Source: a virus
IMG/VR virus record: IMGVR_UViG_3300047476_000099
Location: 1-46,147 of that record
Length of the DNA: 46,147 nucleotides
Direction: 5' to 3' (one strand)
The notes beneath the pieces were generated by a model. The model made no database searches. It saw only the letters and a list, made by a program, of their open reading frames with translations, and was not told the DNA's origin. Made by a program: the position numbers and the translations under genes. Below are positions 1-46,147 of this stretch, in pieces (within the stretch, counting starts at the first letter, position 1; each line of letters starts with the position of its first letter).

Positions 1-3000
1 TGGTCTAATCATGTTGGAATGTCTGCCAATAGCTATGCTGGCTTTATGGCAAACTCTTCCAATATCTATACCGAAGCAACATACGTTAAACTAGCTTCAC
101 CAACCAATCAGCTAATCACCAGTGACATTAGCATTAGTGGTAATCTAACAATTCAGGGTGAAGTTACTTACGCTAACACAACACAGCTTCAAGTTGGCGA
201 TAACATTATCACACTTAATGCTGATCTACCTGAAACACTACCTCCACTAGAAACATCTGGCATTGAGGTTAATAGAGGTAATAAAAACTCTAACGCTGCA
301 TTGCTTTGGATCGAGTCCGCTGAGAAGTGGGCGCTTACCGGTAATGCTGACGAAACAATTACCACATACATTGCATCAAATACCGATCTTGGTAGTGCTT
401 TTGATGTTGTCAATGCTGCTTATGCATCTGCCAACTCTAATTGGACTGTTCAAAACCTAGTTTATGCTACAGTCAATGCAAACTACACAATGGGCAATGC
501 TGGTTATGTTGCTCTTAATGCAGCATACGATACAGTCAATACCGTATATGCTTCTGCCAATTCCAACTGGACAGTTCAGAACCTAATCTATGCAACCACT
601 AACGCTAACTACGTTATGGGTAATGCTGCGTATGCAACTCTAAATGCTGCGTATGATACAATCAACGCTGATTATGCGTTCACCAATTCTGCGTATGCCT
701 CTATCAATTCTAACTGGGAAGTTCAGAACCTAGTCTATGCGACTGTTAACGCAGACTATGTTATGTCTAATGCAGCGTATGAAACTCTAAATGCTGCATA
801 TGATACGGTTAATGCGACTTATGCATCTGCAAACTCTAACTGGCAGGTTCAGAACGCTCTATATGATCTAACCAATACAGTTTATGCATCAGCTAACTCC
901 AATTGGGAAGTCCAGAACCTAGTCTATGCAACTACCAATGCTGCATATGTCATGGGCAACGCTGCATATGAAACAATCAATGCTGCCTATGATACAGCCA
1001 ACTCTAACTGGGAAGTCCAGAACGCTCTATATACAGTTGCTAATTCCGTTTATGACACCTCAAATTCAAATTGGGAAGTCCAGAACGCTGTTTATCAACT
1101 AGCAAACACAATCTATGCTGCTTCCAATTCTAACTGGGAAGTGCAGAATCTTGTATATGCCACAGTCAATGCCAACTACACAATGGCAAACGCTGGTTAT
1201 GAAACTCTAAATGCAGCATATGACACAACCAATGCTGTCTACGCTTCCGCTAACTCAAACTGGGAAGTTCAAAATCTAGTTTACGCTACAGTCAACTCCA
1301 GCTATGTCATGGGCAATGCTGGATATGAGACACTTAATGCTGCATATGATACCACAAATGCTGTCTATGCATCAGCTAACTCTAACTGGACTGTGCAGAA
1401 TCTAGTTTATGCAACCATAAATGCCAACTATGTGATGGCAAATGCTGGTTATGAAACTCTAAATGCAGCATACGATACTGTTAATACTGCATACACAATG
1501 GGTAATGCTAACTACATTACAACCAATGCAAATTATGATACAACCAATGCAGTATATGCTTCTGCCAATTCAAATTGGACAGTTCAGAACCTAATCTATG
1601 CAACTGTTAATGCAAACTATATCATGTCCAATGCTGGATATGAGACACTTAATGCTGCATATGACACAACCAACACAGTCTATGCTTCTGCCAACTCAAA
1701 TTGGGTTGTCCAAAATCTAGTATATGCTACCGTTAATGCTTCATACACACTAGCCAATGCAGCATACGCTAATGCTAACTCACTAGCAATCGGTGCTAAC
1801 AACTGGGCAAATACCAAGCTATCCAATACACATAACGTTTGGTTCAACGGAAGTCTAAACATTCCTGAGGATCTATACATTGGTAGAAATATCACCAATG
1901 TGACGCAGGTAATCTTTAACACTGGAACAAACATCAATCCAACCGTTCCTGGTGCGCTTACATGGTCACAGGACGATCTAACACTTCGTCTTGATATGAA
2001 TACGCCTACCAATGTTATTCAGAAGATTGGTCAGGATCAATACTATCTTGTCAAGAACCAAACTGGCGAGACGATCACCAAGGGTACCATTGTTAAGTTT
2101 GCTGGCACGATCGGTGCTTCTGGTAGACTACTAATCTCTAAAGCCACTGCTAACAATAGCGGTCCATCTGATCATATCATGGGTATGGTTGCATCCGACA
2201 TTCTAAATGGTGGTGATGGGTTCGTCCAGTCATTTGGTAAACTTCGTCAGATGAATACCAATGGATTCAACGAAGGTGATATACTATATCTGTCAACTAC
2301 TACACCTGGCGGATTACAGAATACACAGCCTAATGCACCTAACAATAAAGTTTCCGTTGCTATTGTTATTAACAAAAGCACTACTCAAGGCGTATTGCAG
2401 ATTAGACCAGTTCTTAGTTCTAATCTCGCCGATGATGAACTGGTAGAACTAAATGCGCTGGCTAACGGCGACTTTATTAGATTTAACTCCGCTAACGGTC
2501 GCTTTGAAAACTTTAATGAGAACGCTACTGGTCCTGCTATCAATGCTGTGGCAGCTTTTGCTCATTCAAATTCTGTTGCCATCGCTGCAAATGCATGGTC
2601 AAACACAGTAGGTATTGCAGGTAACAACTACACAGATCACGTAGGATTGTCAGCTAATGGTTATGCTGGCTTCATGGTCAACTCTTCCAACTCATATGCT
2701 AACGCAACATATGTTAAGCTAGTTGATGGATTGCAGGCAATTGTTAGTGATCTTGATATTGCTGGTAACGTAAGCATTGATAAAAATCTATTTGTAGCTG
2801 GTAACGTTTACTTTACCGACTCACAGACACTAAGGGTTGGCGACTCCCTAATTTATCTTGCGGGAAACAACTATACATCAGATCTTGTCGATATCGGTTT
2901 TGTGGCTAACTATGTCAATGCCTCAAGCATTAATGTTCACACTGGTCTATATCGTTCTCATATTAGTAAGGAATACTACCTATTCCAAGAGTATAATGAC

Positions 3001-6000
3001 GAACCTCATGACAACTACATTGATTATACAGGCAATAACTTTACACTAGCTGTTCTTAACGCTGATCTAATCACCAACAATCTAGTTCTTGGTGGCGCAA
3101 ATACCATCGAGTGGATTGCTAGTGCATTTGACAAGGCTAACGCAGCTTATGTTAATGCTAATGCCGTATCAATCGGTGCCAACACATGGGCAAATACAGT
3201 TGGTGAAGCTGGAAACAACTACACCGATCATGTCGGCACTTCGGCTAATAGCTACATGCTATATTCTACCGAGTCTGCCAACTCATATGCCGGTTACATG
3301 GCTAACAGCTCCAATTCATATGCATATGATGTTGGTGTTGCTGGTAACTCTGTAACATATCACGTTGGTATATCTGGTAACGCATATACAGATCACGTAG
3401 GTGTTTCTGGAAATGCTTATACCGATCATGTAGGACTATCTGTCAATACATATGCTTCCATTCTTGCTGCTAACAATGCAGCCGGTGGAAACACATGGGC
3501 AAATACCGTCGGATTCTCCGCAAACACTTATGCATCTATTCTAGCAGCTAATAACGCTGCGGGTGCAAACGATTGGTCAAACACTGTTGGAACCTCAGCT
3601 AACTCCTATGCTGGTTTTATGGCAAATAGTGTCAATAGTTGGTTCACAGTTGTTACAATCTCTGGCAATACATATGCTGGTGAAATGTCCAATAGCGTCA
3701 ATGCTTGGGCAAACTCCGTAGGCGTAGCTGGAAATAGCTATACTGATCATGTCGGTCTATCCGTAAATGCCTATGCTTCAATCCTTGTTTCAAACAATGC
3801 TGTTGGAGCCAACAATTGGGCTAACACCGTTGGTGTAGCAGGAAACAACTACACCGATCATGTCGGCTTCTCGGTTAATACATACGCTTCAATTCTAGTT
3901 TCCAACAATGCGATTGGTTCGAATAATTGGGCTAATACAGTAGGAATTGCGGGTAACAACTACACAGATCACGTTGGTGCATCTGGTAACGACTACATGC
4001 TCTCCGTCACAACTGCTGGTAATAACTATGCTTCCGTATTGGTTGCTAACAATGCAGTTGGTTCTAATAACTGGGCGAATACAGTTGGTATCGCTGGAAA
4101 CAATTATACTGACTACGTAGGTGCTTCTGGCAACTCATACACAAACGCTGTCGGAGTAGCCGGTAACAACTATACCGATCACGTAGGCGCATCTGCTAAC
4201 ACATTTGCTGACGATACCTATTATAAGAAGACTGGCGGTCTAATCTCTGGTGACGTTGGTATCACAGGCAATCTAACAATTTCTGGAACAACAACCTATG
4301 CTAATACTCAGCAGCTACAGGTTGGCGATAATGTCATTGTTCTAAATGCCGATCTACCACTAAACGTTACACCAATTGATGATGCTGGTATTGAAGTCAA
4401 TCGTGGTGATAAGAACGCTAATGCAGCTCTACTTTGGATTGAAACCACCGAACAGTGGTCGATCACAAATAATGTGGATGAAGCTATCTCCACATTCATT
4501 GCTTCAAACACACTAGTTGAGACATACGCTACAGCAGGTAACAACTACACCTATAATACAGGTATTGCTGGAAACAACTACACAGATCACGTAGGCGCTT
4601 CTGGAAATGCATATACCAATTATGTCGGTGTAGCGGGAAACAACTATGCATCAATTCTTGCCGCTAACAATGCAGTGGCAGCTAATGCATGGGCAAATAC
4701 TGTAGGAATTGCAGGCAATAACTATACCGACTTTGTTGGTCTATCTGCTAATACTTACGCTTCAATACTAGCGGCTAATAACGCTGTCGGTGCCAATAAC
4801 TGGGCAAATACAGTCGGAGTTGCTGGTAATAACTACACAGACTACGTAGGTCTTTCAGTCAACACCTATGCATCTATCCTAGTAGCAAATAACGCAACTG
4901 GCGCTAACAACTGGGCTAATGCAGTTGGTGTTGCTGGAAATGCATATACTGACTATGTAGGTACAGCAGGTAACAACTGGACAACCGCTACATTTGCAAC
5001 TCTAACAAACGTAGCCTTTATCTACGATACAACCAATACAGCATTCGGCGTTTCAAATGCTTCATTCATTCATGCAAATGCTGCATATGACACAGTTAAT
5101 GCTTCCTATGGGTCTTCAAACGCTAACTGGGAAGTTCAGAACAATCTATACTCAATTGCTAACGTTATCTTTAACGTAGTCAATTCAGCATTTAATACAG
5201 CTAACTCTGGTGGCGCTGATCTTGGTCCTGCTAATACATGGTCCAATGGTGTTGGTATGTCAGCTAACTCATATGCTGGCTTTATGGCAAACAGCGCTAA
5301 TGCGTTCACCGTAAATGTTTACGAGTCAGTCAACTCCAATTGGACAGTTACAAACGCTACTTACGATGTTGCTAACACAGCTTATGCATCTATCAATTCC
5401 AACTGGGAAGTTCAGAACGCTCTATATACCGTTGCTAATACAGCATATGATTCAGTAAACTCTAACTGGACTGTTCAGAATCTAGTCTATGCTACAGCTA
5501 ACTCTGCATACGATGCTGCTAATAACGTAGGACCTCAAATTGCTCCTACTTACAATACAGCAAATGCAGCGTTCATTCATGCTAATGCAGCCTTCGATTC
5601 TGTAAATTCTGTAGCTATCGCTGCCAACTCATACGCTAGCCAAACATATCTACCATTTACTGGTGGAACAATTACTGGTGATCTTGTTATCACTGGTAAC
5701 GCAACAATCTCTGGCGAAACAACTTATGCTAATACCCAGACATTGTTGATTGGCGATAACATTCTAACTCTAAATGCTGATCTACCAGTATCCGTAGCAC
5801 CTTCTGAAAACGCAGGTCTACAGGTCAATCGTGGATCTAGTGCTAATGTTTCGCTAGAGTGGAACGAAGGTATTGATAACTGGACATTCACAAACGATGG
5901 AACATTCTATCTAAAGATTGCATCCAATACAGATGTTGAGAATAGCGTATCGTTTACACAGGCTGTCTATGCTGCCGTAAACTCAGCATTTGTAACCATC

Positions 6001-6465
6001 AATACAGCATTTACTCAGTCTAATGCAGAATACACCACAACAAACTCTGCATATGCTCTAGCTAATGTGAACTATGGTTATTCAACAGGAATTGCCAATG
6101 GTAGTGTTACAATCAACAATATCTCGCTTTCAGGAACAATCAATCCTGGAACAGTTCATGTTGCTAATCAGATTCTAACTGATGCTGCAGGAATTGATTG
6201 GAACACCGCTGTAGGTCCTGTTGCTACTGTAACTCTTGGTGGTAATAGAACAATGAACGCACCAACTAATCTAAAGGTTGGAACATATGTTCTACACGTT
6301 GTTCAGGACGGTACAGGTGGCAGAACAATCACTTGGAACTCAATCTTCAAGTGGCCTGCTGGTATCGCACCAACACTAACAGCAACAGCTAATCGCCGTG
6401 ATATCTTCTCATTCATCAGCGACGGCACAAACTTGTATGGCTCTTATCTACCAGACGTAAGGTAA
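1..6465 (+). CDS. Giant repetitive coiled-coil virion fibre protein (5' end outside window)
   Basis: The reading frame is open from base 1, and the residues before the first ATG (base 19) already match the internal repeat (WSN-VG-SANSYAGFMANSSN pattern). The gene therefore starts upstream and at least 2154 residues are visible. It is built from long Asn/Ala/Tyr-rich repeats with periods of 7 and 11 residues, broken by three globular modules containing VGDNxIxLNADLP. There is also a domain around bases 1890-2420 of a type common in phage tail fibres (IGQDQYYLVKNQTG...EGDILYLS). The C-terminus (GTGGRTITWNSIFKWPAG...ISDGTNLYGSYLP) is a common phage fibre ending. The position directly before gene 13 is where T4 carries wac (fibritin), also a coiled-coil fibre, so a neck or tail fibre role is inferred. 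The stop is followed 4 bases later by gene 13, with AAGG as its ribosome site. Confidence 0.85.
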   Translation, partial: WSNHVGMSANSYAGFMANSSNIYTEATYVKLASPTNQLITSDISISGNLTIQGEVTYANTTQLQVGDNIITLNADLPETLPPLETSGIEVNRGNKNSNAALLWIESAEKWALTGNADETITTYIASNTDLGSAFDVVNAAYASANSNWTVQNLVYATVNANYTMGNAGYVALNAAYDTVNTVYASANSNWTVQNLIYATTNANYVMGNAAYATLNAAYDTINADYAFTNSAYASINSNWEVQNLVYATVNADYVMSNAAYETLNAAYDTVNATYASANSNWQVQNALYDLTNTVYASANSNWEVQNLVYATTNAAYVMGNAAYETINAAYDTANSNWEVQNALYTVANSVYDTSNSNWEVQNAVYQLANTIYAASNSNWEVQNLVYATVNANYTMANAGYETLNAAYDTTNAVYASANSNWEVQNLVYATVNSSYVMGNAGYETLNAAYDTTNAVYASANSNWTVQNLVYATINANYVMANAGYETLNAAYDTVNTAYTMGNANYITTNANYDTTNAVYASANSNWTVQNLIYATVNANYIMSNAGYETLNAAYDTTNTVYASANSNWVVQNLVYATVNASYTLANAAYANANSLAIGANNWANTKLSNTHNVWFNGSLNIPEDLYIGRNITNVTQVIFNTGTNINPTVPGALTWSQDDLTLRLDMNTPTNVIQKIGQDQYYLVKNQTGETITKGTIVKFAGTIGASGRLLISKATANNSGPSDHIMGMVASDILNGGDGFVQSFGKLRQMNTNGFNEGDILYLSTTTPGGLQNTQPNAPNNKVSVAIVINKSTTQGVLQIRPVLSSNLADDELVELNALANGDFIRFNSANGRFENFNENATGPAINAVAAFAHSNSVAIAANAWSNTVGIAGNNYTDHVGLSANGYAGFMVNSSNSYANATYVKLVDGLQAIVSDLDIAGNVSIDKNLFVAGNVYFTDSQTLRVGDSLIYLAGNNYTSDLVDIGFVANYVNASSINVHTGLYRSHISKEYYLFQEYNDEPHDNYIDYTGNNFTLAVLNADLITNNLVLGGANTIEWIASAFDKANAAYVNANAVSIGANTWANTVGEAGNNYTDHVGTSANSYMLYSTESANSYAGYMANSSNSYAYDVGVAGNSVTYHVGISGNAYTDHVGVSGNAYTDHVGLSVNTYASILAANNAAGGNTWANTVGFSANTYASILAANNAAGANDWSNTVGTSANSYAGFMANSVNSWFTVVTISGNTYAGEMSNSVNAWANSVGVAGNSYTDHVGLSVNAYASILVSNNAVGANNWANTVGVAGNNYTDHVGFSVNTYASILVSNNAIGSNNWANTVGIAGNNYTDHVGASGNDYMLSVTTAGNNYASVLVANNAVGSNNWANTVGIAGNNYTDYVGASGNSYTNAVGVAGNNYTDHVGASANTFADDTYYKKTGGLISGDVGITGNLTISGTTTYANTQQLQVGDNVIVLNADLPLNVTPIDDAGIEVNRGDKNANAALLWIETTEQWSITNNVDEAISTFIASNTLVETYATAGNNYTYNTGIAGNNYTDHVGASGNAYTNYVGVAGNNYASILAANNAVAANAWANTVGIAGNNYTDFVGLSANTYASILAANNAVGANNWANTVGVAGNNYTDYVGLSVNTYASILVANNATGANNWANAVGVAGNAYTDYVGTAGNNWTTATFATLTNVAFIYDTTNTAFGVSNASFIHANAAYDTVNASYGSSNANWEVQNNLYSIANVIFNVVNSAFNTANSGGADLGPANTWSNGVGMSANSYAGFMANSANAFTVNVYESVNSNWTVTNATYDVANTAYASINSNWEVQNALYTVANTAYDSVNSNWTVQNLVYATANSAYDAANNVGPQIAPTYNTANAAFIHANAAFDSVNSVAIAANSYASQTYLPFTGGTITGDLVITGNATISGETTYANTQTLLIGDNILTLNADLPVSVAPSENAGLQVNRGSSANVSLEWNEGIDNWTFTNDGTFYLKIASNTDVENSVSFTQAVYAAVNSAFVTINTAFTQSNAEYTTTNSAYALANVNYGYSTGIANGSVTINNISLSGTINPGTVHVANQILTDAAGIDWNTAVGPVATVTLGGNRTMNAPTNLKVGTYVLHVVQDGTGGRTITWNSIFKWPAGIAPTLTATANRRDIFSFISDGTNLYGSYLPDVR
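124..387 (+). repeat. Fibre module copy 1 (VGDN-type)
   Basis: This is a roughly 88-residue globular module: NLTI-G--TYANT, then LQVGDNIITLNADLP, then GIEVNRG-K-NAALLWIE and IASNTD. It recurs twice more in the same protein at 4249-4512 and 5678-5935. Modules of this type are common in cyanophage-like structural proteins. Confidence 0.7.
421..1770 (+). repeat. Heptad-based 42-residue repeat array in the fibre gene
   Basis: There are twelve copies of an SNW-VQN unit. Where regular, six 7-residue steps make a 42-residue (126-base) unit. Within each step an aromatic (Tyr or Trp) and an Asn hold fixed positions, with Asn four residues after the aromatic. Four further SNW/NANW units lie at about 5100-5500. 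The period and the Asn/aromatic spacing (3 and 4) fit a/d positions of a coiled coil. Confidence 0.75.
2560..4990 (+). repeat. Hendecad (11-residue) repeats in the fibre gene
   Basis: The motif GNNYTDHVG-(S/A) repeats every 11 residues. It is interrupted by 15-residue steps of the type NTYASILAANNAVGANNW, where the Tyr-to-Trp spacing is 15. Globular insertions (about 2745-3100 and 4249-4512) break the array. Steps of 11 and 15 residues are recognised non-heptad coiled-coil periods. Confidence 0.65.
4249..4512 (+). repeat. Fibre module copy 2 (VGDN-type)
   Basis: Second copy of the module at 124-387, with the same order of motifs (LQVGDNVIVLNADLP, GIEVNRGDKNANAALLWIE, FIASNT). It is clearly closer to copy 1 than to copy 3, consistent with internal duplication. 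Confidence 0.7.
5678..5935 (+). repeat. Fibre module copy 3 (VGDN-type)
   Basis: Third and most diverged copy (LLIGDNILTLNADLP, ENAGLQVNRGSSANVSLEWNE, TFTNDGTFYLKIASNTD). Its NAGLQVNRG...WNE...WTFTNDG wording is nearest to the form I know from cyanophage structural proteins. Confidence 0.7.
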
Positions 6466-6469
6466 TTAA

Positions 6470-7219
6470 ATGTCTCTAAACAAACCGGCTAACAAAGAAG
6501 AACTTAAAGACTTTTGCCTAAGACAGTTAGGTTACCCTGTCATTCAGATTAACGTTGATGATGAACAGGTTAACGATGCTATCGAATTGGCTTTTGAGTA
6601 TTGGAATGAGTTTCATTTCAATGGAACCGAACGCACATATGTCAAGCATCAGGTGACCGCACAGGACAAGGCTAATCGTTTTGTTACTGTAAGCGATTCC
6701 CTTATCGGTGCAACCAGAGTATTCAAGGTTGGTCAGAATAAGATGGCAATGAATATGTTCGACCTTCGCTATCAGCTGCGTCTAAACGATCTATGGGATC
6801 TATCATCCACATCATATGTCAATTATTCTCTAACGATGCAGCATCTAGCCACACTTGATCTAATCTTTACTGGCGAAACACCAATTCGTTTCAATCGTCT
6901 TACTGATAAGCTATATATCGATTGGGACTGGGAAAACGATATAGCCATAGATGAATATATTGTCATTGAAGGCTTTATCATTACTAATCCAGATACTTAT
7001 ACACAAGTTTGGAATGATCGTATGCTCAAAAAGCTAGCCACATCTTATGTCAAGAAACAGTGGGGCACCAACATGTCCAAGTTCGATAAGATGCAGCTAC
7101 CAGGCGGCGTAACAATGCGTGGTGTTGATATCTTCAATGAAGCAGTAAACGAGATTAAAGAAATTGAGGGTGAGATTCGTTCTACTTACGAAGCACCTCC
7201 AGGATTTTTGGTAGGCTAA
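6470..7219 (+). CDS. 13: Neck protein gp13
   Basis: A 249-residue homologue of the T4-type neck protein gp13, which with gp14 completes the DNA-filled head and forms the neck to which the tail attaches. The N-terminus (LKDFCLRQLGYPVIQINVDDEQVNDAI followed by EYWNEFHFNGTER, shown here in parts) is the typical opening of gp13 in cyanophage-like T4 relatives. It is followed immediately by gp14 with a TAATG stop/start overlap, the usual 13-14 pairing. T4 gp13 is 309 residues, so this is a shorter form. Confidence 0.9.
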   Translation: MSLNKPANKEELKDFCLRQLGYPVIQINVDDEQVNDAIELAFEYWNEFHFNGTERTYVKHQVTAQDKANRFVTVSDSLIGATRVFKVGQNKMAMNMFDLRYQLRLNDLWDLSSTSYVNYSLTMQHLATLDLIFTGETPIRFNRLTDKLYIDWDWENDIAIDEYIVIEGFIITNPDTYTQVWNDRMLKKLATSYVKKQWGTNMSKFDKMQLPGGVTMRGVDIFNEAVNEIKEIEGEIRSTYEAPPGFLVG

Positions 7220-8106
7220 TGGCAATCAATCGATACTTTAACAACTTCCCTGGTCAAAATCGCTTTAACAATGAGCATCGTCTCATGGAAGATGTTATTG
7301 TCGAATCCATTGAAATCATGGGTCATCAGGTCTACTACATTCCAAGAGAGTCCTTTGATAACGGTGATATGATCTTTGGTGAGTATTCAAAATCAAAGTT
7401 TGATAAAGCATATTCAATCGAGGCTTATCTTGCTAACGTCGAAGGCTTCGAAGGTGACGGTGACTTTTTTTCCAAGTTTGGACTAGAGATTAGAGATACC
7501 TCTAACTTTGTTATATCTCGCCGTTCATTCACACGTGGTCTTCCTACTACAATGAGAGAAAGACCACAAGAAGGTGATTTGATATTTGTTCCTTTGATGC
7601 AGCGTATGTTTGAAATCAAGTTCATTGAAAAGAAGCTGATGTTTTACTCTCTAGGCAATAGAGAGCCATACATTTACGAAATGCGTTGTGAACTATTCAG
7701 ATTCAGTGAGGATGAGATTAGCACAGGTGTTGAAGAAATTGATCGTGTTGCAGAAGAAAACTCATACACAATGAAGCTAAACATCGAGACAACCGGTTTC
7801 AGCAACTTTATAGATGGCGAAGTTATCTATCAGTCACCAGATGGAACATGGGCAAACTCCACCTCTCATGCTACAATCAAGGATTGGTATAAAGCTAACG
7901 GAACAATGTTTATCTATGACATTACCGGAAACTTTACCGCAAACAACATTTATGGTAATACATCTTTGGCTATCTATGCAGTAACATCTGTCGATGATGA
8001 AAAGAACGATTATGTTTCATTCGACATTTTCGATAACAAAGATTTTGACACAGGAGCCGATTTGGTTCTTGATCTATCCGAAATCAACCCATTTGGAACA
8101 CCTTAA
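7219..8106 (+). CDS. 14: Neck protein gp14
   Basis: A 295-residue homologue of T4 gp14 (256 residues), the second neck protein. Shared stretches with T4 gp14 include VESIEIMGHQVYYIPRE (T4: AESIQMRGVECYYVPRE), IFGE-SKSKFDKA, AYL-NVEGFEG and EGDLIFVP. The start overlaps the gp13 stop (TAATG) and the stop overlaps the gp15 start, so 13, 14 and 15 are translationally coupled. It is expected to be a late gene. Confidence 0.92.
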   Translation: MAINRYFNNFPGQNRFNNEHRLMEDVIVESIEIMGHQVYYIPRESFDNGDMIFGEYSKSKFDKAYSIEAYLANVEGFEGDGDFFSKFGLEIRDTSNFVISRRSFTRGLPTTMRERPQEGDLIFVPLMQRMFEIKFIEKKLMFYSLGNREPYIYEMRCELFRFSEDEISTGVEEIDRVAEENSYTMKLNIETTGFSNFIDGEVIYQSPDGTWANSTSHATIKDWYKANGTMFIYDITGNFTANNIYGNTSLAIYAVTSVDDEKNDYVSFDIFDNKDFDTGADLVLDLSEINPFGTP

Positions 8107-9104
8107 TGCTTGGTAACGCACATTACTATCATCAGCTAACTCGTAAAGCGGTCGTTCTTTTTGGACGATTGTTTGATGATATCTCTATCATTCGTAAGAA
8201 CGATCAAACTGGTGAAGAGGTTAACCGCTTTCTTGTTCCTATCATTTATTCTCCAAAAGAGAAGATGGTAACCCGTGTCTTTTCTGATCCTGATCTTACT
8301 AGACAGTTGCAGGCTATTCTTCCTCGTATGTCTTTTGAGATTACAGGAATCACATACGACTCAGCTAGAAAGCAAAACAATCTATTAAAAGCGGCTACAC
8401 CAATGCCTGGTGGGCACACCGCATCTGCTGCTTATATGGGTGCTCCATATGATCTAAACTTTCAGCTAAACATTTATGCTAGAAACATTGACGATGGCAC
8501 ACATATCGTGGAGCAAATTCTACCATTCTTCAATCCTGACTTTACCGTGTCAGCATCTATGGTACCCGATCTAGGATTCGTCAAAGATATTCCAATCGTT
8601 CTTAATAACGTAACAAATAACATCGAGTATGAAGGAAACTATGACTCGGTTCGTTATGTGTATTGGACTTTGAACTTTACGATGAAACTTCACTACTATG
8701 GTCCAATTACATCACCCAAGATCATTCGTTCTGTCTATACAAATATCTACAATGATGAAAACCGCAATCCATCATATATCACCAAGATGATTGTGGCTAA
8801 TGCTAATGGAACGTTTAAGATTGAGGATACGGTGTATCAAGGACCTAGTCTCAAAAATGCTACAGCCAAGGGTATTGTTCTTAGCTTTAGAGAAGATTCA
8901 GGACTATTGACATTGGGTGCCACACAGGGAGAGTTTGTGGTAAATACAAACATTCATGCGGCTTCCACTAATGCTGCCGGCGTTATGGCATCATATTTCG
9001 AAGAACCTTTCAAGGTCGCTGAAATCAACATTCAACCGAATCCTATTGATGCTCAACCTGGTGATGATTACGGTTATTCAATCACTATTACCGAAACATA
9101 CTAA
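8106..9104 (+). CDS. 15: Tail sheath stabiliser gp15
   Basis: A 332-residue homologue of T4 gp15 (272 residues), which caps the tail sheath and tube at the head-proximal end and connects the tail to the neck. Matching landmarks are a VPIIYSPKEKMV strand (T4: VPITYASKEHFM), AILPRMSFEITGITYDS and HIVEQILPFFNPDFT (T4: QIVEQILPYFQPHFN). The first ATG overlaps the gp14 stop. The C-terminus is about 60 residues longer than in T4. Confidence 0.92.
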   Translation: MLGNAHYYHQLTRKAVVLFGRLFDDISIIRKNDQTGEEVNRFLVPIIYSPKEKMVTRVFSDPDLTRQLQAILPRMSFEITGITYDSARKQNNLLKAATPMPGGHTASAAYMGAPYDLNFQLNIYARNIDDGTHIVEQILPFFNPDFTVSASMVPDLGFVKDIPIVLNNVTNNIEYEGNYDSVRYVYWTLNFTMKLHYYGPITSPKIIRSVYTNIYNDENRNPSYITKMIVANANGTFKIEDTVYQGPSLKNATAKGIVLSFREDSGLLTLGATQGEFVVNTNIHAASTNAAGVMASYFEEPFKVAEINIQPNPIDAQPGDDYGYSITITETY

Positions 9105-9107
9105 ATA
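9100..9107 (+). promoter_or_regulatory. Putative T4-type late promoter (ACTAAATA)
   Basis: ACTAAATA lies 23 bases before the ATG of the next fibre-like gene. It matches the late motif (T4 TATAAATA) recognised by sigma gp55, which this phage encodes. It partly overlaps the gp15 stop codon. Confidence 0.5.
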
Positions 9108-9130
9108 TAAGAAACTCGGGATAAGGCAAA

Positions 9131-10108
9131 ATGTCACAAATAATTATCAATGTTGGTTCAACATCTAATGACCACACAGGCGATACGCTTCGTGGGGCTT
9201 TCATCAATGTCAACGCAAACTTTACAGAAGTTTATGACCAATTTAGTGGCATCAATGCCATTGCTTCAAATGCTTATGATCAGGCAAACGCAGCCAATGT
9301 TCTAGCCTACAATACAAGTATTAATGCCAACAATGTTGGTATCAATGCAAACAACTGGTCAAATTCATACGCTACTACTATCGGTGTATCATCCAATAAC
9401 TATGCTGGTTATGTAGGCAACTCTGTCAATTCTGTCGTTAGCACTACAGGCGCATCAGCAAATCTATACTCTAATAGAGTTGGAGCAGCTGGTAATGCTG
9501 TTATTACCATTGGACTAGCTTCCGCAAATGCTTGGTCAAACTCTCTAGCTGCTCTTGGCACCAGCTATGTCAATGACGCTCTAACCGCAGATAGAGCTTA
9601 CAACAATACATCATTTGCAGCAGCTAACAACTGGGCGAACGCAACATTCCAAACTCTTTCCAATGGTACCGCTGCATACGCTACAGCTAATCAGGCTCTT
9701 GATCTTGCCACTACAGCTCTACAAAATACAACAACCACACTAGCTGGCTCCTTTACAGCACAAGGATTAGTCTCAGACTTTCTGGGTCCTGTTCGTGAAA
9801 AAAGAACGATCACCGTTAACTCAAATTCATCCATTCAGGCTGCTGAGACTAACATCATTGCTAATAACTCAGGATCAATCTATCTTAGCTTGGATAATGA
9901 TGGAAACTTTCCATATTCCGCTAATATTGGTGCTAAGATTGAAATTCATCAGTTCGGTCCTGGTCAGACGACAATTAGAGCAAATGACGCCTTTGTTAAT
10001 GTGTTCTCAGCCAATAACTGGGCAAACGTTGCTGGACAGTATATGACAGTAAGTCTTGTCAAGATTAGAGCTAATACATGGATGCTAACAGGAGACTTGA
10101 AAGCGTAA
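9131..10108 (+). CDS. Fibre-like virion protein with coiled-coil repeats
   Basis: A 325-residue protein. Its N-terminus (INVGSTSNDHTGDTLRGAF, then NVNANFTEVY) is the conserved opening of many phage fibre-like structural proteins. The middle (residues about 45-170) has the same NN-W/Y...G-S-N repeats as the giant fibre gene at 1-6465. The last 120 residues look globular and beta-rich. It sits between the sheath stabiliser and the terminase, where T4 has no gene, under its own late-type promoter. A role as a short fibre or whisker is an inference. Confidence 0.7.
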   Translation: MSQIIINVGSTSNDHTGDTLRGAFINVNANFTEVYDQFSGINAIASNAYDQANAANVLAYNTSINANNVGINANNWSNSYATTIGVSSNNYAGYVGNSVNSVVSTTGASANLYSNRVGAAGNAVITIGLASANAWSNSLAALGTSYVNDALTADRAYNNTSFAAANNWANATFQTLSNGTAAYATANQALDLATTALQNTTTTLAGSFTAQGLVSDFLGPVREKRTITVNSNSSIQAAETNIIANNSGSIYLSLDNDGNFPYSANIGAKIEIHQFGPGQTTIRANDAFVNVFSANNWANVAGQYMTVSLVKIRANTWMLTGDLKA

Positions 10109-10117
10109 GGATATAAT

Positions 10118-10576
10118 ATGGGTGTTGAGAAAAATTTATCGGATGCTCTAGGCATCGAACATGTTCCTGCCGTCATAGAAGAAACAGGAAGAGAAATCGT
10201 CACACCTGAACCCGTCAAGACGGACGACGATCAGGATGAGGACTATCGTCTAGTTAGAAACACCCTTCGCAATCTAATTGAGAAGGGTAATGACGCATTG
10301 GAAGATATCTCCACTATTGCTAGACAGAATGAATCAGCGAGAGGATTCGAGGTCGTAGCTAATCTAATCAAGACTGTAGGTGAAACATCGAAAGACTTGT
10401 ATAATCTACAGAAGATGAAACGTGATCTTAAAGAGCCTGATCCAGAATCAGATCCTCGTAAGAAAAGCGCAGACGGTAATATCAATGTAGAGCAAGCTGT
10501 GTTCGTTGGATCGGCTGCTGAATTGCTATCAGCGATAAAGAACAAGAAAGAAGAACAGAAGATTATAGATGGCTAG
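10118..10576 (+). CDS. 16: Small terminase subunit gp16
   Basis: A 152-residue protein (T4 gp16 is 164) immediately upstream of and overlapping gene 17. This position and size, with a helical, charged central region (residues about 45-110), identify the DNA-recognition subunit of the packaging motor. GTAAGG precedes the ATG. The stop lies 8 bases inside gene 17, so the two subunits are translationally coupled. Confidence 0.85.
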   Translation: MGVEKNLSDALGIEHVPAVIEETGREIVTPEPVKTDDDQDEDYRLVRNTLRNLIEKGNDALEDISTIARQNESARGFEVVANLIKTVGETSKDLYNLQKMKRDLKEPDPESDPRKKSADGNINVEQAVFVGSAAELLSAIKNKKEEQKIIDG

Positions 10577-12251
10577 ATTACCACATTCGTATCAGAATAA
10601 TCCAAATCTACCGAATGAGCAATATCGTCATGCCTTCACACAGGCTGAGCTGGATGAGTATATCAAATGTGCTGATGATCCTGTCTATTTTTCTAAGAAG
10701 TATATTAAGATCATTAACGTTGACCGCGGTCTCATGCCATTTGAAATGTGGGACTTTCAGGAGCGTATGCTTCAAACCTTCCACGACAATCGTTTCTCTA
10801 TTTGTAAGCTACCTCGACAGGTCGGTAAGTCTACCACCAGTGTCGCTTACATTCTTCATCAAGTATTGTTCAATGAGAACTTTGTGGTTGCTATTCTTGC
10901 TAACCGAGCACCAACAGCTAGAGAACTATTGGGTAAATTGAAACTCGCTTTTGAGTATCTTCCTATGTTTTTGAAGCAAGGCATCAAAGAGTGGAACAAG
11001 GGTTCAATCTATCTTGCAAATGGTTCAAGAGTGCTTGCTGACTCCACATCTGGTAGCTCTGTTCGTGGTTTCTCGTTCAACCTAATCTTTCTTGACGAGT
11101 TTGCGTTCGTTCCCAACAATATTGCTGAGGAGTTCTTTAACTCAACCTATCCTACAATTTCATCTGGTAAGACTTCTAAGGTCGTTATCGTTTCTACACC
11201 AAACGGTATGAACTTGTTCTATAAGATGTGGACGAAAGCGGTTGAAAAGACTTCAACCTACATGCCGATTGAAATTCACTGGTCGATGGTACCCGGAAGA
11301 GACGAGGCGTGGGCAGCAGAAACTATTCGAAACACCTCTCAGAGACAGTTTGATCAAGAGTTTGGTTGTGAGTTTCTCGGATCATCTAACACACTAATCA
11401 ACGGCGCTAAACTCGCTGCGCTTCATTGGAAAGAGCCAATCGCTCGAATGGAGTGTATGGATATCTTTGATCAACCCGAGCCAAAGCATACCTACGTATT
11501 GTGTGCTGACGTTGCTGAGGGTCAGGGTCTGGACTATTCTTCATTCTCTATTTTTGACGTTACAACTATCCCATATCGTCAGGTGGCTAAATATAGAAAC
11601 AACGAAATTGACCCCATTCGCTTTCCAGCGGTAATCTATTCAGCCGCTAAAAAGTATAACGAGGCTTTCGTTCTAGTTGAAATCAATTCTATTGGTCTAC
11701 AGGTAGCAGATATTCTTCACTATGAACTAGCTTATGAAAATCTGCTAAAGTTTCAACAAAAGGGTAAACAAGGTACCCAGTGGTCAGGCGGGTTCGCTGC
11801 CGGTAAGAATAAGCTAGCCTTCGGTCTAAAGATTACACCCCAATCCAAGATGATTGGGTGCGCTAACTTGAAGACCCTAGTAGAAAACGACAAATTGATC
11901 CTTCAGGACGAAGACACGATTACTGAGCTGTTTTCGTTTGCTGCCGACAAAAAGTCATTTAAGGCTGAAGAGGGTTCTAATGACGACTTGGCTATGACCC
12001 TTGTTCATTTTGGCTGGTTGACAGCCCAGAAGCTATTTAAAGAAACGGTTTCGAATGACATTCGCTATGTGCTACAGAAAGAGATATCATATCTTGAAGA
12101 TGTAGAAAATGTGCCCTTTGGGTTTATCGATAATGGTATTGATAGTCCTCATGACACCGAAATTGATGCTAGTGGTGACCGATGGGTTCGTGAAAGAGAG
12201 CAACTATACCCGTTTGATGACCTAAACTACCAGTGGGATGGGCGGCTATAG
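10569..12251 (+). CDS. 17: Large terminase subunit gp17 (ATPase and nuclease)
   Basis: A 560-residue packaging motor. The N-terminal ATPase has Walker A PRQVGKST at residues 82-89, Walker B LIFLDE at 172-177 with the catalytic Glu177, and the coupling motif STPNG at 209-213. The C-terminal RNase H-like nuclease has acidic residues Asp314 (ADVAEG), Glu371 (LVEIN) and Asp472/473 (SNDDLAM), matching T4 Asp401, Glu458 and Asp542. All key residues are present, so it should be active. It cuts concatemeric DNA and drives it into the prohead through the portal. Confidence 0.97.
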   Translation: MARLPHSYQNNPNLPNEQYRHAFTQAELDEYIKCADDPVYFSKKYIKIINVDRGLMPFEMWDFQERMLQTFHDNRFSICKLPRQVGKSTTSVAYILHQVLFNENFVVAILANRAPTARELLGKLKLAFEYLPMFLKQGIKEWNKGSIYLANGSRVLADSTSGSSVRGFSFNLIFLDEFAFVPNNIAEEFFNSTYPTISSGKTSKVVIVSTPNGMNLFYKMWTKAVEKTSTYMPIEIHWSMVPGRDEAWAAETIRNTSQRQFDQEFGCEFLGSSNTLINGAKLAALHWKEPIARMECMDIFDQPEPKHTYVLCADVAEGQGLDYSSFSIFDVTTIPYRQVAKYRNNEIDPIRFPAVIYSAAKKYNEAFVLVEINSIGLQVADILHYELAYENLLKFQQKGKQGTQWSGGFAAGKNKLAFGLKITPQSKMIGCANLKTLVENDKLILQDEDTITELFSFAADKKSFKAEEGSNDDLAMTLVHFGWLTAQKLFKETVSNDIRYVLQKEISYLEDVENVPFGFIDNGIDSPHDTEIDASGDRWVREREQLYPFDDLNYQWDGRL

Positions 12252-12271
12252 TTTCTGAAAAACACCAAAAC

Positions 12272-12279
12272 GATAAATA
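12272..12279 (+). promoter_or_regulatory. Putative late promoter of gene 18 (GATAAATA)
   Basis: GATAAATA lies in the 77-base gap between genes 17 and 18, about 50 bases before the gp18 ATG. It matches seven of the eight bases of the T4 late consensus. Confidence 0.6.
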
Positions 12280-12328
12280 TTGGTTGAAATGGATATTTAC
12301 ACCATTCCAACCTACAGAGGAGTAAAAG

Positions 12329-14074
12329 ATGGCATATTCACTTTCCCCAGGCGTGACATGGTCCGAAATTGATCTTACGACCGTTGTTCCCGCCGCATCT
12401 ACTACAGAAGGGGCATTTGCCGGAGACTTTGATTGGGGTCCTATCGATGAGGTAGTGTCAATTGCTAATGAGGTCGAGCTAGTTCGCTGGTTCGGTAAGC
12501 CTTCAGATAATACAGCAGTTTCATTCTTCACCGCAGCTAACTTCCTAGCATACGGTGACAACCTACGAGTAGTTCGCTCAGCCAATACAATTGGTGCAAA
12601 GTGCGCCACATCTGGTAATACTGCAGCCCTAGTTAAGAATAGAGACGACTGGGACGTAAACTGGGACGTATTCGGTACCAACGATCCTAAGTATGGTATG
12701 TTTGCATCCCGTTATGCAGGCACCCTAGGCAACGATATTCGAGTTTGCGTATTCGCTAAAGCAGGTGTTAATTCTTCTGATGCTGATTGGGCATCATGGG
12801 AGCAGGCATCACAGTTCAGCGGTCCTCCAGGCACCTCAACCTATGCGGCTAACCGCAGCGGTGCTAACGACGAAATGCACATTATCGTCCTAGACGTTAA
12901 GGGCACCTTCACTGGTGGTTCAGCAAATTCTGTCCTAGAAAAGTATTCAAACCTTTCTAAGGCTGTTGACGCAACCAACGATGATGGTTCATCCAACTAC
13001 TGGGTCAACGTTCTAGCTGATCGTTCAGCTTTCGTATGGCCTATCAATAACGCTATTTCTAACACAACCCAGCCAGTTGTTCAGACTACCACATGGGGTT
13101 CAGCAGCTTCTGGAACAAACTTTGCTCAGTCAAATGCATCCTTCAACTTCACTCTTGCCGGTGGTGTTCTAGCTTCTCCAAATGATGGACAGCTACAAAA
13201 CTCCTTCGTTAAGTTTGCTGATACCGATGCTTATGACACATCACTAATCATGACTGGTGGTGCTTCTAACACAGTCTGTAAGTATGTTATCGATAACATT
13301 GCTTCACCTGTTGGCACATATGGTCGTGGCGACGTGGTTGTATTCGTATCACCACAGTATACCGACGTTATCGATCAGCCAGGTCAGGAAGTTACTAAGT
13401 CTATTGCAACCAGAAACTTCTATGGTTCATCTTCTTATGCCTTCATGGATTCTGGATGGAAGAAGCAGTTTGACAAGTATAATAACAAGTATCGCTGGAT
13501 TCCTCTCAATGGTGACGTTGCTGGTCTATGCGCCCGCACCGATCAGACAAGAGACGCATGGTTCTCACCAGCCGGTCTAAATCGTGGTCAGATCAAGAAT
13601 GTTACCAAACTATCTTGGATGCCTACTAAGACTGATCGTGACAACCTATACAAGAATGGCATTAACCCTGTTGTAACATTCAAGGGTGAAGGAACTGTTC
13701 TTTACGGCGATAAGACACTACTTGCCAAGCCATCTGCATTTGATCGTATTAACGTTCGCAGATTGTTCATTGTGCTAGAGAAGTCAATCTCCAAGGCAGC
13801 TAAGTATTCACTATTCGAGTTCAATGACGAATTTACAAGATCACAGTTCGTTGCTCTTGTAGAGCCATTCCTACGTGACGTTAAGGGTCGCCGTGGTATC
13901 TATGACTTCCGAGTTGTTTGTGACGAAACAAACAATACACAGCAGGTTATCGATTCCAATCAGTTCGTAGGCGACATTTATATTAAGCCAGCACGTTCTA
14001 TCAACTTTATCCAGTTGAATTTCGTGGCGGTTCGCTCCGGAGTTGCCTTCTCCGAAATTGTTGGCAAGTTCTAA
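12329..14074 (+). CDS. 18: Tail sheath protein gp18
   Basis: A 581-residue contractile sheath protein (T4 gp18 is 659). The N-terminus (SPGVTWSEIDLTTVVPAAST, then GAFAGDFDWGPIDE) and C-terminus (DFRVVCDETNNT, INFIQLNFVAVRSG) carry the standard sheath motifs that form the conserved core and intersubunit strands. The ribosome site AGAGGAG lies 7 bases before the ATG. It is followed by the tube gene, as in T4. Confidence 0.95.
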   Translation: MAYSLSPGVTWSEIDLTTVVPAASTTEGAFAGDFDWGPIDEVVSIANEVELVRWFGKPSDNTAVSFFTAANFLAYGDNLRVVRSANTIGAKCATSGNTAALVKNRDDWDVNWDVFGTNDPKYGMFASRYAGTLGNDIRVCVFAKAGVNSSDADWASWEQASQFSGPPGTSTYAANRSGANDEMHIIVLDVKGTFTGGSANSVLEKYSNLSKAVDATNDDGSSNYWVNVLADRSAFVWPINNAISNTTQPVVQTTTWGSAASGTNFAQSNASFNFTLAGGVLASPNDGQLQNSFVKFADTDAYDTSLIMTGGASNTVCKYVIDNIASPVGTYGRGDVVVFVSPQYTDVIDQPGQEVTKSIATRNFYGSSSYAFMDSGWKKQFDKYNNKYRWIPLNGDVAGLCARTDQTRDAWFSPAGLNRGQIKNVTKLSWMPTKTDRDNLYKNGINPVVTFKGEGTVLYGDKTLLAKPSAFDRINVRRLFIVLEKSISKAAKYSLFEFNDEFTRSQFVALVEPFLRDVKGRRGIYDFRVVCDETNNTQQVIDSNQFVGDIYIKPARSINFIQLNFVAVRSGVAFSEIVGKF

Positions 14075-14080
14075 TAAATA
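14073..14080 (+). promoter_or_regulatory. Putative late promoter of gene 19 (AATAAATA)
   Basis: AATAAATA overlaps the end of gene 18 and stands 21 bases before the gp19 ATG. It would allow separate late expression of the abundant tube protein. Confidence 0.6.
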
Positions 14081-14101
14081 AAGGAAAAGGAGAAAACTCA
14101 A

Positions 14102-14662
14102 ATGGCTTTTAATGTCAATCAGTTCAGATCAACAATGATCAACGACGGCGCTCGCCCAAGTTTGTTCGAAGTTGTTATGAGCCTACCACCAATTCTAGGT
14201 GCAGGTGTTCCATTGACAAACGATATCATCTTCAGAGTGAGAGCATCCTCACTACCAGGAGATGGTGTTTCATCAATCGAGGTACCATACTTTGGTAGAA
14301 CAATCAAGATTGCTGGAACAAGATCATTCCCAGATTGGTCTTTCACAATCATCAATGACGAAGACTTTATTGCACGTAGAAATCTTGAAACATGGCTAAA
14401 CCTAATTAACGGACACGTATCAAACCTACGTGCCCCACAGGCTCTAGCCGCTGCATCATATCAGTCCGACGCTATTATTACTCAGTTCAGTAAGGCAGGA
14501 CCTGCAATCAAGAGCTATAAGATGGTCGGTTGTTTCCCAACTGACGTTGCTCCAATCGAACTAGATTGGGGTCTAGGTGATCAGATTGAAGAATATGGTG
14601 TAACATTCGCTTATCAGTGGTGGGAATCTCTAGATGGTTCCACCGATATGTCTGGTGCATAA
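14102..14662 (+). CDS. 19: Tail tube protein gp19
   Basis: A 186-residue tail tube subunit (T4 gp19 is 163). Tube-family features are RPSLFEVVMSLP, RVRASSLPGDGVSSIEVPYFGRTIKIAG (in parts) and FPDWSFTIINDEDFIARRNLETW, with a C-terminal YGVTFAYQWWES strand. The gene follows the sheath gene and has its own late-type promoter. A strong ribosome site (GGAAAAGGAG) precedes the ATG. Confidence 0.94.
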   Translation: MAFNVNQFRSTMINDGARPSLFEVVMSLPPILGAGVPLTNDIIFRVRASSLPGDGVSSIEVPYFGRTIKIAGTRSFPDWSFTIINDEDFIARRNLETWLNLINGHVSNLRAPQALAAASYQSDAIITQFSKAGPAIKSYKMVGCFPTDVAPIELDWGLGDQIEEYGVTFAYQWWESLDGSTDMSGA

Positions 14663-14667
14663 TCCAT

Positions 14668-14675
14668 CATAAATA
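14668..14675 (+). promoter_or_regulatory. Putative late promoter of gene 20 (CATAAATA)
   Basis: CATAAATA lies just after the gp19 stop. With T4-like spacing the transcript would begin about 7 bases downstream, at or near the foot of the hairpin at 14681-14706. Confidence 0.6.
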
Positions 14676-14680
14676 GTATT

Positions 14681-14706
14681 ATCCATGGGGCTTCGGTCCC
14701 ATGGAT
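14681..14706 (+). other. RNA hairpin with UUCG tetraloop between genes 19 and 20
   Basis: AUCCAUGGG pairs perfectly with CCCAUGGAU, extended by a G-U and a C-G pair closing a UUCG loop (11 base pairs). No T-run follows, so it is not a standard rho-independent terminator. C(UUCG)G hairpins are typical of T4 intercistronic RNA, where they mark or protect mRNA ends. Confidence 0.75.
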
Positions 14707-14735
14707 TCTTCATCATGTTTTAAGGAGTAGGGACC

Positions 14736-16595
14736 ATTCGCTTTTTCGGCTTTCAAATCGGTGCAGACGAACAAGATAAAATTGATCGTCAGGGACAACC
14801 CATTCAAAAAACATTTGCTGTTCCACAGTCAGATGACGGCGCTGTTACAGTTGCTGGTGCTGGCTACTATGGAACATATGTCGATCTAGATGGCACGTTT
14901 AGGAATGAAACCCAGCTAATCACAAAGTATCGTGAATTAGCTATTCAGCCTGAAATGGAAACAGCGATTGATGAAATTGTGAATGAAGCAATCGTTATTG
15001 AGGATTCAGGAACGTCTGTTGAAATCAATCTCGATGAAGTCAAAGCTCCTGCCCAGATCAAACGTAAGATCGAAGAAGAATTTAACTACATTTTAAAACT
15101 ACTAAACTTTGGTAACATGGGACATGATATCTTTCGTCGTTACTATATCGACGGTAGATTGTATTACCATATTGTTATCGATGAAACCAATCCTGCCCTA
15201 GGTATTCAGGAACTAAAGTATATCGATCCTCGCCGTATTCGTAAGATCCGTGAAATCCAAAAGATGCGTGATCCTTCCACAGGCGTCGAGCTAATCAAAA
15301 AGACAATTGAATATTATCTATACAACGAAAGAGGAATGATTGGTGCTGGCACTAATCTTGGCGCAAAGATCGCAGTTGACTCTATCGTAAATGTTAATTC
15401 GGGTATCATGGATCCAAAGCAGACCATGGTGCTTTCATATCTACACAAAGCAATCAAGCCATTCAACAATCTAAGAATGGTCGAGGATGCTACCGTTATC
15501 TATCGTCTATCAAGAGCGCCAGAGCGCCGTGTATTCTATATTGACGTTGGTAACATGCCAACAGTCAAAGCGGAACAGTATGTCCGTGATATCATGGTCA
15601 AGTATCGTAACAAGTTGGTTTACGATTCCAATACTGGTGAAATCAAAGACGACCGCAAGCACCTATCTATGCTAGAAGACTTTTGGTTGCCTCGCCGTGA
15701 AGGTTCTAAGGGAACTGAAATCTCTACACTCGAAGGCGCACGTAACCTAGGTGAAATGGAAGACGTTAAGTATTTCCAGAGTAAACTATACAAGGCTCTT
15801 GGTGTTCCTGTATCACGTATGGAACCAGGTCAAGGCTTTGCTCTAGGTCGCACAACCGAAATCTCCAGAGACGAAATCAAGTTTAATAAGTTCATTCAGA
15901 GAATCCGCAATAAGTTTTCTACTCTATTCGATGATCTTCTCCGTGTTCAGCTAGTGCTAAAGAGAATTTGCACCGAGGAAGAATGGAAAGAGTTCAAAGA
16001 AGATATTTGGTATGACTATAAGAAAGATAATAACTTTGATGAAATCAAGGACGCAGAGCTACTAAGTCTCCGTCTTGATACTCTTGCCAAGGTTGATCCT
16101 TTCGTTGGTCGTTACTACTCCATCATGTGGGTGCGTAAGAACATTCTACAACAGACTGACGAGGACATTGAAGAAATCAATCTTCAAATGGAAGAAGAAG
16201 GTAAAATTGCAGCCGAACAGCAGCAGCAAGCTATGATCGATCAGGAAGCGCAACAGCAGCAAGATATGCAGAATCAAATTGCGTTTGATGCTCAACAGCA
16301 GATTGCACAAGCCCAAGTTAGCAAAGAAGTTGACAAGATTACTGGTCCAGATCAAGGACCAGGTAAGGCTGAGACAGCTAGTCGTGATCATGAATCCAAG
16401 ATGATGGATAAGAAGATCGAACTAGAACGTATGAAACAAAAGAAAGCTGCTCCTGCTAAGAAGAAAACTGTAGCCGAGTCTGCTAAAGAAATGGGATTGT
16501 TATATGTTGGTCGTGGACGATATGCTAACAAGTCTGGCGTCGTTACACACCTGAATGAGAGTGGTATTTTAGTCCCTAACATAAATAAGGATTAA
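14736..16595 (+). CDS. 20: Portal protein gp20, ATT start proposed
   Basis: The portal ring at the head vertex, through which DNA is packaged. The first ATG is at 14955, but homology reaches further upstream: RFFGFQIG, then SDDGAVTVAGAGYYGTYVDL and ITKYRELAIQPEMETAIDEI (in parts) match the N-terminal region of T4-type portals. In this frame a stop lies at 14721, and between it and 14955 there is no ATG, GTG or TTG. An ATT at 14736 stands 8 bases after AAGGAG (14722-14727), so it is the likely start and gives 619 residues. Body landmarks include YIDPRRIRKIREI and EPGQGFALGRTTEISRDE (in parts). The C-terminus (from residue about 490) is Gln-rich and then Lys-rich, longer than in T4 (524 residues), and ends with an HLNE tripeptide context. 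Confidence 0.9.
   Translation: MRFFGFQIGADEQDKIDRQGQPIQKTFAVPQSDDGAVTVAGAGYYGTYVDLDGTFRNETQLITKYRELAIQPEMETAIDEIVNEAIVIEDSGTSVEINLDEVKAPAQIKRKIEEEFNYILKLLNFGNMGHDIFRRYYIDGRLYYHIVIDETNPALGIQELKYIDPRRIRKIREIQKMRDPSTGVELIKKTIEYYLYNERGMIGAGTNLGAKIAVDSIVNVNSGIMDPKQTMVLSYLHKAIKPFNNLRMVEDATVIYRLSRAPERRVFYIDVGNMPTVKAEQYVRDIMVKYRNKLVYDSNTGEIKDDRKHLSMLEDFWLPRREGSKGTEISTLEGARNLGEMEDVKYFQSKLYKALGVPVSRMEPGQGFALGRTTEISRDEIKFNKFIQRIRNKFSTLFDDLLRVQLVLKRICTEEEWKEFKEDIWYDYKKDNNFDEIKDAELLSLRLDTLAKVDPFVGRYYSIMWVRKNILQQTDEDIEEINLQMEEEGKIAAEQQQQAMIDQEAQQQQDMQNQIAFDAQQQIAQAQVSKEVDKITGPDQGPGKAETASRDHESKMMDKKIELERMKQKKAAPAKKKTVAESAKEMGLLYVGRGRYANKSGVVTHLNESGILVPNINKD
16580..16587 (+). promoter_or_regulatory. Putative late promoter for the prohead core genes (CATAAATA)
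   Basis: CATAAATA overlaps the last codons of gene 20 and stands 12 bases before the TTG start of the next gene. It is the only late-type motif I see before 20174, so the four genes from 16600 to 20173 may share it. The spacing would leave a very short leader. Confidence 0.4.
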
Positions 16596-16599
16596 GAGA

Positions 16600-18036
16600 T
16601 TGCCTAAAGGTCTAGCAGGTGTAAAGACACCATCAGCACAGGAACTAGCCAAGAAGTGGAATCTTCCTCTTGCTACAATTGCAAAGAAGATTGCTGCTGG
16701 CTCTAAAGTTGAAAGAGAGCATACAACCAGTTCAAAGCAGGCTGCTGAGATTGCTAGAGACCATATTAACGAGAGACCTGATTATTATGAAAAAGTTAAG
16801 AAGATGGAAAAATCTCCAATCAAGGAAGAAACAACCACTTCAGGTATTGGAGGATTAGGTTTCAGAACAGGCACACCTGCAATTGATTCTGATAACCAAT
16901 ACACCGATACCAATTCTATGTCATATGAAGATTGGAACGGCGCTATACTAAAGTTGATTAGAGACAAACATCATAATCATCTTATTGATATGGGTTTTAC
17001 TTCTTATTCACCAAACGAAATTCAGAACGCTCCAAACAGAGTTGTTAAAGAAGATACACTAAACGAACTAGGTGAGTATGATAACAAAGGTGGTATGTCA
17101 GGATACGAAGGCACATCAGGACCTATTAGAGCAGTTAGGAAGAACGATATGGCAGAAGACAAAGATCCGTGCTGGAAAGGCTATGAAGCCATCGGCATGA
17201 AGAAAAAGAATGGTAGGAAAGTTCCTAATTGTGTTCCCGTCAAGGAAGCAACATATCAGGGCAAGAAAGTTCCTCTCAACAAACCAATGCAGGGCGACGT
17301 TAAGAAGTCCAAGGTTTTCGTTGATCCAGATGGCGACGGTAAGGCACAGAAAGTAAACTTTGGCGATCCTAATATGACTATCAAAAAGTCTAATCCTGCT
17401 CGCCGTAAAAGTTTTAGAGCAAGACACAACTGTGATAATCCAGGTCCTAATACAAAAGCAAGATATTGGTCTTGTAAGGCATGGGAAGAAACACAGCTTG
17501 ACGAACTACACGGTAAGGGTGATCTAGAAAAGATCCGTTTGCATCATCAGCGCACAGCTAATGAACTATCACAAGGTGGTAGAGCCCAAGAAAAGAGAAT
17601 GGGCGCTCAAGGATGGAAACATAGAGATAGCGAAAACCGTGACTCGGCTATTAGATATCATATGAGCAAAGTTAAAAAAGCAAAATCACTAATGTCTAAG
17701 ACAGTTAAAGAAGAACATCTTGACGAAATCTCAGCAGAGTTAGTAGGTAAGGTTTCTAATGCTCGTTTTTGGCAGGGTAAAGCACCTAGCAAGACACTAT
17801 CTAATGCTATTAAGAAAAAGTATATAGAAAGTGGTGAAAAAGACAAAGGCTCTAAAAAAGAAGTAAAAGAGGAAACAACAATGGACAAGGACCTAATTCA
17901 AGAGGCTCTTAACAACATTCTTTCTGATAACCTTTCTGAAATGAAAGAGAACCTAACACAGGCTCTTCAGGAAAAGGCTATGGAAAAGTTGGAAGAGCGT
18001 AAGAAAGAAATCGCTGCAAACTACTTCGCAGAATAA
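16600..18036 (+). CDS. Head-associated protein with prohead-core (gp67-like) C-terminus
   Basis: A 478-residue protein starting at TTG (AAGAG just before; no ATG in frame near). The N-terminus (SAQELAKKWNLPLATIAKKI, then EREHT...AAEIARDHINERPDYY) resembles DUF5661-type modules. The middle has four cysteines (191, 211, 278, 292) and a conserved block NFGDPNM-IKK-NPARRKSFRARHNCDNPG (in parts), known to me from T4-like marine phage structural proteins. The last 51 residues (DLIQEAL...LEERKKEIAANYFA) look like T4 gp67, the prohead core protein. ATG at 17881, with AGAGGA in front, could start this part separately. Three L-N/D-E tripeptides suggest cleavage by gp21. It sits between portal and protease, where T4 has gp67/68. 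Confidence 0.65.
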   Translation: MPKGLAGVKTPSAQELAKKWNLPLATIAKKIAAGSKVEREHTTSSKQAAEIARDHINERPDYYEKVKKMEKSPIKEETTTSGIGGLGFRTGTPAIDSDNQYTDTNSMSYEDWNGAILKLIRDKHHNHLIDMGFTSYSPNEIQNAPNRVVKEDTLNELGEYDNKGGMSGYEGTSGPIRAVRKNDMAEDKDPCWKGYEAIGMKKKNGRKVPNCVPVKEATYQGKKVPLNKPMQGDVKKSKVFVDPDGDGKAQKVNFGDPNMTIKKSNPARRKSFRARHNCDNPGPNTKARYWSCKAWEETQLDELHGKGDLEKIRLHHQRTANELSQGGRAQEKRMGAQGWKHRDSENRDSAIRYHMSKVKKAKSLMSKTVKEEHLDEISAELVGKVSNARFWQGKAPSKTLSNAIKKKYIESGEKDKGSKKEVKEETTMDKDLIQEALNNILSDNLSEMKENLTQALQEKAMEKLEERKKEIAANYFAE

Positions 18037-18047
18037 GAGGACTAGTT

Positions 18048-19232
18048 ATGAAAACCATCAAGCAAATTCGTGAAGAATATGATAATAGAGTTTTGGATCA
18101 GGCTCAGTCTGCGCCAGATGAACTTGTGCTTGAAGGTCGTGAAAAGAGTAAATCATTTAAGTCCTCTTCTGCTGTTCCATCACCAAGTGAAATGCCAGCA
18201 ATGCTTCTCTTTAGAAGAATGGCATATCGTCTATATCCAAACAAGCAGGTAGTTGCTCTTTATTATTCTAAGGCAGTAGATAAGTATCTATCAATCCCAT
18301 TTGGACCCGATGGCAATCTTAATCTAAGTGAATCCTCTGTGTATAACACATATGAGGAAATGCTTGTATCAGAGGGAGCCAAATGGGATATTGCTAAGGG
18401 CGCACTAAAAGGTGCTGCTCATGGAGCAATTAGAGGTGGAGCAATTGGAGGAGCAATCGCACCAGGACCTGGTACAGTTATTGGTGCAGGTGTCGGTGCT
18501 GTTCGTGGCGCATATAAAGGCGCAAAGCGAGCATCAGATAAAACAGTTAAAGAATCCTTCCAATCAAGAGTTGCAGAACTAAGAGAAGATAGAGAAGAAC
18601 AGCTAGACGAATTTATTGGAGCAGCAATTAAAGCAGTTCCAGCTATTGGTAGAGCTGTTGCAGGATCTGCAGCTGGTGAAGCTATTATCGCTGGTGGTAA
18701 GAAACTTGTTGGCGCAGCTGGTTCTCTATTGAAAAAGCTAAAGCCAAAAGCTAAGACTGCACCTAAGCCAAGAAAGGTTCCTAGTGGAAAGGGCGCGGCA
18801 TTAGCTGGCGCAGCAGGAGCTGCAGCTGGTAGTGCAGCAAGTGACTCAGGTGGAGATAGTAAGCCAGAGGATCTTGCAACAGTCGGTGGATACGGCGATA
18901 GTGCAGTTACAAAGACAAGAGGCGACTTGCTTAGATCAAAGGCATCACCTAGAACATCATCATCGTGGAAAGCTGCTCCAGAACCAAAGCAGAAAAAAGA
19001 ACCTATCGAAGAAAACAAAATCACAGATTTACGTAACATGGTAGAGTCTGAAAATTCTATTCATGAAATGGTAATCAATGGGAAGACTATTACCCTAAAT
19101 ACTACTATGGCAAAAAGAATCCTTGAAGTTTATGATTCGGTCAATACTAAGAACAAGAAGATTGTTGAAAGTATGCTAAACGAAGACCTTGAATCCTTCA
19201 AGAAACTACTCAACTTTTCAATAAAGGCATAA
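18048..19232 (+). CDS. Gly/Ala-rich putative internal head protein
   Basis: A 394-residue protein of unknown function. It has two Gly/Ala-rich hydrophobic segments with repeated small-xxx-small spacing (residues about 112-165 and 190-230), a basic linker (about 235-255), a second Ala/Gly stretch and a helical C-terminus (GKTITLNTTMAKRILEVYDS and LNEDLESFKKLLNF). EEQLDE and MLNE contain the tripeptide I interpret as prohead protease sites. The location in the core-gene block suggests an internal or core protein processed during head maturation. The ribosome site is AAGAGGA. Confidence 0.6.
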   Translation: MKTIKQIREEYDNRVLDQAQSAPDELVLEGREKSKSFKSSSAVPSPSEMPAMLLFRRMAYRLYPNKQVVALYYSKAVDKYLSIPFGPDGNLNLSESSVYNTYEEMLVSEGAKWDIAKGALKGAAHGAIRGGAIGGAIAPGPGTVIGAGVGAVRGAYKGAKRASDKTVKESFQSRVAELREDREEQLDEFIGAAIKAVPAIGRAVAGSAAGEAIIAGGKKLVGAAGSLLKKLKPKAKTAPKPRKVPSGKGAALAGAAGAAAGSAASDSGGDSKPEDLATVGGYGDSAVTKTRGDLLRSKASPRTSSSWKAAPEPKQKKEPIEENKITDLRNMVESENSIHEMVINGKTITLNTTMAKRILEVYDSVNTKNKKIVESMLNEDLESFKKLLNFSIKA

Positions 19233-19235
19233 GGC

Positions 19236-19721
19236 ATGGCAACAGTATTAACAACACAAACACTAGTTGACACCAACAGACATTCTGTAATCAAGATTGT
19301 TGGTGCAGGTGGCACAGATGCTAATGCTTCACTAATCGTGGCAGCAAATCTAGCATATGCTATTAACGCCACAGGTCAGGTTAGCACATCAAATCCAAAG
19401 CGTCTTAATAGAGTTGCTATCAAGCGTATTTGGGGTCAGGGTCAGCTATCACAGGGTTCGGTTACTCTAAAGTGGGGTGGCAATAATAACTCTTCCATCG
19501 TAACATTTGGTAATGGTAACTTTGACTATAATTTTGACGCAAGCTCTACACAAGGCACAATCGAAATTCCTGATCAAGCTAACTGCACAGGTGATATTGT
19601 ATTCTCCAGCACAGCAGGTGCTACCGATACATGGACACTATTCATCGATCTAAAGAAAGATGGTAGAGATTATGATCAGGGCGCAGTCCGTGATCCACTA
19701 GCTTTCAATAGAGGTCTATAA
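19236..19721 (+). CDS. Putative virion surface or decoration protein
   Basis: A 161-residue, Gly/Thr/Asn-rich, probably all-beta protein. The ending (TDTWTLFIDLKKDGRDYDQG, then DPLAFNRGL) is a pattern I associate with conserved structural proteins of T4-like marine phages, but I cannot name a T4 counterpart. It follows the previous gene after 3 bases and its stop overlaps the next start (TAATG), so it is made with the head core genes. A capsid decoration role is an inference from composition and location. Confidence 0.55.
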   Translation: MATVLTTQTLVDTNRHSVIKIVGAGGTDANASLIVAANLAYAINATGQVSTSNPKRLNRVAIKRIWGQGQLSQGSVTLKWGGNNNSSIVTFGNGNFDYNFDASSTQGTIEIPDQANCTGDIVFSSTAGATDTWTLFIDLKKDGRDYDQGAVRDPLAFNRGL

Positions 19722-20173
19722 TGTCTAAGGATCTGATCGAATCCATCATTGCTGGTAACATGATTGAAGCTAATGATATGGTCGAAGCCAAACTAGCTGA
19801 AATTCGTGAACGCAAGATGTATGAAATGAAGCGTATGTATGGAGCTCAGATGAACGAGGTTCTAGGTGGTATGTCACCAGAAGAACTTGCAGCCAAGAAG
19901 AAAGCTGGTTACCGTAAAGCATCTGACGTTTATGGTGATCCTTATGAGACTAAGACAAAAGCACGTAAGGCTCCACCTAAAGGCAAAGCGCCAAAGTCTA
20001 AGAAATCAAAAGGTATTATCCAGAAGGTAAAGAAGTGGGTTTCTAACTACAAGCCAAACCCACCAGGAACACTGGTAGTCAAAACCGCTGCTGGCGCTGC
20101 TAGAGGTGCTGGTAAAGCTATTAAGAGTTTAGCATCCGATCTTAAGGATATCGGAACTAGCAATCTGGAATAA
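19721..20173 (+). CDS. 67: Prohead core protein, gp67-like
   Basis: A 150-residue protein. The first 45 residues (DLIESIIAGNMIEANDMVEA, KLAEIRERKMYEMKR) follow the T4 gp67 pattern (LIEAIKSNDLVAARKLFAEA...). T4 gp67 then has an acidic tail. Here the rest is strongly basic (TKARKAPPKGKAPKSKKSKG) and ends in a small hydrophobic/Gly segment. It lies directly before the protease gene as expected for a core component. The symbol rests on the N-terminus and position only. Confidence 0.55.
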   Translation: MSKDLIESIIAGNMIEANDMVEAKLAEIRERKMYEMKRMYGAQMNEVLGGMSPEELAAKKKAGYRKASDVYGDPYETKTKARKAPPKGKAPKSKKSKGIIQKVKKWVSNYKPNPPGTLVVKTAAGAARGAGKAIKSLASDLKDIGTSNLE

Positions 20174-20181
20174 TATAAATA
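20174..20181 (+). promoter_or_regulatory. Late promoter of gene 21 (TATAAATA, exact T4 consensus)
   Basis: TATAAATA matches the T4 late promoter consensus exactly. It lies right after the core gene stop and 19 bases before the gp21 ATG. This is the clearest late promoter in the window. Confidence 0.8.
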
Positions 20182-20200
20182 TACCTAAAGGGTCAATTAA

Positions 20201-20848
20201 ATGAAACTTATTAAGGAAGAAGTTCAGGACGTTAAGTATCTTGTCGAAGCTGACGGTAAGGGTGGCAAGAACCACTTTATTACTGGCATCTTTATGCAGG
20301 CTGAAAGACAGAACCGTAACGGTCGTGTGTATCCTATGAATGTGCTTTCAAAAGAAGCAGATAGATACAATCGTGAATACGTTTCTAAGAACAGAGCATT
20401 TGGTGAACTAGGTCACCCAGATAATCCACAAATCAACCTAGACAGAGTTTCGCATATGATCACCAAGTTGTATGCAGATGGTACTAATTTTATTGGTAAA
20501 GCTAAAATTTTGGATACTCCTCACGGTAAAATCGTTAAGAGTTTACTAGATGGTGGTGCAAGTCTTGGAGTGTCGACCAGAGGCGTAGGGTCTCTCCGTC
20601 CACACAACGGCTATCAGCAAGTTCAAGACGACTTTAAGTTGGCAACAGCGGCAGACATTGTTGCAGACCCAAGTGCGCCAGACGCCTTTGTGCAAGGTAT
20701 TATGGAAGGTAAAGAATGGATTTTTGAGAACGGTAAGTGGAAAGAGCAAGAGTATTATCATGCTAAGAAACTTATCAGCGAAGCCTCAAAAGATGAAATT
20801 GAAAACGTGGCTCTAAAGATTTTTGAAAACTATATGTCAAAACTTTAA
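20201..20848 (+). CDS. 21: Prohead maturation protease gp21
   Basis: A 215-residue serine protease (T4 gp21 is 212) that cleaves scaffold, core and capsid proteins inside the prohead. Family signatures are NRNGRVYPMNVL (residues 38-49), FGELGHPDNPQINL with His72 (67-80) and LGVSTRG with Ser125 (122-128), followed by ADIVADPSAP (151-160). His and Ser are the expected catalytic pair. It lies between core and scaffold genes under a consensus late promoter. Confidence 0.94.
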   Translation: MKLIKEEVQDVKYLVEADGKGGKNHFITGIFMQAERQNRNGRVYPMNVLSKEADRYNREYVSKNRAFGELGHPDNPQINLDRVSHMITKLYADGTNFIGKAKILDTPHGKIVKSLLDGGASLGVSTRGVGSLRPHNGYQQVQDDFKLATAADIVADPSAPDAFVQGIMEGKEWIFENGKWKEQEYYHAKKLISEASKDEIENVALKIFENYMSKL

Positions 20849-20852
20849 AAAT

Positions 20853-20860
20853 GCTAAATA
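20853..20860 (+). promoter_or_regulatory. Putative late promoter of gene 22 (GCTAAATA)
   Basis: GCTAAATA lies in the 37-base gap between genes 21 and 22, 25 bases before the gp22 ATG and ahead of an AAAGGAG ribosome site. Confidence 0.55.
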
Positions 20861-20885
20861 AGGAAGATAAAGGAGTATCTTAAAC

Positions 20886-22265
20886 ATGGCATCACTAACC
20901 GAAGCAGCGAAGGCTGTACTAGAAGGTAAGACTTCTATTGAAGAAGGTTATGGCATCAATTATCCATCAGTGGGTAATGGTTCTGTCTCTAACCCTGATC
21001 CAGTAGATCCATCTACCGCTTCTACAGGTAACGCTAAGACACTAAAGCCAAAGTCAAAGGCATCAGAAGCTGATCCAAAGCACAATGAAGCTGCTGACCT
21101 AGGCGGACAAACCCCAACACAGCTACCATCAGGTAATCTTGGTGCAGCTGCTGCTGGAGCTGTTGGTAAGGATTCATCCCGTTCTGGTCAAGCATCCGTA
21201 AAGGCTGAGCCAACAAAGAAGCTATCCGAAGATGAAGTAGTTGACGGCGAAGTAGTTGAGGAAGAAAAGACCTCACTAGCAGAGCGTGTCAAGGCTCTTA
21301 AGGAAGCCCGTAAGGCTAAGGCTGAAAAGGAAGAGGACGAAGACGAGAAGGAAGACGAGAAGCACGAAGGCAAGATGGAAAAGTGCGACGAAGAAATCGA
21401 AATCTCTGAGGAGCTAGAGGACTTCATTGCAGAAGGTATCGAAGCCGGTCTATCCGAGGAAGAAATCCTAGCAGCCATCGAAGAAAACTTTGAGTTTGTT
21501 TCAGAAGAAATAGAAGAACCAGTTGAGTCATATCAGGTTGATATGTCCGAGCATGTAAATGCCCTTCTAGAAGGTGAAGACCTATCTGAGGAGTTTCATG
21601 CCAAGGCAACCACAATCTTTGAAGCAGCCGTTAAGTCAAAGATTGAAGAAGAAGTTGCTCTACTAGAACAGGCTTATGCTGAGACACTAGAAGAAAGAGT
21701 CGAAGAAATCATGGAAGAACTTGCTTCCAATGTTGACGACTATCTAAACTACGTTGTCGAGCAGTGGATTGCTGAGAACGAAGTTGCTATTGAATCAGCA
21801 CTACGTTCAGAACTAACAGAGGACTTTATCTCTGGTCTAAAGGCTCTCTTTGCAGAACATTACATCGATGTTCCTGAGGAAGAGGTTCAGGTCGTTGAGG
21901 AACTATCCGCAACAGTTGAAGACCTAGAAGCAAAGCTAAACGAAGAAATTCAGCGCAATGTTGAACTTACATCAATGCTTGCTGAATCTCGCAAGGTTGA
22001 ACTAGCTGCTACCGTTTGTGAAGGTCTAACCGATACACAGACACAGAAGCTACTAGCTCTTGTTGAGAACGTCGAGTATACCGACGATGCATCATTTGTT
22101 GAAAAAATTTCTACACTAAGGGAGAATTACTTCCCAACTGCTGTTAAGAACACCGAAGTTCTTGACCGTGTCGAATCCGCCGACCCACAGGCTCTAACAG
22201 AGGCTACCCTAGAAGGTCCAATGGCTCGTTACGTTCAGGCTCTTGGCAAAAGTCTTCCAAAGTAA
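20886..22265 (+). CDS. 22: Prohead scaffold protein gp22
   Basis: A 459-residue, very acidic, mostly helical protein, much longer than T4 gp22 (269). It has a low-complexity N-terminus, a charged Lys/Glu tract (residues about 125-170) and long predicted coiled-coil stretches (about 170-400). The position between protease and major capsid gene identifies the main scaffold component. LNEE near residue 356 and many LxE/IxE triplets are potential gp21 sites, consistent with scaffold destruction during maturation. Confidence 0.88.
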   Translation: MASLTEAAKAVLEGKTSIEEGYGINYPSVGNGSVSNPDPVDPSTASTGNAKTLKPKSKASEADPKHNEAADLGGQTPTQLPSGNLGAAAAGAVGKDSSRSGQASVKAEPTKKLSEDEVVDGEVVEEEKTSLAERVKALKEARKAKAEKEEDEDEKEDEKHEGKMEKCDEEIEISEELEDFIAEGIEAGLSEEEILAAIEENFEFVSEEIEEPVESYQVDMSEHVNALLEGEDLSEEFHAKATTIFEAAVKSKIEEEVALLEQAYAETLEERVEEIMEELASNVDDYLNYVVEQWIAENEVAIESALRSELTEDFISGLKALFAEHYIDVPEEEVQVVEELSATVEDLEAKLNEEIQRNVELTSMLAESRKVELAATVCEGLTDTQTQKLLALVENVEYTDDASFVEKISTLRENYFPTAVKNTEVLDRVESADPQALTEATLEGPMARYVQALGKSLPK

Positions 22266-22300
22266 TTTAACTAGTTAAACATAGAAAGAAGGAAACTAAA

Positions 22301-23668
22301 ATGTATCTTACAGAACAACTAGAGAAGAAGTGGTCACCAGTTCTGGACCACGACGGTCTCACATCTATTAAGGATCCATATCGCCGCGCCGTTACCGCAG
22401 TGGTTCTTGAGAACCAGGAGCGTGAAATGGCGAAGGAAGCTGGCATCCTAAACGAAGCAGCTCCAACCAACTCTGGTGGTGGTCTTGGCGCAGGAACAAA
22501 CGTTGCTTCCTACGACCCAATTCTTATCTCCCTAGTTCGTCGTGCGCTTCCAAACCTAATCGCTTATGACGTTTGCGGCGTTCAGCCAATGACCGGTCCA
22601 ACCGGCCTTATCTTCGCAATGCGTTCACGTTATAAGTCAATGTCTGGTACAAATGCTCCAGTTGCTGGCTCAAACGAAGCTTTCTTCAATGAAGCCAACA
22701 CAGCATTCTCTGGTCAGAACAATGCATTCGGTATCACCGAAGCTGGTTTCCATCCAGACGCAAACAACAACCCATTCGCTGACACAACCCTAGCCGGTTC
22801 TTCAATCGCCGTCAACAAGGGTATGACAACTGCACAGGCTGAAGCCCTAGGCGACGCCGCTGGCAACATGTTCAACGAAATGGCCTTCTCAATCGATAAG
22901 GTTACTGTTACTGCTCGTAGCCGTGCGCTAAAGGCAGAATACACCACTGAACTAGCACAGGACCTAAAGGCAATCCACGGTCTTGACGCTGAGACAGAAC
23001 TAGCAAACATCCTATCAACTGAAATCCTAGCAGAAATCAATCGTGAGGTTATCCGCACAATTTATCGCTCTGCAACACTAGGCGCTCAGTATGGTGTTAC
23101 AACTGCTGGTACATTCGATCTTGACACCGACTCAAACGGTCGTTGGTCAGTTGAGAAGTTCAAGGGTCTAATTTTCCACATCGAACGTGAGTGTAACGCT
23201 CTAGCCAAGGCAACCCGTCGTGGCAAGGGTAACGTCCTTATCGTTTCATCAGACGTTGCATCCGCAATGGCAATGGCTGGTGTTCTTTCTTACACCCCAC
23301 AGCTATCTGCTGATCTAACCGTTGACGATACTGGCAACACCTTCGTTGGTACTCTACACGGCCGTATTAAGGTTTATATCGATCCTTACTTCGGTGGTTC
23401 AGAGAACGGCGACGAACTAGTAACCGTTGGTTATCGCGGTCAGTCCCCATTCGATGCTGGTCTATTCTACTGCCCATACGTTCCACTACAGATGGTTCGT
23501 GCAATCGGTCAGGATACCTTCCAGCCAAAGATTGGCTTCAAGACCCGTTACGGCATGGTGGCCAATCCGTTCGCAACAACCGCTGGTGACGGCGTTGTTG
23601 GAACCCGTGACGTTGCTACAAACGCCAACAGATACTACCGTATCTTCCGCGTTCGTAACCTAACCTAA
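22301..23668 (+). CDS. 23: Major capsid protein gp23
   Basis: A 455-residue major capsid protein (T4 gp23 is 521 before cleavage) with typical stretches such as PNLIAYDVCGVQPMTGPTGL, TARSRALKAEYT-ELAQDLKA, NREVIRTIY and QPKIGFKTRYGMVANPF. Residues 50-53 read LNE|A, matching the T4-type gp21 site (T4 gp23 is cut after Glu65 before Ala), so mature protein probably starts at Ala53. No late promoter motif lies directly upstream. A palindrome TTTAACT/AGTTAAA occupies 22266-22279 and AGAAGGAAA serves as the ribosome site. Confidence 0.97.
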   Translation: MYLTEQLEKKWSPVLDHDGLTSIKDPYRRAVTAVVLENQEREMAKEAGILNEAAPTNSGGGLGAGTNVASYDPILISLVRRALPNLIAYDVCGVQPMTGPTGLIFAMRSRYKSMSGTNAPVAGSNEAFFNEANTAFSGQNNAFGITEAGFHPDANNNPFADTTLAGSSIAVNKGMTTAQAEALGDAAGNMFNEMAFSIDKVTVTARSRALKAEYTTELAQDLKAIHGLDAETELANILSTEILAEINREVIRTIYRSATLGAQYGVTTAGTFDLDTDSNGRWSVEKFKGLIFHIERECNALAKATRRGKGNVLIVSSDVASAMAMAGVLSYTPQLSADLTVDDTGNTFVGTLHGRIKVYIDPYFGGSENGDELVTVGYRGQSPFDAGLFYCPYVPLQMVRAIGQDTFQPKIGFKTRYGMVANPFATTAGDGVVGTRDVATNANRYYRIFRVRNLT

Positions 23669-23669
23669 T

Positions 23670-23700
23670 CCTGATTTAAATCAGGTCCTACGAAAGTAGG
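23670..23700 (+). other. Two hairpins in the 3' untranslated region of gene 23
   Basis: A perfect 16-base palindrome (CCTGATTT/AAATCAGG, 23670-23685) is followed after one base by CCTAC-GAAA-GTAGG (23687-23700), a five-pair stem with a GNRA tetraloop. With the terminator that follows, the capsid mRNA ends in three stacked hairpins. Confidence 0.7.
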
Positions 23701-23708
23701 CAACTAAG

Positions 23709-23735
23709 AGGGGAGCTTTCGGGCTCCCCTTTTTT
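23709..23735 (+). terminator. Rho-independent terminator after gene 23
   Basis: The eight-pair stem AGGGGAGC/GCTCCCCT has a TTTCGG loop (23717-23722), followed directly by a T-run. It ends the late head-gene transcript before the next late promoter. Confidence 0.92.
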
Positions 23736-23738
23736 ATT

Positions 23739-23746
23739 ACTAAATA
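23739..23746 (+). promoter_or_regulatory. Putative late promoter (ACTAAATA)
   Basis: ACTAAATA lies 4 bases after the terminator T-run and 17 bases before the ATG at 23764, suggesting that this gene restarts as its own late unit. Confidence 0.55.
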
Positions 23747-23763
23747 GATGACGGAGGATTCCC

Positions 23764-24285
23764 ATGGCAATTGAATCATTTGCATCTAACACACCACAAA
23801 ACTCTAGCATCCTACAGCTAACTCGCTTTACGTTTATCATTCCTGATAAGCCATATCTAAAATACTTTTGTCAGACTGTTGGGATTCCATCTGTATCAAC
23901 TAGTCCTGTTGCAGTAGCGACTCCCCTGACAACCACATTTCGTCATGGTGATAAGCTAGACTTTGAGGCTCTAACTATCACTGCAATTGTTGATGAAGAT
24001 ATGCGTATCTGGGAAGAGACATATAACTGGATGAAGGGACTTGTTCGTCCATCTGACTCCCGTGAGTATTTTAGAAAAGGTTTGCAGGACAAAACACCTC
24101 TATACTTTGACGGTTTTCTAACTGTCAATACCAATGCGAATAATCCTAACATTCGTTTCAAGTTCCACAACTGCCATCCAGTGTCACTTGGTGGAATTAA
24201 CTTTGATACAAAGACAGATGCTGACAACATTCCTACCTGTGATATTACATTCCGTTATGATCTATTTGAAGTGGAAAGACTTTGA
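23764..24285 (+). CDS. Tail-tube-fold protein (second gp19-like protein)
   Basis: A 173-residue protein with the layout of T4 tube-type proteins: an opening strand LTRFTFIIPDKPYLKYFCQ, a VGIPSVSTSPVAVATPLTTT stretch, GDKLDFEALTITAIVDEDMR, an acidic/aromatic helix WEETYNWMKG and a terminal CDITFRYDLFEVERL. It sits alone between the capsid terminator and uvsY, the place where cyanophage-type genomes have the tail completion gene 3, also near this size. I cannot decide between a tube initiator/terminator role and gp3 from sequence alone. It has its own late-type promoter, and its stop overlaps the -35 of the uvsY promoter. Confidence 0.6.
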   Translation: MAIESFASNTPQNSSILQLTRFTFIIPDKPYLKYFCQTVGIPSVSTSPVAVATPLTTTFRHGDKLDFEALTITAIVDEDMRIWEETYNWMKGLVRPSDSREYFRKGLQDKTPLYFDGFLTVNTNANNPNIRFKFHNCHPVSLGGINFDTKTDADNIPTCDITFRYDLFEVERL

Positions 24286-24310
24286 CATTTCCCTTGTGAT
24301 ATAGTATAAT
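24282..24310 (+). promoter_or_regulatory. Consensus sigma-70 (early) promoter of uvsY-uvsW
   Basis: TTGACA (24282-24287), 17 bases, then TATAAT (24305-24310): an exact match to the sigma-70 consensus with optimal spacing. It is about 24 bases before the uvsY ATG. The host polymerase should use it early. Confidence 0.9.
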
Positions 24311-24333
24311 GTCGTTTCACTATGGAGTAAAAA

Positions 24334-24780
24334 ATGAAAGCACCTGTAACAATTGACGCCTTGATGACGGAATGGTCTAATGATTCCCATATCGATTCCA
24401 CATCGATGGAAAAGGAATTGCTAAAGATATCCCATCTTCATGGTAAGTATCTTAACATCATGTCATATCATCGCCATGTCATTAGAAAGCTGGAAGCTGA
24501 GTATAAGATCAAAAGAGGTCTCAAGGAAGACTACTATGCTGGTCGTCTATCACAAGATGAATTAGAAGAATATGGATGGGAGCCCTGTCAGTTTGTTCTC
24601 TCCGATCCTAAGATTGCTAGAAAGATTGAGACTGATAAAGAGCTTATAAATATGCTATTGAAGAAGGTAGCTCATGAGGAGATTGTCGCATACTGCGAGA
24701 ACGTCCTCAAGTCACTACATTCTAGAACCTGGGATCTTGGCAATTATGTCAAGTATCAGCAACTCACTCTAGGAAAATAA
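24334..24780 (+). CDS. uvsY: Recombination mediator UvsY
   Basis: A 148-residue homologue of T4 UvsY (137), which loads UvsX recombinase onto single strands covered by gp32. Aligning stretches are HIDSTSMEKELLKISHLHGKY (T4: FIDSTKLQYEAANNVMLYSKW), LEAEYKIKRGLKEDYYAGR (T4: IEAQKKVALKARLDYYSGR) and VLSDPKIARKIETD (T4: VLSADKDVLKVDT). It is first in the early unit, and its stop overlaps the uvsW start (TAATG). Confidence 0.92.
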   Translation: MKAPVTIDALMTEWSNDSHIDSTSMEKELLKISHLHGKYLNIMSYHRHVIRKLEAEYKIKRGLKEDYYAGRLSQDELEEYGWEPCQFVLSDPKIARKIETDKELINMLLKKVAHEEIVAYCENVLKSLHSRTWDLGNYVKYQQLTLGK

Positions 24781-26249
24781 TGCATCTTGTAATTACCAAT
24801 GCGAATGAATCCTACATCAAAGTTCACTGTGATGAAAGTGTAGCCTGGGAACTAAGAGACGCTTTCTCTTTTCGTCCACCAGGCTTTCAATTCGTTCCAT
24901 CTTATAAGCAAAAATTGTGGGATGGTTTTTTAAGATTGTTCAATCCACTCACAAGACAAATCTATCGTGGACTTGCGCCTCAAGTAATGGAGTGGGCAAC
25001 TAAGCGAGGCTATACTTATGAGTATGCGGATGAAGATTTGGATAACTCATTCTCATTGGAAGAGGCTAATGAGTTTGCTGCTAAACTTAATCCTAAGCAT
25101 CCACCTCGTGACTATCAGCTTAATGCTTTTACTCACGCTATACGTTCTAAGCGCAGAATCGTTCTTTCTCCCACCGGATCAGGTAAATCTCTGCTTCTAT
25201 ATCTGGTTTGCAATTATCTTCTTAAAAAAGGTAAGAGAGGACTTTTAATCGTTCCTCGTTCCGCTCTTGTCGAACAGATGTATTCTGACTTTGAGGATTA
25301 CTCTGTCAAGAATGGCAAGGACATGGAGAAGTATTGTCACCGTGTCTATTCAGGTCGGGATAAAGTATCAGACAAGCCAATCGTTATCTCTACCTGGCAA
25401 TCGCTACAGAGAATGCCTAAAGAATATTTTGAACAGTTTGATTATGTGATCTGTGACGAGGTGCATCAAGCACAAGCAAAGGCTCTTACTGACATTGTAG
25501 GCAAATGCACCAAGGCAGAATATCGTTTGGGTGTAACAGGAACTCTGTCAGGTTCAAAAGCACACGAATGGCAGCTTGTAGGATTGTTTGGTCAAATCTA
25601 TCGTGCAACCACATCAAAAGAGTTGATGGATAAGAACCAACTAGCTGATCTTACAATCAAGTGTCTGCTACTCAAATATACCGATGAAGAATGTCAGTAT
25701 ATGAAATCTGCATCTTATCAGGATGAAATCAAGTATATCATTTCCCATCGTGAGAGAAACAATTTCATTGTCAATCTAGCATTGTCATTGAAAGGAAACA
25801 CTCTGCTACTGTTCAACTATGTTGAGTCCCACGGAGCCATCTTATATGACATGCTAAATAAGAAGGCTAAAGAAGGTCGAAAAGTATTCTTTATTCATGG
25901 AGGGACGGACGTTGAAGATAGAGAACAGATCAGAAAGATTGTCGAGAGTGAAACCGATGCTATTATTGTTGGGTCCGTTGGTGTTCTCAGCACTGGTACT
26001 AATATCGTGGCCTTGGATAGCGTCATCTTTGCATCTCCTACCAAGTCCAAGATTCGGAATCTACAATCAATCGGTCGTGGATTACGAGTTAGTGAATCTA
26101 AAAAATCCGCCACACTCTTTGACATTGCCGACGACTTTAAGTGGAAAGCGAAAGAAAACTTTACCCTTAAACATTTCTTTGAGAGACTTAAAACCTACAG
26201 TGAAGAACAGTTCAAGTTCAAAATCTATAAGATAAGCATGAAAGGTTAG
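24780..26249 (+). CDS. uvsW: Recombination helicase UvsW
   Basis: A 489-residue superfamily 2 helicase. An N-terminal substrate domain (residues 1-105) precedes the helicase core: Walker A SPTGSGKS (130-137), Walker B DEVH (226-229), motif III GVTGTL (251-256), motif V STGTN (403-407) and motif VI QSIGRGLR (428-435). In T4, UvsW unwinds R-loops and D-loops, remodels forks and turns off origin-dependent replication. All motifs are intact. It is coupled to uvsY. Confidence 0.95.
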   Translation: MHLVITNANESYIKVHCDESVAWELRDAFSFRPPGFQFVPSYKQKLWDGFLRLFNPLTRQIYRGLAPQVMEWATKRGYTYEYADEDLDNSFSLEEANEFAAKLNPKHPPRDYQLNAFTHAIRSKRRIVLSPTGSGKSLLLYLVCNYLLKKGKRGLLIVPRSALVEQMYSDFEDYSVKNGKDMEKYCHRVYSGRDKVSDKPIVISTWQSLQRMPKEYFEQFDYVICDEVHQAQAKALTDIVGKCTKAEYRLGVTGTLSGSKAHEWQLVGLFGQIYRATTSKELMDKNQLADLTIKCLLLKYTDEECQYMKSASYQDEIKYIISHRERNNFIVNLALSLKGNTLLLFNYVESHGAILYDMLNKKAKEGRKVFFIHGGTDVEDREQIRKIVESETDAIIVGSVGVLSTGTNIVALDSVIFASPTKSKIRNLQSIGRGLRVSESKKSATLFDIADDFKWKAKENFTLKHFFERLKTYSEEQFKFKIYKISMKG

Positions 26250-26252
26250 TTT

Positions 26253-26687
26253 ATGGAAGATAATATGATCCATCCCTTGGCTAAGTTTCTTAGACTACAG
26301 AATGGGGATGATTTGATTGCTGAGACCATTGAGACAGAAGATGAACATGGTGTAATATATACAGTATTCAATCCTCTCAAGGTTGTCTACCTCCCTTCCG
26401 AAACAGCCGGTTTTCTTTCCGTAGCTTTCACTCCATGGGTATTCCCTCGCATATGTGATCAGCAAGAGTTTTGTATTCATGGTGAAGACGTTTTGCTGGT
26501 TGCAGATGTTACAGAGAAGATGAATATATATTACTGGGATAGTGTAGAGGTTGCAGCCAGCAAGTCCTACGGTACACCAGAAGAAATCGCTGAAGAGACT
26601 CAGCAAGAACCAGAACCTGTGGAAGAGGATTCCGCACTAGCAGAAGCACTAGAGCAATTAGGAATTAATAAGAGGACATATCATTGA
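26253..26687 (+). CDS. Conserved phage protein, possible Sm-like beta barrel
   Basis: A 144-residue protein. The first 95 residues (FLRLQNGDDLIAETIETEDE, VFNPLKVVYL, ILF-type strands, FCIHGEDVLLVADVTEKMNIYYW) form a run of short beta strands of the kind seen in small Sm-like phage proteins found near uvsW/gp55 in T4-like marine phages. The remaining tail is acidic. The function is unknown. It follows uvsW by 3 bases and its TGA overlaps the next ATG. Confidence 0.5.
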   Translation: MEDNMIHPLAKFLRLQNGDDLIAETIETEDEHGVIYTVFNPLKVVYLPSETAGFLSVAFTPWVFPRICDQQEFCIHGEDVLLVADVTEKMNIYYWDSVEVAASKSYGTPEEIAEETQQEPEPVEEDSALAEALEQLGINKRTYH

Positions 26688-26965
26688 TGGCTAATACCAA
26701 CAAGTATCTTGACTTGGAGAATGGAGACGACTTCGGATTTACATTCCAGGAAGAACCCGATCTAACTCCGATCAATGATGAGGTCGCAGACTTAAAGGAA
26801 AGACTAGCGGCTATTAGAAAGATATATCTTCCACTATTACAGAACCTAGCTAAGAACGCAGATCAGCCAATTATCAAGTGGCCTGATCGCGGACCTGTGC
26901 TTAAAAAGCAGATAGATAAGATGGTGATGCTAACCGAACCTGGATTTAGTGATGGAGCTAAGTAA
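26687..26965 (+). CDS. Conserved small phage protein (FGFT...WPDR family)
   Basis: A 92-residue protein; ATG at 26687 overlaps the previous TGA (a TTG at 26684 is a less likely start). It begins with an acidic stretch containing DDFGFTF, then a helical region and KIYLPLLQNLAKNADQPIIKWPDRG. I know this pattern from small conserved proteins of T4-like marine phages without assigned function. It ends the uvsY operon. Confidence 0.5.
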   Translation: MANTNKYLDLENGDDFGFTFQEEPDLTPINDEVADLKERLAAIRKIYLPLLQNLAKNADQPIIKWPDRGPVLKKQIDKMVMLTEPGFSDGAK

Positions 26966-27052
26966 CTTGCTTCGCAAGTGGTCTCGCTTCGCTCGACAGT
27001 TGCAATTGGTATAAGTTTTCATCAGCTGTAACAGTTGCTGTTTGTTAATGCA
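26965..27052 (-). ncRNA. Candidate small RNA behind a minus-strand consensus promoter
   Basis: Leftward transcription from the promoter at 27059-27087 would start near 27052 and cross a region with no open reading frame of note. It would form two hairpins with GCGAAGC tips. One (26981-26997) is GUC/GAC with a tandem G-A mismatch; the other (26965-26979) is ACUUGC-GAA-GCAAGU. No U-run follows the last hairpin, so the end is uncertain and the transcript might continue as antisense to 26687-26965. This is an inference from promoter and folding only. Confidence 0.3.
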
Positions 27053-27058
27053 AAGCAT

Positions 27059-27087
27059 ATTATACCGATACTATTAAAACCTGTCAA
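27059..27087 (-). promoter_or_regulatory. Consensus sigma-70 promoter pointing left
   Basis: Read on the minus strand: TTGACA (27087-27082), 17 bases, TATAAT (27064-27059), preceded by GGCCC as in the two early promoters at 37901 and 40184. It is an exact consensus promoter in a window where all genes run the other way. Confidence 0.8.
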
Positions 27088-27102
27088 GGGCCTTTTTACA
27101 TT

Positions 27103-27861
27103 ATGTTTCACTTTTTTCACAAAACCCCTGAAATCAATCTTGACTGCTTCACTTCGGATAATTGTGTCTATACACATACTCCGATAGTTAGAGCTAGTAA
27201 GGCTTTTCCAGACTGGTGGAAAACATTAGATAGACATGAACCTCACTTTGAACATACACCAGAGAATCCTTTTCATCTAGTAGAAGAAAAAAACGCTAGG
27301 GATTGCTATGCAATCATAGAGCTATACAAGCGTGGTGTTATCATAGAGAATTGGTGTGACATATCATTCCGAACAGAGAATGGTGGATTCAACTATTGGT
27401 ATTCTTCCGGTCTACCTCCGCAGGCACATGAGAAGAAACAGATCAACTATGCTTTTCCAAATCATCATCAAATAAAGTTAGTAAGTCCGTGGGTCTTTCG
27501 AGAGACTACAGGCGTCAAGTTTCTATGGCTTGGTGCCGAATGGTCATTAGATAAACTTGAAATAAAAGTCTTGCCAGGCGTTATAAACTTTGATATAATA
27601 TCTGATATCAATGTGAACTTGATGTTTCCTGTAAGAGACGGAATCTTTACAATCAACGCTGGATTACCTCTAGTGCATTTAGTGCCTCTTTCAGATAAGA
27701 ACCTCAAGGTGACAAATCACATTGTCACGGAACAAGAGCTTAACAAGATTAGGATCAATTCAAGTCTTACATCTTTCTTCGGTTGGAGAAAAGCCTTGCA
27801 ATTGAGAAAACGAAACAGAGAACGGGGAACATGTCCGTTTCATGGAGATAAGAATGGCTAA
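27103..27861 (+). CDS. Conserved phage protein of unknown function
   Basis: A 252-residue protein. It has a conserved-looking middle (FPDWWKTL, IKLVSPWVFRETTGVKFLW, FPVRDGIFTINAGLPLVHLVP) and a basic C-terminus ending in CPFHGDKNG. The strand pattern from residue 85 to 205 is vaguely like DUF6065 proteins; I am not sure of this. It precedes and overlaps gene 55 by 8 bases. I see no consensus promoter directly upstream on this strand. Confidence 0.5.
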   Translation: MFHFFHKTPEINLDCFTSDNCVYTHTPIVRASKAFPDWWKTLDRHEPHFEHTPENPFHLVEEKNARDCYAIIELYKRGVIIENWCDISFRTENGGFNYWYSSGLPPQAHEKKQINYAFPNHHQIKLVSPWVFRETTGVKFLWLGAEWSLDKLEIKVLPGVINFDIISDINVNLMFPVRDGIFTINAGLPLVHLVPLSDKNLKVTNHIVTEQELNKIRINSSLTSFFGWRKALQLRKRNRERGTCPFHGDKNG

Positions 27862-28432
27862 GAAGAAAAACCATTACGTTGACAACGAACGTTTCCTAGC
27901 GGAGATTGTTGAATATAAGAAACAGTGTAAGATTGCAGCGGCTGAGGGTAAGGAGAAGCCTCGTCTATCGGAGTATATCGGTCAATGCATTTTCTTGATT
28001 GCTGAGAACCTAGCACACAAGCCAAGGTTCATGAACTATTCCTTTGTGGATGAAATGAAGTCGGATGCTATCGAAAACTGTCTAATGTATTTCGACAACT
28101 TTGATTCCGACAAGTATAGCAATCCGTTCGCATACTTTACCCAGATCATCTATTATGCGTTCCATCGTCGCATAAACAAGGAAGAAAAAAATCGTTATAT
28201 CATCTACAAGAAATTCCAAGAAAGTGTGCTAGATACTAGTGACGCAGGCCTTATGTTAGATGGTGAAGGTAACCACTTGATATCTACCACAATGTATGAT
28301 AATATTAATGACTTTATCGGTAACTTTGAGACGAGGGAACTCGCCAAGAAGGAAAAGCGTAAAGAAAAGAAAGAAGGCTTGGAGAAGTTTGTAGGAGAAG
28401 AAAATGAGCAAGATGGAAGAGAATCAGTTTGA
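27854..28432 (+). CDS. 55: Late sigma factor gp55
   Basis: A 192-residue homologue of T4 gp55 (185), the sigma factor that directs host RNA polymerase to TATAAATA late promoters with the sliding clamp as activator. Matching stretches are HYVDNERFLAEIVEYKKQ (T4: NYVNNKELLQAIIDWKTE), IFLIAENLAHKPRF (T4: IMLIAEGLSKRFNF) and DNFDSDKYSNPFAYFTQIIYYAFHRRI (T4: [27 protein letters not shown], in parts). ATG at 27854 is chosen over 27842 because GGAG sits 6 bases upstream and the N-terminus then fits T4. It explains the late motifs upstream of the virion genes. Confidence 0.9.
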   Translation: MAKKKNHYVDNERFLAEIVEYKKQCKIAAAEGKEKPRLSEYIGQCIFLIAENLAHKPRFMNYSFVDEMKSDAIENCLMYFDNFDSDKYSNPFAYFTQIIYYAFHRRINKEEKNRYIIYKKFQESVLDTSDAGLMLDGEGNHLISTTMYDNINDFIGNFETRELAKKEKRKEKKEGLEKFVGEENEQDGRESV

Positions 28433-28613
28433 GGTTCCTTTTCAGGTGCAGACATTGATCGCCACCTTGAGAGATAAGAAGGAACGTGTCCATGTTCGTG
28501 GCAACTATCGCAATCGATTAGATGCTATCAAGAGAGCGATTGACAAAGCCTTGGTAGAGTATGATAATGAAATGGGTACAGTTGCAACGCCCAAGTTTAA
28601 GAAAGGGCGCTAA
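28404..28613 (+). CDS. Small hypothetical protein
   Basis: A 69-residue basic, helical protein (VQTLIATLRDKKERVHVRGNY followed by RLDAIKRAIDKAL). It overlaps the end of gene 55 by 29 bases and has a GTAGGAGAAG ribosome site in front. No recognised family. Confidence 0.5.
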   Translation: MSKMEENQFEVPFQVQTLIATLRDKKERVHVRGNYRNRLDAIKRAIDKALVEYDNEMGTVATPKFKKGR

Positions 28614-28614
28614 G

Positions 28615-28797
28615 ATGGACATTGACGATATCATCCAAGAGATTGATCAGAATATTGAGTGGTTCTGTGATAAGATAGTTGAACCTGTTCCTGTCGATAA
28701 GCAGAGTAAAGATAAGATAATGAAACGCATGATTAACCTCGGATGGTTGCGTCAATCGGAATATGAAACCTACATTGAAGCTACCAAAGAAGATTGA
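28615..28797 (+). CDS. Small hypothetical protein
   Basis: A 60-residue acidic, helical protein (MDIDDIIQEIDQNIEWFCDK...). ATG at 28615 directly follows the previous stop and is preferred over the longer frame that starts inside the upstream gene. Its last codons overlap the -35 region of the gene 47 promoter. No function can be suggested. Confidence 0.5.
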   Translation: MDIDDIIQEIDQNIEWFCDKIVEPVPVDKQSKDKIMKRMINLGWLRQSEYETYIEATKED

Positions 28798-28822
28798 CGA
28801 AACGATCTTTCTCGTATATACT
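28794..28822 (+). promoter_or_regulatory. Sigma-70 promoter of genes 47-46 and the downstream operon
   Basis: TTGACG (28794-28799), 17 bases, TATACT (28817-28822), in the 63-base gap before gene 47. No other consensus promoter or terminator is seen until 37901, so the whole block to 37880 may depend on it. Confidence 0.75.
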
Positions 28823-28860
28823 ATTGGAAAGAATTTGCTCTTAGACTTGAAGGAAAGATT

Positions 28861-29937
28861 ATGGCGCTAATTGCTATGCCAACCGATACGCACGCCGGGG
28901 TCAGAAATGATAACCCGGCGTTTCAATTATATCAGAAGCGTTGCTGGGAATGGTTCTTTGATTACATTGATCAGAATCGGATCAAGCATGTAATCCATCT
29001 TGGTGATATCTATGATCGTCGCAAGTATGTGAACTTTATGTCTGCCAAGCGCCTACGAGAAGACTTTTTCGAACCTTTAGCGGAGCGAGGCATTGAAACA
29101 CATATCATTCAAGGAAATCACGACTCGTATTACAAAGATACGCACGAAGTCAACGCTCTGGACGAGATTATCGTGGGGCGATACAATCATATTCATACTT
29201 ATAGTGTACCTACTGTTATTAACATTGATGGACTTGATATTCAACTAATGCCATGGATTACGGATAGCAACTATGTAGAAGCTATGGAAGCTATTACGAA
29301 ACCAAAAGCAGACATTCTTATGGGTCACCTTGAGGTTCAAGGTTTCACAATGCATAGAGGAGCAATCTCAGATCATGGTATGGAGCGAACAGTCTTTGAC
29401 AAGTTTGATAAGGTCTTCTCTGGTCACTATCATCACCGTAGCACTATTGGCAATGTTAGCTACATTGGAGCTTTTGGCGAATATACTTGGGCTGATTACA
29501 ATGATCCCCGTGGCTTTTCTGTATTTGATACTGCGACGAGGGACCTAGAGTTTATTAGGAATCCATATCGCATGTTCCGACTTGCCAAGTATGACGATGT
29601 TGCTGACGATAACATTGTGGAAAAGATTCAGAACACAGACTTTAGCAAATACAAAGATACTTTTGTTAAGTTGGTTGTTGTGAACAAATCTAACCCATAT
29701 GCTTTCGATCTGTTATTTGATGCCTTGTATAAGGTCGGACCTCTTGACATTCAGATCGTGGAAGATCCATCGGTATTGATTGATAATGAGCAAGATGTGG
29801 AGATTGATGAAGCGGAAGACACCGCTACCATTCTTCGTAAGTATATTGGTGGGTTGACTTTGCCTGTTGATAGTGATAAAATGAAAAACTTTATGCTAGA
29901 TGTTTACCAAGAGGCTTTGCAGGTAGAAACAGTATGA
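28861..29937 (+). CDS. 47: Recombination nuclease subunit gp47 (Mre11-like)
   Basis: A 358-residue metallophosphoesterase nuclease (T4 gp47 is 339). Metal-binding motifs are all present: DTH (residues 9-11), GDIYDRR (48-54), GNHD (85-88), GHLE (155-158) and GHYHH (188-192). With gp46 it forms the Mre11-Rad50-type complex that resects DNA ends for recombination-dependent replication and degrades host DNA. The start of gene 46 overlaps its stop (ATGATAA). Confidence 0.95.
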   Translation: MALIAMPTDTHAGVRNDNPAFQLYQKRCWEWFFDYIDQNRIKHVIHLGDIYDRRKYVNFMSAKRLREDFFEPLAERGIETHIIQGNHDSYYKDTHEVNALDEIIVGRYNHIHTYSVPTVINIDGLDIQLMPWITDSNYVEAMEAITKPKADILMGHLEVQGFTMHRGAISDHGMERTVFDKFDKVFSGHYHHRSTIGNVSYIGAFGEYTWADYNDPRGFSVFDTATRDLEFIRNPYRMFRLAKYDDVADDNIVEKIQNTDFSKYKDTFVKLVVVNKSNPYAFDLLFDALYKVGPLDIQIVEDPSVLIDNEQDVEIDEAEDTATILRKYIGGLTLPVDSDKMKNFMLDVYQEALQVETV

Positions 29938-31655
29938 TAACTTTCCATGTGATTAGATATAAGAACTTTCTTTCAACTGGTAATGTATGGACTGAGATTG
30001 AGTTGGATCGTCATAAGAATACACTTATGATGGGACCTAACGGCGCAGGTAAGTCTACCTTTCTTGATGCATTGACGTTTGCATTGTTTGGCAAACCTTT
30101 TCGTAAGGTGAACAAGGGTAACGTTGTAAACTCTATCAATCAAAAGAACTGCGAGGTTCAGATTGAGTTTACCGTCAGCAATAAACGATATAAGATTGTT
30201 CGATCTGTTAAGCCAGGATCGTTTCAAATCTTCTGTGAAGGTGCAATCGTCAATCAGGACGCTGCTGCCAAGGACTATCAAGAGTATCTTGAAAAGCATA
30301 TTCTCAAGATGAACTACAAGTCCTTTACACAGATTGTTATTCTAGGTTCAGCCTCATTCACTCCATTCATGCAGCTATCTGCTAATGATCGTCGTTCGGT
30401 CATTGAGGAGCTATTGGACATTCAGGTATTTACTGCAATGTCTAATGTGGTCAAGTCACGCCTACAGATCAATCGTGACGCTATCGAAAAGAACCGAATC
30501 CTTCTTTCTAGCAAGGAAGAGAATAAGTCTTACATTGAAAAGACGCTAGAGTCCTTGAGAGCTAATAGCGAAGAAAAGCTAAAGGAGCTAGAGGAGAAGA
30601 AAAAGAAGCTAGAGTTCGAGGTTGATGTTCAGAGACAAGCTGTAAGAAATAGACAGGACATGCTTGATAAGATGATTGACACCGACTTGGATCTTGCTCC
30701 ACTAAAGACTAAACATTCAAAGCTGGTTAGTTTCCGTGCTAAGATGGAAGGCAATCGTGATCGGTTCATTAAGGATTCTGACTTCTTTGCTGCTAATGGC
30801 ACATGTCCAACGTGTCGTCAGCATATTAATGAATCCTTTGCAAAAGACATGGTTACTTCCAATCAAGAAAAGATCCATGAACTAAGCGACGGACTAAATA
30901 AGGTTGAACAGCAGATTGATACTGTTCTAACCGAAATCGAGAAAGTGGATGAAGTTCTCAGAAGTATCAGCGAACTTAAAATGGATCTTTCATCACATAA
31001 GTCTTCCTATAACAATCTGGCTAATAATCTGCGTCAAGTTGTGGAGCAGATTGAGTCCTTCGCCGCATCGGATAAAACCACCCAAGAGTCAGAACGACAA
31101 TTACAAACAGTGCAACATGATATTTCCACCCTCCAAGCGGAGAAGGAGACCCTTCTAGATGAACGACAGTATATTGATCTTGCAACTACTCTACTTAAGG
31201 ATGGCGGAATCAAGACAAAGATCATTAAACAATATCTACCTATCATCAATAAGCATATCAACAAATACCTGGCTAAACTGGGTTTCTTTGTCAACTTTAA
31301 TATTAACGAGTCTTTCGAAGAATCCATCAAGTCAAGATACAGAGACGAGTTCTCCTATAACAACTTCTCTGAAGGAGAAAAGCTAAGAATTGACTTGGCT
31401 ATTCTTCTCACATGGAGACAGATTGCCAAGATGAAAAACTCGGTCAACGTCAACATTCTTGTGTTTGATGAAATCCTAGACCGAGCAATGGATGGTGCAG
31501 GTATCGATGAATTTATCCGTATCATGTGGGATCTTGGTCACGAAGGTTCTAACATCTTTGTTATCTCTCACAAGGATACAATGGTAGATAAGTTTCAGCG
31601 CACACTAAAGTTTGAAAAGGTAAAGAACTTTTCAGTTATGACAAAGGATGGATGA
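29934..31655 (+). CDS. 46: Recombination nuclease subunit gp46 (Rad50-like)
   Basis: A 573-residue SMC/Rad50-type ATPase (T4 gp46 is 560). Walker A GPNGAGKS is at residues 34-41, long coiled coils flank the zinc hook CPTC at 291-294, the signature FSEGEK is at 478-483 and Walker B NILVFDE at 507-513. It is the partner of gp47 and coupled to it by a 4-base overlap. Confidence 0.96.
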   Translation: MITFHVIRYKNFLSTGNVWTEIELDRHKNTLMMGPNGAGKSTFLDALTFALFGKPFRKVNKGNVVNSINQKNCEVQIEFTVSNKRYKIVRSVKPGSFQIFCEGAIVNQDAAAKDYQEYLEKHILKMNYKSFTQIVILGSASFTPFMQLSANDRRSVIEELLDIQVFTAMSNVVKSRLQINRDAIEKNRILLSSKEENKSYIEKTLESLRANSEEKLKELEEKKKKLEFEVDVQRQAVRNRQDMLDKMIDTDLDLAPLKTKHSKLVSFRAKMEGNRDRFIKDSDFFAANGTCPTCRQHINESFAKDMVTSNQEKIHELSDGLNKVEQQIDTVLTEIEKVDEVLRSISELKMDLSSHKSSYNNLANNLRQVVEQIESFAASDKTTQESERQLQTVQHDISTLQAEKETLLDERQYIDLATTLLKDGGIKTKIIKQYLPIINKHINKYLAKLGFFVNFNINESFEESIKSRYRDEFSYNNFSEGEKLRIDLAILLTWRQIAKMKNSVNVNILVFDEILDRAMDGAGIDEFIRIMWDLGHEGSNIFVISHKDTMVDKFQRTLKFEKVKNFSVMTKDG

Positions 31656-31656
31656 T

Positions 31657-31935
31657 ATGTGTGTAGTTTCTATAGTTACGGAATACTGGAAAGAGAACAA
31701 TCAGCCTAAGCTGCCTACAGGTCTTGCTTATGCTAATTGGCCTCCTTCATCGGTATCTCGGGAAGAGTTTGAAGCTTTGCGGAAAGAAGTTTATGAACTA
31801 AGACAGCTTCTGGAAGCTGCAAAAAAGTTTGACGATGCTACTAATCAGCATAATTGTCAGAAGGAAGAAAACGTCCGGATCATCAAGCAGATTGCCGAAA
31901 ATCTTGGGGTTGACTTGAACGATCTTTTAGACTAA
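31657..31935 (+). CDS. Conserved small phage protein (MCxVSxV type)
   Basis: A 92-residue protein opening MCVVSIVTEYW, a pattern of small conserved proteins in large tailed phages. It continues with a helical stretch EEFEALRKEVYELRQLLEAAKKFD and ends IAENLGVDLNDLLD. The in-frame ATG at 31648 inside gene 46 is an alternative start. Function unknown. It is part of the tight operon after gene 46. Confidence 0.5.
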   Translation: MCVVSIVTEYWKENNQPKLPTGLAYANWPPSSVSREEFEALRKEVYELRQLLEAAKKFDDATNQHNCQKEENVRIIKQIAENLGVDLNDLLD

Positions 31936-31944
31936 GATGGAAAC

Positions 31945-32235
31945 ATGGATAAGAAAACTATTCGACTACTAGCGTTAGCGGAACGTCTCATGGATGAAGG
32001 TATCATTTCCTTCGTTTGGGCTCCTGGTCTGAACGGAGGATATGATCGTTTGCCAATAGCCAAAGATGTTATGGAAGAACTTGGACTCCAGCAAGGACAA
32101 AGAGTAAACTCCTTAATCCTCGAGGCTATCTGTGATGCTTCTAAAAACCACTTAGAAAAACTCACAGAGGAATATGAACAGGACGAGATAGAGAAACAAC
32201 TTGATCCAAACTTTGACTTTAGGAGCATGATGTGA
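31945..32235 (+). CDS. Small hypothetical protein
   Basis: A 96-residue protein with a helical, acidic C-terminal half (LEKLTEEYEQDEIEKQLDP). GATGGAAAC precedes the ATG. Its stop overlaps the GTG of the next very short frame. No family recognised. Confidence 0.5.
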   Translation: MDKKTIRLLALAERLMDEGIISFVWAPGLNGGYDRLPIAKDVMEELGLQQGQRVNSLILEAICDASKNHLEKLTEEYEQDEIEKQLDPNFDFRSMM

Positions 32236-32321
32236 TTACCATCGTTTACAATACAACTTATGGCTATCAGTCATATAATCTTGATAACATGTGGCAAGGT
32301 CTATCTCAGATGGGTTGGTAA
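32232..32321 (+). CDS. Possible 29-residue peptide gene
   Basis: GTG at 32232 overlaps the previous TGA (GTGA), and its TAA overlaps the next ATG (TAATG). The frame encodes a Tyr/Asn/Trp-rich peptide (ITIVYNTTYGYQSYN...MWQGLSQMGW). The double overlap is how neighbouring real genes in this operon are joined, which is the main argument that it is translated. AGGAGCATGAT provides a ribosome site. Confidence 0.4.
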   Translation: MITIVYNTTYGYQSYNLDNMWQGLSQMGW

Positions 32322-32992
32322 TGATAGAAGAATACGACGGTATTATGATCGGCAAATTCAAGTATGATATGCCTGAAGGTTTTGTCGAATCTGCAATATC
32401 ACACGTTATTGAAATCTGTCAAAAGCCTAACATCTTTGTTGAGAACATAGTTCCTACAGCACCTTCATCAACTCTTTGGAGCGTGGATGATCGTGATAAA
32501 AGATTGTATGAACTACCTCTATTCAAAGACTTTCTAACTTTTATAAAACCCCACATACTGACATATGTGCAAGCCCTTGGCATCATTCAAGAGGAAGCGT
32601 ATGTTGTCGGTATGTGGGCTGTTCATTATAAGCCTACTCAGTTTGTGCAGAAACACAATCACGTTTATAGCGATTGTAGCACGAACTATAGTGGCGGAAC
32701 ATTCATCAAGAGAGAAGTCCATAAAAATTCTAGCGAGAATGATATGGTTTCTATCATTCTCTATCTTAACAAACCTGACAATTCAGGAAATCTATTCATC
32801 GAAATGCCCAACGGTGTAGAGCATGAGTTTGATCTAAAGGCTGGTGATATTATCATGTTTCCATCCTACTCACTAATGCACCGAACAAGTCCTAATGAGA
32901 GTAACGAGGACAAGTATGTTATCGTCCTTGAACTTGCTATGAAATGGATCACAGACGATCCGATGGTCGGAAAGACTCTGGAGGATATATGA
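32321..32992 (+). CDS. 2-oxoglutarate/Fe(II) oxygenase-like protein A
   Basis: A 223-residue protein with a double-stranded beta-helix pattern. Metal ligand candidates are His112 and His114 (QKHNHVYSD) and His187 (LMHRTSPN), with Lys198 (EDKYVI) as a candidate for 2-oxoglutarate binding. This fits the putative oxygenase family with an H-x-H...H arrangement. A related protein is encoded at 34123-34647. The start at 32321 overlaps the preceding stop; a GTG at 32291 in the same frame is less likely. The substrate is unknown; a nucleic acid, peptide or metabolite is possible. Confidence 0.65.
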   Translation: MIEEYDGIMIGKFKYDMPEGFVESAISHVIEICQKPNIFVENIVPTAPSSTLWSVDDRDKRLYELPLFKDFLTFIKPHILTYVQALGIIQEEAYVVGMWAVHYKPTQFVQKHNHVYSDCSTNYSGGTFIKREVHKNSSENDMVSIILYLNKPDNSGNLFIEMPNGVEHEFDLKAGDIIMFPSYSLMHRTSPNESNEDKYVIVLELAMKWITDDPMVGKTLEDI

Positions 32993-33222
32993 GTAAGCGA
33001 ATTGAGTTTGTCCTTGAATGGGCATCAACAGCACTGGTTATCATTGGTGCTTGTCTAACTGCATGGAACATCTATCCAACCAATCTTTATTTCCAGTTTG
33101 TTGGTAATATTGGTTGGTTGATCGTAGGTTATATGTGGAGAAAGTGGTCGCTTATCACAATTCAAGCGGTGATCAGCGTTATCTATGTTATGGGCTTGAT
33201 TAGCAAAGGACACATTCTATGA
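32989..33222 (+). CDS. Small membrane protein, probably three transmembrane segments
   Basis: A 77-residue protein with hydrophobic stretches at about residues 10-26 (ASTALVIIGACLTAW), 32-47 (QFVGNIGWLIVGYMW) and 54-72 (ITIQAVISVIYVMGLI), resembling small PnuC-like or DUF6552-like phage membrane proteins. ATG overlaps the previous TGA (ATGA), and its own TGA overlaps the next ATG. Confidence 0.6.
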   Translation: MSKRIEFVLEWASTALVIIGACLTAWNIYPTNLYFQFVGNIGWLIVGYMWRKWSLITIQAVISVIYVMGLISKGHIL

Positions 33223-33461
33223 GGGATCCAAACGCAAACTCACATGAGACTCCTATGGATCTTCCAGATGCAGATGCAGAGGAACTGGAGTTCATCGTAG
33301 CATGGCTAGGTGATAAGAAAGAAGAAAACCTAACAACATATTTTGGTATCAAGGAGCGCGGATGGTATGTCATCTTTTCGTCAGCCTTATCACCGCTCGG
33401 ACCGTTTAATACAAGCAAGGAAGCACATGATAGCTTCTTTGAATATGTAGGTGGAAAATGA
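33219..33461 (+). CDS. Small hypothetical protein
   Basis: An 80-residue acidic protein (DLPDADAEELEFIVAWLGDK, then GWYVIFSSALSPLGPFNTSKEA). The C-terminal half looks like a small alpha/beta unit. It is joined to both neighbours by ATGA overlaps. No function recognised. Confidence 0.5.
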   Translation: MRDPNANSHETPMDLPDADAEELEFIVAWLGDKKEENLTTYFGIKERGWYVIFSSALSPLGPFNTSKEAHDSFFEYVGGK

Positions 33462-34126
33462 AACATTTGTTCTATGATGATTGGACAAAACGCCGAATTG
33501 ACCGGATCTGCAGCACTCTCGGAAAATCGTGGTTTGTTGATAAAACCGTTTTAGAACTTGGTGCTGCTCATGGTGACATTGGCATTGAGTTCCTGAAACT
33601 CGGTGCTACCGTCATCTTTTCTGATGCACGATTAGAACATCTAAATGGCATCTGTGAACGATTGCAAAAACTTGACTACTATCCTGACTGTATCAGACTC
33701 GATCAGAACGGAAGTTACTCACTACCAGGTAGATCGTTTGATTTGATTCTTCATCTAGGAACATTGTATCACGTTGAAAATTGGCAGCGTGATTTAGAAA
33801 GCGCAATGAACCACACCAATATGATGTTCCTCGAAACGATTGTTGATCCTTCTCAAGGCACAGTTCCACAGATGGATATGCGTCATCCAACATATGGTCC
33901 TTTCTTGTGTAAAAACTCACATTTCACACAAGAGCAAATTGAGGATCATCTAAAGGAACTTGGTTGTAAGTTCATTCGTTTTGATGATGCCGATCTAAAC
34001 TCCTCGGGATGGCTTACAAAAGATAAGAAAGACAATCATTGGTATAACTGGACATATGAGAATTATATGACCATGCAGAAACCAGGCTTCAATCACTTTA
34101 GACGAATGTGGTTAGTGCTACGTTGA
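33458..34126 (+). CDS. Class I SAM-dependent methyltransferase
   Basis: A 222-residue protein with a Rossmann methyltransferase core: motif I VLELGAAHGDIG (residues 31-42), an acidic strand end FSDARLEHL (54-62) and FDLILHLGTLYHVENW, followed by FLETIVDP. The GxLYH...LET pattern resembles CmoB/UbiG-type enzymes, but this is generic. It sits between two related oxygenase-like genes with 4-base overlaps, suggesting sequential action on one substrate. The target cannot be read from the sequence. Confidence 0.7.
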   Translation: MKHLFYDDWTKRRIDRICSTLGKSWFVDKTVLELGAAHGDIGIEFLKLGATVIFSDARLEHLNGICERLQKLDYYPDCIRLDQNGSYSLPGRSFDLILHLGTLYHVENWQRDLESAMNHTNMMFLETIVDPSQGTVPQMDMRHPTYGPFLCKNSHFTQEQIEDHLKELGCKFIRFDDADLNSSGWLTKDKKDNHWYNWTYENYMTMQKPGFNHFRRMWLVLR

Positions 34127-34647
34127 TATATCGAACCAAGTATCCTAAGACAGACGACCTCGCAAGCAAGGTTCTACCTAAGCTGTATGAGATTACAACG
34201 CAACCAAACAAAACTCCACAATTCATTCGTGGTGGTATGTGTTCCTTTCACAATGTTGATGAGGCTGGCAAGAGACTAAACGAATGGGACGAGTTCCGAG
34301 AGTTTATGGATTTTGTTCAACCTCATATAGATGCATATGTGAATAGTCTCGGTTTACAAAAGGTCGCCTTCGAAGGTATGTGGGCAAATCGATATCCGCC
34401 AGGAACTTTTGTTATCAAACATGACCATAAAACTCTTAGCGGAAGACAAGTCACTTTTATTGGTGTTTTGTTTTATATACAGAAACCGGAAAACTCAGGA
34501 AATCTTTTTATAGAAGGAAAAGAGATTGACATAGAGCAGGGTGATGTGATAATGTTTGAGACTTCGATGGAGCATTGGACAGAACCGAACAAGAGTTCCA
34601 CGGACAAGTTTGTTATTGGAATGGAACTGGTAGAAATCAAGGAGTGA
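34123..34647 (+). CDS. 2-oxoglutarate/Fe(II) oxygenase-like protein B
   Basis: A 174-residue relative of oxygenase A: both share F--KH-H, an ILYLNKP-NSGNLFIE-type strand pair (here FYIQKPENSGNLFIE), GD-IMF, an H-T-PN loop and DK-VI. Metal ligand candidates are His100, His102 and His151; Lys162 is the candidate cosubstrate residue. TTG at 34123 overlaps the previous TGA and is preferred; GTG at 34108 is an alternative. It is shorter than A, lacking about 40 N-terminal and 15 C-terminal residues. Confidence 0.65.
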   Translation: MIYRTKYPKTDDLASKVLPKLYEITTQPNKTPQFIRGGMCSFHNVDEAGKRLNEWDEFREFMDFVQPHIDAYVNSLGLQKVAFEGMWANRYPPGTFVIKHDHKTLSGRQVTFIGVLFYIQKPENSGNLFIEGKEIDIEQGDVIMFETSMEHWTEPNKSSTDKFVIGMELVEIKE

Positions 34648-34650
34648 GTT

Positions 34651-34830
34651 ATGACCGAGAAGCCTGATCCTCATAAGACGCACCACTATTCACATGATCA
34701 GCTAATCAAGTATGCCTATACCCTGGACATGTTCCATGTTCGAAACGATCCGAAATATGCAGATGTGAAGCACATTCTTGAAAAGTTTATGCAGGATCGG
34801 ATTAAAGAGATTACGGATCGTTGGAAATGA
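34651..34830 (+). CDS. Small hypothetical protein
   Basis: A 59-residue His- and Lys-rich helical protein (MTEKPDPHKTHHYSHDQLIK..., LEKFMQDRIKEITDRWK). AAGGAGTGAG precedes the ATG and its TGA overlaps the next ATG. Operon position and ribosome site support a real gene. Confidence 0.55.
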   Translation: MTEKPDPHKTHHYSHDQLIKYAYTLDMFHVRNDPKYADVKHILEKFMQDRIKEITDRWK

Positions 34831-35054
34831 AAACAAACTTTGAAACATTCAAGAGTGGTGACGTTGTAAGAGTGAAACGTGACTTTCCGTTTGTTGATCA
34901 CGCCCTGTTAAAAAATGAAATATATATTGTAGAGAAGATGATGCCTGATGCTGGGATCGTAACGTTACGAGGCTTACCTTTTAACAGGACGTTCCCAGAA
35001 GGTGCTTTTGAAATGGTGGAACATGATCGATACTATCTTAATGGAGATTGTTAA
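34827..35054 (+). CDS. Small hypothetical protein, SH3-like beta barrel suspected
   Basis: A 75-residue protein. The segment FKSGDVVRVKRDFPFVDHAL, then NEIYIVEKMMPDAGIVTLRG, has the strand and turn pattern of small SH3/KOW-like barrels. ATG overlaps the previous stop by 4 bases. The 3' end overlaps the next gene. Confidence 0.5.
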   Translation: MKTNFETFKSGDVVRVKRDFPFVDHALLKNEIYIVEKMMPDAGIVTLRGLPFNRTFPEGAFEMVEHDRYYLNGDC

Positions 35055-35823
35055 AGAGCAATCAAAAGAACAAAACGTAGGTGTGTTACTCTCAGGCGGC
35101 ATTGATTCAATCTCTGTCGCCTTTGCTGCACATAGGCTTGGCAAGACACTTAACTGTTATACCATGTATGTTGATGGCGTCGTGTCGAAAGATGCACAGA
35201 ACGCTATCAATACCGCAAAAGAGTTTGGTTGGAACATTACGGTCATCGACGTTCCAACAGACAATCTCGCCAATGACTTTAAGCATTTGGTTCAGCACTA
35301 CAACTGCCAGAAGAAAACTCAGCTAGAATGTACCTGGCCGTTTCTATACGTCTATCCTAACATCAAAGAGAAAGAACTGCTATCAGGCTGGGGCGCTGAT
35401 GGTTGGTATGGCGTTTCCAAGAAAGCGTGTTTGCATTTCAAGGAACCAAAAGAAAAGTTTGATGAATTTAGAAACGCATATTTTGCAGCGCCGAATCCTG
35501 TCGGTGTGAGACAGCAAGAGCAACTATGCCAAGAGCGAGGCATAAAGTTTATCGCACCTTACTTTGATGATCGTGTCCGAGAATACATGATGCAATTTGA
35601 TTGGTATGAAATGAACAAGCCATTCCAGAAAGTCAAGGTCGTTGATGCTTTCCCAGAGTTTAAACGCACAAAGGTAAGACGCCACGAAAACCTACAGCTA
35701 GCGGCTGGCGTTCCTGATCACTTTGAAAAACTGCTTGACAATCCAGAGATTAATCTATACAATAGAAATCGGATAATGGATGTTGTCCGAGATTGGCAAA
35801 ACATGGGAGAAACGCTGTTTTGA
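35023..35823 (+). CDS. Asparagine-synthase-like PP-loop enzyme without glutaminase domain
   Basis: About 266 residues (ATG 35023; ATG 35041 and GTG 35002 are alternatives, all overlapping the previous gene). The ATP pyrophosphatase loop is SGGIDS (residues 24-29). A synthase motif LLSGWGADGWYG (119-130) corresponds to the SGEGADELFGGY region of AsnB, and APYFDDRVREYM to its substrate-binding segment. The N-terminal glutamine amidotransferase half of AsnB is absent, so ammonia or another amine must come from elsewhere. Such enzymes activate a carboxylate with ATP and form an amide. Its stop overlaps the TTG start of the DNA methyltransferase (TTGA), which suggests a carboxylated base or a related metabolite as substrate; this is inference. 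Confidence 0.75.
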   Translation: MIDTILMEIVKEQSKEQNVGVLLSGGIDSISVAFAAHRLGKTLNCYTMYVDGVVSKDAQNAINTAKEFGWNITVIDVPTDNLANDFKHLVQHYNCQKKTQLECTWPFLYVYPNIKEKELLSGWGADGWYGVSKKACLHFKEPKEKFDEFRNAYFAAPNPVGVRQQEQLCQERGIKFIAPYFDDRVREYMMQFDWYEMNKPFQKVKVVDAFPEFKRTKVRRHENLQLAAGVPDHFEKLLDNPEINLYNRNRIMDVVRDWQNMGETLF

Positions 35824-37046
35824 AATATGAACCTTACACAGTGGAAGACGTTAAGAAGGCTTCCGCTCAAAACAAGTTTAGCGTTATAAGCTGCTTTGCT
35901 GGTGGCGGTGGATCTTCCACGGGTTATCGTCTCGCCGGCGGAAAGATCCTTTTGATTAATGAGTTTGTTGAGGAAGCTATTTCGTCATATAAGGCAAACT
36001 ATCCTGACACACCTGTTTTGGTTGATGATATCAAGAAATACACTGGTCAGGACTTTTTGAAGATGGCTAAGATTAACCCTGGGGAGTTGGACATTCTTGA
36101 TGGTTCGCCTCCTTGTTCTGCCTTTTCTGTTGCAGGTAAACGAGAGAAGGGTTGGGCTGGCGCAGAGGTTGATACTCGCCGTGCATACTTTGATGATGAA
36201 GGTAACATCGTCCACGAAGGCGAGCTAATCGTCAAGGAAGGTATCAAGCAGTATTCTGATGGCAAGACTGTTGAAGCAATCGAAGACTTGTTCCTAGAGT
36301 TTGTTCGCATTGCTAAGGATATCAAGCCAAAGGTTATCGTCGCAGAAAACGTTAAGGGTATCACGTTCGGTGAGGCTAAGGCAAAGCTGCATGAGTTTAT
36401 CAAAGCATTTGAGAACATTGGTTATCAGGTAACATACAAGGTTCTTAATGCTGCCGACTATGGCACTCCGCAAGGTCGTGAGAGAACAATCTTTATCTGT
36501 GTCCGAGACGATGTTGCAGACGCAATTGGTTTGAACTTTTTGAACCTAGCAAATATCTTTCCTGATAAGACATATTCAGAACCCGTTTCTCTTAGAGAAG
36601 GTATCGAAGGTGTTGTGAATGATCCTGCACAGGAACAGGAGCTATATGATTATGTTCAGAATGGTTTTCAAAAGAAGTGGATTGAAATGTTACCGTTCAA
36701 TCCTCATAGACATATGAAGCCATCTGATAAAGAGTTTATCGCTATCAATCCAAAGCGTTCACTCTTTAACATGATTAGACCTGCACCACATCTTCCATGT
36801 CCAACAATCACACAGCGTGGTAATCAGAAGTCTGTGTCTGGTGTGTTTCACTATGAGAAGAATAGAAAGTTTACAATTCCTGAATTGCGTCGTATCATGT
36901 CATTGCCTGAGGACTATGAGCTAACAGGAACATTCGATCAGCAGGCAGAACGTATCGGTCGAATGGTTGCACCAAAGATGATGGCGGAAGTCGCCAAGTC
37001 AATTTATGAGAATGTTCTAAAACCATACAACGAGGTTTCAAAATGA
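35820..37046 (+). CDS. C5 cytosine DNA methyltransferase-family enzyme with Arg in motif X
   Basis: A 408-residue enzyme starting at TTG (overlap TTGA with the previous stop; GGGAG upstream). Motif I is FAGGGGSSTGY (residues 26-36), motif IV GSPPCSAFS with catalytic Cys99, motif VI ENVKG (177-181) and motif VIII YGTPQGRERTIF (214-225). A target recognition region of about 100 residues follows, then motif IX-like PTITQRGNQKS and motif X IGRMVAP (379-385). In motif X the almost invariant Asn of IGNxVxP is Arg381. Cys99 is followed by Ser where many enzymes have Gln. Core catalysis looks intact. No restriction endonuclease is adjacent. Overlap with a CmoA-like gene suggests an unusual cofactor. 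Confidence 0.93.
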   Translation: MKYEPYTVEDVKKASAQNKFSVISCFAGGGGSSTGYRLAGGKILLINEFVEEAISSYKANYPDTPVLVDDIKKYTGQDFLKMAKINPGELDILDGSPPCSAFSVAGKREKGWAGAEVDTRRAYFDDEGNIVHEGELIVKEGIKQYSDGKTVEAIEDLFLEFVRIAKDIKPKVIVAENVKGITFGEAKAKLHEFIKAFENIGYQVTYKVLNAADYGTPQGRERTIFICVRDDVADAIGLNFLNLANIFPDKTYSEPVSLREGIEGVVNDPAQEQELYDYVQNGFQKKWIEMLPFNPHRHMKPSDKEFIAINPKRSLFNMIRPAPHLPCPTITQRGNQKSVSGVFHYEKNRKFTIPELRRIMSLPEDYELTGTFDQQAERIGRMVAPKMMAEVAKSIYENVLKPYNEVSK

Positions 37047-37744
37047 GTGATTATGATTTTACCTTTGCCCATCGTGAAGAAGGTTTTGATAACCATATCG
37101 AGAAGTCCATTCGGGGATATACCAATCTACATGACGATGTGGTGAGCCTATCACGATACTACGTTGAGGATTATACCAACGTTGTCGATATCGGTTGTTC
37201 CACAGGTAAGACGATTGAGGCTATGGCTATTCAGAATGAGAGCATCGCTCCATCTGCATACTATGTTGGCGTCGAGGTTGCACCGAGTTTCAAGCAAGAT
37301 ATGGAAACACGTATGTCTGTTCTAGAGCATCGTTTTCCAAAAACGATCTTTGACTTTCAGTTTCAGGACATTCGCACCTATGAGTTTTATCATTGCTCAT
37401 TGGTAACGTCGCTTTTCACTCTGCAGTTTATGCCACCAAAGGATCGTGAAGAGGTTATCAAAAACATCTATAAGGGTCTAAACCCTGGGGGTGCTTTTGT
37501 GTTTGCTGAAAAGACTGTAGCTGATACTGGTCGCTTCCAAGACATGTTCACTTTCATGTATTATGATTATAAGCGCCAGTCTTTCACAGAGAAGGATATC
37601 ATGGACAAGGAAGTCACGCTGCGCAACATGCTAAAGCCAAACACATGGGGTGAGTTGGAAGACATGTTACGTTCTGCTGGCTTCCGTAACGTTCAGCCGT
37701 TCTGGCGGAATTTCCTTTTCGTCGGCGCTATCGCAACCAAGTGA
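37043..37744 (+). CDS. CmoA-like protein (carboxy-SAM synthase family)
   Basis: A 233-residue SAM-binding protein matching CmoA along its length: KSIRGYTNL (residues 21-29; E. coli RSVPGYSNI), VVDIGCSTGKT (47-57; VYDLGCSLGAA), LFTLQFMPPKDR (124-135; NFTLQFLEPSER), IYKGLNPGGAFVFAEK (142-157; IYQGLNPGGALVLSEK), DYKRQSFTEKDI (175-186) and a C-terminal FWRNFLFVGAIA. CmoA makes carboxy-S-adenosylmethionine from SAM and prephenate, normally for tRNA. Caution: by a from-memory alignment, the residue equivalent to E. coli Arg199, which contacts the carboxylate, is Glu190; Arg194 is nearby. ATG overlaps the methyltransferase stop, and no clear CmoB is present. Confidence 0.8.
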   Translation: MSDYDFTFAHREEGFDNHIEKSIRGYTNLHDDVVSLSRYYVEDYTNVVDIGCSTGKTIEAMAIQNESIAPSAYYVGVEVAPSFKQDMETRMSVLEHRFPKTIFDFQFQDIRTYEFYHCSLVTSLFTLQFMPPKDREEVIKNIYKGLNPGGAFVFAEKTVADTGRFQDMFTFMYYDYKRQSFTEKDIMDKEVTLRNMLKPNTWGELEDMLRSAGFRNVQPFWRNFLFVGAIATK

Positions 37745-37751
37745 GGAATAA

Positions 37752-37880
37752 ATGAGGTATTTTGACTTTGATGCATTGAACCACAAGTGGGAATCTATCG
37801 AACCATTCCTAATGGTCGCTCTTGTTTATCTCATAATTCTAGCTGTGGCTTGGCTATACACAAGGTTCGCTCCTCGCTAA
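37752..37880 (+). CDS. Small single-span membrane protein
   Basis: A 42-residue protein: polar start MRYFDFDALNHKWESIEP, one hydrophobic span FLMVALVYLIILAVAWLY and a basic end TRFAPR. It is preceded by GAGGAATAA and lies 7 bases after the CmoA-like gene. It closes the operon before the next consensus promoter. Confidence 0.55.
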   Translation: MRYFDFDALNHKWESIEPFLMVALVYLIILAVAWLYTRFAPR

Positions 37881-37900
37881 GTCATTGATTTTGTTAGCCC

Positions 37901-37929
37901 TTGACAAACCCGTGGAGGTTTGCTATTAT
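37901..37929 (+). promoter_or_regulatory. Sigma-70 (early) promoter of the CobT-like gene
   Basis: TTGACA (37901-37906), 17 bases, TATTAT (37924-37929), preceded by AGCCC. It lies inside the longest possible reading frame of the next gene, which argues for the downstream ATG at 37954. Confidence 0.85.
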
Positions 37930-37953
37930 GGTGAAAATCGTGAAAGGGACAAC

Positions 37954-40152
37954 ATGACTAACGGAAATCAAACCTCGCTCCTTGCCAAGCTGCTTGCTAC
38001 GGAAAACATCACCGTGCAAAAGACGCCTGGCGTCAAAACCGCTATGTTTGATCTGCGCAACCGCGTTCTTATGCTTCCTATCTGGGAAGGCATTTCGAAT
38101 GATCTGGAAGATTTGCTTCTGGTTCATGAGACTGGTCATGCCCTTGATACGCCCAATGCCGATGAATATAAGGCTGCTGGCGAACGTCTGGCTAAGAAGA
38201 TTTTCCCGGGTGAGGAAATCACCAAGGGTCTTATGTCGACCATTATGGGTTTCATCAATGTTATTGAGGACGCCCGTATTGACAAGCGCCAGAAGCGCCG
38301 TTACCCCGGTTCTCGCAAAAACTATCTGATCGGTTACAAGGAACTGTTCGACCGTGACTTTTTTGGCACGGCTAATCGTGACATTAATTCCATGAACTTC
38401 ATCGACCGTCTTAACCTTTATTTCAAGGGTGGCTCAATTCATTCCAATATTGAGTTTACTCCCGAAGAAAAGGTTATGCTCAAGAAGGTTGAGAATGCCG
38501 AGACTTGGGATGAGGTTCCTACTCTTGTAGAGGAAATCTATACCTACTGCAAGAATAAGATGGAAGAAATGTCCGAGGACGAAGGTGATATCTATATCGA
38601 CGGCGAAGCTGCCGACGGTGATGATATCGATGGCGACGATTGGGAATATGTTGATACCGACGAAGAAGGTAACGGTTCCCAGTCTGGCAGCGGCGACTCC
38701 GACGAAAACGATGGCAAGAGCCAGTCGGGCAACGGTGGTCTCCGCGGTGCTCCTTCCGACCGTCCGTCAAATGCCCCGGTAGCCCATACCGACGAAACGT
38801 GGCAGCGTAAGTCTCAGGAAATCGTTAAGGATGAAAACTCTGTTTTCGTCTACCTTACCCAACCCGACGTTAATTGGGATAAGGCTATTAACGATTACAA
38901 GATTGTAATTCAGGATTGGAAGAACACTCTTGCCGGTCTTCCTGGGTATCAATCGCATTGGGATCATCCATATGCTCTTAATGCTCAGTCTTTCGCTAAT
39001 GCCCGTGAGGAACTTTCCAAGTGGAAGATGAAAGAAAAAGAAACCATTTCTTTCATGGTCAAGGAGTTCGAACAGCGTAAGGCTGCAGAGCTTTATGCCA
39101 AAATCAATATCGCCAAGACTGGTGTTATTGATACCAACAAGTTGCATACCTACAAGTATAATGATGATATCTTCCGTCGGGTGGCTACCATTCCGAAGGG
39201 TAAGAACCATGGCTTTGTTATGTTCCTTGATTGGTCGGGTTCGATGCATCATGGTCTTGGTAGCACCATGAAGCAGCTGTTCTCGCTGTGCTTGTTCTGT
39301 AAGCAGATCAATGTTCCTTTCGAGGTCTATGCCTTCAAGGATTCGGGTGCTGATAATCCGTTCTCTTATGTCGGTAAGAATAACGTGATTGCTGGTGGTC
39401 GTCTGGTTCTTCGCAATTTCCTTTCTTCTCGCATGAAGCTGGAAGAGCTGAACTTTGCAATGACCTGCCTGTGGTTCATGGGTCATGGTGGTAACATCGC
39501 TAGGGATGGTATGGGCGGCACGCCGCTTAATGATGCCATCATGATTGCCCCGAAGGTCGTCAATGACTTTACGGTTCGCAATAAGCTGGAAATCACCAAC
39601 GTGATTTGGTTGACCGATGGCGAGTCCAACGGTAGCCTGGGTATCAAGAATGAAACGACACCGCGAGTTCCTGGCAAGAACCGTCGTTATTTCTATGTTG
39701 ATCCTATCACTCGCAAGACCTATGATTGGGAGCCCCATTCCTACTATGGGTCTGTCAATAACACCAATACGATCCTGCGTATCCTTAAGGATAGCACCAA
39801 CTGCAATCTTGTTGGCTTCTATCTTCTCGGCGGTTCTTACAATCGTGTGGATCACATGTTCAATATCAGCAATGGTGATCGTGAAGTGGCGACTAAGGCT
39901 CGCAAGTTCTGGAGTGATAACAAGTTCTATCCTGTCAAGAGTGCTGGTTACGATGAATATTACATCATTGACGCCAACGCTATGCGGGATGATAGCAATG
40001 ACCTTGCTATCGACAACTCGGGTGAAAAGAAGATGACCACCAAAAAGATGGTTTCCGCTTTCTCCAAGTTTGCCCAGAAAAAGACCGTCAATCGTGTTCT
40101 GCTCCGCCAGTTTGCGGAACGCATTAGCGGTCACTCTAAGAAGGTTGCGTAA
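37954..40152 (+). CDS. CobT-like protein with HExxH motif and von Willebrand A domain
   Basis: A 732-residue protein; start at ATG 37954 (GAAAGGGAC upstream) because the promoter lies before it. The N-terminal region has HETGH (residues 58-62), a zinc-protease-like motif, followed by NVIEDARIDKRQKRRYPG (102-119), which matches the conserved EDaR region of CobT-type proteins. Then come an acidic Gly/Ser-rich linker (205-275) and a C-terminal von Willebrand A domain with MIDAS DWSGS (426-430) and WLTDGES. CobT/CobS form the cobalt chelatase; related AAA+/VWA pairs act as metal chelatases or protein-remodelling machines. The partner AAA+ gene follows. Codon use differs from most of the window: no in-frame CTA, TTA or TCA from 38767 onward. 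Confidence 0.85.
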   Translation: MTNGNQTSLLAKLLATENITVQKTPGVKTAMFDLRNRVLMLPIWEGISNDLEDLLLVHETGHALDTPNADEYKAAGERLAKKIFPGEEITKGLMSTIMGFINVIEDARIDKRQKRRYPGSRKNYLIGYKELFDRDFFGTANRDINSMNFIDRLNLYFKGGSIHSNIEFTPEEKVMLKKVENAETWDEVPTLVEEIYTYCKNKMEEMSEDEGDIYIDGEAADGDDIDGDDWEYVDTDEEGNGSQSGSGDSDENDGKSQSGNGGLRGAPSDRPSNAPVAHTDETWQRKSQEIVKDENSVFVYLTQPDVNWDKAINDYKIVIQDWKNTLAGLPGYQSHWDHPYALNAQSFANAREELSKWKMKEKETISFMVKEFEQRKAAELYAKINIAKTGVIDTNKLHTYKYNDDIFRRVATIPKGKNHGFVMFLDWSGSMHHGLGSTMKQLFSLCLFCKQINVPFEVYAFKDSGADNPFSYVGKNNVIAGGRLVLRNFLSSRMKLEELNFAMTCLWFMGHGGNIARDGMGGTPLNDAIMIAPKVVNDFTVRNKLEITNVIWLTDGESNGSLGIKNETTPRVPGKNRRYFYVDPITRKTYDWEPHSYYGSVNNTNTILRILKDSTNCNLVGFYLLGGSYNRVDHMFNISNGDREVATKARKFWSDNKFYPVKSAGYDEYYIIDANAMRDDSNDLAIDNSGEKKMTTKKMVSAFSKFAQKKTVNRVLLRQFAERISGHSKKVA

Positions 40153-40183
40153 AATCAAGGGGTTGCCGAGGTCAGAATAGCCC

Positions 40184-40212
40184 TTGACAACCCCACCCCT
40201 ACCTGGTATAAT
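40184..40212 (+). promoter_or_regulatory. Consensus sigma-70 (early) promoter of the CobS-like gene
   Basis: TTGACA (40184-40189), 17 bases, TATAAT (40207-40212), preceded by AGCCC as at 37901. CAAGGG (40156-40161) and CCCTTG (40181-40186) form an inverted repeat overlapping the -35, a possible operator or weak terminator for the gene before. Confidence 0.9.
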
Positions 40213-40245
40213 GTATGCATAATGTGGAAAGTGAAAGGAAACGTT

Positions 40246-41469
40246 ATGACTAAGGCTTCTAATTCCCGCACCGAGTTCCTCGACAAGGTTCGTTTCGAGT
40301 ATGGTGCTATTCGTGAAATTTCTCGGGCGCAGATCAAGTCGGTCTGCGACAAGTATTCTCTTCCGTTCCCGACGTGGATCCGCAAAGATCCTGCCCGTCA
40401 GGTTTCTCGTGGCGTTTATGCTTTGACCGAGCATGGTGCATCGGCTACGGTTGCTGCGCCTGTCAAGGCTACCAAGCCTGCCAAGGTTGTAGCTCCGGTT
40501 GAGCAGCCTGCGGTTGCCGCTATGGCTCCGTCTGCAACTGTTGTTGCAATGACCGCTCCGTCGGTTCTTTCTCATACTGCGGAAATGTCCCTCGTTCCTG
40601 AAAAGGCTAAGGGCTACGTTCCGTTCGGTCACTTTGCCGACATTCGTTCCATCATCAAGTCCAAGAAGTTTTATCCGACCTATATCACCGGTCTTTCTGG
40701 CAACGGCAAGACCATGATGGTTGAGCAGATTTGCGCTCAGGAAAAGCGTGAAATGGTCCGTGTCAATATCACGATTGAAACTGACGAGGACGACCTTATC
40801 GGTGGTTTCCGTCTGGTCAATGGTGAGACTGTTTGGCAGGACGGTCCTGTTATCACGGCAATGACCCGTGGTGCAGTGCTGCTTCTGGACGAGGTTGACC
40901 TCGGTTCCAATAAGATGATGTGCCTCCAGCCTGTTCTGGAAGGTAAGTCGGTTTATCTCAAAAAGACTAATCGTGTGGTTCATCCTGCCCCAGGGTTCAA
41001 TGTCATTGCGACTGCGAACACCAAGGGTAAGGGTTCCGACGATGGTCGCTTTATCGGCACCAACGTTATGAATGAAGCGTTCCTTGAGCGTTTCTCCATC
41101 ACGATGGAGCAGGAGTATCCTGCTGCCAAAACCGAAACAAAGATCCTCACCAATGTTCTCGGTGCTTCTGGTATTGAGAATAAGGACTTTGTTGAAAAGC
41201 TGGTGACTTGGGCTGATGTTATCCGCAAGTCCTTCTACGAAGGTGCGCTTTCGGAAATCATTTCAACCCGTCGCCTTGTCCACATCTGCGAGGCTTTCTC
41301 TATCTTCGGTGAAAACAAGATGAAGGCAATTGAACTTTGCCTTAATCGTTTCGACGTTGATACCAAGAATGCCTTCCTCGAACTGTATAAGAAGGTTGAT
41401 GAAACAGTTGATCCGCAACCTGTTCAGGAACAGGCGAGTGCCACGACTGATACAGAAGTGGCTTTCTGA
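40246..41469 (+). CDS. cobS: CobS-like AAA+ ATPase
   Basis: A 407-residue MoxR/CobS-type AAA+ protein. ATG 40246 has AAAGGA before it; an in-frame ATG at 40222 would sit almost at the transcription start. The N-terminal 60 residues form a small conserved region, followed by an Ala/Pro/Val-rich linker (65-110). The AAA+ core has Walker A GLSGNGKT (149-156), Walker B LLLDEVD (212-218), a sensor-1-like VIATANT and an arginine-rich ISTRRL near the C-terminus. CobS homologues occur in T4-like cyanophages. It probably works with the CobT-like protein upstream; whether it inserts metal is unknown. Confidence 0.88.
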   Translation: MTKASNSRTEFLDKVRFEYGAIREISRAQIKSVCDKYSLPFPTWIRKDPARQVSRGVYALTEHGASATVAAPVKATKPAKVVAPVEQPAVAAMAPSATVVAMTAPSVLSHTAEMSLVPEKAKGYVPFGHFADIRSIIKSKKFYPTYITGLSGNGKTMMVEQICAQEKREMVRVNITIETDEDDLIGGFRLVNGETVWQDGPVITAMTRGAVLLLDEVDLGSNKMMCLQPVLEGKSVYLKKTNRVVHPAPGFNVIATANTKGKGSDDGRFIGTNVMNEAFLERFSITMEQEYPAAKTETKILTNVLGASGIENKDFVEKLVTWADVIRKSFYEGALSEIISTRRLVHICEAFSIFGENKMKAIELCLNRFDVDTKNAFLELYKKVDETVDPQPVQEQASATTDTEVAF

Positions 41470-41475
41470 GACGAT

Positions 41476-41504
41476 TTTTGACAAGTCCTAATAGCTTGTC
41501 AAAA
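41476..41504 (+). promoter_or_regulatory. 10-base inverted repeat overlapping a -35 box
   Basis: TTTTGACAAG (41476-41485) and CTTGTCAAAA (41495-41504) are perfect inverted copies, 9 bases apart. The right arm covers the -35 (TTGTCA) of the next promoter. No T-run follows, so an operator is more likely than a terminator. Confidence 0.5.
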
Positions 41505-41524
41505 CAAGAACCCCTGTGTATAAT
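41496..41524 (+). promoter_or_regulatory. Sigma-70 promoter of the small gene at 41606
   Basis: TTGTCA (41496-41501), 17 bases, TATAAT (41519-41524). The transcript would start near 41531, exactly at the foot of the leader hairpin. Confidence 0.8.
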
Positions 41525-41530
41525 ACAAAC

Positions 41531-41579
41531 GACGTTGCAGGTTATACACAGGTCCTTTCCTTTCACTACCTGCAACGTC
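41531..41579 (+). promoter_or_regulatory. 5' leader hairpin
   Basis: GACGTTGCAGGT (41531-41542) pairs perfectly with ACCTGCAACGTC (41568-41579), leaving a 25-base pyrimidine-rich loop. The 12-base-pair stem would stand at the very 5' end of the mRNA, 26 bases before the ATG. A role in mRNA stability or translational control is inferred. Confidence 0.6.
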
Positions 41580-41605
41580 ACCCTTTATAATGGAGATAAT
41601 ATAAT

Positions 41606-41827
41606 ATGGCTACACCTCGTAAGTCTCAGGTAGAGAAGATTGAAACCGTCCTTCGTAAGCATAACAAGGGCGCTGGCATTACGGCCCGTGCAGTGTCACG
41701 CCTTGCCAAGGTACCTTATGAGTCAGTTGCAAAGCGTGTTTCTGATCTACGTGAGTCCTATAACATTTACACCAACTACCGCAATGTTGATGGTAAGCGC
41801 ACAGCTTTCTATCGCTTTGCAGACTAA
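41606..41827 (+). CDS. Small basic protein, probable winged-helix DNA binder
   Basis: A 73-residue basic protein. The helix pattern VEKIETVLRKHNKGAGITARAV (in parts), SRLAKVPYESVAKRVSDLRE and a final hairpin YTNYRNVDGKRTAFYRF fit a small winged helix-turn-helix. It forms a single-gene transcription unit with a consensus promoter, structured leader and terminator, which suggests high or regulated early expression. Its target is unknown. Some leucines are CTA, others CTT. Confidence 0.6.
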   Translation: MATPRKSQVEKIETVLRKHNKGAGITARAVSRLAKVPYESVAKRVSDLRESYNIYTNYRNVDGKRTAFYRFAD

Positions 41828-41852
41828 TACCTAAAAAAGTTTGCTATATAAG

Positions 41853-41881
41853 AGCGTGGGGCTTTCGGGCTCCACGCTTTT
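41853..41881 (+). terminator. Rho-independent terminator
   Basis: The stem AGCGTGGGGC/GCTCCACGCT (ten pairs with one G-U) has a TTTCGG loop (41863-41868), followed by TTTT. It has the same loop as the terminator after gene 23. Confidence 0.9.
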
Positions 41882-41899
41882 GTCGTATGGAGATACATA

Positions 41900-42730
41900 A
41901 TGGAAATCAAAATTTCAACTGAGGAGTTGAGAAAGAAAAAGCTATTTGTGGCTACACCATGTTATGGTGGACAGTGCTTAGGTCTTTATACCAAAGCATG
42001 TTTAGACCTTCAAGCAATCTGCATTCAGTATGGTATCGAGTGCCGCTTTTCTTTCATCTTTAACGAATCCTTAATCACCAGAGCCCGCAACTATTTGGTC
42101 GATGAATTTCTGCGTTCTGGCTGCACCCATCTTCTATTCATTGACGCTGATATTAATTTCAATCCTCAAGATATCCTAGCTCTGCTAGCTCTTGATAAGG
42201 ATATCATTGGCGGACCATATCCTAAGAAGTCCATCAACTGGACTAACATCGTAAACGCAATTCAGAAAAACACTGTCGTTGATGGTGATAAGGTTAAGCT
42301 ACGTGATGGCTTCACGCCAAACGATCTTGATCAGATCACTGGTGACTTTGTTTTCAATCCTGTCCCTGGGACAACATCATTCCGAGTGACTGAGCCTGTC
42401 GAGGTTATGGAGATTGGCACAGGTTACATGATGGTCAAGCGTGAGGTGTTTGATAAGTTCAAGGAAGCATATCCTGAATTGAACTATAAGCCAGATCATG
42501 TTGGTCAGGCTAACTTTGATGGTTCACGTTACATTCATGCCTTCTTTGATACTGTCATTGATCCTGAATCCCATCGTTATCTTTCAGAAGATTACATGTT
42601 CTGTCAGTGGTCACGTAAGATCGGTATCAAGATTTGGCTATGCCCATGGATGAAAACAACCCACGTTGGAACATATGGCTTCCAAGGTGATCTTCCCGCA
42701 GTCGCAGCATTGAGTGGTAATCTAAGATGA
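41900..42730 (+). CDS. Glycosyltransferase-like protein of T4-like phages
   Basis: A 276-residue protein of a family widespread in T4-like marine phages. It opens FVATPCYGGQCLGLYTKACL, continues ESLITRARNYLVDEFLRSG and has a DxD-type motif LLFIDADINF (Asp-Ala-Asp), IIGGPYPKKSINW, EVMEIGTGYMMVKREVF and LSEDYMFCQW (each shown in part). The fold should be GT-A with a nucleotide-sugar site. The substrate is unknown; glycosylation of virion protein or modified DNA bases are options. Its stop overlaps the next ATG (ATGA). Confidence 0.7.
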   Translation: MEIKISTEELRKKKLFVATPCYGGQCLGLYTKACLDLQAICIQYGIECRFSFIFNESLITRARNYLVDEFLRSGCTHLLFIDADINFNPQDILALLALDKDIIGGPYPKKSINWTNIVNAIQKNTVVDGDKVKLRDGFTPNDLDQITGDFVFNPVPGTTSFRVTEPVEVMEIGTGYMMVKREVFDKFKEAYPELNYKPDHVGQANFDGSRYIHAFFDTVIDPESHRYLSEDYMFCQWSRKIGIKIWLCPWMKTTHVGTYGFQGDLPAVAALSGNLR

Positions 42731-43323
42731 TCATAGGTCTTGTTGGATACATTGGATCCGGCAAGGGCACAGTTGGCGATATCCTAGTCCGTGAACATGG
42801 GTATCGCCAGTTTGCTTTTGCAGATGCACTAAAAGACGCAACCGCACAAATCTTTCTATGGCCTCGTGGATTGCTTGAAGGTGATAGTGAAGCCTCCAGA
42901 GCATTTCGTGAAAGAGTAGATGTTTGGTGGTCGCATAAACTTGGATATGAGGTTACGCCTCGTCTCATTCTCCAGAAGATGGGAACAGAAGCATGTCGCA
43001 ATGGCATTGCTGATAACATCTGGATTGCTGCGCTTGAAAAGCGTATTCAGGGATATGATGATGTTGTTATCTCTGACGTTCGGTTTCCCAATGAAATCGA
43101 TTTTGTTCGCAGTGCTGGCGGCGTCATTGTTCGTGTCAAGAGAGGCGAAGATCCTTCAATAGAAGCTAGAGCCAAGATGCATGTATCAGAAACTGCATGG
43201 AATGATACGGTTCCAGACATTCTAATTGAGAACGAAGGAACGATTGATGATCTTAAATCTAAAGTGAAATCTATCTTGACATTTGAAGATAAAAAGACTA
43301 CAATCTTTCATCATCCAGTTTAA
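42727..43323 (+). CDS. 1: Deoxynucleoside monophosphate kinase, gp1-like
   Basis: A 198-residue P-loop kinase. The nucleotide-binding loop is GYIGSGKGT (residues 7-15), followed by YRQFAFADALKDATAQIF, QKMGTEACRNGIADNIWI, VVISDVRFPNEIDFVRSAGG and an acidic C-terminus. It matches T4 gp1 in layout (T4: GVKRSGKDTTAD, LAGPIKDALA, QALGTDLIVNNF, VPDTRQDHEMDAARAMGA). gp1 phosphorylates dNMPs for the dNTP pool and in T4 also the hydroxymethylated dCMP. Its 3' end carries the promoter of gene 45. Confidence 0.82.
   Translation: MIIGLVGYIGSGKGTVGDILVREHGYRQFAFADALKDATAQIFLWPRGLLEGDSEASRAFRERVDVWWSHKLGYEVTPRLILQKMGTEACRNGIADNIWIAALEKRIQGYDDVVISDVRFPNEIDFVRSAGGVIVRVKRGEDPSIEARAKMHVSETAWNDTVPDILIENEGTIDDLKSKVKSILTFEDKKTTIFHHPV
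43276..43304 (+). promoter_or_regulatory. Sigma-70 promoter of the replication operon (gene 45 onward)
   Basis: TTGACA (43276-43281), 17 bases, TACAAT (43299-43304), inside the end of the kinase gene and 32 bases before the gene 45 ATG. Genes 45 to 62 follow with overlaps. Confidence 0.85.
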
Positions 43324-43336
43324 CAAGGAGTATAAT

Positions 43337-43990
43337 ATGAAATTCAGTGATCAAACCTTAGCCGTTCTCAAAAACTTTGCTTCCATTAATTCAGGCGTTG
43401 TTCTTAATGCTGGCAAGGTACAGAAAACAATCTCACCTGAAAAGTCGATTCTTGTGGAAGCAACTCTAGAGGACGAGATTCCAAGTCAGTTCGGTATCTA
43501 TGACCTCAATCAGTTCCTAGGTAACGTAACAACCCTACGCAACCCAGAGCTAACCTTTTCCACGGAAGCTGTGAAGCTAGATGATGGCGAACTATCATTC
43601 GACTATCATGCATGTTCCGCAAATCTCATTATCACACCGCCAGAGAAGGAACTAGTCCTTAAGAATGTGGACGTTACATTCTCTCTACCAAACGTAACTT
43701 TGCAGAAGCTAATCAAGGTTGCAACAATGAATAGCCTTCCAAATCTATCAGTAGTTGGTAAGAATGGTGAGCTACATCTAAAGATCCATGAACGTGCTAA
43801 CGATACTTCCAATCATGGTTCAATCAAGATCGGTGACTATGCTGGTCAGGACTTTACAGCATCATTCAAAACTGATAATCTAAAGCTACTTCCTGATGAC
43901 TACAATGTGGAAATTCAGAAGGGTGCGTTTGCCAAGTTTGTAAACGCTGCCGGCAATCTAAAGTATTTCATTGCACTGGAGACCAAGTAA
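43337..43990 (+). CDS. 45: DNA polymerase sliding clamp gp45
   Basis: A 217-residue clamp (T4 gp45 is 228). MKFSDQTLAVLKNFASINSG (first residues), SILVEATLEDEIPSQFGIYDLNQFLG (in parts) and the terminal KFVNAAGNLKYFIALE correspond to gp45 of T4-like phages. ATG 43337 follows AAGGAG with 8 bases spacing; the upstream frame runs into the kinase gene and is not used. Besides holding the polymerase, gp45 activates late transcription with gp55. Its stop overlaps the next ATG (TAATG). Confidence 0.93.
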   Translation: MKFSDQTLAVLKNFASINSGVVLNAGKVQKTISPEKSILVEATLEDEIPSQFGIYDLNQFLGNVTTLRNPELTFSTEAVKLDDGELSFDYHACSANLIITPPEKELVLKNVDVTFSLPNVTLQKLIKVATMNSLPNLSVVGKNGELHLKIHERANDTSNHGSIKIGDYAGQDFTASFKTDNLKLLPDDYNVEIQKGAFAKFVNAAGNLKYFIALETK

Positions 43991-44184
43991 TGGGTGAGGT
44001 TCTTTTAGGAACAGCATTAGGAATGTTGATTGCTGTCGCTATGATGGCAGCCTTTCCTGGTGGTCCATCAGCGTCCGAAAAGTATATGAACAAGTGCCGT
44101 GAAGCTGGTGGTGTTCCAGCTATCACAGCCAGAGGTCCTGATGTTTGTTTGAACCCAAGTGCCCTTATCAAAGGAGTAGAATAA
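43990..44184 (+). CDS. Small membrane or exported protein
   Basis: A 64-residue protein with one hydrophobic N-terminal segment (VLLGTALGMLIAVAMMAAF) and a short polar domain with two cysteines (CREAGGVPAITA...DVC). It may be a single-span inner membrane protein with an outward domain. TAATG overlaps join it to genes on both sides. Confidence 0.5.
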   Translation: MGEVLLGTALGMLIAVAMMAAFPGGPSASEKYMNKCREAGGVPAITARGPDVCLNPSALIKGVE

Positions 44185-44480
44185 TGAGTATGGTTGGTCA
44201 CAATTCACCGACGATGAATATCGAGGCATTATCACCTGAGGATCGTAAGGTTCTTCGCAAGGCTATTCTTGAAATGAATGACTCCATGACAAGAGCAGGT
44301 GCTGAGCGTGAATTGCAGAAGGAGATCCTAAACGAAACCTTCAGCAAGATTGGTGTTGATAAGAAGCTAATCCGTCGCATGGCTAAGGTTTACTTCAAGG
44401 CTAACTTCAATGATGAAGTGGAAGAGAATAACACATTCGAAACCTTCTATGATGAAATCATGAGAAAGACTGCTACCTAA
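44184..44480 (+). CDS. dsbA: DsbA-like double-stranded DNA-binding protein
   Basis: A 98-residue helical protein. From residue 20 on it follows T4 DsbA (89 residues): ILEMNDSMTRAGAERELQKEI (T4: IKEASDHKLKISGYNELIKDI), IGVDKKLIRRMAKVYFKAN (T4: LGVDGKMFNRLLALYHKDN) and FETFYDEIM (T4: VELYDTVF). DsbA binds double-stranded DNA and enhances late transcription. ATG 44184 overlaps the previous stop. The T4 comparison is from memory, hence moderate confidence. Confidence 0.6.
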   Translation: MSMVGHNSPTMNIEALSPEDRKVLRKAILEMNDSMTRAGAERELQKEILNETFSKIGVDKKLIRRMAKVYFKANFNDEVEENNTFETFYDEIMRKTAT

Positions 44481-44596
44481 TGAGTGACCTCGGTGACATG
44501 ATCGCCTATGAGTTAGGTAAATGGATTATAGCGGCGATTGTCATTGCCGCTGTAGTTTTTGGTGGTATTGGATTCCTGATAGGGAAGTTTATATAA
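44480..44596 (+). CDS. Small single-span membrane protein
   Basis: A 38-residue protein: MSDLGDMIAYELGKW, then a hydrophobic span (IIAAIVIAAVVFGGIGFLIG) and KFI. It is joined by TAATG overlaps to both the DsbA-like gene and gene 44, which supports translation despite the small size. Confidence 0.55.
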   Translation: MSDLGDMIAYELGKWIIAAIVIAAVVFGGIGFLIGKFI

Positions 44597-45531
44597 TGAG
44601 TGATTATCTTTATGTTGAGAAATATCGTCCTCACAAGATTGAGGACTGTATTCTCCCTGATCGCCTTAAGAAAGTGTTTCAGGAGTATGTGAATCAAGGT
44701 GAGTTTCAACATTTGCTTTTGACAGGTCCTGCTGGTTGCGGTAAGACAACTGTTGCAAAGGCGCTATGTGAGGAACTTGGACTAAATCATCTGTTCATCA
44801 ATGCATCCGATGAACGTGGTGTGGACACGTTGCGAACCAAGATCAAAGGCTATGCGTCAACTGTATCTCTTACAGGTGGCCGCAAGGTTATCATCATGGA
44901 CGAAGCTGATTACTTGACGCCAGAAGCGCAAGCAGCTTTCCGTGGCACGATTGAGGAGTTCGGTGGTAACTGTTCTTTCATCTTCACCTGTAATTTCAAA
45001 GCCAAGATTATGGACGCAATCCATTCTCGATGTGCGGTTGTTGACTTTGCACTCAAAGGCGAAGAACGTGCCAAGATGGCGTCTCAGATGTTCAAGCGTA
45101 TTACAAACATCTTAGCGCAGGAAGGAATTGAATATGACAAGCAGGTTGTTATCAAGGTCGTTGAAAAGTATTTTCCAGACTATCGTAGGACTCTTAATGA
45201 GCTACAACGGCATTCTGTTTCTGGAAGCATTGACGCTGGTATTCTTCCTCAACTTGATAGCGTTCGCAGCCTCAATGAACTAATCAAGTCTCTCAAGGAG
45301 AAAGACTTTACAACTATGCGTAAGTGGGTCGTATCAAATTCTGATATCGATCCAGCCCGCATTTATCGTTCTGTCTATGATGGCTTGAATGAGTATCTAA
45401 AGCCTGCTAGTATCCCAGCAGCTGTTGTAACGCTAGCCAAGTATCAGTATCAGGCAGCGTTCGTTGCAGACCAGGAACTAAATCTTGTGGCATGTCTTAC
45501 AGAAATCATGGTCGAATGTGAAGTCAAATGA
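44596..45531 (+). CDS. 44: Clamp loader large subunit gp44
   Basis: A 311-residue AAA+ clamp loader subunit (T4 gp44 is 319). The N-terminus LYVEKYRPHKIEDCILP is typical. Walker A GPAGCGKT (residues 44-51), Walker B VIIMDEAD (98-105), the sensor strand FIFTCN (128-133) and the arginine finger SRC (144-146) are intact. With gp62 it loads gp45 onto primer ends. ATG 44596 overlaps the previous TAA, and its TGA overlaps the next ATG. Confidence 0.96.
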   Translation: MSDYLYVEKYRPHKIEDCILPDRLKKVFQEYVNQGEFQHLLLTGPAGCGKTTVAKALCEELGLNHLFINASDERGVDTLRTKIKGYASTVSLTGGRKVIIMDEADYLTPEAQAAFRGTIEEFGGNCSFIFTCNFKAKIMDAIHSRCAVVDFALKGEERAKMASQMFKRITNILAQEGIEYDKQVVIKVVEKYFPDYRRTLNELQRHSVSGSIDAGILPQLDSVRSLNELIKSLKEKDFTTMRKWVVSNSDIDPARIYRSVYDGLNEYLKPASIPAAVVTLAKYQYQAAFVADQELNLVACLTEIMVECEVK

Positions 45532-46016
45532 GCAAGAATGGTTTTAAGAAGCTGCTAGCCAATGTGAAGATGAATGGTCTAAGTCAAGATGAAAATGGCG
45601 ACTGGACTATTATCAAATCTTCTACAAACAAGAAACGGATGCAAGGCGTCGCCTCTGGAAGATGGTGGGGCGCCTTGCCCAATTCTAAAGTTTGGACGCC
45701 TAGCAAGGTAATGATAACCGAAGCAGACCTTCGACAAGTTTGGAAAAGACAAGATGGTCGTTGCTATTGGTTTGACATACCTCTTGATATGAATCTTCTT
45801 TTCTCGGATTCTCTAGAATACATTCCCAAGCATCCTCTAGCACCATCTGTCGATAAGATAGATGATAAGGATGATTATACGATTGACAATATCGTTATAT
45901 GCTGTAGACTAGCAAACTTCGGGAGAAACGTTTGTCCTGCTGACAAGTTTAGGGACATTGTTGATGTGGTGACGAAGAAAAAGCAAGTTCACTCCCTAGA
46001 AGACTTCATGGAGTAA
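45528..46016 (+). CDS. HNH-like endonuclease between genes 44 and 62
   Basis: A 162-residue protein. The C-terminal part (LRQVWKRQDGRCYWFDIPLD..., HPLAPSVDKIDDKDDYTIDNIVICCRLANFGRN, in parts) follows the SxDRID...GYT..N.v..C...N pattern of HNH endonucleases of phage mobile elements, though cysteine pairs for zinc are incomplete. The N-terminus (KSSTNKKRMQGVASGRWWGA) is basic. In T4 genes 44 and 62 are adjacent, so this gene is an insertion, joined by an ATGA overlap. It could be a homing-type endonuclease or a domesticated nuclease. Confidence 0.6.
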   Translation: MSKNGFKKLLANVKMNGLSQDENGDWTIIKSSTNKKRMQGVASGRWWGALPNSKVWTPSKVMITEADLRQVWKRQDGRCYWFDIPLDMNLLFSDSLEYIPKHPLAPSVDKIDDKDDYTIDNIVICCRLANFGRNVCPADKFRDIVDVVTKKKQVHSLEDFME

Positions 46017-46019
46017 TTA

Positions 46020-46147
46020 GTGACCGACGTATTCAAAGATATCATTCCTTCTATTCTACAAACCAAGAAAAACGTCCTTGAGGATGAAAAGAAGTATCCT
46101 GCTTTTGTGGTGAACCGAGCAATCTCGTTTCACTATGATTGTGTTAT
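46020..46147 (+). CDS. 62: Clamp loader small subunit gp62 (3' end outside window)
   Basis: GTG at 46020 with GGAG 6 bases before; 42 codons are visible. The sequence (IIPSILQTKKNVLEDEKKYP, then AFVVNRAISFHYDCV) matches the start of gp62 of cyanophage-type T4 relatives (…YVPYIVNKSLSYF…). With gp44 it forms the clamp loader. It follows the HNH-like gene after 3 bases. Confidence 0.8.
   Translation, partial: MTDVFKDIIPSILQTKKNVLEDEKKYPAFVVNRAISFHYDCV

Follow-up and report, generated by a model that had tools for sequence, protein, structure and literature searches.

A conserved leftward promoter and covarying hairpins beside the late sigma factor gene in relatives of phage T4

The locus

The window, by which is meant the whole stretch of DNA analysed here, is a 46,147-nt fragment of a virus in IMG/VR, one that comes from a lake and is related to phage T4. 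Its genes follow the order gp23, tail tube, uvsY, uvsW, orf144, orf93, a gap, orf252, gp55, gp47, gp46. On the evidence of UvsW, its nearest isolates belong to the Kyanoviridae (identity up to 48%), and a search of annotated phages found no DNA match to the region. A cyanobacterial host was considered by way of psbA and the idea set aside: psbA was not found in any of seven relatives, of which four measure 165-174 kb. The gap measures 137 bases (26966-27102), as had been claimed in an earlier note on this DNA, and lies between the stop of orf93 (26965) and the start of orf252 (27103). The features in and around it are these:

26253..26687, plus strand: orf144, Sm/LSm-like protein (family profile and model)
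26687..26965, plus strand: orf93, small protein for which family searches gave no match (open reading frame conserved in relatives)
26965..26979, minus strand: hairpin 2 (H2), ACTTGC-GAA-GCAAGT, abutting the orf93 stop codon; its stem covaries
26981..26997, minus strand: hairpin 1 (H1), GTC-GA-GC-GAA-GC-GA-GAC, with a tandem G.A step and a GAA loop; its outer pairs covary
26998..27050, minus strand: linker, G-poor and A/C-rich, presumably single-stranded judging by base composition; sequence and length vary
27051..27052, minus strand: predicted transcription start, a purine 7-8 bases past the -10, placed by promoter geometry
27059..27087, minus strand: leftward sigma-70 promoter, an exact consensus match, with -35 TTGACA (27087-27082), a 17-base spacer and -10 TATAAT (27064-27059)
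27103..27861, plus strand: orf252, absent in many relatives, where gp55 then adjoins the gap
27842..28432, plus strand: gp55, late sigma factor (phrog_234, E 4.7e-57)

Even among close relatives, some have orf252 between the gap and gp55 and others do not, and the annotated proteins that match it best, at about 24% identity, come from haloarchaeal viruses.

The promoter

The perfect leftward TTGACA-17-TATAAT that the earlier note had pointed out is indeed there, at 27087-27059 on the minus strand. Perfect TTGACA-N17-TATAAT sites number three in the 46-kb window, where shuffles lead one to expect 0.03. The remaining two face right, while this one points against all neighbouring genes. A perfect rightward consensus promoter stands directly before uvsY (24282-24310, plus strand). 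It had also been said that a GCCC extension is common to this promoter and two early ones. The sharing is real, in that the extended motif GCCCTTGACA occurs three times in the window (0.05 expected), with the other instances at +37897 and +40180, the -10 behind 37897 being imperfect. The extension is not conserved, however, because relatives carry GGGG, GGGC and others in its place. The purine at the predicted start position is kept in most relatives.

Conservation in related genomes

Relatives were gathered by a UvsW search that was blind to the gap. It gave 46, and the gap is intact in 39 contigs, 23 of them distinct. Both promoter hexamers are exact in every one of the 39 (23/23 distinct gaps), with spacers of 16-18 bases, and the hairpin core is likewise kept in 39/39 contigs and 23/23 distinct gaps. 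Conservation in relatives, which the earlier note had proposed as a check, is thus borne out for promoter hexamers and hairpin core together. The 17-base promoter spacers, for their part, are only 55% identical on average. A second search ignored genes altogether and scanned 2.9 million viral contigs for the promoter-plus-hairpin pattern; the element was at the same place in all cases, except for a second copy in L069 and L112. These two share that copy (genome G004), which has the weaker promoter TTGCCA, and in L069 it lies on the minus strand about 3335 from the right end, in a gap flanked by a DUF7207 gene and a gene of 149 aa.

The direction of the promoter is also out of the ordinary in the relatives. 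In four near-complete genomes, perfect promoters that run in reverse amount to 1/13, 1/13, 3/16 and 1/16, so that in three of the four the gap promoter is the sole left-pointing one among 13-16. The predicted RNA heads antisense towards the 3' end of orf93, and the conserved element ends at the orf93 stop codon. Beyond that stop synonymous conservation is not raised, and an extended antisense constraint on orf93 and uvsW was therefore dropped. Taken together, comparison of the genomes makes it close to certain that the locus is a functional conserved element.

Hairpins and linker

Support for RNA structure comes from comparison with relatives and not from the folding energy of the window sequence alone, which is not unusual (z about 0). 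The outer pairs of H1 appear in compensatory variants (GTC/GAC, CAT/ATG, GAC/GTC, GTT/AAC), and all four Watson-Crick pairs occur at one position of H2. In L477 the otherwise invariant inner G-C pair of H1 is replaced by A-T, with pairing and loop kept. By count, 96.5% of cells are paired, and 7 pairs and 46 cells are changed on both sides. The covariation score is 0.511, as against 0.130 +/- 0.024 in shuffles (0 of 500 reach the score) and at most 0.095 in slid controls.

The leftward, or minus, strand is the one that folds, because a T-G wobble in the outer H1 pair (where the plus strand would give A-C) and the tandem G.A step form only there; the folding energy is -10.1 kcal/mol for the minus strand and -6.7 for the plus strand. 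Across 37 distinct elements the linker has 9.6% G (A.42, C.30, T.18, G.10). From 27051-27052 to the end of H2 (26965), the predicted RNA has a length of about 87-90 nt, close to the 90 bases given in the earlier note, which had it end in hairpins. The hairpins are real. A U-run after H2 is absent in nearly all relatives, and no T-run is found on either strand, so that the hairpins are not a canonical intrinsic terminator and do not fix the 3' end of the RNA. An intrinsic terminator with a U-run is common in small RNAs and not obligatory.

Several other features came to nothing. Rfam gave no match at gathering score in the window region or in six relatives and isolates, and none at E <0.2 in the window region; a snoRNA-like match in the window (E 0.25) was taken as chance. 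A small peptide was rejected, since the spacing between hairpin cores ranges over 5-9 nt and reading frames shift with it. The motif GAGCGAAGCGA...TGCGAAGCA occurs in many unrelated bacterial genomes (L113-L230), far above what base counts lead one to expect. Not one of these stretches, at least 118 in number, has a TTGAC[AT]-TATAAT promoter just upstream, and for that reason they are taken to be unrelated dispersed repeats rich in GCGAAGC.

Leftward promoters beyond the hairpin lineage

How far does the arrangement extend? Between the Sm-like gene and gp55, a leftward promoter with at least 10 of 12 matches is found in 15 of 16 Kyanoviridae isolates, among them S-PM2, Syn9, P-SSM2, P-SSM4 and Pelagibacter phage HTVC008M; that of Melnitz-3 is weak. 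A broader sample took in another 95 distinct relatives, by gp55 or gp47, that do not belong to the hairpin lineage, and here 46% have a leftward match of at least 11/12 in the 250 bases before gp55, as against 5.6% of control windows. The phages of the broad sample and the Kyanoviridae isolates are without the H1/H2 hairpins. In a second group of T4-like phages (L073, L093, L111) a leftward TTGCCA-N18-TATAAT is followed by a folded RNA of a different kind, which has a long stem, TGGAGTGAAACGACA/TGTCGCTTCGCTCCA, that encloses smaller hairpins. Its copies are these:

L093, 4426-4600 and 6892-7060, leftward: second-group folded RNA
L073, 2431-2585, leftward: second-group folded RNA
L111, 3269-3090, leftward: second-group folded RNA

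The two copies of L093 flank the uvsY-uvsW operon, one lying before gp55 and the other before uvsY. It is therefore the position of the leftward promoter that is kept, next to the late sigma factor gene, while the RNA behind it differs from group to group. An inverted repeat just past the -10 (ATGC-TTT-GCAT) was tried as a special feature and abandoned: its stem length is 3.32, as against 3.36 at rightward promoters; in cyanophages it does not covary, and the broad sample (3.36, shuffled 3.32) has no excess.

The neighbouring Sm-like gene

The family to which orf144 belongs is Sm/LSm-like, by family profile and by structural model. The profile matches PDB 3by7 (E 9.9e-10), and the AlphaFold model (core pLDDT above 90) reaches a target TM of up to 0.87 against the same structure, with yeast, archaeal and spliceosomal Sm proteins as the next matches. 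The homologues in Syn33 and S-CREM1 match Pfam Sm_like (1.7e-44 and 2.2e-26), while orf144 alone falls below the Pfam cut-off (20.2 vs 29.4 bits). Cyanophage homologues carry the annotation "methylamine utilization." In all Kyanoviridae checked, the Sm-like gene lies in this same operon with uvsW. By adjacency, the protein is suggested as a candidate partner of the predicted RNA.

A small RNA or something else?

I propose, with somewhat more confidence than doubt, that the locus is an early gene for a small non-coding RNA, a reading I prefer to that of a replication origin. A consensus promoter of this kind would be expected to be fired early, and leftward, by the host sigma-70 polymerase. The transcript, of some 90 nt, would start near 27051; that it is made, when, and where its 3' end falls are all inferred. 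Its 5' part, G-poor and A/C-rich, would probably remain single-stranded over about 20-50 nt, with H1 and H2 following at the 3' side. The role of the hairpins would probably be to shield the 3' end and to offer a platform for protein binding, with the open 5' part free for pairing with a target or for binding it, and the candidate protein is the Sm/LSm-like one encoded two genes away (orf144).

Two hallmarks of a small RNA are found at the locus: a promoter of its own in a non-coding gap, and covarying secondary structure. The earlier note had raised the same possibility, and it gains from the conservation of the promoter, the covarying hairpins and the asymmetry between strands. What it does not gain is a target, for the linker, when compared with phage ribosome-binding regions in four genomes, met none above the level of shuffled linkers. 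In addition, the promoter's position is kept more widely than the RNA's sequence, which fits a role in cis at least as well. No RNA has been described at this site in the literature covered; the Syn9 transcriptome and genome papers lie outside that scope, and an earlier report there is possible.

The chief alternative is that the leftward transcript forms an R-loop and is processed to prime leading-strand synthesis. This is possible, if on the whole unlikely. The precedent is oriF of T4, which consists of a promoter and about 100 bp near uvsY, where an R-loop primes replication (PMC3016281). UvsW removes R-loops at oriF, and T4 origins lie near shifts in base composition (PMC3016281). For Syn9, replication of the theta type from a single origin has been predicted (PMC2984593). 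A promoter within an element of about 100 bp near uvsY, as oriF is defined (PMC3016281), is what is seen here too, and its position is kept while the RNA sequence changes. The cumulative GC3-skew minimum falls within 13.5 kb of the locus in ten of ten genomes and within 4.5 kb in six (-12, -4, -12.5, +0.5, +1.5, -2.5, -3.5, +13.5, +9 and -4.5 kb from it); in all ten the left half has a lower GC3 skew than the right half. The plain GC-skew minimum, or the value next to it, is at the locus in four lineage genomes.

Against this, the plain GC-skew minimum of S-PM2 is 65 kb from the locus, and the shift in skew coincides with the border between structural and replication modules, which could itself shift composition. 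There is no T4-type A+T-rich unwinding element in the lineage, because in four genomes of the lineage the stretch of 100 bp beyond the promoter has more G+C than the genome as a whole (A+T percentile 6-23); in six isolates the A+T percentile of this stretch is 49-97. The predicted RNA also contains little G, and a G-poor transcript does not, in general, favour stable R-loops. Then there are the additional copies elsewhere, in L069/L112 and in L093. Thus the origin primer imagined in the earlier note keeps the skew minima near the locus and the T4 precedent, and loses the unwinding element.

Under the origin explanation, the hairpins might fold in the strand that is displaced and assist in loading the primosome. 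Both H1 and H2 contain GCGAAGC, a sequence characteristic of single-stranded DNA mini-hairpins of great stability (PMC4686876): d(GCGAAGC) melts at 78 degrees C, and mini-hairpins of this kind follow the general rule of a GNA or GNNA loop (PMC4686876). The only loop variants seen, GTA (L036) and GTTA (L031), fit that rule. Two cases are too few to prove a DNA hairpin, and L477 replaces the inner G-C by A-T. Small RNA and origin function could, of course, both hold.

Control in cis is a less probable account. Divergent or antisense transcription to the left would interfere with transcription of the uvsY-uvsW-Sm operon; by way of promoter elements that adjoin or overlap, it would also interfere with that of gp55 to the right, and so time the late switch. 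The conserved position beside the late sigma factor gene speaks for it, as do certain promoter pairs. In ACG-2014b (L235) a perfect rightward gp55 promoter (116482-116509) overlaps the leftward one, an arrangement seen in other cyanophages too, where polymerase binding at the opposed promoters may be mutually exclusive; in G004 the promoters stand back to back (119080, minus; 119134, plus). But the window gap itself has no clear rightward promoter, the antisense overlap is not conserved, and the covarying hairpins of the lineage are left unexplained.

It is most improbable that the hairpins belong instead to the rightward mRNA, as its 3' end or a terminator directly after the orf93 stop codon, with the promoter a separate matter: their place would suit that, yet the wobble and tandem G.A pairs point to the minus strand, neither strand has a T-run, the spacing of the hairpins follows the promoter in all relatives, and the second copy in L069 keeps promoter and hairpins together. 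Chance resemblance to a promoter is scarcely credible, for while a consensus match alone is no proof of function, one so rarely expected in the window and exact in all distinct relatives is at odds with chance.

A broader scheme, which I hold to be doubtful, would have a leftward RNA gene at a fixed site throughout Kyanoviridae and related T4-like phages, its RNA working with the phage's Sm/LSm ring protein and its site also marking a replication origin.

Significance

T4-like Kyanoviridae are among the most abundant viruses of the ocean, and very few non-coding RNAs are known from them. Here a promoter is kept at one site across phages that share only about 47% identity in UvsW, and it faces an operon that encodes an Sm-like protein. 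The recurrence of its position across the phage family, the Sm-like protein of the operon it faces and the halt of the element at the orf93 stop all go beyond the earlier note. That a promoter is kept at the same place in most ocean and freshwater relatives suggests a control RNA or a starter of replication that current annotation has overlooked. The locus offers an RNA that can be tested directly, a possible partner for it and a place where the replication origin of Kyanoviridae might lie.

Comparison with known systems

The d(GCGAAGC) mini-hairpins share their sequence with both H1 and H2. Theirs is a property of a DNA oligonucleotide (PMC4686876), whereas here the sequence sits within longer covarying stems behind a promoter. 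The likeness to T4 oriF lies in a sigma-70-type -10, an element of about 100 bp near uvsY/uvsW and a proposed place at a shift in base composition. Unlike the gap promoter, oriF has a middle promoter of the MotA kind, together with an unwinding element rich in A+T; the gap promoter has the full early consensus, runs against the direction of the genes, and is followed in the lineage by G+C-rich DNA.

CfrI of cyanophage S-PM2, an antisense RNA at psbA (PMC2984593, PMC5931967), is likewise a leftward non-coding RNA of a Kyanoviridae phage, though the one considered here is predicted. CfrI is about 225 nt long and runs antisense to two genes, psbA and one for a homing endonuclease (PMC2984593), whereas the present site lies between the Sm-like gene/orf93 and gp55, in a lineage where no psbA was found in relatives. 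PreS of lambda and VpdS of VP882, phage small RNAs that act with Hfq, resemble the predicted RNA in having their own promoter, in being short and structured, and in a possible partner from the Sm family. They rely on the Hfq of the host, and their targets are known (PMC12197685); in the present case the candidate partner, the Sm-like protein, is encoded by the phage itself.
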